Part shown: piece by piece, positions 1-32,639 of the stretch
Layout: every line of letters begins with the position of its first letter
Position numbering within the stretch: position 1 is the stretch's first letter
DNA from: a virus
DNA length: 32,639 nt
Virus record (IMG/VR): IMGVR_UViG_3300042520_000494
Location: 1-32,639 of that record
Strand: one strand, 5' to 3'
Translations under genes and position numbers: made by a program
Notes under the pieces: generated by a model
What the model saw: the letters and a program-made list of their open reading frames with translations, nothing else
Told to the model about the DNA's origin: nothing
Databases searched by the model: none

Positions 1-616
1 GGTTGGCTGGCGTTTCGGCCCGCGTGTCGTCGCTGTGGAAGTAGTCGCCGCCGATCAGGAGGACGGCCTGATGCGCCGCTGGCGTCATGGCCAGCACCTT
101 AGCGAAGGCGTGCCGCATGTCCTTAGCAGCGTGCGCCAGATCATAATCCTGCGCTCCCGTCTCGCGCCCCCAAGCCAACATGCCAACGTGGGCGTCCATG
201 AGCGGATAGACGGCGCAGAGATCGGCCATGACGGTTTCAGGGGCCACCACAGGCTCGGCAGGCACCATGCCCTCCAGCGCCTCTCTTATGCGCTCTGCGA
301 CGGCCTCTGGCGGCTCGCCATCGGGGCGCAGCATGACGGAATAACCCGGCTCATCGTCTTTGGCAGGAACCTTCACCCATGCCAGCGACGGCACCATGTT
401 AGTCCCGACCGCTGCCATGCTGTCGGCGATGGCTGGGTCTACCCGGTAATCTTCCCGGACATCCGACGTGAACCCGGCGCGGTTTAACATCCTCTGCATG
501 TCGCGCCGATTTATGCCAATCTCACGCGCAGCCTCGGCCACGTTGCCCGTGCGCTTGAACGCCTCAACGGCCTCTTGCTGTCTAGGTGTCATGGCCGCAT
601 CCCGCGTCCACGACAT
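1..616 (-). CDS. HTH plus metallophosphoesterase domain protein (3' end outside window)
   Basis: Only the N-terminal 205 codons are present; the gene runs off the left edge. Residues 10-50 look like a helix-turn-helix (QQEAVEAF, then NVAEAAREIGINRRDM). From about residue 125 a calcineurin-like metallophosphoesterase core begins: a D-x-H motif (PLMDAHVG) and, about 50 residues on, a GGDYFHSDD segment matching the second metal-binding block. Such proteins cleave phosphodiesters, often in DNA, using two metal ions. I chose the ATG at 616, directly after the endolysin stop; an in-frame ATG at 592 (MTPRQQ) is equally possible and neither has a strong ribosome site. It is the last gene seen of the leftward late operon. 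Function in the phage is unknown. Confidence 0.72.
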   Translation of the reverse strand, partial: MSWTRDAAMTPRQQEAVEAFKRTGNVAEAAREIGINRRDMQRMLNRAGFTSDVREDYRVDPAIADSMAAVGTNMVPSLAWVKVPAKDDEPGYSVMLRPDGEPPEAVAERIREALEGMVPAEPVVAPETVMADLCAVYPLMDAHVGMLAWGRETGAQDYDLAHAAKDMRHAFAKVLAMTPAAHQAVLLIGGDYFHSDDTRAETPAN

Positions 617-1477
617 CTACCCCAACAACTTGGCAAGGGTCTTCGGACCCGCCACGCCGTCAGGGGTTAGGCCGTTGGCCGCCTGCCACTTCTTCAGCGC
701 AGCCTCCGTGCCGGGGCCAAAGTCGCCGTCAGCAGTGATCCTGAGCGCCACCTGCATCCGCTTTACATCGTGACCCTTGGAGCCAACGCGCAGGACGCCC
801 GTAGAGGCCGCAGGAGCGGCGGCAGGGACAGAGATGTCGATCTTGCCACCCAATGCCGCCATAGCCTTCGCATAGCGCGCCTGACGGTCTGCCAAGCCGA
901 TGTCGCCGCCGTTGATGATCTTGGTCAGTCGGATCACGTCGCCCGTGTCGGCAACCTCGTTCAGGTTGCGGCTGCCCCAGAACCACAGTGCGCTCTCAAG
1001 CGCGCCCTTCGTGGTCAGGAGATACTCGGCGGCCTGCTCGGCGGTCATGCCCACGGTCTTGCCAAACGCAGCATGGTTCGCTCTCCCGGTGACCTGCTTG
1101 AGGCCCTTGCCTCTGAACAACCACCCGTCGCCCTCGTTCACATTGCCAAGAGCGCCCGCCTTGGAGCGGTTCTTGTCCATGTAAACGTAGTTGGCGATCT
1201 TCTCAGGCTTGCCAGCGTAATCGGCGGCATTCTCCTTGCCGGGGCCGAAATAGCGCGGAAAGACGCGAAGGAGGGTGGCCTCCTTGTAGTTCAGGTTCTC
1301 CTCCAAGACGCGGAAATCCATGCTCTCATGGGCGCACTGGCTGATGAAGCCTGCGATCCGCTTGTCGGTGGTGATGCCGTACTTGGGCAGCATCTCGTTG
1401 AGGGCAGCGCACCATTCACCGACCTCTTTGTTGGTCGGGATCATAGCCGCAAGTTGGGCTTCGGTCAGCAGGCTCAT
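617..1477 (-). CDS. Endolysin: GH19 (chitinase/lysozyme-like) with C-terminal peptidoglycan-binding domain
   Basis: A 286-residue muralytic enzyme for host lysis. Residues 1-200 form a glycoside hydrolase family 19 domain: the QCAHESMDF segment carries the expected catalytic glutamate (E51), followed by ENLNY and the typical WLFRGKGLKQVTGR and ALWFW stretches. Residues 225-286 form a peptidoglycan-binding type 1 repeat (RVGSKGHDVKRMQ, ADGDFGPGTEAALKKWQ, GLTPDGVAGPKT), joined by an Ala/Pro-rich linker. No signal peptide is seen, so export needs a holin or similar; the adjoining membrane proteins are candidates. Its ATG overlaps the upstream stop by 4 nt (ATGA), implying translational coupling. 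Length and domain order are normal for GH19 phage lysins. Confidence 0.95.
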   Translation of the reverse strand: MSLLTEAQLAAMIPTNKEVGEWCAALNEMLPKYGITTDKRIAGFISQCAHESMDFRVLEENLNYKEATLLRVFPRYFGPGKENAADYAGKPEKIANYVYMDKNRSKAGALGNVNEGDGWLFRGKGLKQVTGRANHAAFGKTVGMTAEQAAEYLLTTKGALESALWFWGSRNLNEVADTGDVIRLTKIINGGDIGLADRQARYAKAMAALGGKIDISVPAAAPAASTGVLRVGSKGHDVKRMQVALRITADGDFGPGTEAALKKWQAANGLTPDGVAGPKTLAKLLG

Positions 1478-1689
1478 TTCTTTTTCACCTTCTTCAGGAC
1501 AGCACCAAGCACAGCTTCCTTCGCCATGTCCTTGCCCATGCCGCCGAGCAGGTCACCGACGTTGCCAGTGGCGGCCACCTTGATGGCAGTTTCGACCGGG
1601 TCGGGCAGGTCTACTTTGTCCAGCACGGCATCGACCATCTTGGCCTTAGCCTTGCGGCCAACGAACATTCCAATCATGCGTCCGATCAT
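1474..1689 (-). CDS. Small basic protein of the lysis region, unknown
   Basis: A 71-residue protein with a very basic tail (KKVKKK) and Gly-rich amphipathic segments (GNVGDLLGGMGKD). It has no clear transmembrane span, although the N-terminus MIGRMIGMFVGRK is mildly hydrophobic. It overlaps the endolysin start by 4 nt and is itself overlapped 4 nt by the two-span membrane gene upstream, so it is translated as part of the lysis block. It may be a membrane-active peptide or holin accessory, but nothing proves this; I do not recognise the family. Confidence 0.7.
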   Translation of the reverse strand: MIGRMIGMFVGRKAKAKMVDAVLDKVDLPDPVETAIKVAATGNVGDLLGGMGKDMAKEAVLGAVLKKVKKK

Positions 1690-1964
1690 TCTCTCGGCTC
1701 CTGTGAAGACGGCTCACTGCCAGCTTTGTTGCGGTTGCTTCCTGCCGACAGCACGCCACCCAAGGCACCCACCAGAAACGATGCGATTGGCGTGAGGATG
1801 GAAAACAGTGCGCGGTCATTTTCGCTGCTCTCGCCCAGCGGCTGGGTGACGAAGATCAGCGCGTAAAGCGTGAAGAACACGATGCCGCCCAGAGTGCAGG
1901 TCAGCGCCACGCCGATGAAGTAGCGCAGCTTGGCTTCCATGAAATCGGGATCATTCTTGCTCAT
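1686..1964 (-). CDS. Two-span membrane protein, holin candidate
   Basis: A 92-residue protein starting MSKNDPDFMEAKLRYF. It shows two hydrophobic spans (about residues 16-40, FIGVALTCTLGGIVFF, and 57-78, LTPIASFLVGALGGVL) and a short charged hydrophilic tail (NRNKAGSEPSSQEPRE). Two spans plus a polar tail next to an endolysin fit a class II holin, but the family is not recognised. The start at 1964 is preferred over an upstream in-frame start because AGGAG sits 7 nt before it and it overlaps the upstream stop as ATGA. The extra N-terminus of the longer reading is Arg/Lys-rich and lies over the preceding gene. Confidence 0.75.
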   Translation of the reverse strand: MSKNDPDFMEAKLRYFIGVALTCTLGGIVFFTLYALIFVTQPLGESSENDRALFSILTPIASFLVGALGGVLSAGSNRNKAGSEPSSQEPRE

Positions 1965-2146
1965 TCCGAAACTCCTGTCAGATCGGACGCACAGTTTCTT
2001 GTGCGAAGGCAAAGCGGAGGGTTGCATTCGACGGCGTCGAAAAGTTCGGGCGATTGGCACGGGTAACGATAAAAGCCGTCACCACTCAGCCATAGGATGC
2101 CGAAAATGCCAGCAACAAAGGCAAGCCAAGTTAGCTTCTCGCGCAT
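1961..2146 (-). CDS. Small single-span protein with cysteine-rich C-terminus
   Basis: A 61-residue protein, MREKLTWLAFVAG..., with one N-terminal hydrophobic span (residues 4-22) and a C-terminal part holding four cysteines in a CQSP / VECNPPLCL / RNCASDL pattern. The topology suggests a membrane-anchored or secreted periplasmic peptide stabilised by disulfides; a role in lysis (spanin-like or inhibitor) is possible but unproven. The ATG at 2146 is chosen because GGAGG lies about 7 nt upstream and it follows the previous stop by 1 nt. It overlaps the holin candidate by 4 nt. Confidence 0.72.
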   Translation of the reverse strand: MREKLTWLAFVAGIFGILWLSGDGFYRYPCQSPELFDAVECNPPLCLRTRNCASDLTGVSE

Positions 2147-2147
2147 C

Positions 2148-2639
2148 CTACCACCTCCCCATGTAGCGGCCCCAGACATACAGACCGACGCCAGACAGCG
2201 CCACGGTCACTAAGATTATACCAGACCACAGTAAAAATTCCATGATCGACTCGATGATTTCGCGGCGGCGGTAAACCTGTTCTCTTTGCTGCTCCCGAAC
2301 CCGGCGCTCGATGTTCTGGAAATCAAGCCAAGCATCGTTGCCGTAGGTGTATGAGATTAATTGGCGCAACTCTTTGCGCTGCTGTTCGCACTGCTTCTGG
2401 GCGGCGAAGATGTCGATGGCACTCTTCTGGTTGCCACCGCCAAACAGCGTCTGGAACACGCCGGGCGGCTCGTTGGCCTTGTCCGCCGCGTAGGCAATGT
2501 CAGAGACGGCCTTGCCCCACTCAGACAGCTGAGATGCCATGTCTTGGATTTCGCGGCCAGCGGCAATGCCCTGCTTCAGCAGGCTGAAAGCCTTGCCACT
2601 AACGCTGATGGCCATGCTGATTGAAACTGGGTCAAACAT
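2148..2639 (-). CDS. Membrane-anchored coiled-coil protein, marine-phage conserved hypothetical type
   Basis: A 163-residue protein with a hydrophobic N-terminus, a long charged helical middle (AAQKQCEQQRKELRQL, RRVREQQREQVYRRREI) and a C-terminal membrane span (about 136-157, LLWSGIILVTVALSG). The SYTYGNDAW segment is typical of an uncharacterised family I recall from marine phages and cyanophages; no function is known. The ATG at 2639 (MFDPVSIS) overlaps the stop of the 47-residue gene upstream (TGATG). An alternative GTG at 2642 adds one residue. The predicted long helix and terminal anchor suit a cell-envelope bridging or lysis-timing role, which is inference. Confidence 0.8.
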   Translation of the reverse strand: MFDPVSISMAISVSGKAFSLLKQGIAAGREIQDMASQLSEWGKAVSDIAYAADKANEPPGVFQTLFGGGNQKSAIDIFAAQKQCEQQRKELRQLISYTYGNDAWLDFQNIERRVREQQREQVYRRREIIESIMEFLLWSGIILVTVALSGVGLYVWGRYMGRW

Positions 2640-2782
2640 CACAGGCTCCAGAAGGGCGGGCAGAGATCAAGCGGTCGAACCGCCAATGCTATGTCCGCAG
2701 TATACCTGCAAATCTTGACAAATACCATGCGCCCGTCGATCCACAGGTGAGTGTACCCCACCCAGATCAACAGCACCTTCAC
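2639..2782 (-). CDS. Hidden 47-residue hydrophobic peptide, GTG start
   Basis: This frame fills the apparent 137-nt gap exactly. It starts at a GTG that overlaps the upstream TGA by 4 nt (GTGA) and ends with a TGA overlapping the next ATG (TGATG). The product begins MKVLLIWVGYTHLWIDGR and continues MVFVKICRYTADIALAV, ending PPFWSL. Small phage peptides starting MKV plus a hydrophobic stretch are common in marine phage lysis regions. Against it: no ATG start and only weak ribosome-site complementarity (GAAG), so translation would rely on coupling. The function is unknown. Confidence 0.5.
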   Translation of the reverse strand: MKVLLIWVGYTHLWIDGRMVFVKICRYTADIALAVRPLDLCPPFWSL

Positions 2783-3021
2783 TTTGCTAGGCTTCGCAGC
2801 AGCGCGTCGATCTTGTTGTCGAGGTTGTCCAACCGCGCGATGACCCGGTTCATGTCGGTGTGCATGTCGGCCCGCGTAACGTAGTCTTTGGCTACCTCCT
2901 CCCGCGTCCTGTTCAGCAGGATTTGAAGCCGCTTCACTTCCTCGACGTGGTTCTTCAGCACCCAGCCGATCAGGCCGAGTGCTGCGCTAAGACCAAGGCT
3001 CCAGAGCATCTCGGGGGTCAT
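2779..3021 (-). CDS. Small membrane/coiled-coil protein of the lysis region
   Basis: An 80-residue protein with an N-terminal membrane span (residues 5-23, MLWSGLGLSAALGL-like) followed by a charged coiled coil with heptad-like leucines and a C-terminal helix (ARLDNLDNKIDALLRSL). It starts 1 nt after the tail-fibre stop. This architecture is frequent in phage lysis cassettes, where such proteins are labelled holin- or i-spanin-like. No lipobox protein (o-spanin) was identified nearby, so the role is left open. Confidence 0.78.
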   Translation of the reverse strand: MTPEMLWSLGLSAALGLIGWVLKNHVEEVKRLQILLNRTREEVAKDYVTRADMHTDMNRVIARLDNLDNKIDALLRSLAK

Positions 3022-3022
3022 A

Positions 3023-4195
3023 TCAGCAAGCCATCAACACGCACGGGACAGCGTAGGAGCCATCCGCGTAGGTGTGAGAAACATGGGTTGACGTGACCTT
3101 GGCGATGGTCTTGGAGCGCACGATGTCGTCGCCCTGCGGTTTGGCCGTGCCGTCGCCTGCCGACATCAGGAGATCACCGCGCTGGACCGTGGTGCCACCT
3201 GCGATGCGGATCACCATGTCGCCCGTCATGCCGAGCAGGATGTCGTTGTAGTCATCCTCAGTGCTGTCCCAAGCCACGAACACGCCAGCCACGTTGGCAT
3301 CGCCCTCGACCGCGCTGACCTGAACGCAGTTAAGCTGTTCGTTGTCCTCTTGGTCCCAGTTCGACATCTGGTCAAGGTTCGACATGACCGTGCCTTTGAG
3401 CAGTTCAGGACGCGAGTTGTCTGGGAATTGCGCCCAGCGCGACAAGTGACCACCGTTGTAGCTGACAGTCGTGCCAGAGACGGAGATGGAACCTTCGGTG
3501 GTGTTAGCTTGTTGAAAATTAACAAGACCGCCATCGTTGGTGAGACGGTTTACGTTAATGCAATTCTGACCATCTCGCGTGGCACTCATTTGTCCATCAG
3601 GACGGAATTCAACGCCAACAGTTGTAAAGTCGATGGCAGTCTTCCCCACCACCAAGTTCCCGCTGCTATCGATGCGCATACGCTCAGCAGCCGATCCACC
3701 AACCCCGGTGCCGAAAGTAAGTGCAGCCGCACCTGTGTTGGCCCCTAACGTGCCAATGTAGGCATGAACGCCGGGGCTGTCCGTGTCCGAAGTGTACCAC
3801 TCAACCGAACCAGTTGTCTGGCCTGAAACTAGCGTAGGGTCGTTGTCAGTAAAACGCAGGCGATTAGTTGCGGCAAGAATACCAAGACCAGCGTTACCAC
3901 CTGTAAGATCAAGCATGGCCCCCGGCGAACTCGTCCCAATCCCCACGTTGCCAGCCGTAAACGATGGCGAACCAGTGGCTTGGTCAATCACCATCAGAGC
4001 AAGCCAAGCACTGTTCGCTTCGTCTCGAATGTATAAGGTGTTGGTGTCGGTCTCATACCAAAGCTGGTTGGCATAAGTGGTGGTTGGCGCGGTGTCACCA
4101 GATGACAACGATGCCAAAGCCTGAAGCGCGCTGTTCAAATCAGAGCGGAAAGACGGGAAGCCCTGATTGGCGATGTTGAAGTCATTTTGGCTCAT
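3023..4195 (-). CDS. Tail fibre / tip-associated structural protein
   Basis: A 390-residue beta-rich protein directly downstream of the J-like gene (4-nt overlap). The N-terminus (MSQNDFNIANQGFPSFRSD, then YANQLWYETDTNTLYIRDEA) is the common virion-anchoring region of fibre proteins. The middle contains the NVGIGTSSPGAMLDL and GNLVVGKTAIDF repeats typical of trimeric fibre shafts. The C-terminus (from about residue 285) looks like a globular beta domain. No intramolecular chaperone motif (Glu-His-Ser-Gln type) was recognised. It probably contributes to receptor binding; the receptor cannot be read from sequence. Confidence 0.85.
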   Translation of the reverse strand: MSQNDFNIANQGFPSFRSDLNSALQALASLSSGDTAPTTTYANQLWYETDTNTLYIRDEANSAWLALMVIDQATGSPSFTAGNVGIGTSSPGAMLDLTGGNAGLGILAATNRLRFTDNDPTLVSGQTTGSVEWYTSDTDSPGVHAYIGTLGANTGAAALTFGTGVGGSAAERMRIDSSGNLVVGKTAIDFTTVGVEFRPDGQMSATRDGQNCINVNRLTNDGGLVNFQQANTTEGSISVSGTTVSYNGGHLSRWAQFPDNSRPELLKGTVMSNLDQMSNWDQEDNEQLNCVQVSAVEGDANVAGVFVAWDSTEDDYNDILLGMTGDMVIRIAGGTTVQRGDLLMSAGDGTAKPQGDDIVRSKTIAKVTSTHVSHTYADGSYAVPCVLMAC

Positions 4196-7020
4196 GTCAA
4201 TTCCTTGCCGTAGCCTTTGGCGACATAGTCAAATGTCGCTGGGTTGCTGCTTACAGATGCACCTGTATAGGTCGTGATCGTAAAGCCCGATCTGCTCTTC
4301 CCAGAAATAACATAGCGATCACCGTTTGCCAACGATGCTGCGATGCCGATGGCGGGCGAGACCTTAAAAGCAGAGGGGAAGGTGACCGCGTATGTCCCTG
4401 TATAGGTGATGTCGCTGGCGCTCTCGACGCGATCCGGCATGTCAACGGTGGCCGTCAGGTCGCGGACCGCAGGCGCATTGTTGGCATCGCTCGTTTCAAG
4501 GATCGCACGGAACCTGATAGCCCGCGCCGAGATGTCGCCAACAATAAAGTCTCTCCAATCCGACCAGGTGGGCGAACCAGCCGGATCATCGTCGGTAAAG
4601 CTGACCTGCGTGCGGGCCGAGATCGTGTCGAACTGAGATGGATCGCCGTCGAAATCGCCTTCGCGGGCGTCGAAGTCTCCATCAGCCGAATCAAACGTGT
4701 CGGCATAATCCAGAAACTCGATGCCCAGAGCGGCGCTGACGCGGCTGACATACTTATCGCCCAGATCAACATAATTGTCGAACTGATAGGTTCCCGACGA
4801 GACGATCTGACCCGTTGAGCCGCCGCCGTCGAACAGGCCGACCTCATCATCGAAATCGCCAGAGAGGCTGTCGAAGAGCGTTGACGTATCGAGGGTCAAA
4901 TAGGTTCCAGAGTCATCGCTAAGGACGACGACGTTGGATTTCGACCCAGCAAATGTCGGGTCTTGCTGGAGCGTCTCCACGACGTTCAGTGCGTCGATGT
5001 CTGCCACATTCGTATCGACAACAATGCTGGCGGGCAGGAGGCTGAGGTTGCCCAGCTTGTCCACCGCTTTGATAAAGTATGTCCCGGTCTGAGCGGGGAT
5101 CACGACGCTGTTGGCCGGGCGCGAAACCTTCTTTACGATGTCGATGGCGTTTTGATAGCCAGCGCCACTGGTCAGCTTTGAATATCTGATCTTGTAGTGC
5201 GACAGATCAAGATCAGTTGAGGGCGTCCAAGTCAGGTGCAAGGTATTGCCGACGACGTTGGCGGAGAAGTTCGTCACGTCTTGCGGCGGTGCAGCGAAGA
5301 TCGTGACATAGAAATTTGAAACTGTGGTCCAATCACCACGGATGCCAAGAGCGTTGATGCCTCTCGCTCTGACATCAAAGGCTCCATCAGAAACGCCGAC
5401 CACCTCAAACTCATTCGAGGTGGATCGCCCAAGCGACTTCCATGCTGTTGCACCGTATTTGCGATACTGCACCTCGAACTGGTCAATGTTTTCGGAATTA
5501 GAGGTGACCGTGACGAGAAGCGCACCGACAACCTGCTGGTTGACCAAGCGAAGGTCGCCAACGATAGACACGCCAACACCGCCGACCTCATAATATGCTG
5601 GCAGGTTGGAGTTGTTTGCCGCGAGTTCTTCTTCTTCGGCATCCCATGCGAATGCCTCTTGGCTGGTCTCCCGCAGCACCAAGCCAACGCGGACGCCGCC
5701 AGCCTCAGAGATCAGCAGCTTCCAAGATTTGACCTCGAACTCTTTATTCGTGAAGCCATACTCCGCAACGGTCAGGTCGATGATGTCGCCGACCTCAAGC
5801 GAAAGCGCGGACAGCCCGAACTCTGCCGAGATGGTCATCTGCTCACGGGATCTGAAAAGAGCCTGCTTGGCGATCCGCTGCGCCCTTGCGCCATTCGTCA
5901 CCATCGGCAGCGGCAGGTCCATGACGTTTTCGATGCCGTTGTCTTCGGTGTTCAGGAAGAAGCTGCTGCTGACGGTTGGGTAATCGGCTTCGATCCAATC
6001 TGCGCTGGCATTGACGAAGCTGCCGACGACCCGGTTAAAGTTATCTCGCCGGGACATCTTGGTCGGCAGCGTGATGCTGCTGCGGAGATCATCAAGCGTG
6101 AAGGATTTGACGGGCGCTTCATAGACGCCGACCCGCAGCTTCCATTCCCCGCCAGAATAGTAGAGCGCACCATTGCAAGACTGCATCATGTCGGACAGCG
6201 CAGAGCCAACTGTCGAGTCTGCCCTAATGACGCCGTTGATGGTGTAGCGGTCCTGAGTGCCGCTTTTTAGTGGGATGTTGTCGTCGCAGTCATTGGCAGC
6301 CGCAGAGAAGAACGTGTCGTTCACCGTGCTGTCGCTCAGGCCATATGCGGAGGTGATGTAGTCGCGAATACAGAGAGCAGCGTTGGCGCTGTAGGCCGTC
6401 GTGGCTGTCCTCGGGTCATAGACCTTCTTGCCCTTCACCACAGCCGTGAACGTCGGGATGCCACCGCCGAACACGTCGGCATCATATTCGAGACGGACGT
6501 AAAGATGCGCGATGCCACGACCGATGAATGTTGAAGGGACGCCAGCTTCTGAAACCATCGTTGCGTTGGCCGTCGTCTGAGAGCCATCGCGCTTGATGAT
6601 CCTGATCTTGCTCTTCCAGCGCGTGCCAGTGACGAAGCCCGATCCGTCGATGGTGACGATCTCATCATTGATGTAGATGTCGCCGATTTCCTCGACCTCA
6701 TGGCCCGCAAGGGTGATGACCATGTGCAGGAATTTGTTGTCGGTCCCGGTTTCGTCGATGTAGGTCAGGACGCCGCCCTTGCGCACTTCTCCATAGACAT
6801 ATTCCTGAGCGGCGGCTGGCTCTCTGATATTCAGGAGCGTGCCTTTGTTCTCAAGCCCGCTTGGGGCTGATAATTTGCGGAGCGCAGCCGTGGTCAGGGC
6901 CGTATATCCGACATAGCCGATGATGCTGGCAAAAGTGATAGATGTGCCGAAAACAGTAATTGCCGTCGCGGCGGTGGCCGGAATGGCTGCGGCAACGACG
7001 GCTGCGACTACCTGCGGCAT
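4192..7020 (-). CDS. J-like tail tip attachment protein with fibronectin III domain
   Basis: A 942-residue tail tip protein. The N-terminal 100 residues are Ala/Thr-rich and hydrophobic, followed by the conserved J/GTA-megatron core (NIREPAAAQEYVYGEVRKGG, ITLAGHEVEEIGDIYINDE). A second part carries the phage-tail region around DDLRSSITLPTKMSRRDNFN. A fibronectin type III-like domain lies at about 560-640 (PPQDVTNFSANV to LGNLSLLPASI). Then comes an Asp-rich stretch (see the separate entry) and C-terminal beta domains. It forms the central tail spike hub that contacts the host. I prefer ATG 7020 (GGAG about 10 nt upstream) to the GTG at 7029; it overlaps the peptidase gene by 13 nt. Confidence 0.92.
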   Translation of the reverse strand: MPQVVAAVVAAAIPATAATAITVFGTSITFASIIGYVGYTALTTAALRKLSAPSGLENKGTLLNIREPAAAQEYVYGEVRKGGVLTYIDETGTDNKFLHMVITLAGHEVEEIGDIYINDEIVTIDGSGFVTGTRWKSKIRIIKRDGSQTTANATMVSEAGVPSTFIGRGIAHLYVRLEYDADVFGGGIPTFTAVVKGKKVYDPRTATTAYSANAALCIRDYITSAYGLSDSTVNDTFFSAAANDCDDNIPLKSGTQDRYTINGVIRADSTVGSALSDMMQSCNGALYYSGGEWKLRVGVYEAPVKSFTLDDLRSSITLPTKMSRRDNFNRVVGSFVNASADWIEADYPTVSSSFFLNTEDNGIENVMDLPLPMVTNGARAQRIAKQALFRSREQMTISAEFGLSALSLEVGDIIDLTVAEYGFTNKEFEVKSWKLLISEAGGVRVGLVLRETSQEAFAWDAEEEELAANNSNLPAYYEVGGVGVSIVGDLRLVNQQVVGALLVTVTSNSENIDQFEVQYRKYGATAWKSLGRSTSNEFEVVGVSDGAFDVRARGINALGIRGDWTTVSNFYVTIFAAPPQDVTNFSANVVGNTLHLTWTPSTDLDLSHYKIRYSKLTSGAGYQNAIDIVKKVSRPANSVVIPAQTGTYFIKAVDKLGNLSLLPASIVVDTNVADIDALNVVETLQQDPTFAGSKSNVVVLSDDSGTYLTLDTSTLFDSLSGDFDDEVGLFDGGGSTGQIVSSGTYQFDNYVDLGDKYVSRVSAALGIEFLDYADTFDSADGDFDAREGDFDGDPSQFDTISARTQVSFTDDDPAGSPTWSDWRDFIVGDISARAIRFRAILETSDANNAPAVRDLTATVDMPDRVESASDITYTGTYAVTFPSAFKVSPAIGIAASLANGDRYVISGKSRSGFTITTYTGASVSSNPATFDYVAKGYGKELT
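4639..4886 (-). repeat. Asp-Phe-Asp repeats coded inside the J-like protein
   Basis: Between about residues 710 and 795 of the tip protein, short units with F-D cores recur: SLFDSLSGDFDDEVGLFD, then DTFDSADGDFDAREGDFD, then GDPSQFDT. Spacing is about 6-8 residues. Asp-rich loops of this kind often bind calcium in extracellular proteins; binding here is inference. The boundaries are approximate. Confidence 0.6.
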
Positions 7021-7424
7021 TTGACCCACGCTCCATCAATCATCTCGATTGGGATGTATTCTACAGTGTCATCGCCGAGAAATACAGCGTTGATCCCCAT
7101 CGCAATCCCCAAGGCATACCCCGTGAAGTATGGCCTAGCAGATTTCGTCACAACAAGCGATCCCCTCGGAGGAAATCCATCGACTCGGCTCATGCCGGCA
7201 TCAAGCGCGTCAACCATGCTGCAATGGCCGAAACTGTCCTGCATCAGCTTGGCAAACTGCTTCGGCCCGAGATCGGCGTATTTGCCGATGAAGTGGTCAG
7301 CATAGCCAGCGCCGTGCATCACCCGCCAAGCCCCGTTTGTGAATGTGAAGCAGTCATGTTCGCCCAGGACAAACTTGCGCCCGCGCTGTGCCTTCACATA
7401 GCTGATTAGGCTTTCCGGCCCCAT
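7008..7424 (-). CDS. Tail-tip peptidase-like protein (NlpC/P60-type, DUF6950-like)
   Basis: A 138-residue protein between the hub-like gene and the J-like gene, the slot held by the NlpC/P60 peptidase in gene transfer agents and related phages. The segment KFVLGEHDCFTFTNGAWR carries the Cys typical of the catalytic Cys, and a later stretch resembles the second half of the fold, but a clear catalytic His is not obvious. It probably cuts peptidoglycan peptides locally during DNA entry, or is a degenerate structural relative. It overlaps the DUF2163-like gene by 19 nt. Confidence 0.75.
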   Translation of the reverse strand: MGPESLISYVKAQRGRKFVLGEHDCFTFTNGAWRVMHGAGYADHFIGKYADLGPKQFAKLMQDSFGHCSMVDALDAGMSRVDGFPPRGSLVVTKSARPYFTGYALGIAMGINAVFLGDDTVEYIPIEMIDGAWVKCRR

Positions 7425-7954
7425 ACGATCTCTTTGTCTTGCAGCTTGGTGACATGATCGAAGAAGGTGTCGCTGGGATACCTGATCTTGTGGTTCGCTG
7501 ACGTGTATCGGCGCGTATTCGGCCTTTGCAGCGTGACCAGCTTGCTCTCAACGCTGAGCGTCACTCTCATGGTCTCGCCGCTGTGTTCGATGGTCATCAC
7601 GTCCATGAAGCCGCTGAACACCTCCAGCGCACCAGAGACGCCTTCCACGCCGAAATAGACGCGAGCCACGCGGCCCTGATAGTTCTCCTGCAAGGCCAGC
7701 GAGATGATGCTGGAACTGATGCCAGAGAGCGTGATTGTGATGCCTGATGCCGTCAGATCGGCGACTTCAGCGATGCCGTCGATGTTCAGCAGATAGCCAG
7801 CGCCCGTGTAGGTTTCGCTGTTGATGGTCTTGTCGCCAAAGCCTGTCCAGATGCGGATGGCCCCGCTGTCGAACAGCATTTCAACCGCGTAGAAAAGCGT
7901 GACGCTTTCGCCAGCCAGCGCAGCCGCCATGCCTGCCGGAAGTGTGCGGCTCAT
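7406..7954 (-). CDS. DUF2163-like tail hub protein
   Basis: A 182-residue protein starting MSRTLPAGMAAALAGE, the characteristic start of DUF2163 tail proteins (RcGTA hub equivalent). The body alternates beta strands (RIWTGFGDKTINSETYTGAG, GITITLSGISSSII) and ends with the RYTSANHKIRYPSDTFFD stretch. I chose the start at 7954: GGAGG lies about 7 nt upstream and ATGA overlaps the upstream stop. The longer reading would add 20 residues over the neighbouring gene. It likely forms the ring linking the distal tail protein to the J-like hub. Confidence 0.85.
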   Translation of the reverse strand: MSRTLPAGMAAALAGESVTLFYAVEMLFDSGAIRIWTGFGDKTINSETYTGAGYLLNIDGIAEVADLTASGITITLSGISSSIISLALQENYQGRVARVYFGVEGVSGALEVFSGFMDVMTIEHSGETMRVTLSVESKLVTLQRPNTRRYTSANHKIRYPSDTFFDHVTKLQDKEIVWGRKA

Positions 7955-8571
7955 CCGATGGCCTCCATCGCGCTGAAGCTGATCCCGTAGATCGACGCCT
8001 CGTTGATCGACCATGCCGTTTCGTTGGAGGCCAGCCTGAAGCGGCCAACGGCATTGGTGACGATGACGGTGGCATTGTCAGCCGGAGCCGTGCGGATGTG
8101 CGGCCAGAGCGAAAGCGTGGCCTCGCCGCTGCCGTTGGTGTTCACATCCTCCAACACCTTGTGCAGCGTTGCCGTCCCGGCTGCGCCAAGCTGGATGTAA
8201 TCGCCAGCTTTCAGCCAATCGGTGACATCAGCGGTGCAGCCGTCGATGTTCAGTTCTTCGCCTGTCTGGCTGCCACCGTTCACTCTAGGCGTGCCACCGA
8301 TGGCTCCTTGCGGCACGCAACTTCTGGAGTCGCCCATTGTGAAAGTGCCGTATCGTCCACGCAGGCTCACCAGCCACGCTACCCAGATCGCGGCATCTGC
8401 GCGTTTCATCGGCGGCAGGGTCACATCAGCCTGCCACATCTGACCCGCGCTGGCCTGCGCTTGGCCGGAGTATGTAAACGGTGACATCTCATAAACGACC
8501 GCATTGACGGCTCGCAGATCAATGTTCCTCACGCCAGTATGCGAAGGAAAGGTCAAAGGATAAGTGGTCAT
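7951..8571 (-). CDS. Distal tail protein-like component
   Basis: A 206-residue protein immediately after the tape measure gene (ATGA overlap), the position of distal-tail (Dit) proteins. The recognisable core is SPFTYSGQAQ, QMWQADVTLPPM and WLVSLRGRYGTF, a pattern I recall from tail proteins of alphaproteobacterial siphophages. The rest is beta-rich, with a C-terminal strand region (VGRFRLASNETAWSI). It probably forms the hexameric ring at the tail end. Exact family assignment would need a profile search. Confidence 0.75.
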   Translation of the reverse strand: MTTYPLTFPSHTGVRNIDLRAVNAVVYEMSPFTYSGQAQASAGQMWQADVTLPPMKRADAAIWVAWLVSLRGRYGTFTMGDSRSCVPQGAIGGTPRVNGGSQTGEELNIDGCTADVTDWLKAGDYIQLGAAGTATLHKVLEDVNTNGSGEATLSLWPHIRTAPADNATVIVTNAVGRFRLASNETAWSINEASIYGISFSAMEAIG

Positions 8572-10283
8572 GCAAAGCCCATCCCGTTCACGCTGCGCCG
8601 CTGTGCATCAAACACGGCAGCTTTGGCGCTGTCCGCTATCTGCGGCATCAGCGATTTGATCTCGGCGCGGACGGTCTGCTGCACGCCCGTGGAGACGTTT
8701 ATATTCTGTACGACAGTCACGCCACCGCCGCCGTTGACTGCCGCCTTTGCTTGCGGGACAGACAGCACGCGGCCTGCGCTAGAAGGCACAAACAACTCGC
8801 GGCCATGCTCACCGACAACAGAAGGCTGGCCAGCCATGAGCGCACCGCCAGATGCGCTGCCAGTTATCTTAAGTGCGTTTCCGATTGCGCCAAGCAAGCC
8901 AGAGCCACCTGTAGTCGCGGTTGCGAAAGAGCCGACAAGGCGCTGCACTACCAGAACCCGATACAGTTCCTTGATGATGTCTGCGGCCATAGACCTAAAG
9001 GCGTCCTTCGCACTCATAGTTCCATCGACAATGCCCATAAAGGCATCTTCCATAGACGACTGAATAGTCGATGAGATGCTCTCAAATTCTGTAAGCGTCA
9101 GGCCAAGGGCTTCAACCTGTGCCCTATAGGCATCCATTGCCGCCGTTGACTTTTGCCGAGCGGCGGTCGACCTGCCCTGAGCCTTTGTATTGTCCTCAAT
9201 GACAATGGTTTCCAGTTCGATGACTTCGGTTTGATCTTTGTGGGCATTTGTCACGGCGACAAGGTTTGCCTTTGCCGCTTCCGCAGCCGCCTCGGCATTT
9301 GCAAGGATTGACGAGTCTGGAATGCTTGCAACATTCGCCTCATAATCTCGAACCCTAGCAAGAGCCGCCTGAGTTTTGCCGACCTCGGAATAAGCGTCTG
9401 CGACTTCTTGAACCTCGCCCTTCAAGCCTTTTGCATATTCAGTCGCAGAAACGAATGCCCGATCAGCGTTCATCTGTCCAAACAGGAAGTCATTTGCGGC
9501 AGCCGTAAGGCCAGCGATGGCTTGTGCGGTTTCAATCAGGATCGGCGCAAGATTGATCAGCGCAACGCTAAGGTTGGCAGAAATCACAGAAGACATCGCA
9601 TCCAGCTTGTCGCCAGCCTCAGCAGCCTGCCGAATGATGTCTTCATCAATCACCACGCCCAAGGACTGCGCTTCTTCACGCATTTTTGCGAGTCCATCAG
9701 AACCCTCAGAAAGCATGTTGATCATTTTGACGCCGGATTTGCCAAACAGATCGGCGGCAAGTGTTGCGCGCTGCATTGGGTTTTCAACGGCAGCGATTTT
9801 GTTGGCGATCATATCCAAAGCATTAGGCAATGGAACAGATGCAAGATCAGTTGCGGACAGGCCAAGAGCCTGCAAAGAGTCCTTGGCCGCACTGCCGCCG
9901 CCTGCTGCATCGCCAAGGTTCTTTGAGAGAACGACAAGCGCCTGCTGCAAGGTATCTTGCTGAATGCCGCTCATTTGAGCCGCGTAGCGCAATTCCTGCA
10001 AAGCCGTCGTAGTGATGCCAATCGAGTCTGCGGCATCAGCAAGATCGCCCATGCGATCAGCGGCGGCTTTGACAGACGTGGCAAGCTGTTGAAAAACAGC
10101 CACGGCGGCTAAGCCTTGCGCTGCGACAGCCAGCTTGCCGAACATGTCGCCAGCGCCAGACAAATCCTTGTTTGCCTTTTGTGCGAACTTTTCAATTCGC
10201 CGCGAGTTTGCTGCCATAGCTTTGGCAAACTCTTTGTCCTTTGCGGCCAAGATGATGTTTAGCTGTTCAGCACTAATTGCCAT
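8568..10283 (-). CDS. Tape measure protein
   Basis: A 571-residue, Ala-rich, mostly helical protein. It starts MAISAEQLNIILAAKDKEF and contains hydrophobic helices (AKLAVAAQGLAAVAVFQ-type), the LQELRYAAQMSGI motif of phage tail tape measures, and a Gly-rich C-terminal part (ASGGALMAGQPSVVGEHG) common in this family. It scaffolds tail assembly and sets length; at about 0.15 nm per residue a tail near 85 nm is expected. The ATG at 10283 overlaps the end of the frameshift extension by 11 nt; the preceding TTG is an unlikely start. Confidence 0.93.
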   Translation of the reverse strand: MAISAEQLNIILAAKDKEFAKAMAANSRRIEKFAQKANKDLSGAGDMFGKLAVAAQGLAAVAVFQQLATSVKAAADRMGDLADAADSIGITTTALQELRYAAQMSGIQQDTLQQALVVLSKNLGDAAGGGSAAKDSLQALGLSATDLASVPLPNALDMIANKIAAVENPMQRATLAADLFGKSGVKMINMLSEGSDGLAKMREEAQSLGVVIDEDIIRQAAEAGDKLDAMSSVISANLSVALINLAPILIETAQAIAGLTAAANDFLFGQMNADRAFVSATEYAKGLKGEVQEVADAYSEVGKTQAALARVRDYEANVASIPDSSILANAEAAAEAAKANLVAVTNAHKDQTEVIELETIVIEDNTKAQGRSTAARQKSTAAMDAYRAQVEALGLTLTEFESISSTIQSSMEDAFMGIVDGTMSAKDAFRSMAADIIKELYRVLVVQRLVGSFATATTGGSGLLGAIGNALKITGSASGGALMAGQPSVVGEHGRELFVPSSAGRVLSVPQAKAAVNGGGGVTVVQNINVSTGVQQTVRAEIKSLMPQIADSAKAAVFDAQRRSVNGMGFA

Positions 10284-10494
10284 CAACCTGCCTCACAAGT
10301 TCGCGGAACTGCTCCGCTGTCATCGCGTCATCACCGGGCTTCTTCGGCGCATGTGCATCATGCCAGCCTTGGAAAACAAGCCAAGCGTCTTTCGGGATCA
10401 TATCACGGATTTCTTCAGGGCGTAAGCCGATGACGATTCCGTTCTTTATCATCCCTCTGACGTTTAATCTGTCAACTGCTGGCCCTCTGGCGGC
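10273..10494 (-). CDS. T-like extension of tail assembly chaperone, reached by -1 frameshift
   Basis: In the -1 frame after the slippery A run there are 73 codons to a TAG at 10275-10273, with no start of their own near the beginning. The product continues AARGPAVDRLNVRGMIKNG, then GLRPEEIRDMIPKDAWLVF and MTAEQFRELVRQVDGN. The EEIRDM, GWHDAHAP and AEQFREL stretches are what one expects of the second chaperone domain, which contacts the tape measure and the tail tube. An internal ATG (MIKNG) has GAGGG too close to serve well. This explains what would otherwise be a 180-nt gap. Confidence 0.8.
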   Translation of the reverse strand, partial: AARGPAVDRLNVRGMIKNGIVIGLRPEEIRDMIPKDAWLVFQGWHDAHAPKKPGDDAMTAEQFRELVRQVDGN

Positions 10495-10850
10495 TTTTTT
10501 TTTGAGGCTTTTTCGACCTCTTCAGCCGTGTCTGGCATAAAGGCAATGCCGAGGACAGCCTGCGCGATCTGATAAAGGCGCAAGAGATCGGCAGGCGTTG
10601 CCGACGACAACACCTTGTCGGCCTCTGCGTCTTTCATGCCTCCGCCGACAAGCCCCAATGCCAAGAGGTCTTTTACCTCAGTGCTGGTCGGCTTCTTTCC
10701 CCGGCCAAAGACGCCCTCCCAGAAATCAAAGATGCCTCGGTGCTTGTCCTCAAACCGCTCAATCTCACGATTGCGGAGCAGGAAAACGTAAGAGGTGTCG
10801 CCGATGTATTCGACGACACCTCCACGCGGCGCTTCTGCCGTGATGCTCAT
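10464..10850 (-). CDS. Tail assembly chaperone, frame-0 product (G-like)
   Basis: A 128-residue protein between the major tail gene and tape measure gene. Its core is IERFEDKHRGIFDFWEGVFGRGKKP, then a helical region (STEVKDLLALGLVGGG...LLRLYQIAQAVLG), as in gene-transfer-agent-type chaperones. The reading frame ends shortly after a run of nine A residues coding SKKK. It binds the tape measure protein during tail assembly. Its ATG overlaps the major tail stop (TAATG). A fraction of ribosomes should shift -1 at the A run to make the longer 192-residue protein. Confidence 0.88.
   Translation of the reverse strand: MSITAEAPRGGVVEYIGDTSYVFLLRNREIERFEDKHRGIFDFWEGVFGRGKKPTSTEVKDLLALGLVGGGMKDAEADKVLSSATPADLLRLYQIAQAVLGIAFMPDTAEEVEKASKKKPPEGQQLTD
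10494..10503 (-). promoter_or_regulatory. -1 frameshift slippery site (A AAA AAG)
   Basis: Nine consecutive A residues on the coding strand (10503-10495) precede G at 10494. In the chaperone frame these read TCA AAA AAA AAG, so the heptamer A AAA AAG, the same as in E. coli dnaX, is correctly phased. A slip of -1 there opens the 73-codon extension in register. A strong downstream stem is not evident. Confidence 0.8.
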
Positions 10851-11275
10851 TAGACAGCCGTGAACGTGACTGCACCAGTGCTGGACAGCGTAACGGAGTA
10901 GGTTACACCGCCTTCAGTCTCGCCGCCAAATTCCAGCGACTCGATGTAGAAAGCGCCAGCATAGGTTCCGAAAGCCGGAACGGTGACGGTGAAGTTGGCT
11001 TTGGCGTCTGCCTGCATTGCGACTGTGTTCATCCGCAATTCGGTGGCGCTGTCTTCAAAGAAGCCGTCGCCAGAAATCGAAACACTTTTCAGGCCTCCGA
11101 GGTTTTCGGTCCACAGTGCGCCGCCGGGAGTGGTGCAATCCGGGGTGGTCACGTCGATCATGGAGTTGTTGATCGTCATGGTCTTGCTGTTCAGCCCGCA
11201 AAGGTTCGCAAAGACTTCCGGCGATGCGCCATCGCCAATCTTTACGAGCAGGGCGCGTCCAAGTTGTTTAGCCAT
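10850..11275 (-). CDS. Major tail tube protein
   Basis: A 141-residue beta-rich protein: MAKQLGRALLVKIGDGASP at the start, CGLNSKTMTINNSMIDVTTPD in the middle, and a C-terminus (TYSVTLSSTGAVTFTAV) typical of the TP901-1/GTA type major tail protein family. It polymerises into the tail tube. It has a strong GGAGG ribosome site inside a leader shared with the capsid gene (11270-11306), consistent with high expression. Position between the tail terminator and chaperone genes supports the call. Confidence 0.92.
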   Translation of the reverse strand: MAKQLGRALLVKIGDGASPEVFANLCGLNSKTMTINNSMIDVTTPDCTTPGGALWTENLGGLKSVSISGDGFFEDSATELRMNTVAMQADAKANFTVTVPAFGTYAGAFYIESLEFGGETEGGVTYSVTLSSTGAVTFTAV

Positions 11276-11306
11276 GATGGCCTCCGTTTAAAGGGCTTGC
11301 CCAAGG
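11270..11306 (-). promoter_or_regulatory. Shared 5' leader module before the major tail gene
   Basis: On the coding strand CCTTGGGCAAG is followed after exactly 10 nt by GGAGGCCATCATGGCT, which contains the ribosome site and start codon. The same two blocks at the same spacing precede the capsid gene. The first block can pair with flanking bases (GGGC with GCCC) into a hairpin. Confidence 0.8.
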
Positions 11307-11319
11307 CCCGTTGCTAGGC

Positions 11320-11730
11320 TCACTCGAGCAATGCCCGAAGCACGATCACAGCCGTATAGCCACGGCCATCAGGGTCTCTTGTAACACTGTGGGTCTGGAA
11401 AATCAATTCGACCAGCGTGAACCCGGTGACGGTCACGCTTGTCTCTTGGCGATGCAAAGCAGCCTGCACAGCCTCAACAATCCGCACAGCCTCAACCCGG
11501 CCAGACGCCGATCTGCTTTCGGCCTCAAGGCTGATATCAACCGAAACGCCGACAGTAGTGTCTGTGTCGGCAGCGGTGGGCGTTATGTCGCCAAAGCGCA
11601 GATATGGGAACGTGACGCCCTGCGGCGGCTCGTCATAAACCCGCGTTGACACAAGCGTAGTCACGCCAGCGTTAGCGACCAAAGCAGCCCGCAGGCCTTT
11701 TTGCAGCGCAAGTGCAAAGCCGTCAGCCAT
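11320..11730 (-). CDS. DUF3168 tail terminator / tail completion protein
   Basis: A 136-residue protein with the DUF3168 pattern: N-terminal ALQKGLRAALVANAGVTTLV, then RVYDEPPQGVTFPYLRFGD, and a C-terminal strand TAVIVLRALLE. Members form a hexameric ring that caps the tail tube and joins it to the head. AAGGAGG sits 7 nt before the ATG. The gene overlaps the upstream HK97 gp10-like gene by 8 nt. Size and position match RcGTA gene 8-type proteins. Confidence 0.88.
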   Translation of the reverse strand: MADGFALALQKGLRAALVANAGVTTLVSTRVYDEPPQGVTFPYLRFGDITPTAADTDTTVGVSVDISLEAESRSASGRVEAVRIVEAVQAALHRQETSVTVTGFTLVELIFQTHSVTRDPDGRGYTAVIVLRALLE

Positions 11731-12115
11731 TGGTCGCCTCCTTCAAGCCGCGCCGAATAGCAGACTTGATGCTTCTGCTGAACTTCGGAGCCTGCAATTT
11801 CTGCGCTGTGCGGATGTAAGGCTGCGCCACTGTCGCGCCGCGATTGCCTTTTTTACGTCCAAATTCAACAGCCTTTGCTTTGATTTGCTCATCGCGTGCT
11901 GGCGGTGCGGCTTCGACCGAACCCATCATGCCTTCATCGTCGTATTGAGTAAATATCCAGCTTTTCAATTCACCAGATTTCACAGGCACAAGGCTGCGGG
12001 CCATTCTTGCCGCTTGTTCTGTGTTCAGCTTGATGGACTTCACAACATTGCGGTGGACGGCTTCAGGAGCGTCCCGCAATTGCTTGGCCAGTTTCGCCGA
12101 GCCAGCAACCTTCAC
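11723..12115 (-). CDS. HK97 gp10-like neck protein
   Basis: A 130-residue basic protein. It starts MKVAGSAKLAKQLRDAPEAV and contains ARSLVPVKSGELKSWI and VEFGRKKGNR, the characteristic stretches of the HK97 gp10 family, followed by a basic C-terminal helix. Family members act at the head-tail junction. It overlaps its neighbours by 4 and 8 nt. The standard RcGTA cluster has no obvious gene in this slot, so its presence points to phage ancestry of the module. Confidence 0.88.
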   Translation of the reverse strand: MKVAGSAKLAKQLRDAPEAVHRNVVKSIKLNTEQAARMARSLVPVKSGELKSWIFTQYDDEGMMGSVEAAPPARDEQIKAKAVEFGRKKGNRGATVAQPYIRTAQKLQAPKFSRSIKSAIRRGLKEATNG

Positions 12116-12450
12116 GTCGCCACCCCGCGCTCAAGCAGGAACTCAATCACCGCGTTCTTGCTGTCGATGTGGGTCACGTTTTTAATGGCCCAAGTGTAGC
12201 CACGAATGACAACGCGATCAGCAGCCGTCACGGCAAGGGTCAGGGTGTCGCCACGGCAGCGCATGGTGGCCATTGCCACGTCATTCAGCGCACCGCCTTC
12301 AATCATCTCTTTGCCGATCCGCTCACGCATGTCGGCCCAGCGCACGCCGTATTCAGACCATCCGGTGTAGATGTTGCCATAAGCATCAACAGCGCCTGCA
12401 TCGAGGCGCTGGAATGTAGCACGTTCACCGAATGCGCCAGCCTTAGCCAT
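12112..12450 (-). CDS. Head-tail joining / stopper protein
   Basis: A 112-residue beta-barrel-type adaptor. GAFGERATFQRLDAGAVDAYG and WSEYGVRWADMRE are hallmarks of phage head-tail joining (H_T_join) proteins, and the end IDSKNAVIEFLLERGV fits the final strand. It closes the portal channel and links to the tail terminator. Overlaps of 8 nt (upstream) and 4 nt (downstream) indicate coupled translation. Confidence 0.88.
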   Translation of the reverse strand: MAKAGAFGERATFQRLDAGAVDAYGNIYTGWSEYGVRWADMRERIGKEMIEGGALNDVAMATMRCRGDTLTLAVTAADRVVIRGYTWAIKNVTHIDSKNAVIEFLLERGVAT

Positions 12451-13036
12451 ACCAAGAATTCCGTTCGATGTTCATCATTTCCATGAAGCCATAAGGCAGG
12501 TCTTGCATCTGCTTTTCCTGCGTGGTCTCGCGGTTTTCATACCAGTGCGCCACCAGCATCAGAAGCGCGTGGCGAACAGTCTGCGGCACGCTGGCAGATG
12601 TTGACCCATAGCCGACCACATATTCGATCTTGATGGCATCGTCGCGGGTCTGGGTGATCGGCCAAGCCTTGCTTGTCTTGGGCGTGATCGTGATGCGGTT
12701 TGGTGTGCCGAACACGTTGAAGTCGGCCAGCGTTGCGGTCTGCAAAACGCCGTCGATATCGTAATACTTAATGGACGACACAGATTGCACCGGGCCGATG
12801 GAAAGCAGCACGGTGCTAGGATTTGGCGCAATCCATTCTGCCCAAGTCTGCGTGATCATTGCGCGGCCAAGCACGCCCTGCACATCCACGAAGGCAACGG
12901 CAGCGTCGATAAGCCGTTGAATAATGGTGTCGTCGTCGTTTCCCTCCACGCGCATCTGCGCCTTGGCCTCGGCCAAAGAGATCGGCGAGACGGCAGGCGC
13001 GGTGACGCGGACGAGGGAGAACTGCGGAGACAGCAT
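12443..13036 (-). CDS. Head-tail connector, gp6/adaptor-like
   Basis: A 197-residue protein. The start MLSPQFSLVRVTAPAVSP, the helix SLAEAKAQMRVEGNDDDT and the aspartate-led helix IDAAVAFVDVQG are the classical head-completion adaptor pattern. A central beta domain (SVSSIKYYDIDGVLQ) and the C-terminal HALLMLVAHWYENRET helix agree. It forms a ring under the portal. AAGGA lies about 8 nt before the ATG; the gene begins 3 nt after the preceding stop. Confidence 0.88.
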   Translation of the reverse strand: MLSPQFSLVRVTAPAVSPISLAEAKAQMRVEGNDDDTIIQRLIDAAVAFVDVQGVLGRAMITQTWAEWIAPNPSTVLLSIGPVQSVSSIKYYDIDGVLQTATLADFNVFGTPNRITITPKTSKAWPITQTRDDAIKIEYVVGYGSTSASVPQTVRHALLMLVAHWYENRETTQEKQMQDLPYGFMEMMNIERNSWYG

Positions 13037-13039
13037 CTG

Positions 13040-13234
13040 TTATTCCTTCACGGCTTTCTCAACAGCGGTCTTTTTGACAGCGCGTTCAACCTTGGCTTCT
13101 GCATCAGCGAAACCCTCGGCAATGCCTGCCTCAATGTAGCGTGCGGCTGTCTCATCGGCGCAATCAATCACGTCGCCCTTGTTGTGCGAGAAATCAATGC
13201 CAGCCATCGATGTGAGCAAACGAACTTTAGCCAT
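13040..13234 (-). CDS. Small capsid-adjacent protein, unknown
   Basis: A 64-residue protein: MAKVRLLTSMAGIDFSHNKG, then a DETAARYIEAGIAE segment and a Lys/Glu-rich tail. Short proteins with a KVRLLTSMAG start and an AARxIEAGxAE helix commonly follow capsid genes in phages; their role (capsid-associated, head completion or peptide-binding fold) is not settled. GGAGG precedes the ATG by 6 nt. It lies downstream of a strong UUCG-capped hairpin that separates it from the capsid gene. Confidence 0.8.
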   Translation of the reverse strand: MAKVRLLTSMAGIDFSHNKGDVIDCADETAARYIEAGIAEGFADAEAKVERAVKKTAVEKAVKE

Positions 13235-13255
13235 GTCGGCCTCCTTTTGTGGGAC

Positions 13256-13277
13256 GGGCGGGACCGAAGCCCCGCCC
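13256..13277 (-). promoter_or_regulatory. UUCG-capped hairpin after the capsid gene
   Basis: In the transcript GGGCGGG pairs with CCCGCCC, extended by one G-U pair and a C-G pair closing a UUCG tetraloop: a 9-bp stem. It lies between the capsid stop and the next ribosome site. No U tract follows, so it more likely protects or attenuates the capsid mRNA than terminates it. Confidence 0.75.
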
Positions 13278-13294
13278 AGTTTTCAGATCAGGCC

Positions 13295-14548
13295 TTAGGA
13301 AGCGGCAGTGATCAGGTGCTTGACGGCAGCGGTGTTGGCCAGCACGCCGTCGAAGCGGATGTAGCCGAGGATGCCGTAGTCGGGAGCGAAACGCTCACGG
13401 GCCACGAACAGCGACGGACCGCCGACCTTGCGGACGTAGAACTTCGACATGTCGCCGAACAGCATGACCTTCTTGGCGGCAGCCAGCGAGTCCATTGCTT
13501 GGTTCACGACCACGTTGTAGCCGAGAATGTTCTGCGGGACGCCAGCCTGATAGTTGCCCATCTGCCAGAGGTAGTTGCCCTGACCGTCCTTCAGCTTACG
13601 GACAGCGGCGAGGGTGCTGTCGTTCATCATGATGGCGGTGTTGGGTGCCGAGCGGTAAGCCGGGTTGACCGAGTGGATCAGGTCGATGATCTCGTCGGCG
13701 GTCACGGCTGCGGTCGCGGCTGCGGTCTTGCCGAGCGTGGAGGTCGTAACGATGCCCTCAACGTCCGACGAACCCGAACCAGTGGTCAGCTTCGAGTTGG
13801 CGATGCGGCCCATGCGCTCACCCAGCAGCTCACCCAGCAGCGATTCCATGTTCAGGATGGAGTCGTTTGCCAGTTCATACGACCAACGCACCCACTCGGT
13901 GTCGAAGGCATATGCGCCGAGGGTCTTCTGGCCGAAGGTCACGTCCTTGCCGCCATCGTCGGTCGGCTGGGTGCCTTCCGTGTGGGCTTCGGCAGCGACA
14001 GTGGTGTCGTCAACGGTCGGGATGTTGAACGTGTTGCCAGCCGTGGTGTTGATCACGGTGAACAGGTTCGAGTCGTACATCGGACCAGTGGCGATCATGG
14101 CCTTCTCAATGAAGGTCGCCAGTTCAGTCGGGACGGTGTAGCCGCCAGCCGAGTTGGTGCCTGCGGTCTGCGTGCGGAGTTCGTTGCTACGCAGAACCTG
14201 ACGCACTTCGCCGTCCAGACCATCGACGCCGCCGTTGGCGATCATGGCATAGAAAGCTGAGCGGTAGTCAGTGGCAAAGCCAGCGTCCACGGCAGGAGCC
14301 GAGGTGCGCTCAGCGACAGGGCGCTTCGACAGGTCAACCGAGTGAGCAGCGCGGATAGCCGCGTCAGCTTTTTCCATGCGCTGTGCAACGCCCGACAGGC
14401 GGTCATGCTCAGCCATCATGGAGTCAAACTCGCGCTCGATTTCAGCGGCGCGGGCTTCTTCGGTCTTGTCCGTCACTTCTGCAAGTTTGGAACGGGCTTC
14501 CGTGGCGATACGCGCCATCTTCTCCCGCAGGTCTTTCACGTCAGCCAT
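13295..14548 (-). CDS. Major capsid protein, HK97 fold with N-terminal delta domain
   Basis: A 417-residue protein. Residues 1-90 are a charged coiled-coil scaffold (MADVKDLREKMARIATEAR onward) that is expected to be removed by the protease after assembly. Residues 110-417 carry the HK97 core: GGYTVPTELATFIEKAM, then GKDVTFGQKTLGAYAFDTEW, RMGRIANSKLTTGSGS and the late FGDMSKFYVRKVGGPSL. The cleavage site is not identifiable with certainty. It has a very strong TAGGAGG ribosome site within the leader shared with the major tail gene. The best conserved gene of the window. Confidence 0.96.
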   Translation of the reverse strand: MADVKDLREKMARIATEARSKLAEVTDKTEEARAAEIEREFDSMMAEHDRLSGVAQRMEKADAAIRAAHSVDLSKRPVAERTSAPAVDAGFATDYRSAFYAMIANGGVDGLDGEVRQVLRSNELRTQTAGTNSAGGYTVPTELATFIEKAMIATGPMYDSNLFTVINTTAGNTFNIPTVDDTTVAAEAHTEGTQPTDDGGKDVTFGQKTLGAYAFDTEWVRWSYELANDSILNMESLLGELLGERMGRIANSKLTTGSGSSDVEGIVTTSTLGKTAAATAAVTADEIIDLIHSVNPAYRSAPNTAIMMNDSTLAAVRKLKDGQGNYLWQMGNYQAGVPQNILGYNVVVNQAMDSLAAAKKVMLFGDMSKFYVRKVGGPSLFVARERFAPDYGILGYIRFDGVLANTAAVKHLITAAS

Positions 14549-14579
14549 GATGGCCTCCTACATTGTGCCTTGCCCAAGG
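14543..14579 (-). promoter_or_regulatory. Shared 5' leader module before the capsid gene
   Basis: CCTTGGGCAAG, 10 nt of unrelated sequence, then GGAGGCCATCATGGCT with ribosome site and ATG; identical blocks and spacing to 11270-11306. Immediately upstream the same segment takes part in a GCCCAA/TTGGGC stem (14572-14594). Confidence 0.8.
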
Positions 14580-14615
14580 GCTGGGGGTTTGGGCCAACAG
14601 CGGGAGACCGCCGTT
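14572..14615 (-). promoter_or_regulatory. Two tandem hairpins between protease and capsid genes
   Basis: One stem pairs GCCCAA with TTGGGC (14572-14594). A second pairs GCGG with CCGC around a 4-nt loop, plus an outer AAC/GTT with one mismatch (14596-14615), touching the protease stop. There is no U tract; they may set a processing site giving a separate, stable capsid mRNA. Confidence 0.55.
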
Positions 14616-15927
14616 ATTCTTCAGCCTCAAAATCCTTACGTTCCCATGCTTGGCAGGATCGCAGGTTGTGGCAGATAAATTCAAGCTTCTCACACCAACC
14701 GCGACCGCCAGCGTTGGTGTCGAAGTCATTGCGCGGGATATCTTCCATCGCCTTCAGCATTTCAGGCGTGTTGTTGAAGTATTCGCAATTCGCGCAAAGC
14801 TGGCGACGGGCTTCTGCCTCGTTGATGCTCCAGACATCAGCCATCTTTGCCCAGTATTCTTGATTCGCGCCGGGTTCATCAGACGCTGCTTCTGGGCCGA
14901 GGTTCCAATTGTCGATGGCGTTCTGCGTGTTGATCGCGTTGACGCTGCCAGAAACGATCTCAGGCTGCGGCTCAGGCGGCACAAGATATTCGTTGCGGGC
15001 CTCAATGCCAGACAGCGTTGCTTTCATCCGCATACGGCGTGCAGCCTGCGACTTGGCTTTGGCCTCGCGGTGTTCCTGCAAGGACCGCAGAGCGATCTCG
15101 GTGCCTTCGTAGGCTGGCGTCGTCACGATGGAAACGTCAAACAACTGCGCCTCTTGGATCGTGCGGCGCGGCGGGTTTGCTCTGTCGTCCCAATTTTGAC
15201 GAACTGGGCGGAAGGCGAAAGACATCTTGTCCAAATCGCCGCGCTTCATCTTCGGCACGATGCTGCGAACATCCGGGTCGGATTGGTCAAGCATGGCTTC
15301 CATGTAAAGCCCGCGCTCGTCCTCGGCCAGCTTCAGCGTGCCGGATCTTGTGCGTGCCAGCGGAAGTCCTTCATGGTTGATCAGGAAAACCACATCGTCG
15401 CGCCCGATGGCCGCCTTGAAAGCCCCGCGTTCGATCATCTCGGTGAACATGCCACCGATGTTGGTTTCCTCGCCGAAGACGGCGGCATAACCAGAAACCT
15501 TGATTTCGCCCGTTTCATCTTCGCGGATTTCGACAGGAACCCCACGGCGGATTTCTTTTTCAGACATGTTAAGCCCCGTTTGTTCCGGCGATTGTAGCAC
15601 AGCACGGCCTTCCTCGTCCACGGCCTCGTCTTCAAGGATTCTGTTGGCCCAAGACTGACCCGGATCACCGCCCCAGAGCGCCCACGCGATGCGGCCATTC
15701 GACGGGTAGCCATCTTCGCCGGGACGAAAACCCTCGGCTTCCTTGTCAACTTCATGCCGCGCAAAGTAGCTGACCATGCGCTGCACCGTGTCCATCGACA
15801 GGTCAACCTTGTTGGAGATATCCCGCGCACGGGCAATGCCAACCTCGGTGCCGCCGCGCCCAAACTCGCGCCGCCAATCTAGGCCACGCTGGGCCTCGTC
15901 AGCCATCGCATCGTTAGGCACTGGCAT
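14614..15927 (-). CDS. Prohead protease, three-domain fusion
   Basis: A 437-residue protein about twice the usual size. Residues 20-95 form an extra N-terminal domain (FGRGGTEVGIARARDISNK, MVSYFARHEVD, GRIAWALWGGDPGQSW). Residues 121-300 are an HK97-type serine protease, with H185 in FLINHEG and S236 in DKMSFAF as the likely catalytic pair. Residues 378-425 form a five-cysteine module (C-x2-C-x30-C-x6-C-x5-C). It matures the procapsid by removing the capsid delta domain. An internal ATG at residue 121 (15567), with GGGG about 7 nt upstream, could yield a shorter canonical protease. It overlaps the portal gene by 14 nt; GGGAG precedes the ATG. Confidence 0.9.
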   Translation of the reverse strand: MPVPNDAMADEAQRGLDWRREFGRGGTEVGIARARDISNKVDLSMDTVQRMVSYFARHEVDKEAEGFRPGEDGYPSNGRIAWALWGGDPGQSWANRILEDEAVDEEGRAVLQSPEQTGLNMSEKEIRRGVPVEIREDETGEIKVSGYAAVFGEETNIGGMFTEMIERGAFKAAIGRDDVVFLINHEGLPLARTRSGTLKLAEDERGLYMEAMLDQSDPDVRSIVPKMKRGDLDKMSFAFRPVRQNWDDRANPPRRTIQEAQLFDVSIVTTPAYEGTEIALRSLQEHREAKAKSQAARRMRMKATLSGIEARNEYLVPPEPQPEIVSGSVNAINTQNAIDNWNLGPEAASDEPGANQEYWAKMADVWSINEAEARRQLCANCEYFNNTPEMLKAMEDIPRNDFDTNAGGRGWCEKLEFICHNLRSCQAWERKDFEAEE

Positions 15928-17137
15928 TAGGCGCTCCCGTGTTGGGCTGGCTGCCCAGCGGGACAGTTGCGCCTTGGATCAACAGATCGTCGCCATTCGG
16001 CATGGCTTCCATGTTCTCAATGGCGCGCACCTCGTTTGGCGTGCGGATGCCGTTTTGGATCGACGTGGCATAAGCCTCCATCCGCGACTTCAGATCGCCG
16101 CGCAGCAGGCCGTCCACGTTGAATTCCACATAGAAATCAGAGCCGCGCCCGAAGAACTTAAGGTTCATCTCCTGCTCGAACTGCTCAACCCACCGCTTCA
16201 CGGTGTGCTTCACGAAGTGCAAATCCTGCTGTTCCGTGTTGCTGAATGTGCCGTGGGTCAAGTCTTGCAGGAACACAGGCGGCAGCGAGTAAATGCGGGC
16301 GATCTGTTCGATGCTGAACCGCTGCAACTCCAGAAGCTGCATGTTCTCAGGCGTGAAGCCGATGGTTTTCAACTCATGGCCGATAGGCAGCGCCATGATC
16401 GGGCGGCCTTCCTTGGCCAGCTTCAAGGTCGTGGCGGCCACGTCCTCAGATGCCCGGTTGGCAGCCGCGCCGGATTGGAACGGCCCTTGCAGCACGGCGG
16501 GCGGGATGCCACCGGATTGAAAAGCCTTGGAGCCGTAACGGCTGGCCGCAATGGCCATCCCGATGGCGTCTTTGTTCTGCGAGATCGGCCCGCGTGCGTC
16601 CGTCATGTTGGCCTTCAGCATGAACGGCAGATCAAGAACCTCGCTGGCCTCATAGACCTTTGCGTTGACCCGGTAAATCTTGCGGCCATCGATCAGGCGC
16701 TCAACACGAACCTTGGTCGGGTCCAGCGGATACAGGTTGACGATCTGTCCCAGCGCGTTGCGTTCGATGTAGGTAACGGCACGCCCGCCCGTTAGAACCT
16801 GCTCGAATGAGTATTTACGCCACTCGAAAGACGACATGTCCTCATTGATCACGTCGTGCAGGATCAGCGACAACTCGCTGTCAACCTTTGATCGCCCGCC
16901 GTCCTCATCCTTGCGGTAGACGTGCAGGGGCAGGCCCGCGATGGTGCCAGCGATGAAGTTGACCGCCGCCCAGACCGCAGGCACGCCCAGCGCCGTGTCC
17001 ACGTTGACGGTGACGCCGGAGGATGCGTAAAGATCGCCCCAGCCCATGATCTGCAAGAAGTCATTCGCAGACACAGGCGCGGTCGGGTTCTCCAGATTGC
17101 GGTTTTCCGCTTTGCGGAAGCGATCAAAAAAAGCCAT
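15914..17137 (-). CDS. Portal protein, HK97 family
   Basis: A 407-residue portal. The N-terminus MAFFDRFRKAENRNL, then GVTVNVDTALGVPAVWAAV and NFIAGTIAGLPLHVY are diagnostic, as is the later QIARIYSLPPVFLQDLTHGTFSNTE split across residues 265-290 and the stem-region FEQEMNLKFFG. It forms the dodecameric DNA entry channel at one capsid vertex and docks the terminase. The acidic, Ala/Pro tail (PLGSQPNTGAPNASA) is overlapped by the protease start. Normal length for the family. Confidence 0.95.
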   Translation of the reverse strand: MAFFDRFRKAENRNLENPTAPVSANDFLQIMGWGDLYASSGVTVNVDTALGVPAVWAAVNFIAGTIAGLPLHVYRKDEDGGRSKVDSELSLILHDVINEDMSSFEWRKYSFEQVLTGGRAVTYIERNALGQIVNLYPLDPTKVRVERLIDGRKIYRVNAKVYEASEVLDLPFMLKANMTDARGPISQNKDAIGMAIAASRYGSKAFQSGGIPPAVLQGPFQSGAAANRASEDVAATTLKLAKEGRPIMALPIGHELKTIGFTPENMQLLELQRFSIEQIARIYSLPPVFLQDLTHGTFSNTEQQDLHFVKHTVKRWVEQFEQEMNLKFFGRGSDFYVEFNVDGLLRGDLKSRMEAYATSIQNGIRTPNEVRAIENMEAMPNGDDLLIQGATVPLGSQPNTGAPNASA

Positions 17138-17179
17138 CAGACCCGATCCATAAACGCGGTTTCGCGGAAAGATAACACA

Positions 17180-18694
17180 TCAAAGGCTAAGCGTAAAGGA
17201 AGGGTCATCCCACGGCGATGACTGAGGTATGCCAGCATCGTGCGACTCCACGCCAAGCGCCATTGCAAGGGCAACCACGCCGTCGATCCGTCCAGATGAT
17301 TTCGCCTTGGTCAGCTTGCGGTCGCCCGCTGGGCTGCGCTCTGCCACCGCGTTTGCGGCGCACATGTTCATCACCGGGTTTGCGCCGTGCCTGATCTTGC
17401 GCTCGGCCACCAGCCGCTCCAGCTTGTCCACCGCCGGGGCCATGTCTTTAAAGCCCTGCCCAAACGGCTGCATCGGCAGGCTGACACCGATGGCGTCCAG
17501 TTCCCGCGTAAAGTCATTGATCCGCCAGCGGTCATAGGCCAACAGTTGCAGGTCGTATTGGTCAGCCGCGTCTGCCACCGCCTGCGCCACAATGGCCGGA
17601 ATGATGACCGGGCCATCGATCAGCGTGATGAAACCTTGCTCAGCCCAGACATCGTAAGGCACCTTGTCCTCTTTGGCCCTCTCACGGATGCCCTGCGCTG
17701 GCATGAAGAACTGAGGCACAACGTGGTAGATGCCGTCCTGCGGGAACACCATTACGAAGGCCGTCAAGTCTCTGCTGGCCGACAGGTCAAGCCCAGCATA
17801 GCACAGCGCGCCCGTCTCGACCTCTGGCTCCTCGGCGTTTGCCTCCCATTCACTGCGGTTTAGGAACGGGCTGGTCGCCTCAATGCGCTGATTTAGGAAC
17901 AGCCAGCGAAAGCTGTTCTCCTTGGCGGGCAGGCGGTCGGCCTGCTTGGCGAAATCCTCGATGTCGGTCAGGCTGCGAAACTCGCCCAAGGCTGGGTTTG
18001 CCGCCGCCCATGCGCTGCGATCCATCACCTCACAGTCTTCCGGCGCGGTGTAGACATGGCTTACGATCCGATTGTCCTTGGCGTTCTTGGCATCGTCCAG
18101 CCAGATGCTGAACAGGTCGCCGTCGGTCGCCGCTTGCGTGCTAATTGCGATCAGCAGTGGATCTTCATGCGCGCCCTGTGCGGTTTCGATGGCTTCGATA
18201 AAAGCATCGGTCGGCCCGCGCACCTGACCAACCTCGTCCAAGATCGCCAGCACAGGCGAAAGGCCGTGGGCCGTCCCAGCTTCCGCGCTGATGGCTTTGT
18301 ATTCCACGTTCATCGGCAGGCCGATCAGCGATTTCTGCGACGGCACGATCCGCACGATCTTGGAAAGTTCCGGCGAGAGCCTGACCATCTTTTCGGCCAG
18401 CTTGAAAACAAGGCTGGCTTGGTCGCGTGATCTAGCGCCGCTGACAATTTGGCTGTTCTGCCGCGCCTCTGGGCCGACGATATGAGCAAGAAGGATCGCG
18501 GCGATCAAGGCCGACTTGCCGTTTTTGCGCGCCACTGAAAGGTAGGCGCGGCTGGTGCCTTTCGGGTTGTCGTAGATGTCCAAGATGAACTTGCGCTGAA
18601 AAGCCATCAGCTTAAACCGCTTGCTGACCAGCTTGCCCTCTGGGATCATGCAATACCGCTCAATAAAAGCGCAAACTTTTTCACCACGTGTCAT
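17180..18694 (-). CDS. terL: Terminase large subunit
   Basis: A 504-residue DNA packaging motor. The ATPase domain carries Walker A (SVARKNGKS, residues 53-61) and Walker B (AILDEVG, D153/E154); the C-terminal nuclease domain starts near YAGLDLSASRDLTAFVM, whose aspartates match the RNase H-like metal site. The family resembles HK97/phiC31-type terminases. GGAG sits 6 nt before the ATG, and a near-consensus promoter lies about 25-50 nt upstream, making this the first gene of the late structural transcript. Unusually, the small subunit gene is not adjacent but 2.6 kb away. Confidence 0.95.
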   Translation of the reverse strand: MTRGEKVCAFIERYCMIPEGKLVSKRFKLMAFQRKFILDIYDNPKGTSRAYLSVARKNGKSALIAAILLAHIVGPEARQNSQIVSGARSRDQASLVFKLAEKMVRLSPELSKIVRIVPSQKSLIGLPMNVEYKAISAEAGTAHGLSPVLAILDEVGQVRGPTDAFIEAIETAQGAHEDPLLIAISTQAATDGDLFSIWLDDAKNAKDNRIVSHVYTAPEDCEVMDRSAWAAANPALGEFRSLTDIEDFAKQADRLPAKENSFRWLFLNQRIEATSPFLNRSEWEANAEEPEVETGALCYAGLDLSASRDLTAFVMVFPQDGIYHVVPQFFMPAQGIRERAKEDKVPYDVWAEQGFITLIDGPVIIPAIVAQAVADAADQYDLQLLAYDRWRINDFTRELDAIGVSLPMQPFGQGFKDMAPAVDKLERLVAERKIRHGANPVMNMCAANAVAERSPAGDRKLTKAKSSGRIDGVVALAMALGVESHDAGIPQSSPWDDPSFTLSL

Positions 18695-18712
18695 TTTTTC
18701 TCCAAAAAGATA

Positions 18713-18741
18713 TTTACACTTTTATCATACTTTTATATTGT
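18713..18741 (+). promoter_or_regulatory. Plus-strand promoter for the 18767 gene
   Basis: TTTACA (18713-18718), 17 nt, TATTGT (18736-18741); an alternative -10 TATATT lies 15 nt away. The -35 hexamer is the one used by the other plus promoters here. It overlaps the late minus-strand promoter, so the two probably compete. Confidence 0.55.
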
Positions 18742-18752
18742 GTTCCTGTCAA
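18724..18752 (-). promoter_or_regulatory. Late operon promoter (TTGACA-N17-TATGAT)
   Basis: On the minus strand a perfect -35 hexamer TTGACA (18752-18747) is followed after 17 nt by TATGAT (18729-18724), five of six matches to the -10 consensus. Transcription would start near 18717 and reach the terL ATG at 18694 after about 23 nt. It interleaves with a plus-strand promoter on the same DNA. Confidence 0.78.
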
Positions 18753-18766
18753 CATGGGAGATCAAC

Positions 18767-18973
18767 ATGATACTTTGGGAACAGCACTGCCTAGAAAACG
18801 CAAAATACTTCACCGCAGTTCGCGGCAACAAGCCCTCGCTTCGCATCAAGAAAACATTCGACACCTTGGAGCAAGCCACGGAATACGCAAAAGCAAACTT
18901 TGGCGGTGACAAGCGGACCATGATTTACGCCGTCACCGACAATGGATCACACGCTCACATCTGCAACGCATAA
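18767..18973 (+). CDS. Small protein, unknown
   Basis: A 68-residue protein starting MILWEQHCLENAKYFTAVRG. It contains a helix (TLEQATEYAKANFGG) followed by strands (RTMIYAVTDNGSHAHIC), like small alpha/beta phage early proteins; no known family. I chose the ATG at 18767 because GGGAG lies about 6-7 nt upstream; the longer reading begins inside the promoter. It lies on the strand opposite the packaging genes and is followed 11 nt later by a second small gene. Confidence 0.75.
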   Translation: MILWEQHCLENAKYFTAVRGNKPSLRIKKTFDTLEQATEYAKANFGGDKRTMIYAVTDNGSHAHICNA

Positions 18974-18984
18974 GGGAAAATCAA

Positions 18985-19266
18985 ATGTCCGTAACACTCA
19001 AGACGCTCCAGCACAAAGTAGACTGCATCAACGAGATGACAGGCAACCCAAGTGAGCCTTACACAAGGACCGAAAGCGGTTTCGTGGCAAATATCGGGTG
19101 CTACTACATCTCACAAGCCTACGGCGGCGTTGCGTTGGTCCGCATGGTAACAGAGGGCGGCGGGCAAACCATGCCAACGCAGTCTGGTCACATCACGAAG
19201 CGTCAGTTGAACCATGAACTTGAGGGTTTTCTTGCCGCACTTCGAGCAATGCGGGCGCAAGCCTAG
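18985..19266 (+). CDS. Small conserved-type phage protein, unknown
   Basis: A 93-residue protein. The pattern TLKTLQHKVDCINEMTGNP, CYYISQAYGGVALVRM and TKRQLNHELEGFLAALRA matches a small phage family I recall (helix, strand with YGG, strand, terminal helix), which has no known function. AAGGGA lies about 7 nt before the ATG. Its last 74 nt overlap the convergent cytidylyltransferase gene, and a terminator follows 26 nt after its stop. Confidence 0.8.
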   Translation: MSVTLKTLQHKVDCINEMTGNPSEPYTRTESGFVANIGCYYISQAYGGVALVRMVTEGGGQTMPTQSGHITKRQLNHELEGFLAALRAMRAQA

Positions 19267-19642
19267 ACCTTAGCTCACTGGACGAAAATCTATGCAGACG
19301 CTTGTTAAAGTGCGTCTGCATTTTCAATTCATGCCCTGTGAACTGAGTCCCCCTGTATTCCTCGCCAATGATCCTAATGTTGACATGCCGCAGCAAGAGA
19401 ATGTCCATCAGATCGCGCTCTGTCTCATACGGGATGATCTCGTTGACGTATGAAACAGCTTTTAGCTGCGTGTAACGCTCGACAACCGATTGAATTGGCT
19501 TGTTTTTGGTTGCTCTTTGCTGAGATGGATCGACGTGCAGACCGCAAATCAGATAGTCGCAAACGGATTTTGCTTCTTCAAGCATGGCTACATGACCCGC
19601 ATGAAGCAAATCGAACGCAGAAGCAGTAAAGCCAACCTTCAT
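19193..19642 (-). CDS. Cytidylyltransferase-like nucleotidyltransferase
   Basis: A 149-residue enzyme of the HxGH superfamily. GFTASAFDLLHAGHVAMLEEA contains the signature HAGH (residues 14-17) that binds CTP or ATP phosphates, with NKPIQSVVERYTQLKAV and IRIIGEEYRGTQFTG following as in glycerol-3-phosphate cytidylyltransferase-like proteins of marine phages. It would couple a phosphorylated small molecule to a nucleotide (for example CDP-glycerol). The classical HRFSSSELR end is present, then about 20 extra residues that overlap the convergent gene. The start at 19642 overlaps the glycosyltransferase stop (ATGA). Substrate unknown. Confidence 0.88.
   Translation of the reverse strand: MKVGFTASAFDLLHAGHVAMLEEAKSVCDYLICGLHVDPSQQRATKNKPIQSVVERYTQLKAVSYVNEIIPYETERDLMDILLLRHVNIRIIGEEYRGTQFTGHELKMQTHFNKRLHRFSSSELRSRLAPALLEVRQENPQVHGSTDAS
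19292..19325 (+). terminator. Intrinsic terminator inside the cytidylyltransferase coding sequence
   Basis: ATGCAGACGC (19292-19301) pairs perfectly with GCGTCTGCAT (19312-19321) over 10 bp around a 10-nt loop and is followed by TTTTC, 26 nt after the stop of the 18985 gene. The same DNA codes the MQTHFNKRLH segment of the convergent enzyme. Confidence 0.8.
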
Positions 19643-20508
19643 TTCTTCTTTACATCCTCTGACATGATCATCGGAACAGCGTTTTTCCACCTTACCATGT
19701 GGTGCAATCTTCTGTTTTTGACCCCCATTTCCGTCACTTTTACGCAGGATGGGGCGTACATGACCGAATAAAAACTTTTGACGTATGTGCCAAGGTCCAA
19801 ATAAATGTCGGTCAAGCCGCCACTGCTTGCTTGGGTCTGGGTTTGCTCAAGTCTGATGCGCGGGGCAGTTATGAAGACGCCGCCTCTGTGACCAATGGCA
19901 ATGTATGCGTTTACGTCCTCATTGATGCGCCCCATGAACTTGAACGGCCGATCCGTTGACATGAAAAAAGCGTTCATGGCTTTTCGGCTGAACTTGCCTT
20001 GCCTGTGCAGCTTTGAGACGTTCGACCCGGGGCCGCCGATAAAATCACCACCTTGAGACATCGCCAAAGTCAGTGCGCCGCTGGCAATGTAGAACTCCAA
20101 CATCGCATCGATGACTTCGCCAAGCTTTTTGATGTTGATCTGCTTGGTGATGTACTCACGATCATTGTCAAACGTGTATCTGAACTGCCTATAATCGTCG
20201 TCAAGCTGCAAGAAATACTTGATGCCAAGCTGCTTTGCGACCTCGAAATTGTAGTTTCGAGCATAGACTACAGAATTCCTCTTGCCAAAATTGTCGCCGC
20301 TGTCGGTCGCGTCGATGGCCGCCTGCTTGTTGAACACGACAACTTGATCGCCAAAGCGTTTTTTGTATTCGGCGATCTGGCTGTCCTCATTATCAACCAT
20401 CAGATAGATTTTGCCCGCGTATCCTGCCTCCCTCAAGGTCGAGTATGTCAGGACATTGTCTGCCCTGCCGTGGGTCAGGATGAATACAGCAAAATCACTC
20501 CTCGTCAT
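19639..20508 (-). CDS. Glycosyltransferase, TET-associated (TAGT)-like
   Basis: A 289-residue GT-A-fold glycosyltransferase. The N-terminal FAVFILTHGRADNVLTYSTL, the middle GDNFGKRNSVVYARNYNF and the metal-binding QLDDDY motif (D103-D105) are followed by GGDFIGGPGSN, GRINEDVNAYI and GGLTDIYLDLGTYVKSFYSV. This is the pattern I associate with TET/JBP-associated glycosyltransferases of phage DNA hypermodification operons; the subfamily call is from memory. No TET/JBP oxygenase is visible here. The ATG at 20508 has GGAG about 9 nt upstream; ATG 20514 is possible. It overlaps the ParB-fold gene by 14 nt. Confidence 0.8.
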   Translation of the reverse strand: MTRSDFAVFILTHGRADNVLTYSTLREAGYAGKIYLMVDNEDSQIAEYKKRFGDQVVVFNKQAAIDATDSGDNFGKRNSVVYARNYNFEVAKQLGIKYFLQLDDDYRQFRYTFDNDREYITKQINIKKLGEVIDAMLEFYIASGALTLAMSQGGDFIGGPGSNVSKLHRQGKFSRKAMNAFFMSTDRPFKFMGRINEDVNAYIAIGHRGGVFITAPRIRLEQTQTQASSGGLTDIYLDLGTYVKSFYSVMYAPSCVKVTEMGVKNRRLHHMVRWKNAVPMIMSEDVKKK

Positions 20509-21265
20509 CTGCATACTCCGACAGATAAATCTCAGACAATTTGTCTGACATTTTGACGTAACCATTTTCGATTGCTTTTTCAAAGTCAATGATCACAAGT
20601 GCGCTATCTTCCATCAGGTCTTGGCATTCCTTTGAAGCGTGCGCGTAATAGTTCGCAATGACTTCAAAGTTGAAGACCGTGTGTCTGCCAGCAGCGAGGG
20701 TCAGGAACCTCTTTTCCTCATCAGACAAGCCGGACCCCTCAATCCCATACAGCAAGTCCCGCGTTTTCTCGTCGTTAAACATTTCTTCAAGTTGAGGCTT
20801 CGGGCCTGTTGGCTCATAAACGGGTGCTGAAACCTTCTTGGTGTATTCGTTGTCTTCGTCAGTGTCTGACTTTAGAAGGGCAACCAGTTCATCTTGGCTG
20901 AAACCCATCAGCGCACCGAAATCAGCGCCGAGGTCTTCCAATTCTATCCGCAGGGCATCTTCATCCCAGCCAGCGTTCAGAGCCAGCTTGTTGTCAGCGA
21001 TGATCAACGCACGACGCTTGCGATCATCAAGACCAGTGACCACGACAGCAGGCACTTCGGTCATTTTTAACTTGCGTGCCGCCATGACACGGCCATGCCC
21101 AGCAATCAGGTTGTTCTGCTCGTCGATCAGAACAGGATTGGTAAAGCCAAAGGCTCTGATCGATGCGGCGATCTGCGCCACCTGATCATCGCTATGCGTT
21201 CTGGTGTTCAGAGCATATGGGATCAAATCTTCGACAGACATGATCTTGTTTTCATAGAAATCCAT
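20495..21265 (-). CDS. ParB/Sulfiredoxin-fold nuclease-like protein
   Basis: A 256-residue protein. Residues 8-125 form a ParB-type domain: LIPYALNTRTHSDDQVAQ, ASIRAFGFTNPVLIDEQ, LIAGHGRVMAARKL (GHGR at 56-59), then RRALIIADNKLALNAGWDE. Elsewhere this domain precedes a DNA methylase; here the methylase is absent and residues 150-256 form a different helical domain (FLTLAAGRHTVFNFEVIANYY, ALVIIDFEKAIENGYVKM). ParB-fold domains bind NTPs and DNA or act as nucleases. It starts at the terS stop, with 1-nt sharing, and overlaps the glycosyltransferase gene, so the three genes form one unit with terS. Confidence 0.85.
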   Translation of the reverse strand: MDFYENKIMSVEDLIPYALNTRTHSDDQVAQIAASIRAFGFTNPVLIDEQNNLIAGHGRVMAARKLKMTEVPAVVVTGLDDRKRRALIIADNKLALNAGWDEDALRIELEDLGADFGALMGFSQDELVALLKSDTDEDNEYTKKVSAPVYEPTGPKPQLEEMFNDEKTRDLLYGIEGSGLSDEEKRFLTLAAGRHTVFNFEVIANYYAHASKECQDLMEDSALVIIDFEKAIENGYVKMSDKLSEIYLSEYADDEE

Positions 21266-21744
21266 CAGTTTCTCCGATCTGGCATTGCAATGAGATCATC
21301 CCCCGCGAGGTAATCAACCACTGTTCTGATGCCGTTTACGTTTTGACCAGCCGCATTGAGCGTGCGCGGGTCACTGGCCTGCTGATTTAGCGACATTGAA
21401 CGGATCACCGCAAGCTGCCTTCTTTCCAATGTGTCGATCACAGAGATCAACGGGTTTGGGATAAGCGTCTCCCGCTTGTTTTTGATCAGCACGCCAGAGC
21501 GATCCAGCGTCTCCTGATGCTTTCGGATATCGGCTTCCATACGGACCACCTTTGCCAAGAGCAAAAGATCCATATCCCGCCAGTCCTCGCGTGCGCGCGC
21601 GCGCGTGAACTGATCCCATATGATAACTTCATCGTCACTGCGAAGGTGGATGCCTTCTGGCAACGGCACGCTTTGAAGTGCGCCGCGAAAGCCATCAACC
21701 GCCGATGTCGTGCTATTGCTGTCTGGTCTGCTCTTCTGGCTCAT
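21265..21744 (-). CDS. Terminase small subunit candidate (P27-like)
   Basis: A 159-residue protein starting MSQKSRPDSNSTTSAVDGF. The helical region LLLLAKVVRMEADIRKHQE, then LIKNKRETLIPNPLISVID and LERRQLAVIRSMSLN match P27-type small terminase subunits, where NPxLSV plus a helix is typical. It would recognise viral DNA to start packaging. The start at 21744 has AGGGA about 7 nt upstream; a longer reading has a basic, non-conserved extension. The sequence includes a 20-bp alternating purine-pyrimidine tract coding TRARARE. It is separated from terL by the ParB cassette. Confidence 0.75.
   Translation of the reverse strand: MSQKSRPDSNSTTSAVDGFRGALQSVPLPEGIHLRSDDEVIIWDQFTRARAREDWRDMDLLLLAKVVRMEADIRKHQETLDRSGVLIKNKRETLIPNPLISVIDTLERRQLAVIRSMSLNQQASDPRTLNAAGQNVNGIRTVVDYLAGDDLIAMPDRRN
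21588..21607. repeat. 20-bp alternating purine-pyrimidine (CG-rich) tract in terS
   Basis: A perfectly alternating run of C/T and G from 21588 to 21607, mostly CG steps. Such tracts favour Z-DNA. It lies in the presumed small terminase gene, where several phages keep their packaging recognition site. The role here is not established. Confidence 0.6.
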
Positions 21745-21755
21745 GTATTTTCCCT

Positions 21756-21773
21756 GCGTTTTCCCGTAAACGC
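21756..21773 (-). promoter_or_regulatory. Hairpin in the terS leader
   Basis: GCGTTT pairs with AAACGC around a 6-nt loop, directly before the terS ribosome site (AGGGA). It could tune terS translation. No convincing promoter was found in the 100-nt gap 21745-21844, which also has a run of seven C. Confidence 0.45.
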
Positions 21774-21844
21774 GATGAAAGGAAAGTGGACAACGGGTTT
21801 GGCTGTCTGGCCTCCTAGAGATGCGACCCACCCCCCCGTGCTGG

Positions 21845-22642
21845 TCACGTCTCGGCCTCCAGCATGAGGATTTCCATGTCAACGCTGATCGCGCCTGTTC
21901 CGTTGCTGACCTTTGCCAGCACGCCGATGTCGGTCAACTCTGGAAACTTGATCGGCATCTCAAAGTCCAAAGTGATGGTCTGAGTGACTTGAATGAACTC
22001 TTGCACCTTCATGACCGGCTTGTATGGCGCGGCTGCTTTCAAGATGCCTTCCCGCTTCAAGATCAGGATGTCAGATGTTGTGCTGCCAGATTGCTCTGGT
22101 GATATCCTGATGGACGCAAGCAAGCCAACGTGGTTGCGAGGCACGGTGATGCTTCCGATGCCTGTGGTGGATGAAGGGAAGCCATTGAGTTGTATCTGCG
22201 CCCAATCCTCGGTGCCTGCCGCATTCTCAATGGTGATGTTGCCAACGTGCGATCCTACCGACTGCGTGCCATAGGTTCCGCTTTCGTAGACCTCAGCGAG
22301 GTAAAGCCTGATGAAGCTATTGGTGGTTGCCGCTGACGCTGATGCGCCTGCTGTGGCGATGATCTCAGTGACTTCATCCCCGCTGGCGTTTAAGCCCCAC
22401 AGCTTCACAGACCGCGCACCAGAGCCGTTGGCTGTGTCTGCCGCGTTGCCGCCCGCCTTGATGCGAAGCTGCACCGCGTTGGCTGGCTGTGGCGTCCTAT
22501 AAAGCCCAAGGTCAGCAATCGGTACATATGTTGTTCCCACGGCCACGTTGCGCCCGAACTGATGATGCACATGGGCTTGGAACATATTTTCGCGTGAGAC
22601 GTGATAGGACCACGGCACGCTATTCTTTTGTCTGACTTCCAC
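21845..22642 (-). CDS. Putative virion structural protein, marine-phage type
   Basis: A 265-residue beta-rich protein. The segments HQFGRNVAVGTTYVPIADL, LRIKAGGNAADTANGSGAR, VKLWGLNASGDEVTEII and TTNSFIRLYLAEVYESGTYG match an uncharacterised family I recall from marine phage genomes, often near structural genes. Decoration, neck or fibre roles are possible. The likely start is GTG 22642, with GGGAG about 10 nt upstream; it overlaps the HNH gene by 23 nt. ATG 22585 (MFQAHVHHQF) is an alternative without a ribosome site. Confidence 0.75.
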   Translation of the reverse strand: MEVRQKNSVPWSYHVSRENMFQAHVHHQFGRNVAVGTTYVPIADLGLYRTPQPANAVQLRIKAGGNAADTANGSGARSVKLWGLNASGDEVTEIIATAGASASAATTNSFIRLYLAEVYESGTYGTQSVGSHVGNITIENAAGTEDWAQIQLNGFPSSTTGIGSITVPRNHVGLLASIRISPEQSGSTTSDILILKREGILKAAAPYKPVMKVQEFIQVTQTITLDFEMPIKFPELTDIGVLAKVSNGTGAISVDMEILMLEAET

Positions 22643-23003
22643 GACGCTTCACTCCCGGATGGTTATCATCGATGGGCCACCCATCGTTGCCTATTGTAAC
22701 ATCAAAGCCCCGGTTCTCAATCGACTGAATGATGCCGCTGTGATGCGCCCAGCAGACGCTTTGCAGGTTATCCAGATTGAAGAACAGATCGAGGTCGCCT
22801 TTGTGCGGCTTGATGTGGTGAACGACTGCTGAGTTTGGATGTGATACGCCGCGCCGCAGAATAACACCGCAGCCCTTGTGCTGGCATCGGTAGGCATCGC
22901 GGAACAGGGCCTGCTCACGCAGGATGCGCCATTGCTTCGTGGCATATAGCTTTCGATATTGGTTGGCTTCCTCAGATCGCCAGCGTTCTATCATCCTTGC
23001 CAT
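22620..23003 (-). CDS. HNH endonuclease
   Basis: A 127-residue HNH nuclease. Zinc ligands C40 and C45 (CQHKGC) and C84, H87 (CWAHH) frame the catalytic VVHHIKPHKGD motif (H62/H63) and FFNLDNLQSV. HNH proteins next to terminase genes assist DNA packaging in HK97-like phages, where they stimulate terminase nicking, so this is more likely a packaging cofactor than a homing enzyme. The start at 23003 overlaps nothing upstream and is preceded by GGTGA; an upstream in-frame extension is Arg/Ser-rich and spurious. Confidence 0.9.
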   Translation of the reverse strand: MARMIERWRSEEANQYRKLYATKQWRILREQALFRDAYRCQHKGCGVILRRGVSHPNSAVVHHIKPHKGDLDLFFNLDNLQSVCWAHHSGIIQSIENRGFDVTIGNDGWPIDDNHPGVKRRGSQTKE

Positions 23004-23007
23004 GATG

Positions 23008-23229
23008 TCACCGCTTGACCGCAAGGTAGGCGAATGTGCTGCCATATGCCCGCTTGCAGAACAGGAAGGCCAGCTTGTCCGTCTCGGCTCTGGCAGCCGC
23101 GTGGCGATGGATGCCGCCGCAGTGCTGGCCGATATGGTAAACGATGCGGTCACCCTTCTGTGCCTCGGCCAGCGCGGCGTACATGGCATCCGGCTTGGTG
23201 TCGCCCGTGATGTAGATGGTCTGGCTCAT
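23008..23229 (-). CDS. Small protein, unknown
   Basis: A 73-residue protein: MSQTIYITGDTKPDAMYAAL, then EAQKGDRIVYHIGQHCGG, ending YGSTFAYLAVKR. The strand-helix-strand pattern and the GDRIVYHIG segment are ones I recall in small phage proteins beside HNH genes, without known role. It ends 5 nt before the HNH start. The ribosome site (GGGGCG, about 9 nt upstream) is weak, and its ATG overlaps the end of an AT-rich open frame (ATGA). Confidence 0.72.
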   Translation of the reverse strand: MSQTIYITGDTKPDAMYAALAEAQKGDRIVYHIGQHCGGIHRHAAARAETDKLAFLFCKRAYGSTFAYLAVKR

Positions 23230-23504
23230 TCATGCGCCCCATATGATGTTTGCACATTACGCTGGAAGATACACATGCGTGATAACTTCCAAGCCATTGT
23301 CCTATAAGTCTTTTCTTTATATATTATATGTTTACACATATATATATACTTACTTATTTCAAGGAAATGACCCCTATAGGGATACATGATGGCCGTGATA
23401 TTATGACTTATGCAGGTGTAAACATTGCAATGTTTAAACTTGCCTTTTTCTCTAGCATTATCAATACCTTGCATGGTATCGGGCGTGCTTAACTTCATGT
23501 GTAA
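23226..23504 (-). CDS. Doubtful AT-rich open frame, possible 92-residue protein
   Basis: The frame starts at an ATG overlapping the stop of the DUF3987 gene (TGATG) and ends with a TGA overlapping the next ATG (ATGA). It is open for 92 codons in DNA far richer in A+T than its neighbours. The product is rich in Cys, Tyr, Ile and Lys (KFKHCNVYTCISHN, SKYIYMCKHIIYKEK) and resembles nothing known. No ribosome site is evident. Precise overlaps favour coding; the palindromes and base composition favour a regulatory island. I hold it as unresolved. Confidence 0.3.
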   Translation of the reverse strand, partial: LHMKLSTPDTMQGIDNAREKGKFKHCNVYTCISHNITAIMYPYRGHFLEISKYIYMCKHIIYKEKTYRTMAWKLSRMCIFQRNVQTSYGAHE

Positions 23505-23506
23505 CA
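23230..23506. promoter_or_regulatory. AT-rich island with palindromes and TGTTTACAC boxes
   Basis: This 277-nt stretch holds a perfect 18-bp palindrome (23419-23436), a 10-bp palindrome CCCTATAGGG (23372-23381), long TA-dinucleotide runs (around 23316-23348), and TGTTTACAC on both strands (plus 23329-23337, minus 23416-23424). A weak minus-strand promoter (TTGAAA at 23362-23357, TATGTG at 23340-23335, 16-nt spacing) could serve the 23229 gene. Operator, replication origin or foreign DNA are all possible. Confidence 0.55.
23419..23436. promoter_or_regulatory. 18-bp perfect palindrome, candidate operator
   Basis: TAAACATTGCAATGTTTA reads identically on both strands. Each arm carries a TAAACA block resembling the TTTACA/TGTTTA element of the phage's promoters, as expected if a dimeric HTH repressor binds it. 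Both HTH genes of the window are candidates. Confidence 0.6.
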
Positions 23507-25015
23507 TCACGCCACCACCCAGACATCTGGTATCTTGCCCTTCCAAGCCTTCTTTCCAGCCTCGCGGCGGATCATGCCTGCGCTCACCATCTTGTTCAGG
23601 ATCGGCTCAAGCGCCTCGGGCTTCATTCTCATGCGGTTTGCCAGCACTTTGGTTGATGCGCCCTTGTCTGGGTCGATGTAGTTGATGACCCGCGCTGCAA
23701 TGGCTTCTTCTGGTCTGTCCTTAGAGTTGTCATTGGCGAACACCAATTTGATCTTTGCATCAAGTTCTGCCCTGACGTAAGCGAAGGCCCAGCGCACATG
23801 GTCTGCCGTTCTCTGAGCGGTTGGGATAGCCAATATAAAGCTGATCTTGGCGACCAATTCATAAGCGCGACGGATCATCGCAACAGATGCTTCGCCTGTG
23901 TTCTCGCCCATCTCCTCTGCATAAGCGTGAAGCCACTTGGACACCTTGCGAAGCATCTCGCTTGCGTCTTCGTCTGTCTTGACGGGCTCACGATCACCAG
24001 AATATTCCACACGACCGCCACTGGCCATCAAGTCACAGTTGCCGCCGTTAAAAATCTGAGACAGCCGCATGGCTAGATTTTCAGGCATCGGGCGCTTGCG
24101 AAAGTTCTCTCGTTCTTCTGGGTTATTGTCCGTTTCGGTTACGATGATAGCACGGCCCACAAAGCCCTGCGTTGCCGTCTCACCATCCATGATCTGATCA
24201 AATGTGCCGGGGGTTGTGAAGCCAACCACTGAAAGAAACGGCCTTTCAAGACCCTGATCCACCATGTTCAGCATACGCTGTGCGCGGGCTATCAGATCGG
24301 CACGGCCATCATCTTCTGCTTTGGCCAGCATCCCGCCGAACATCTTGCGAAGTTCTCGCTTGATGTCGCCCTGCAAAAGCATTCGGCTATTGGCCTTTGA
24401 ATAGCCCGACATGATCGCGCCGAACACGCTTTCAAGATATGCCGCACCGCCGCGCTTCTGAGCATTACGGACCTTGATCAAAAAGATGCCGATCTCGTCT
24501 ATGATGTAATAGGCCGACTGATGTTCGATCAGGTTCCGCATGATCTCTTGCTCTGACTTAATGCCGCCTTGCAGCGCGTAATGCACGCCCGCCGCAATGT
24601 GCAGATCGGTCAGAGCCTGCATAACCGCCTCTTTGCCTGTGGCTGATGCCGCAACGCAGAAAGCCAGCATATTGGCTGTGACGCCATCCCGCAGGTCTTC
24701 GTGGCGAAGGCCGCCAATGTTGCCGATGGCAGAAATGGCAGATGCCACGGCCAAGCGGCGGCGGGGATAACGGCACTGGCTGTCGATCCAAGCGGCCACG
24801 TCACCCACAAAGCCGGGCGGGGTAAGCAGATCCAGCCCGTCAAGTGGAAATGGCGGGGGAAAGCGGTCGTTGCTTTCTGGTGCTTCTGGGACGGGCGGTG
24901 CAAAATCTTCCGCGCTGAACTCATCTTGAGAATAGGTCTGCGCTATCTGCGATGATTGCCCGAACTTGGCCCCGTTATAGCCAGATTCAAAGTCTGCAAA
25001 ATCGTCGGCACTCAT
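23507..25015 (-). CDS. DUF3987-type ATPase / primase-helicase-like protein
   Basis: A 502-residue protein. After an acidic, Pro-rich N-terminus, PPGFVGDVAAWIDSQCRYPRR leads into a P-loop domain: a Walker A variant (ASATGKEAV, K128 followed by E129 instead of Ser/Thr) and a Walker B segment YYIIDEIGIFL. Residues 265-320 (SVVGFTTPGTFDQIM, GFVGRAIIV) fit the DUF3987 core, and the C-terminal 60 residues form a winged helix (KVLANRMRMKPEALEPIL). It probably works at the phage replication fork. No separate replicative helicase or primase is seen. It overlaps the upstream gene by 4 nt. Confidence 0.8.
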   Translation of the reverse strand: MSADDFADFESGYNGAKFGQSSQIAQTYSQDEFSAEDFAPPVPEAPESNDRFPPPFPLDGLDLLTPPGFVGDVAAWIDSQCRYPRRRLAVASAISAIGNIGGLRHEDLRDGVTANMLAFCVAASATGKEAVMQALTDLHIAAGVHYALQGGIKSEQEIMRNLIEHQSAYYIIDEIGIFLIKVRNAQKRGGAAYLESVFGAIMSGYSKANSRMLLQGDIKRELRKMFGGMLAKAEDDGRADLIARAQRMLNMVDQGLERPFLSVVGFTTPGTFDQIMDGETATQGFVGRAIIVTETDNNPEERENFRKRPMPENLAMRLSQIFNGGNCDLMASGGRVEYSGDREPVKTDEDASEMLRKVSKWLHAYAEEMGENTGEASVAMIRRAYELVAKISFILAIPTAQRTADHVRWAFAYVRAELDAKIKLVFANDNSKDRPEEAIAARVINYIDPDKGASTKVLANRMRMKPEALEPILNKMVSAGMIRREAGKKAWKGKIPDVWVVA

Positions 25016-25422
25016 TTCTTACCTTCCATTTGATCTATAGCCCACTTTGCAAAGGCCGATTGTTCGCTGGGCGACATGCGCCGCCAAAGCGCACCAACAA
25101 GACGCTTGATCTGCCGCGAAGCGAATAAAGCATGACCACCGCTCATACCGCCAAGCCGATCGACAGCGGCAAGAGCATAGCACTCAAGTTCTGACGGGTT
25201 GGCAGTCTCGGCCCAGAACCTTGCATCTTCACGGGCTGTGCCGTCGATCAGTGGCAAGAGCGGCAAGCCGGCCGACCGAATGTTAAGCCAATCATAAGCT
25301 GCCCATGCAACAGCCTCGGGGTCATGCTCGGCCAGCGTGTCAAGATAGACGACCGCCTGAGAGACAATATGCGCTGGGCGCACAGGTCTAACTGGTGCCG
25401 GAAAATCAGGATCGTGGGTCAT
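25012..25422 (-). CDS. Unknown protein between HTH regulator and DUF3987 ATPase
   Basis: A 136-residue, largely helical protein. It starts MTHDPDFPAPVRPVRPAHIV, contains WAAYDWLNIRSAGLPLLPL and ETANPSELECYALAAVDRL, and ends SAFAKWAIDQMEGKK. Trp residues are conspicuous. No family is recognised. Four-nt overlaps on both sides place it in one transcript with the HTH gene and the ATPase, so an accessory replication role (loader or adaptor) is plausible but unproven. Confidence 0.75.
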   Translation of the reverse strand: MTHDPDFPAPVRPVRPAHIVSQAVVYLDTLAEHDPEAVAWAAYDWLNIRSAGLPLLPLIDGTAREDARFWAETANPSELECYALAAVDRLGGMSGGHALFASRQIKRLVGALWRRMSPSEQSAFAKWAIDQMEGKK

Positions 25423-25595
25423 TCTTCACGCGGCGAAAGATAAATGGACAGAGCCTCTATCGTCCTCAGTGTCGGGTTGGTGTTCTTGCCATCGCGGATC
25501 GCAGAAAGAGTGTTGCGACTGATCAAGGTCGAACTTGACACAATATCTAGTCTGCGGTCGGCCAGAAGGCGCTTTATCTCGTCTAGTGTAAGCAT
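25419..25595 (-). CDS. Small HTH regulator
   Basis: A 58-residue protein, MLTLDEIKRLLADRRLDIV..., with a Cro/CI-type helix-turn-helix (STLISRNTLSAIRDGKNTN, then TLRTIEALSIYL). It is little more than the DNA-binding domain, as in Cro-like proteins. The start at 25595 has GGGAG about 8 nt upstream; a longer reading would pass through the promoter. It is transcribed from the overlapping divergent promoter at 25627-25657 and probably represses it, controlling the recombination operon and its own operon. Confidence 0.85.
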   Translation of the reverse strand: MLTLDEIKRLLADRRLDIVSSSTLISRNTLSAIRDGKNTNPTLRTIEALSIYLSPREE

Positions 25596-25626
25596 TTCAA
25601 ACTCCCATGCGCTAAACACAAAAGCC

Positions 25627-25655
25627 ACTTTACTTCCCATTTTGCACATTGTAAA
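25627..25655 (-). promoter_or_regulatory. Minus-strand promoter for the HTH/DUF3987 operon
   Basis: TTTACA (25655-25650), 17 nt, TAAAGT (25632-25627), reading toward the HTH gene. It occupies the same DNA as the plus-strand promoter because of an inverted repeat (ACTTTAC, 17 nt, GTAAAGT). Confidence 0.7.
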
Positions 25656-25657
25656 GT
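25629..25657 (+). promoter_or_regulatory. Plus-strand promoter for the recombination operon
   Basis: TTTACT (25629-25634), 17 nt, TAAAGT (25652-25657), reading toward the Sak4-like gene. Each -35 box overlaps the other promoter's -10 box, so only one polymerase can sit here at a time. Transcription would start near 25664. Confidence 0.65.
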
Positions 25658-25693
25658 TGCGATGTCGGGTTGAGGCCTATACCGACTAGGCGC

Positions 25694-25706
25694 GGGGGAA
25701 GCCCCC
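25694..25706 (+). promoter_or_regulatory. G/C hairpin in the Sak4-like gene leader
   Basis: Five G pair with five C around AAG, 12 nt before the AGGGA ribosome site. It may insulate or regulate translation; it has no U tract. Confidence 0.5.
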
Positions 25707-25726
25707 AAACATGAAAGGGACGATCC

Positions 25727-26518
25727 ATGTCAATCATGGACTTAGCACGCAAGCCGATTGATCGGCCTGTCATTGTGACAGTTTGCGGCGATGCTGGGCG
25801 AGGCAAGACAAGCCTTGCAGCGGCATTTCCGAAGCCGATCTTCATTCGTGCAGAAGATGGGATGCAAGCCATCCCGGCAGACAAACGCCCAGATGCGTTT
25901 CCACTTTTGCAAAGTGCATCGCAGCTTTGGGAGCAAATCACGGCTGTGATCCACGAGCCGCACGACTACCAAACGCTGGTGATCGACAGCGTGACCGCTT
26001 TGGAGCGGCTTTTTGTGGCAGATGTTCTGGCACAAGATCCAAAGGCCAAGAGCATTAACCAAGCCCTTGGCGGATACGGCGCTGGAACCGCTGCGGTGTC
26101 GGCTATGCACCAGCGAGTTCGCAAAGGTGCTGGGCTGGCAAATGAAAAACGCGGGATGCACGTTGTCTTTGTAGCACACGCCGATGTCGAAACGCTAAAG
26201 CTGCCAGACGTTGACGACTACATGCGCTGGACCCTGCGCCTGCCGCCGAAATCACAGCCGCCTTACACAGACGACGTTGATGTTGTCGGCTTCTTGCGGC
26301 TTGTGACCTACACCAAGGGCGAAGATGGCGACCGCAAGAAGGCCATCAGCACGGGCGATCTGGAAATGGTTTGCCATGCCACGGCGGCCAACGTGTCGAA
26401 GAACCGCTACGGCATCACAGAGCCTCTGGATTACCACCTTGGGGAAAACCCGCTGGCAAAAGTCATCCCGTCGCTTGGCGGGGCAAAATCTAACACCAAC
26501 GAAGAAGGAGCCGAATGA
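25727..26518 (+). CDS. Sak4-like RecA-fold ATPase, phage recombinase
   Basis: A 263-residue P-loop protein. Walker A (CGDAGRGKTSLA, residues 20-31), the IRAEDGMQAIP strand and Walker B (TLVIDSV, D87) fit the AAA_24/Sak4 single-strand annealing ATPases of phages, as does HVVFVAHADVETLKL. It pairs naturally with the SSB-like and YqaJ exonuclease genes that follow: annealase, SSB and exonuclease form a recombination set. AGGGA about 8 nt upstream supports the ATG. Its stop overlaps the next start (ATGATG region). Confidence 0.88.
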   Translation: MSIMDLARKPIDRPVIVTVCGDAGRGKTSLAAAFPKPIFIRAEDGMQAIPADKRPDAFPLLQSASQLWEQITAVIHEPHDYQTLVIDSVTALERLFVADVLAQDPKAKSINQALGGYGAGTAAVSAMHQRVRKGAGLANEKRGMHVVFVAHADVETLKLPDVDDYMRWTLRLPPKSQPPYTDDVDVVGFLRLVTYTKGEDGDRKKAISTGDLEMVCHATAANVSKNRYGITEPLDYHLGENPLAKVIPSLGGAKSNTNEEGAE

Positions 26519-27141
26519 TGGGCTTTTGGGATCTGAGCGACGGCGAGACAGCCGCAAATACTGGCACCGAATATGAGGTGCCTTCTGGCAATATTGAACC
26601 GATACCGGCAGGATCGTCAGTGCTGGCTATGATTGACGAATGCAAGTGGGAGATGAAGCCCACTGGCGAGGAGTTTATCTCGGCACGCTGGACAGTTCTT
26701 GCGCCGGAGGAATACAAAAACCGCAAGGTGTTTCACAAGCTGTGGGTCTTGGATATGGACCCCAGCGCCAAGGACGAAGCGTCTGGCATCAAGAAGCGCG
26801 ACAAAGCCCGCAAGATGCTGGCAGCCATCGACGCCAACGCAGGAGGCAAGCTGACCGCAAAGCCGGGACGCCCGACCAACGACGATCTTTTGAGCCTGAC
26901 CAACAAGCCGATGGTCGCAAGCATGATGATTTGGTCAATGCCAGACACGCGTAACGGCGGCATGATGCACGGCAACTGGGTATCTGCGGTGGCTTCCAAA
27001 GGCTCCAAAGATATCCACGTTGCAGAAGCAAAGCCGCTGCCATCTGGTGGCCCGGCAGCTTCTGGTTCGCGTGATGACTTTGGTTCCAAGCCGGGTGCCG
27101 GCTATCGCGCCTCGGCGACGGACGACGAAATCCCGTTCTAA
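26515..27141 (+). CDS. Single-stranded DNA-binding protein-like (DUF669-type)
   Basis: A 208-residue protein. Residues 20-150 form a beta-rich OB-like body (SVLAMIDECKWEMKPTGEEF, then YKNRKVFHKLWVLD) as in DUF669 phage proteins, followed by a Gly/Ser-rich disordered linker and the acidic tip DDEIPF. That tip is the hallmark of bacterial-type SSBs, used to recruit partners. It likely coats ssDNA and cooperates with the upstream Sak4-like protein. AAGGAG precedes the ATG by about 5 nt; an adjacent ATG at 26518 is an alternative. Confidence 0.85.
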   Translation: MMGFWDLSDGETAANTGTEYEVPSGNIEPIPAGSSVLAMIDECKWEMKPTGEEFISARWTVLAPEEYKNRKVFHKLWVLDMDPSAKDEASGIKKRDKARKMLAAIDANAGGKLTAKPGRPTNDDLLSLTNKPMVASMMIWSMPDTRNGGMMHGNWVSAVASKGSKDIHVAEAKPLPSGGPAASGSRDDFGSKPGAGYRASATDDEIPF

Positions 27142-27151
27142 GAAATGGGAC

Positions 27152-27209
27152 GCCCAGCCCGTCAAGGTTGGAGCCGAATAGACCTGAGCAGTCAGGCGGC
27201 GGGCTGGGC
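27152..27209 (+). promoter_or_regulatory. Structured intercistronic RNA element
   Basis: GCCCAGCCCG (27152-27161) pairs with CGGGCTGGGC (27200-27209) over 10 bp, extendable with a G-U and a C-G pair. Inside lies a second hairpin, CCTGA (27183-27187) with TCAGG (27192-27196) and a GCAG loop. It lies in the 97-nt gap between the SSB-like and exonuclease genes. The loop also contains a copy of the ribosome-site motif GGAGCCGAAT found before the SSB-like gene. No U tract follows. Confidence 0.6.
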
Positions 27210-27238
27210 AAACAAACATTAACCGATTGGAGCCGGGA

Positions 27239-28102
27239 ATGGAACAACGCACGAAAGAATGGTTTGAGGCACGCGCAGGCCGCATCACAGCATCAAGCGT
27301 GGGCGCGATCTTGGGTCATGCGCCCTACGCCACACGCGACGATGTAATGCGCCGAATGGTGCGTGAGTATCATGGTGCGCCCACTGAGTTCGAAGGCAAT
27401 ATTGCCACCGAATATGGCACGCGCAACGAGGCTGGGGCGCTGACAGAATACATTATGGAGACAGGAAACGCTGTAGAGCAGGTCGGCTTTATCAATCTTG
27501 AGCATTGGGCTGGGTGCAGCCCAGATGGCCTAATTGGCGAAGATGGCGGGCTTGAGATCAAATGCCCGTTTGGCTTGCGAAAAGATGTTGCGCCATCATT
27601 CAAGCCGCTAAAGGAACAGCCGCATTACTACGATCAGGTGCAGTTCTCGCTTTGGGTAACTGGTCGGCAGTGGTGGCATTTCTACCAATGGTCGCCAAAC
27701 GGCACGATGCTGGAAGTGGTTAGGGTTAACGAATTGTGGCAGGCTTTCTCTTTGCCAACATTGCGTCAGTTTCACGCAGAATACGTTGACGAGCGCAAGA
27801 TGCCTGATATCCATCTTGAGCCAAAGCGCCCGATCATCGACACGCCAGAAGCACATCGCATTATGGCCGAATATGACCAGATTTGCGATGCACTGGATCG
27901 GGCCGAAGAACGCAAGAAAGAACTGCTGGCCGACATGGTGAAAATCGCTGGCGAGAAAAACGTAGTTTTCGCTGGGCGCAAGCTGACCAAGACAGAAAAG
28001 GCTGGCGCTATAGCTTATGGCAAGGCTGTAAAGGCTCTAATGCCAGATGCCGATCTTGAGCCTTATCGCGGCAAACCTTCAAGCTATTGGGGGGTCAAAT
28101 GA
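27239..28102 (+). CDS. YqaJ-like / lambda-exonuclease family recombination nuclease
   Basis: A 287-residue nuclease. MEQRTKEWFEARAGRITASS and VGAILGHAPY are the family signature at the N-terminus. The metal site is WAGCSPDGLIG (D96) and GGLEIKCP (E106, K108), the PD-(D/E)XK core. C-terminal helices (DQICDALDRAEERKKELL) complete the fold. It degrades one DNA strand to expose ssDNA for the Sak4-like annealase. GGAG about 7 nt upstream fixes the ATG at 27239. The stop overlaps the helicase start. Confidence 0.93.
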   Translation: MEQRTKEWFEARAGRITASSVGAILGHAPYATRDDVMRRMVREYHGAPTEFEGNIATEYGTRNEAGALTEYIMETGNAVEQVGFINLEHWAGCSPDGLIGEDGGLEIKCPFGLRKDVAPSFKPLKEQPHYYDQVQFSLWVTGRQWWHFYQWSPNGTMLEVVRVNELWQAFSLPTLRQFHAEYVDERKMPDIHLEPKRPIIDTPEAHRIMAEYDQICDALDRAEERKKELLADMVKIAGEKNVVFAGRKLTKTEKAGAIAYGKAVKALMPDADLEPYRGKPSSYWGVK

Positions 28103-29952
28103 CCCTCCGCCCCTATCAGGCTGACGCAGCACAGGCCGCACTGGATTGGATGAAGCGCAGCACCGCGCCATTCATTATCGACGCGGCCACTGGCGCAGGC
28201 AAGTCTCACATCATTGCCGAGATCGCCCGGGTGATCCATGACATGACGGGCAAGCGGGTGCTGTGCCTTGCGCCTAGCGCCGAATTGGTCACTCAGAATC
28301 GCGAGAAATATCTGGCAACGGGAAACCGAGCCAGCATGTTCTCAGCATCAGCGGGGGCAAAAGAATTGCGGCATCCTGTGGTTTTTGGCTCTCCGCTGAC
28401 CGTCAAGAACCGCGTAAGCCGTTTCAAGGAACATTACGCACTGGTGATCTTAGATGAAGCGCATGGGATCACGCCGACTGTGCGCGAGATCATTGATGCC
28501 ATGCGAGACGGCAATCCAAACTTGCGGGTTTGCGGGCTAACAGCCACGCCCTATCGCTTGGGGTCTGGGTGGATCTTCAGAGAACATGACAGCGGCAAGA
28601 TTAACGGCGAGGATACCGCCCGCGATCCATACTTTGCAAAGTGCGTTTACAAGATAGACGCAAGGTCGCTGATCGGCATGGGATACCTGACGCCGCCAGT
28701 GATCGGGAAGATTAACGCCAAGGGATATGACACTGGCGGTCTTGCCCTAAACAGCAGAGGCCAGTTTGACGCCGATGCAGTTGATCGTGCTTACCATGGC
28801 CACGGGCGCAAAACGTCGGCCATCGTCGGCGATGTCGTGGCTCAGGCACATGATCGCCGTGGCATTATGTTCTTTGCCGCCACTGTAAAGCACGCTCAAG
28901 AGATCATGGCCAGCTTGCCACAGGGGCTTTCCGAGATTGTCACGGGTGAAACGCCGAAGAGCCAAAGAGACGACATTCTGCGGCGGTTTAAAGCGCAGCA
29001 GATCAAGTATCTGGTCAACGTATCTGTACTAACCACTGGATTTGATGCCAGCCATGTTGATCTGATTGCCATTCTTCGCAAGACAGAAAGCGTTGGGCTG
29101 CTACAGCAGATCATTGGACGCGGCCTTAGACTGCATCCCGGCAAGACAGATTGCTTGGTTCTGGACTACACCACGAACCTTGAAGATCACTGTCCAGACG
29201 GCGATCTGTTCGCGCCAGTGGTAAAGGCTGGCAAGGCTTCTGGTGGCGGTGACGGGCTGACTTGCATCTGCCCATCGTGCCAATACGAAAATAGCTTTAC
29301 GGCCAGCCCGTTGTATCTCGATTACCAAAAGGACGAAGCTGGCTATGTGCTGGATTTGGATGGGCGGCAGATCATGTCCGACTTCGGCCCCATCCCCGGT
29401 CACTTTGGTCGTCGCTGCATGGGGCTGGTGCAAGCTGGCAAGCGCGGTGAATACGAGCGGTGCGGGTATCGCTGGACATTTAAAGAATGCCCGCATTGCG
29501 CCGCAGAGAACGACATCGCGGCTCGGTATTGTATGGCCTGCAAAGGCGAGATCGTTGACCCCAACGAAAAGCTGGTTGCAGATTTCAAAGCGCTAAAACG
29601 CGACCCAACGCGCACGCAAACAGACAAGGTGCTAAGTATGTCATGTGCGCCCGGGATCAGCAGATCTGGCAATCGCACAATGCGGGTGGAATGGGTTACG
29701 CCATACCGGCAATTTGCCACTTGGTTTATGCCGGATGCGCCGCATGTACGCGGCCAGGTGGCGTGGCAGGCTTTCGAGGCTGTGACTATGGGCGGGACAG
29801 TCTCGCCTAAAACTGTGACCTATGCGAAAAATGCAGAAACAGGCTTCTTTGACATCAAGTCTTACAATCGCCCAGCCGATGAAGCGCCAGATGCAAAGCC
29901 AGAACCTGAATGGAACCCGTTTGACGAGGTGAATCAACATGCGGCTCAGTGA
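28099..29952 (+). CDS. SF2 DEAD/DEAH-box helicase with C-terminal zinc ribbons
   Basis: A 617-residue helicase. Motifs in order: Q-like MTLRPYQADA; Walker A AATGAGKSH (29-37); DEAH (119-122); TATP; FFAATVKHA; SVLTTGFDASHVD; and QIIGRGLRLHPGK. The C-terminus has cysteine pairs (CICPSCQYE and CPHCAAEND...CMACKGE) typical of zinc ribbons. It resembles phage recombination/replication helicases. The ATG at 28099 overlaps the exonuclease stop (ATGA) and is preceded by GGGGG. The last 14 nt overlap the VRR-NUC gene. Confidence 0.93.
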   Translation: MTLRPYQADAAQAALDWMKRSTAPFIIDAATGAGKSHIIAEIARVIHDMTGKRVLCLAPSAELVTQNREKYLATGNRASMFSASAGAKELRHPVVFGSPLTVKNRVSRFKEHYALVILDEAHGITPTVREIIDAMRDGNPNLRVCGLTATPYRLGSGWIFREHDSGKINGEDTARDPYFAKCVYKIDARSLIGMGYLTPPVIGKINAKGYDTGGLALNSRGQFDADAVDRAYHGHGRKTSAIVGDVVAQAHDRRGIMFFAATVKHAQEIMASLPQGLSEIVTGETPKSQRDDILRRFKAQQIKYLVNVSVLTTGFDASHVDLIAILRKTESVGLLQQIIGRGLRLHPGKTDCLVLDYTTNLEDHCPDGDLFAPVVKAGKASGGGDGLTCICPSCQYENSFTASPLYLDYQKDEAGYVLDLDGRQIMSDFGPIPGHFGRRCMGLVQAGKRGEYERCGYRWTFKECPHCAAENDIAARYCMACKGEIVDPNEKLVADFKALKRDPTRTQTDKVLSMSCAPGISRSGNRTMRVEWVTPYRQFATWFMPDAPHVRGQVAWQAFEAVTMGGTVSPKTVTYAKNAETGFFDIKSYNRPADEAPDAKPEPEWNPFDEVNQHAAQ

Positions 29953-30382
29953 CTTTCAAGACATCGCCAAGAACGGCGTCGTGACGTTTGGGGATCTGGA
30001 CTATCGCGGTAAATGCCCAACAGAAGATCAGGAGCAGATCACCTTTTTCAATCGTTTGCGGCGCGAATATGCAGCAACTTGGGGCAAGCTGGCTGTTCAC
30101 CCACGAAACGAAGGGCTGCGATTTGGCGGGCAATTTAGCGCCGTTGCAAAGCACAAAGCAGAAGGCATGACGCCCGGTGCATCTGACATCATAATCCCAA
30201 GCCGGGTAACGTTTGTTTGCGAATTGAAGCGCCGAGATCCAACGCAAGGGCGCTGGCAAGATGGGCAGCGTGAATATTTGGAAGCAGCGGCTAAGGCTGG
30301 GGCTTTTGCCTGTGTTGCTCTTGGCTGTGAGGCGGCATGGCAGGCATTGCAAGCTTGGCTGGCGGCCAGCGATTTAGCCTAG
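29939..30382 (+). CDS. VRR-NUC domain nuclease
   Basis: A 147-residue nuclease. LAVHPRNEGLRFGGQ, MTPGASDIIIPSR (D83) and CELKRRD (E95, K97) outline the VRR-NUC form of the PD-(D/E)XK fold, active on branched DNA such as flaps or Holliday junctions. It ends the recombination operon, downstream of the helicase, and could resolve recombination or replication intermediates. The 3' end overlaps a convergent gene by 9 nt, and a terminator follows within that gene. Confidence 0.9.
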   Translation: MRLSDFQDIAKNGVVTFGDLDYRGKCPTEDQEQITFFNRLRREYAATWGKLAVHPRNEGLRFGGQFSAVAKHKAEGMTPGASDIIIPSRVTFVCELKRRDPTQGRWQDGQREYLEAAAKAGAFACVALGCEAAWQALQAWLAASDLA

Positions 30383-30598
30383 CTTGCGCCCATAAAAGGC
30401 TTCCAGTTCGGAAAGCCGGTTTTGAATTGCCGTCTTGGCGCTTTCGTCAAGGCGGTTTTCTTTGTGCAGTTGCAGCATGTAGCCTTTAAGTTCCTGCACG
30501 CCGATGATTGTGGCTACTTTCTGGGCGTGCGATGGGTCTTGCCCGCCCGCCGAGGCGAGTAGGCAAGACCATTCTGCTTTGCTTCTTTCGAGCCTCAA
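30374..30598 (-). CDS. Small helical protein, TTG start, unknown
   Basis: A 74-residue, mostly helical protein: MRLERSKAEWSCLLASAGG, then ELKGYMLQLHKENRLDESAK and RLSELEAFYGRKLG. The likely start is a TTG overlapping the upstream TGA (TTGA), with GGGGCGAGG upstream; no good ATG exists at the 5' end. No family is recognised. It is the last gene of a small leftward operon governed by the HTH gene at 31112. Confidence 0.6.
   Translation of the reverse strand: MRLERSKAEWSCLLASAGGQDPSHAQKVATIIGVQELKGYMLQLHKENRLDESAKTAIQNRLSELEAFYGRKLG
30398..30423 (+). terminator. Probable terminator of the recombination operon
   Basis: GGCTTCC (30398-30404) pairs with GG-A-AAGCC (30410-30417, one bulged A) around AGTTC and is followed by GGTTTT. 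It lies 16 nt after the VRR-NUC stop and within the coding end of the convergent small gene. Confidence 0.55.
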
Positions 30599-30921
30599 AG
30601 GGCCTCGCCCCTCAAGCCGACCAGCATCTTGGCCTGCATGTCTTTCTCCTTATCGGCCACCTCGCCGCCGCAGGCCAGATATCCACAGCCGTCGATCCAG
30701 TTGTCCGCGTGGGCAGGATTGGCCTTGGCGCGGGCCAGCTTCAGTAGGGTCATCATCACGGCCACGTCGTGAGCCTTGATGTTGCGCCCGAGGTGCGCCG
30801 ACCAGTAAGCCGCGATCAGACCGAAGTTGGCCTCGGCGTCACCATGTGTTCCCTGCCGATCCTTGGTGACGTATTCTTTGGCGGTATCGAGTATTTCGGT
30901 GCGGTTCACTTGGACACCCAT
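30595..30921 (-). CDS. DUF6378-like small phage protein
   Basis: A 108-residue protein. The pattern DTAKEYVTKDRQGTHGDAEAN, FGLIAAYWSAHLG, AHDVAVMMTLLKLARAKAN and DNWIDGCGYLACGGEVA matches the DUF6378 family of phage proteins (all-helical, conserved HGD and DxWID). The all-alpha, acidic-residue-rich pattern recalls MazG-type nucleotide hydrolases, but that link is my inference. It overlaps the HTH gene by 16 nt. The AGGA next to the ATG is close; a GTG two codons further on is an alternative. Confidence 0.82.
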   Translation of the reverse strand: MGVQVNRTEILDTAKEYVTKDRQGTHGDAEANFGLIAAYWSAHLGRNIKAHDVAVMMTLLKLARAKANPAHADNWIDGCGYLACGGEVADKEKDMQAKMLVGLRGEAL

Positions 30922-31112
30922 TCCTGTTCAAAGCGCAAATCTTCGATCCCGGTAATATCTGCCAAGCGGTGGCGGTAGACAGCGGACGGCACCACGCGGC
31001 CTGTCATCCAGCGGGAAAGGCTGGACGATGCCACTGGAACTTTTCTTGCGAGCCAGCCCAGCTTGCGCCCGTCTTGCGCGCACCATAGCCTGATTTTAGT
31101 TTGAGCCATCAT
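30906..31112 (-). CDS. HTH (Cro/CI-type) regulator
   Basis: A 68-residue protein with a helix-turn-helix: RKLGWLARKVPVASSSLSRW then VVPSAVYRHRLADITGIEDL, the usual Cro/CI fold. The start at 31112 has AGGAGG 7 nt upstream. It diverges from the plus-strand operon at 31247, and the 134-nt region between them holds a promoter for each direction. It probably sets early gene expression. This is the second such switch in the window. Confidence 0.85.
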   Translation of the reverse strand: MMAQTKIRLWCAQDGRKLGWLARKVPVASSSLSRWMTGRVVPSAVYRHRLADITGIEDLRFEQEWVSK

Positions 31113-31148
31113 TAAGAATCCTCCTGTGTTCTGGCAGCACTAGACCTA

Positions 31149-31171
31149 AAGACAAAAATAATTGATGTAAA
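31149..31171 (-). promoter_or_regulatory. Minus-strand promoter for the HTH operon
   Basis: TTTACA at 31171-31166 with a weak -10 (TAGGTC or TTAGGT, 16-17 nt away). Its -35 box is an inverted copy of the plus-strand one, 14 bp away (GTAAA then TTTAC). The -10 assignment is tentative. Confidence 0.45.
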
Positions 31172-31185
31172 GTTCGTTTTTTCTG

Positions 31186-31213
31186 TTTACACGCTCGAAT
31201 CAAAGTTTATGGT
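31186..31213 (+). promoter_or_regulatory. Early promoter copy 1 (TTTACA-N16-TATGGT)
   Basis: TTTACA (31186-31191), 16 nt, TATGGT (31208-31213). The preceding TTTCTG, the CGCTC after the -35 box, and the downstream CAACTAG and AACAAGGA are shared with copy 2 at 31914-31941, so this is a duplicated promoter-leader unit. Confidence 0.75.
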
Positions 31214-31246
31214 GCCATTGCCAACTAGAAAACAAGGATGACCCAG

Positions 31247-31879
31247 ATGTCCCGTGGAACCTTTATCGAAAACGAAGCCCGCTATGAAGCCGCCAAGGAG
31301 CGGAACATCCGCAACAACGCCCGCAAGACCCGCCGCGTTAAGTGGCTGGCCACCGCCGAGGGCGCTCGCGCCAACGCGTTTCTGTTCGAATTGGACGAGT
31401 TCGAGCCGACGTATCGTGAGGATGGCCGTTTCGACGCCATCCACCCGACCGTGAAGGCCTGCCTCGGGGACTTCTTCACCAAGATGCACGACAGCGTGAT
31501 CGAGTGGGGCGGGCTGACCGAGGGCCAGACCAAGGCCGTGTTGGCCATGATCGAACGTGGCGAGGCCCGCGTAGCAGAGCGCGCCAAGGCCCGCGAAGAG
31601 GCGCGTCAGGCCGACGCCGACAAGTCCGGCTGGCTCGGCACCGTGGGTGAGCGCCGCGTGTTCGATCTGACCATCCGCTTGGTGGTCGAGATGGAGGGCA
31701 TGTACGGCTTCAGCTACCTGCACGTCATGCACGACGCCGACGGCAACGTGGTCGTCTACAAGGGCACCAACCTGCTCGGCGAGAAAGGCAACGCGATCTC
31801 GGTCAAGGCTACCGTCAAAGACCACGACACCCGCGATGGCGTAAAGCAAACCAAGATTAGCAGGCCGAAGGGAGCGTGA
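31247..31879 (+). CDS. Early protein with predicted C-terminal OB-like domain
   Basis: A 210-residue protein. It starts MSRGTFIENEARYEAAKER. A charged helical middle (AVLAMIERGEARVAERAKAREE) leads to a C-terminal strand-rich domain: GTVGERRVFDLTIRLVVEM, MYGFSYLHVMHDADGN, VVVYKGTNLLGEKGN and ISVKATVKDHDTRDGVKQT. I recall this C-terminal pattern from phage proteins with an OB-like fold; nucleic acid binding is likely but unproven. The start at 31247 is chosen over ATG 31238 because AAGG is 9 nt upstream of it and directly abuts the other, as in the sibling gene at 31976. Confidence 0.8.
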   Translation: MSRGTFIENEARYEAAKERNIRNNARKTRRVKWLATAEGARANAFLFELDEFEPTYREDGRFDAIHPTVKACLGDFFTKMHDSVIEWGGLTEGQTKAVLAMIERGEARVAERAKAREEARQADADKSGWLGTVGERRVFDLTIRLVVEMEGMYGFSYLHVMHDADGNVVVYKGTNLLGEKGNAISVKATVKDHDTRDGVKQTKISRPKGA

Positions 31880-31891
31880 GGCAAAAATAAA

Positions 31892-31906
31892 TGACAAATT
31901 ATGTCA
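31892..31906. promoter_or_regulatory. TGACA/TGTCA inverted repeat
   Basis: TGACA and TGTCA face each other across 5 nt, 8 nt upstream of the second early promoter's -35 box. Position and symmetry suit an operator or activator site. Copy 1 of the promoter lacks it, which could make the two differ in control. Confidence 0.45.
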
Positions 31907-31913
31907 ATTTCTG

Positions 31914-31941
31914 TTTACACGCTCTGAGCAACCCTTATGAT
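31914..31941 (+). promoter_or_regulatory. Early promoter copy 2 (TTTACA-N16-TATGAT)
   Basis: TTTACA (31914-31919), 16 nt, TATGAT (31936-31941), with the same flanks as copy 1 (TTTCTG before, CGCTC after, then CAACTAG and AACAAGGAG). Confidence 0.78.
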
Positions 31942-31975
31942 GCCCTTATCAACTAGCAAACAAGGAGACTACCAG

Positions 31976-32203
31976 ATGACCCTTCGCCAGATCAGCATGG
32001 ACCTAGACAGCCCATACATCAAAACCTACAAAAACGAGCAGAACTTGATAAAGCGCATCGAAGAAATCCGCGACATGTATCCCGACCATAACGACCGCTT
32101 CATGGTGGTCTGCACCCCGAAAGGCCGCTGGACCGCCATCGTCCAGTTGGACAAGAACACTGGCGGGTACGTATTCCGCTACGATGGGTTTATTACGATT
32201 TGA
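31976..32203 (+). CDS. Small early protein, unknown
   Basis: A 75-residue protein: MTLRQISMDLDSPYIKTYKN, then RIEEIRDMYPDHNDRFMVV and TPKGRWTAIVQLDKNTGG. The RFMVVCTPKGRW strand pair is a pattern I recall from small early phage proteins with a beta core; function unknown. The start is fixed by AAGGAG 8 nt upstream in the repeated leader (AAGGAGACTACCAG). Confidence 0.78.
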   Translation: MTLRQISMDLDSPYIKTYKNEQNLIKRIEEIRDMYPDHNDRFMVVCTPKGRWTAIVQLDKNTGGYVFRYDGFITI

Positions 32204-32243
32204 CCTTCCGGTGACCAGCCCTGCGGGGCTGGCGTCCTGAAGG
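32204..32243 (+). promoter_or_regulatory. Two-tier hairpin between early genes
   Basis: Outer stem CCTTC/GAAGG (5 bp), a symmetric 6-by-6 internal loop, inner stem CCAGCCC/GGGCTGG (7 bp) and a TGCG loop. It is followed by the AACAAACAAGGAG leader. No U tract, so it is not a classical terminator. Confidence 0.65.
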
Positions 32244-32265
32244 CCAACAAACAAGGAGACTATCA

Positions 32266-32484
32266 ATGGCATACGATACAGAAATATATCACGACAACGG
32301 TGCTGCTTTCGGACGCCGCACACGCTTCTTCCGCAATGCTGACATTGGCGGTGTGGAATGGATGTATGGCGTTGATTACGCAAACGGTGATCGTGGGTGG
32401 ATGCTGTATATGGCAACAGGATTTCACGAAACCATCGCATCACTAAAAGCCAGCGGTATGTTTTTGAGCAGACTTGACGCATGA
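32266..32484 (+). CDS. Small early protein, unknown
   Basis: A 72-residue protein: MAYDTEIYHDNGAAFGRRTR, then IGGVEWMYGVDYANGDRGW and HETIASLKASGMFLSRLDA. It is aromatic-rich and contains no recognised domain. AAGGAG lies 8 nt upstream (AAGGAGACTATCA leader, the third copy). Its stop is overlapped by the next ATG (ATGA). Confidence 0.75.
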   Translation: MAYDTEIYHDNGAAFGRRTRFFRNADIGGVEWMYGVDYANGDRGWMLYMATGFHETIASLKASGMFLSRLDA

Positions 32485-32609
32485 CTGACCTCGAACTCGA
32501 ACTCAACAGGCTGGGCGTCATCGCCCAGCCAGCACCCCGCCCCCAGCCAGCGGCCTACGCGCCGCCACAGTGGAAACCAACTTACCCCGGCGAAGAGCCG
32601 CCGTTTTGA
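32481..32609 (+). CDS. 42-residue proline-rich protein
   Basis: Starts MTDLELELNRLGVIAQPAP, then a Pro-rich PRPQPAAYAPPQWKP stretch and an acidic end (YPGEEPPF). Overlap of its ATG with the upstream TGA and good reading continuity support it. A CTGGGC/GCCCAG inverted repeat lies within. The composition suggests a flexible linker or partner-binding peptide; no family is recognised. Confidence 0.6.
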   Translation: MTDLELELNRLGVIAQPAPRPQPAAYAPPQWKPTYPGEEPPF

Positions 32610-32624
32610 TAGGAGACTAGCAAC

Positions 32625-32639
32625 ATGTCACAACCAACC
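32625..32639 (+). CDS. Start of next early gene (truncated by the window)
   Basis: Only MSQPT is visible. AGGAGACTAG just upstream is the fourth copy of the leader's ribosome-site motif, supporting a real start. Nothing can be said about the product. Confidence 0.5.

Follow-up and report, generated by a model that had tools for sequence, protein, structure and literature searches.

A TAGT-family glycosyltransferase and its helical partner domain in a viral terS–terL slot: a predicted DNA-hypermodification cassette

Organization of the Cassette

The window (the whole stretch of viral DNA analyzed here, 32,639 nucleotides) contains four overlapping genes on the minus strand upstream of terL. 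TerS (159 aa; 21265–21744) is matched by phrog_5601 (6.8e-18) and Pfam Terminase_4 (25.1 bits versus a cut-off of 24.7). It is followed by a ParB protein of 256 aa (20495–21265), a TAGT-family GT-A glycosyltransferase (GT) of 289 aa (19639–20508), and a cytidylyltransferase-like HxGH nucleotidyltransferase (NTase) of 149 aa (19193–19642). The overlaps are 1 nt between TerS and ParB, 14 nt between ParB and GT, and 4 nt between GT and NTase. These coordinates and overlaps agree with an earlier note on this DNA, and the GHGR (ParB), DDD (GT), and HAGH (NTase) motifs that it listed are all present. The downstream border of the slot is TerL on the same strand (17180–18694; TerL_nuclease 143 bits; phrog_9 3.2e-128). 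The earlier note had placed the cassette between terS and terL. The four-gene unit does lie upstream of terL; however, the NTase gene does not directly abut it, because about 500 nt with two plausible small plus-strand ORFs (18740–18973 and 18985–19266; interval 18733–19192) lie between them. The second of these ORFs extends into the 3' end of the NTase gene, and a minus-strand ORF at 18733–18921 matched no Pfam family.

The gene order is identical in contig L002, whose TerS, C-terminal domain of ParB (CTD, see below), GT, and NTase are 94–98% identical to those of the window. The ParB-GT pair is also found in very distant viruses, and the cassette is thus not a chance arrangement. The GC content of the ParB, GT, and NTase genes is 48–49%, compared with 56% for the genome, as expected for an acquired cassette. 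The junction between TerS and the ParB_N gene is alike in relatives.

The Glycosyltransferase and Its Partner Domain

The TAGT-like assignment of GT, proposed earlier, is borne out by the match to TAGT PF20691 (122.8 bits, 2.3e-35; curated cut-off 27.5) and to phrog_842 (3.1e-74). The TAGT core comprises residues 6–228, and the C-terminal extension (229–289) is conserved (TQ..GG.TD.YLD.GTY.KSFYSVMY.PS...RLHH). The AlphaFold2 model (pLDDT 92.5) has a GT-A fold according to Foldseek, and both DDD 103–105, a DxD-type metal site, and E197-D198 are conserved. The Foldseek matches, which include SunS, glycogenin, collagen glycosyltransferases, and the wall-teichoic-acid enzymes TarS and TarP, are too general to indicate the sugar (TM about 0.4–0.5). 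No solved homolog of GT was found by sequence, and a plasmid search with GT gave no match. The protein has no membrane segment, and a very long stem leads to its clade within TAGT (the CTD-GT clade).

The ParB protein consists of two parts. The N-terminal ParB_N/sulfiredoxin-fold domain (residues 1–130; 20876–21265) was recognized by Pfam ParB_N (28.7 bits versus a cut-off of 26.3), with profile matches to Noc, ParB, and Spo0J structures and Foldseek matches to Noc and ParB, in accord with the ParB fold assigned before; the ParB protein also matches phrog_620 (4.5e-64). ParB_N is probably the DNA-targeting part. The final ~115 residues form an all-helical domain that had no existing name and is termed CTD here (residues 138–256; 20495–20854). 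The CTD part gave no match in Pfam or PDB profile searches, and the structure model of ParB matched PDB entries only through ParB_N. Its invariant residues are Y141, Y150, P157, F187, L188, R194, A204, Y207, L223, D227, A231, and G235.

In about half of the relatives, CTD is encoded by a separate gene of ~130 aa. CTD and GT occur together in 77 of 78 and 76 of 80 viral loci, the exceptions being loci cut by contig ends, as well as in all 30 named phages and all 35 bacterial contigs, one of them frameshifted. Judged by this co-occurrence, CTD is an obligate partner of GT. ParB_N, found in 39 of 80 GT loci, is optional in the CTD-GT family. ParB as the constant partner of GT was rejected, since ParB_N is missing in half of the loci and CTD is always present.

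Exchange of Genes in the terS–terL Slot

Among 91 distinct related terS–terL slots, 33 were empty and 58 were filled. ParB_N accompanied by an N6/N4-methyltransferase (MTase) occupies 40 of the 58; two hold an MTase, Mom, and ParB_N, two an MTase, one Mom and ParB_N, and one (L386) ParB_N, TAGT, and TET/JBP. CTD-TAGT, with or without NTase, was found in five, and the other seven contain no recognized modification gene. Recognized DNA-modification genes are present in 46 of the 53 filled slots without the CTD-TAGT cassette. In sister phages having the same TerS and TerL, the cassette is missing or swapped for other genes. Because the slot of relatives holds MTase, Mom, or TAGT with TET/JBP, DNA modification is by association the likely role of the cassette, as had been suggested, and this provides strong indirect support for such a reading. 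The ParB_N-DNA methyltransferase fusions (phrog_498) and Mom (PF25680) share the location and the ParB_N module with the cassette, whereas the group transferred is methyl or Mom instead of glycosyl.

L386 resembles the window in the terS-terL junction, where the ParB start overlaps the TerS stop, in the ParB_N gene, and in the TAGT family enzyme. However, the window GT comes from a different TAGT clade, which is marked by a distinct C-terminal extension and by the obligate CTD, and the window cassette also includes an NTase. According to the earlier note, TAGT-like and ParB-fold proteins in hypermodification operons usually come with TET/JBP; the TAGT clade of the window was never found with TET in the records searched.

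Acceptor-Making Enzymes

As noted before, TET/JBP was not found in the window record. It also gave no match in the CTD-GT records searched, whereas L386 was matched as the positive control. When 47 records were searched for the thymidylate synthase fold (PF00303), a single Vibrio phage of 191 kb was matched besides the T6 control. C5-methylases are present in about three CTD-GT records, and no acceptor-making enzyme was recognized in the complete 32-kb genome of Lactobacillus phage c5.

The T6 enzyme that puts a second glucose on glucosylated DNA belongs to the TAGT family (PMC13216743, PMC13390438). This beta-glucosyl-HMC-alpha-glucosyltransferase (PF20691) has the Pfam family, the GT-A fold, and the ED motif in common with the window GT, but the two are only 17% identical and no CTD lies beside the T6 gene. 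T6 makes hydroxymethyl-dCMP and carries an alpha-GT, whereas no dCMP hydroxymethylase was recognizable in CTD-GT phages. Two routes were considered and set aside: the T6-type glucosyl-hmC route, as nearly all relatives gave no match to a pyrimidine hydroxymethylase, and the TET-type route, as TET/JBP was absent from the CTD-GT records searched. Since no acceptor-forming enzyme was recognized, neither route of DNA glycosylation can be transferred to this cassette.

The same result might be explained if GT modified a protein in the manner of glycogenin or SunS; its own ParB/CTD partner, a virion protein, or a protein of the host would be examples. The GT-A fold with its matches to SunS, glycogenin, and collagen glycosyltransferases, and the obligate pairing with a small domain having invariant Y141, Y150, and Y207, are consistent with this explanation. 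It is nevertheless unlikely, because the slot otherwise holds DNA-modifying enzymes, including the TAGT and TET pair, and the characterized TAGT relative acts on DNA (PMC13216743).

The Nucleotidyltransferase

NTase is matched by CTP_transf_like (51.1 bits versus a cut-off of 21; 2.1e-13) and phrog_7878 (1.7e-30). Its nearest solved relatives are ethanolamine-phosphate and glycerol-3-phosphate cytidylyltransferases (ECT and GCT). It shares the cytidylyltransferase fold, HxGH, and the YVNE-type motif with the GCT, ECT, and HldE types, but scores far below the curated equivalog cut-offs for glycerol-3-phosphate cytidylyltransferase (52.2 versus 165.4 bits) and HldE adenylyltransferase (61.4 versus 181.5 bits). 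NTase likely makes an NDP- or CDP-activated donor. The nucleotide-activated group envisaged in the earlier note fits the neighbors of NTase elsewhere, which are TAGT, TET, epimerase, PMM, and UDP-sugar-dehydrogenase: TAGT accompanies NTase in 15 of 79 NTase loci, and TAGT together with TET does so in four contigs. In L147 and L152, NTase sits between CTD and GT, and CTD-GT Vibrio phages have a 60%-identical NTase that is unlinked to the pair. NTase was rejected as a core part, being present in 10 of 80 GT loci and common without the cassette.

The likeness of NTase to GCT, ECT, and HldE, together with TarS and TarP among the closest GT-A structures, would also fit glycosylation of a surface polysaccharide or the envelope (serotype conversion or superinfection exclusion), with CDP-glycerol- or ADP-heptose-like precursors made by the cytidylyltransferase. 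This is quite improbable: GT is soluble and has no membrane helix, flippase genes were not seen in the window, the obligate partner of GT is often fused to ParB_N, and haloarchaeal, Gram-positive, and Gram-negative viruses share the cassette despite their unlike envelopes.

Proposed Function

The cassette is thus predicted, with reasonable confidence, to be a phage DNA-hypermodification cassette, a TET-less version of the TAGT-based kind. Because their pairing is obligate, GT and CTD probably act as one complex. This complex would attach a sugar-like group to the DNA of the virus, most probably once that DNA has been replicated. The ParB_N domain, which is joined to CTD in the window, would be the DNA-engaging adaptor, and the slot would provide the same adaptor for modifiers of the methyltransferase, Mom, and TET-TAGT kinds. 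NTase would supply the activated donor for phages in hosts without a suitable one. As a result, phage DNA would be shielded from host nucleases, which makes the modification a candidate counter-defense against restriction; the cassette may be a new means to disguise viral DNA.

A bolder and rather tentative possibility is that CTD and GT together make up a DNA glycosylation module of two proteins that is sufficient by itself and requires no prior base hydroxylation. CTD would either generate the acceptor or present it, base flipping being one conceivable way, and the sugar would be placed directly on a canonical base, in the way that Mom places its group on adenine. Such a module would be a route to sugar-DNA unlike those of T-even phages and TET/J-base, across archaeal and bacterial viruses.

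TAGT was reportedly introduced by Iyer et al. in a 2013 survey in NAR. No description of the CTD-GT pair was found in the literature searched. Solitary TAGT homologs, termed potentially novel transferases, have been described in 288 of 753 GT-bearing phages (PMC13216743). Like CTD-GT, these are TAGT without alpha- or beta-GT, but the available part of that account describes no partner domain, pairing, or slot. If the DNA-modification reading is correct, many of the TAGT enzymes regarded as solitary are in fact part of a coherent DNA-modification system in which the partner is defined. Two questions would become testable in laboratory strains: which acceptor serves a DNA glycosyltransferase in a phage that makes no hydroxylated base, and what role the ParB_N domains of phages have once they are linked to enzymes that modify DNA. 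Newly found glycosyltransferases with DNA as their substrate would, in addition, be of use as tools.

Location and Distribution

The CTD-GT pair occurs in haloarchaeal, actinobacterial, Firmicutes, Bacteroidota, and proteobacterial viruses. It is also found upstream of terS in some viruses and, in a 191-kb phage, far from terminase and adjoining a helicase. The coupling to packaging choice put forward in the earlier note was rejected as having no support: the pair has these other locations, and the slot is otherwise occupied by ordinary modification genes. That ParB is a partition/CTPase or TerS-associated factor, with the sugar genes as passengers or moderating packaging choice, is very improbable: the cassette neighbors terS and terL and the ParB_N fold resembles CTP-binding ParB/Noc, but no ParA was recognized among the window ORFs scanned, ParB scores 30 bits against the cut-off of 58.45 for the full-length partition family TIGR00180, half of the CTD-GT loci have no ParB_N, sister phages that share this TerS and TerL lack the cassette or hold other genes instead, and the 191-kb phage keeps the pair away from terminase.

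Some lactobacillus phages have decayed copies of the cassette, so it is not essential. The pair is also present in ~16% (about one in six) of complete E. coli genomes. Full-length ynaK together with GT is carried by Rac-type prophages of E. coli, an example being Escherichia phage vB_EcoS-666R9 (ON470614, 20903–22619), and the Rac gene ynaK of E. coli K-12 is a deletion remnant, the truncated end of a CTD-GT module.

Gene content of the window

The four overlapping minus-strand genes described in the earlier note, those of TerS (21744-21265), "ParB" (21265-20495), the glycosyltransferase (GT; 20508-19639) and the nucleotidyltransferase (NTase; 19642-19193), were reproduced exactly, overlaps included. 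TerS, ParB_N, TAGT, CTP_transf_like and TerL (17180-18694) scored above the curated Pfam cut-offs and also matched PHROGs. Otherwise the gene set is typical of an HK97-type tailed phage, with genes for portal, S78 protease, capsid, tail, a DUF3987 primase-like protein, an AAA ATPase, YqaJ and a helicase. The window is the full 32,639-base virus record, and no TET/JBP gene was found in it, as the earlier note had stated. The interval from the NTase gene to terL contains two plausible small plus-strand ORFs, 18740-18973 and 18985-19266, the latter overlapping the 3' end of the NTase gene in antisense orientation.

The CTD and its pairing with the glycosyltransferase

The "ParB" protein consists of two parts. 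Residues 1-130 (ParB_N) match Noc/ParB/Spo0J in profile and Foldseek searches. Residues 138-256 form a domain, here called CTD, which is predicted to be helical and matched no Pfam family or solved structure. In 55 sequences, Y141, Y150, P157, F187, L188, R194, A204, Y207, L223, D227, A231 and G235 are invariant. In about half of the relatives, the CTD is a stand-alone gene (~130 aa) adjoining the GT gene. The earlier note overlooked this domain, and its emphasis on ParB is judged to be wrong.

The pairing sets overlap and the pattern searches favour close relatives, so that the following counts are not independent events: in viral contigs, the GT adjoins the CTD in 77 of 78 loci found by CTD scan (the last is cut just after the CTD), and the CTD is present in 76 of 80 loci found by GT scan (four are cut by contig ends); in bacterial contigs, the CTD is present in 34 of 35 GT loci, the last having a frameshifted CTD; and among 50,697 phage records all 30 with the CTD fall among the 42 with the GT. 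The CTD is missing from 12 GT records: those of T4-like Aeromonas phages, whose GT belongs to the distant T6-type family, one of a Vibrio phage, and those of lactobacillus phages with decayed copies. Sequence identity of the GT was correlated more strongly with that of the CTD (r=0.49) than with that of the terminase (r=0.29) in 31 loci. As judged from this co-occurrence, the CTD is the obligate partner of the GT. Named hosts are Haloarcula, Nocardia, Lactobacillus, Escherichia, Vibrio and Porphyromonas; these and the prophage-bearing phyla show that the breadth is real. GT copies are decayed in Lactobacillus phages LL-Ku, Ld17 and Ld25A; in Ld25A, all that is left is the last ~45 GT residues, inside a gene annotated as ParB nuclease.

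Glycosyltransferase and nucleotidyltransferase

The AlphaFold2 model of the GT is a confident GT-A fold (pLDDT 92.5, pTM 0.90). DDD 103-105 and E197-D198 are conserved. The enzyme carries a C-terminal extension, TQ..GG.TD.YLD.GTY.KSFYSVMY.PS...RLHH, whereas the T6 enzyme lacks it. All 24 sampled CTD-associated GTs form one clade (support 100/98, long branches), apart from the T6, Aeh1 and TET-associated TAGTs. In L149-L151, a tandem pair of TAGT genes follows one ParB-CTD gene, and the ED region is diverged in the second. In nine loci (L037:7238-8005 and L144:6332-7216 among them), CTD and GT are separated by a SAM-methyltransferase-like gene.

The NTase is an HxGH enzyme whose nearest solved structures are ethanolamine-phosphate and glycerol-3-phosphate cytidylyltransferases; it scores far under the cut-off of every named enzyme. 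It is optional, yet repeatedly joined to TAGTs. It lies behind the GT in the window and its kin and in Firmicutes contig L433, and between CTD and GT in loci L152 and L147, in the latter fused to a histidine phosphatase domain between ParB-CTD and GT (L147:6329-7288). In locus L191, it follows a distant TAGT adjoining ParB_N; in contigs of the L226 type, it adjoins a TAGT and TET/JBP is also present. Vibrio phages with CTD-GT have an unlinked NTase, 60% identical, and the NTase also occurs in nucleotide-sugar clusters with an epimerase, a phosphomannomutase and a UDP-sugar dehydrogenase. Donor activation is the most economical reading of its role.

Occupants of the terS-terL slot

Relatives fetched with the window TerS and TerL gave 91 distinct terS-terL intervals, 58 filled and 33 empty. 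ParB_N with an N6/N4 DNA methyltransferase (MTase), mostly as one fused gene, fills 40 of the 58, and CTD-TAGT, with or without NTase, fills 5. The others hold ParB_N+MTase+Mom (2), MTase (2), ParB_N+Mom (1), ParB_N+TAGT+TET/JBP (1) or other genes (7). Representative occupants passed Pfam cut-offs: PF01555, PF25680 (Mom; 1.6e-51), TAGT (45.6 bits) and Tet_JBP (40.7 bits). The compact ParB_N-TAGT-TET/JBP cassette belongs to a phage related to that of the window (L386:688-2824). As in the window, the TerS stop and the start of ParB_N overlap there; the cassette might be a three-gene DNA hypermodification unit.

Thus, one junction is occupied, depending on the sister phage, by any of three established kinds of DNA modifier or by CTD-TAGT, and it is chiefly for this reason that CTD-TAGT is read as a DNA modifier. 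The earlier note was right about the genes and in proposing DNA modification as the likely role; its emphasis on packaging is judged to be mistaken. In the terS-terL slots of L365 and L392 and in L326:524-1901, the gene immediately behind ParB_N is of the Mom family; in two of these contigs, it comes after a ParB_N-MTase fusion.

The acceptor

In T-even systems, hydroxymethyl-dCMP is made first; in TET/JBP systems, the base is oxidised first. The CTD-GT records searched contained no TET/JBP, with L386 as positive control; the only thymidylate-synthase-type enzyme belonged to Vibrio phage pv27 (191 kb), and C5-methylases are in about three records. In the complete Lactobacillus phage c5 (31.8 kb) and in Escherichia phage 666R9, the annotated genes include no acceptor-making enzyme, and none appeared among 25 of the 31 Pfam families matched by the hypothetical proteins. 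Since c5 has neither a DNA polymerase nor a nucleotide-metabolism gene annotated, any modification there would be post-replicative. The acceptor would therefore be either a canonical base or a host product, or else be made by the CTD/ParB protein or an unrecognised gene.

Escherichia coli prophages

In Rac-type prophages, the CTD-GT pair lies between trkG and terS. Some match to the pair is found in 1,572 of 5,426 complete E. coli genomes, and at least 80% of its 1,717 nt is covered in 885. In K-12 MG1655, ynaK (b1365, Rac prophage) retains the ParB_N end only, and the CTD and GT are gone: it is a ParB_N stub after their deletion. In strain AR_0015, the intact full-length ynaK is flagged partial/pseudogene by PGAP, apparently because the K-12 stub serves as reference; this current annotation hides the system. 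In other strains, the GT is named "GREB1-related protein". Frameshifted or truncated copies also occur in other strains (L406, L407).

Relation to known TAGTs

The TAGT family, the T6 activity and solitary TAGTs are already known (PMC13216743, PMC13390438). The following appear to be new within the literature searched: the pairing of CTD and TAGT as obligate partners; a modular slot with ParB_N that MTase, Mom and TET-TAGT also use; the lack of acceptor enzymes; and the wide occurrence in E. coli prophages. Other TAGTs are accompanied by a different short domain, with the motif W..MP.F...TK.IW(F/W)P. It is fused to ParB_N in L191:173-2118, fused to the GT as the N-terminal extension of the Aeh1 TAGT, and stand-alone in L216:741-1037; it looks like a parallel partner system.
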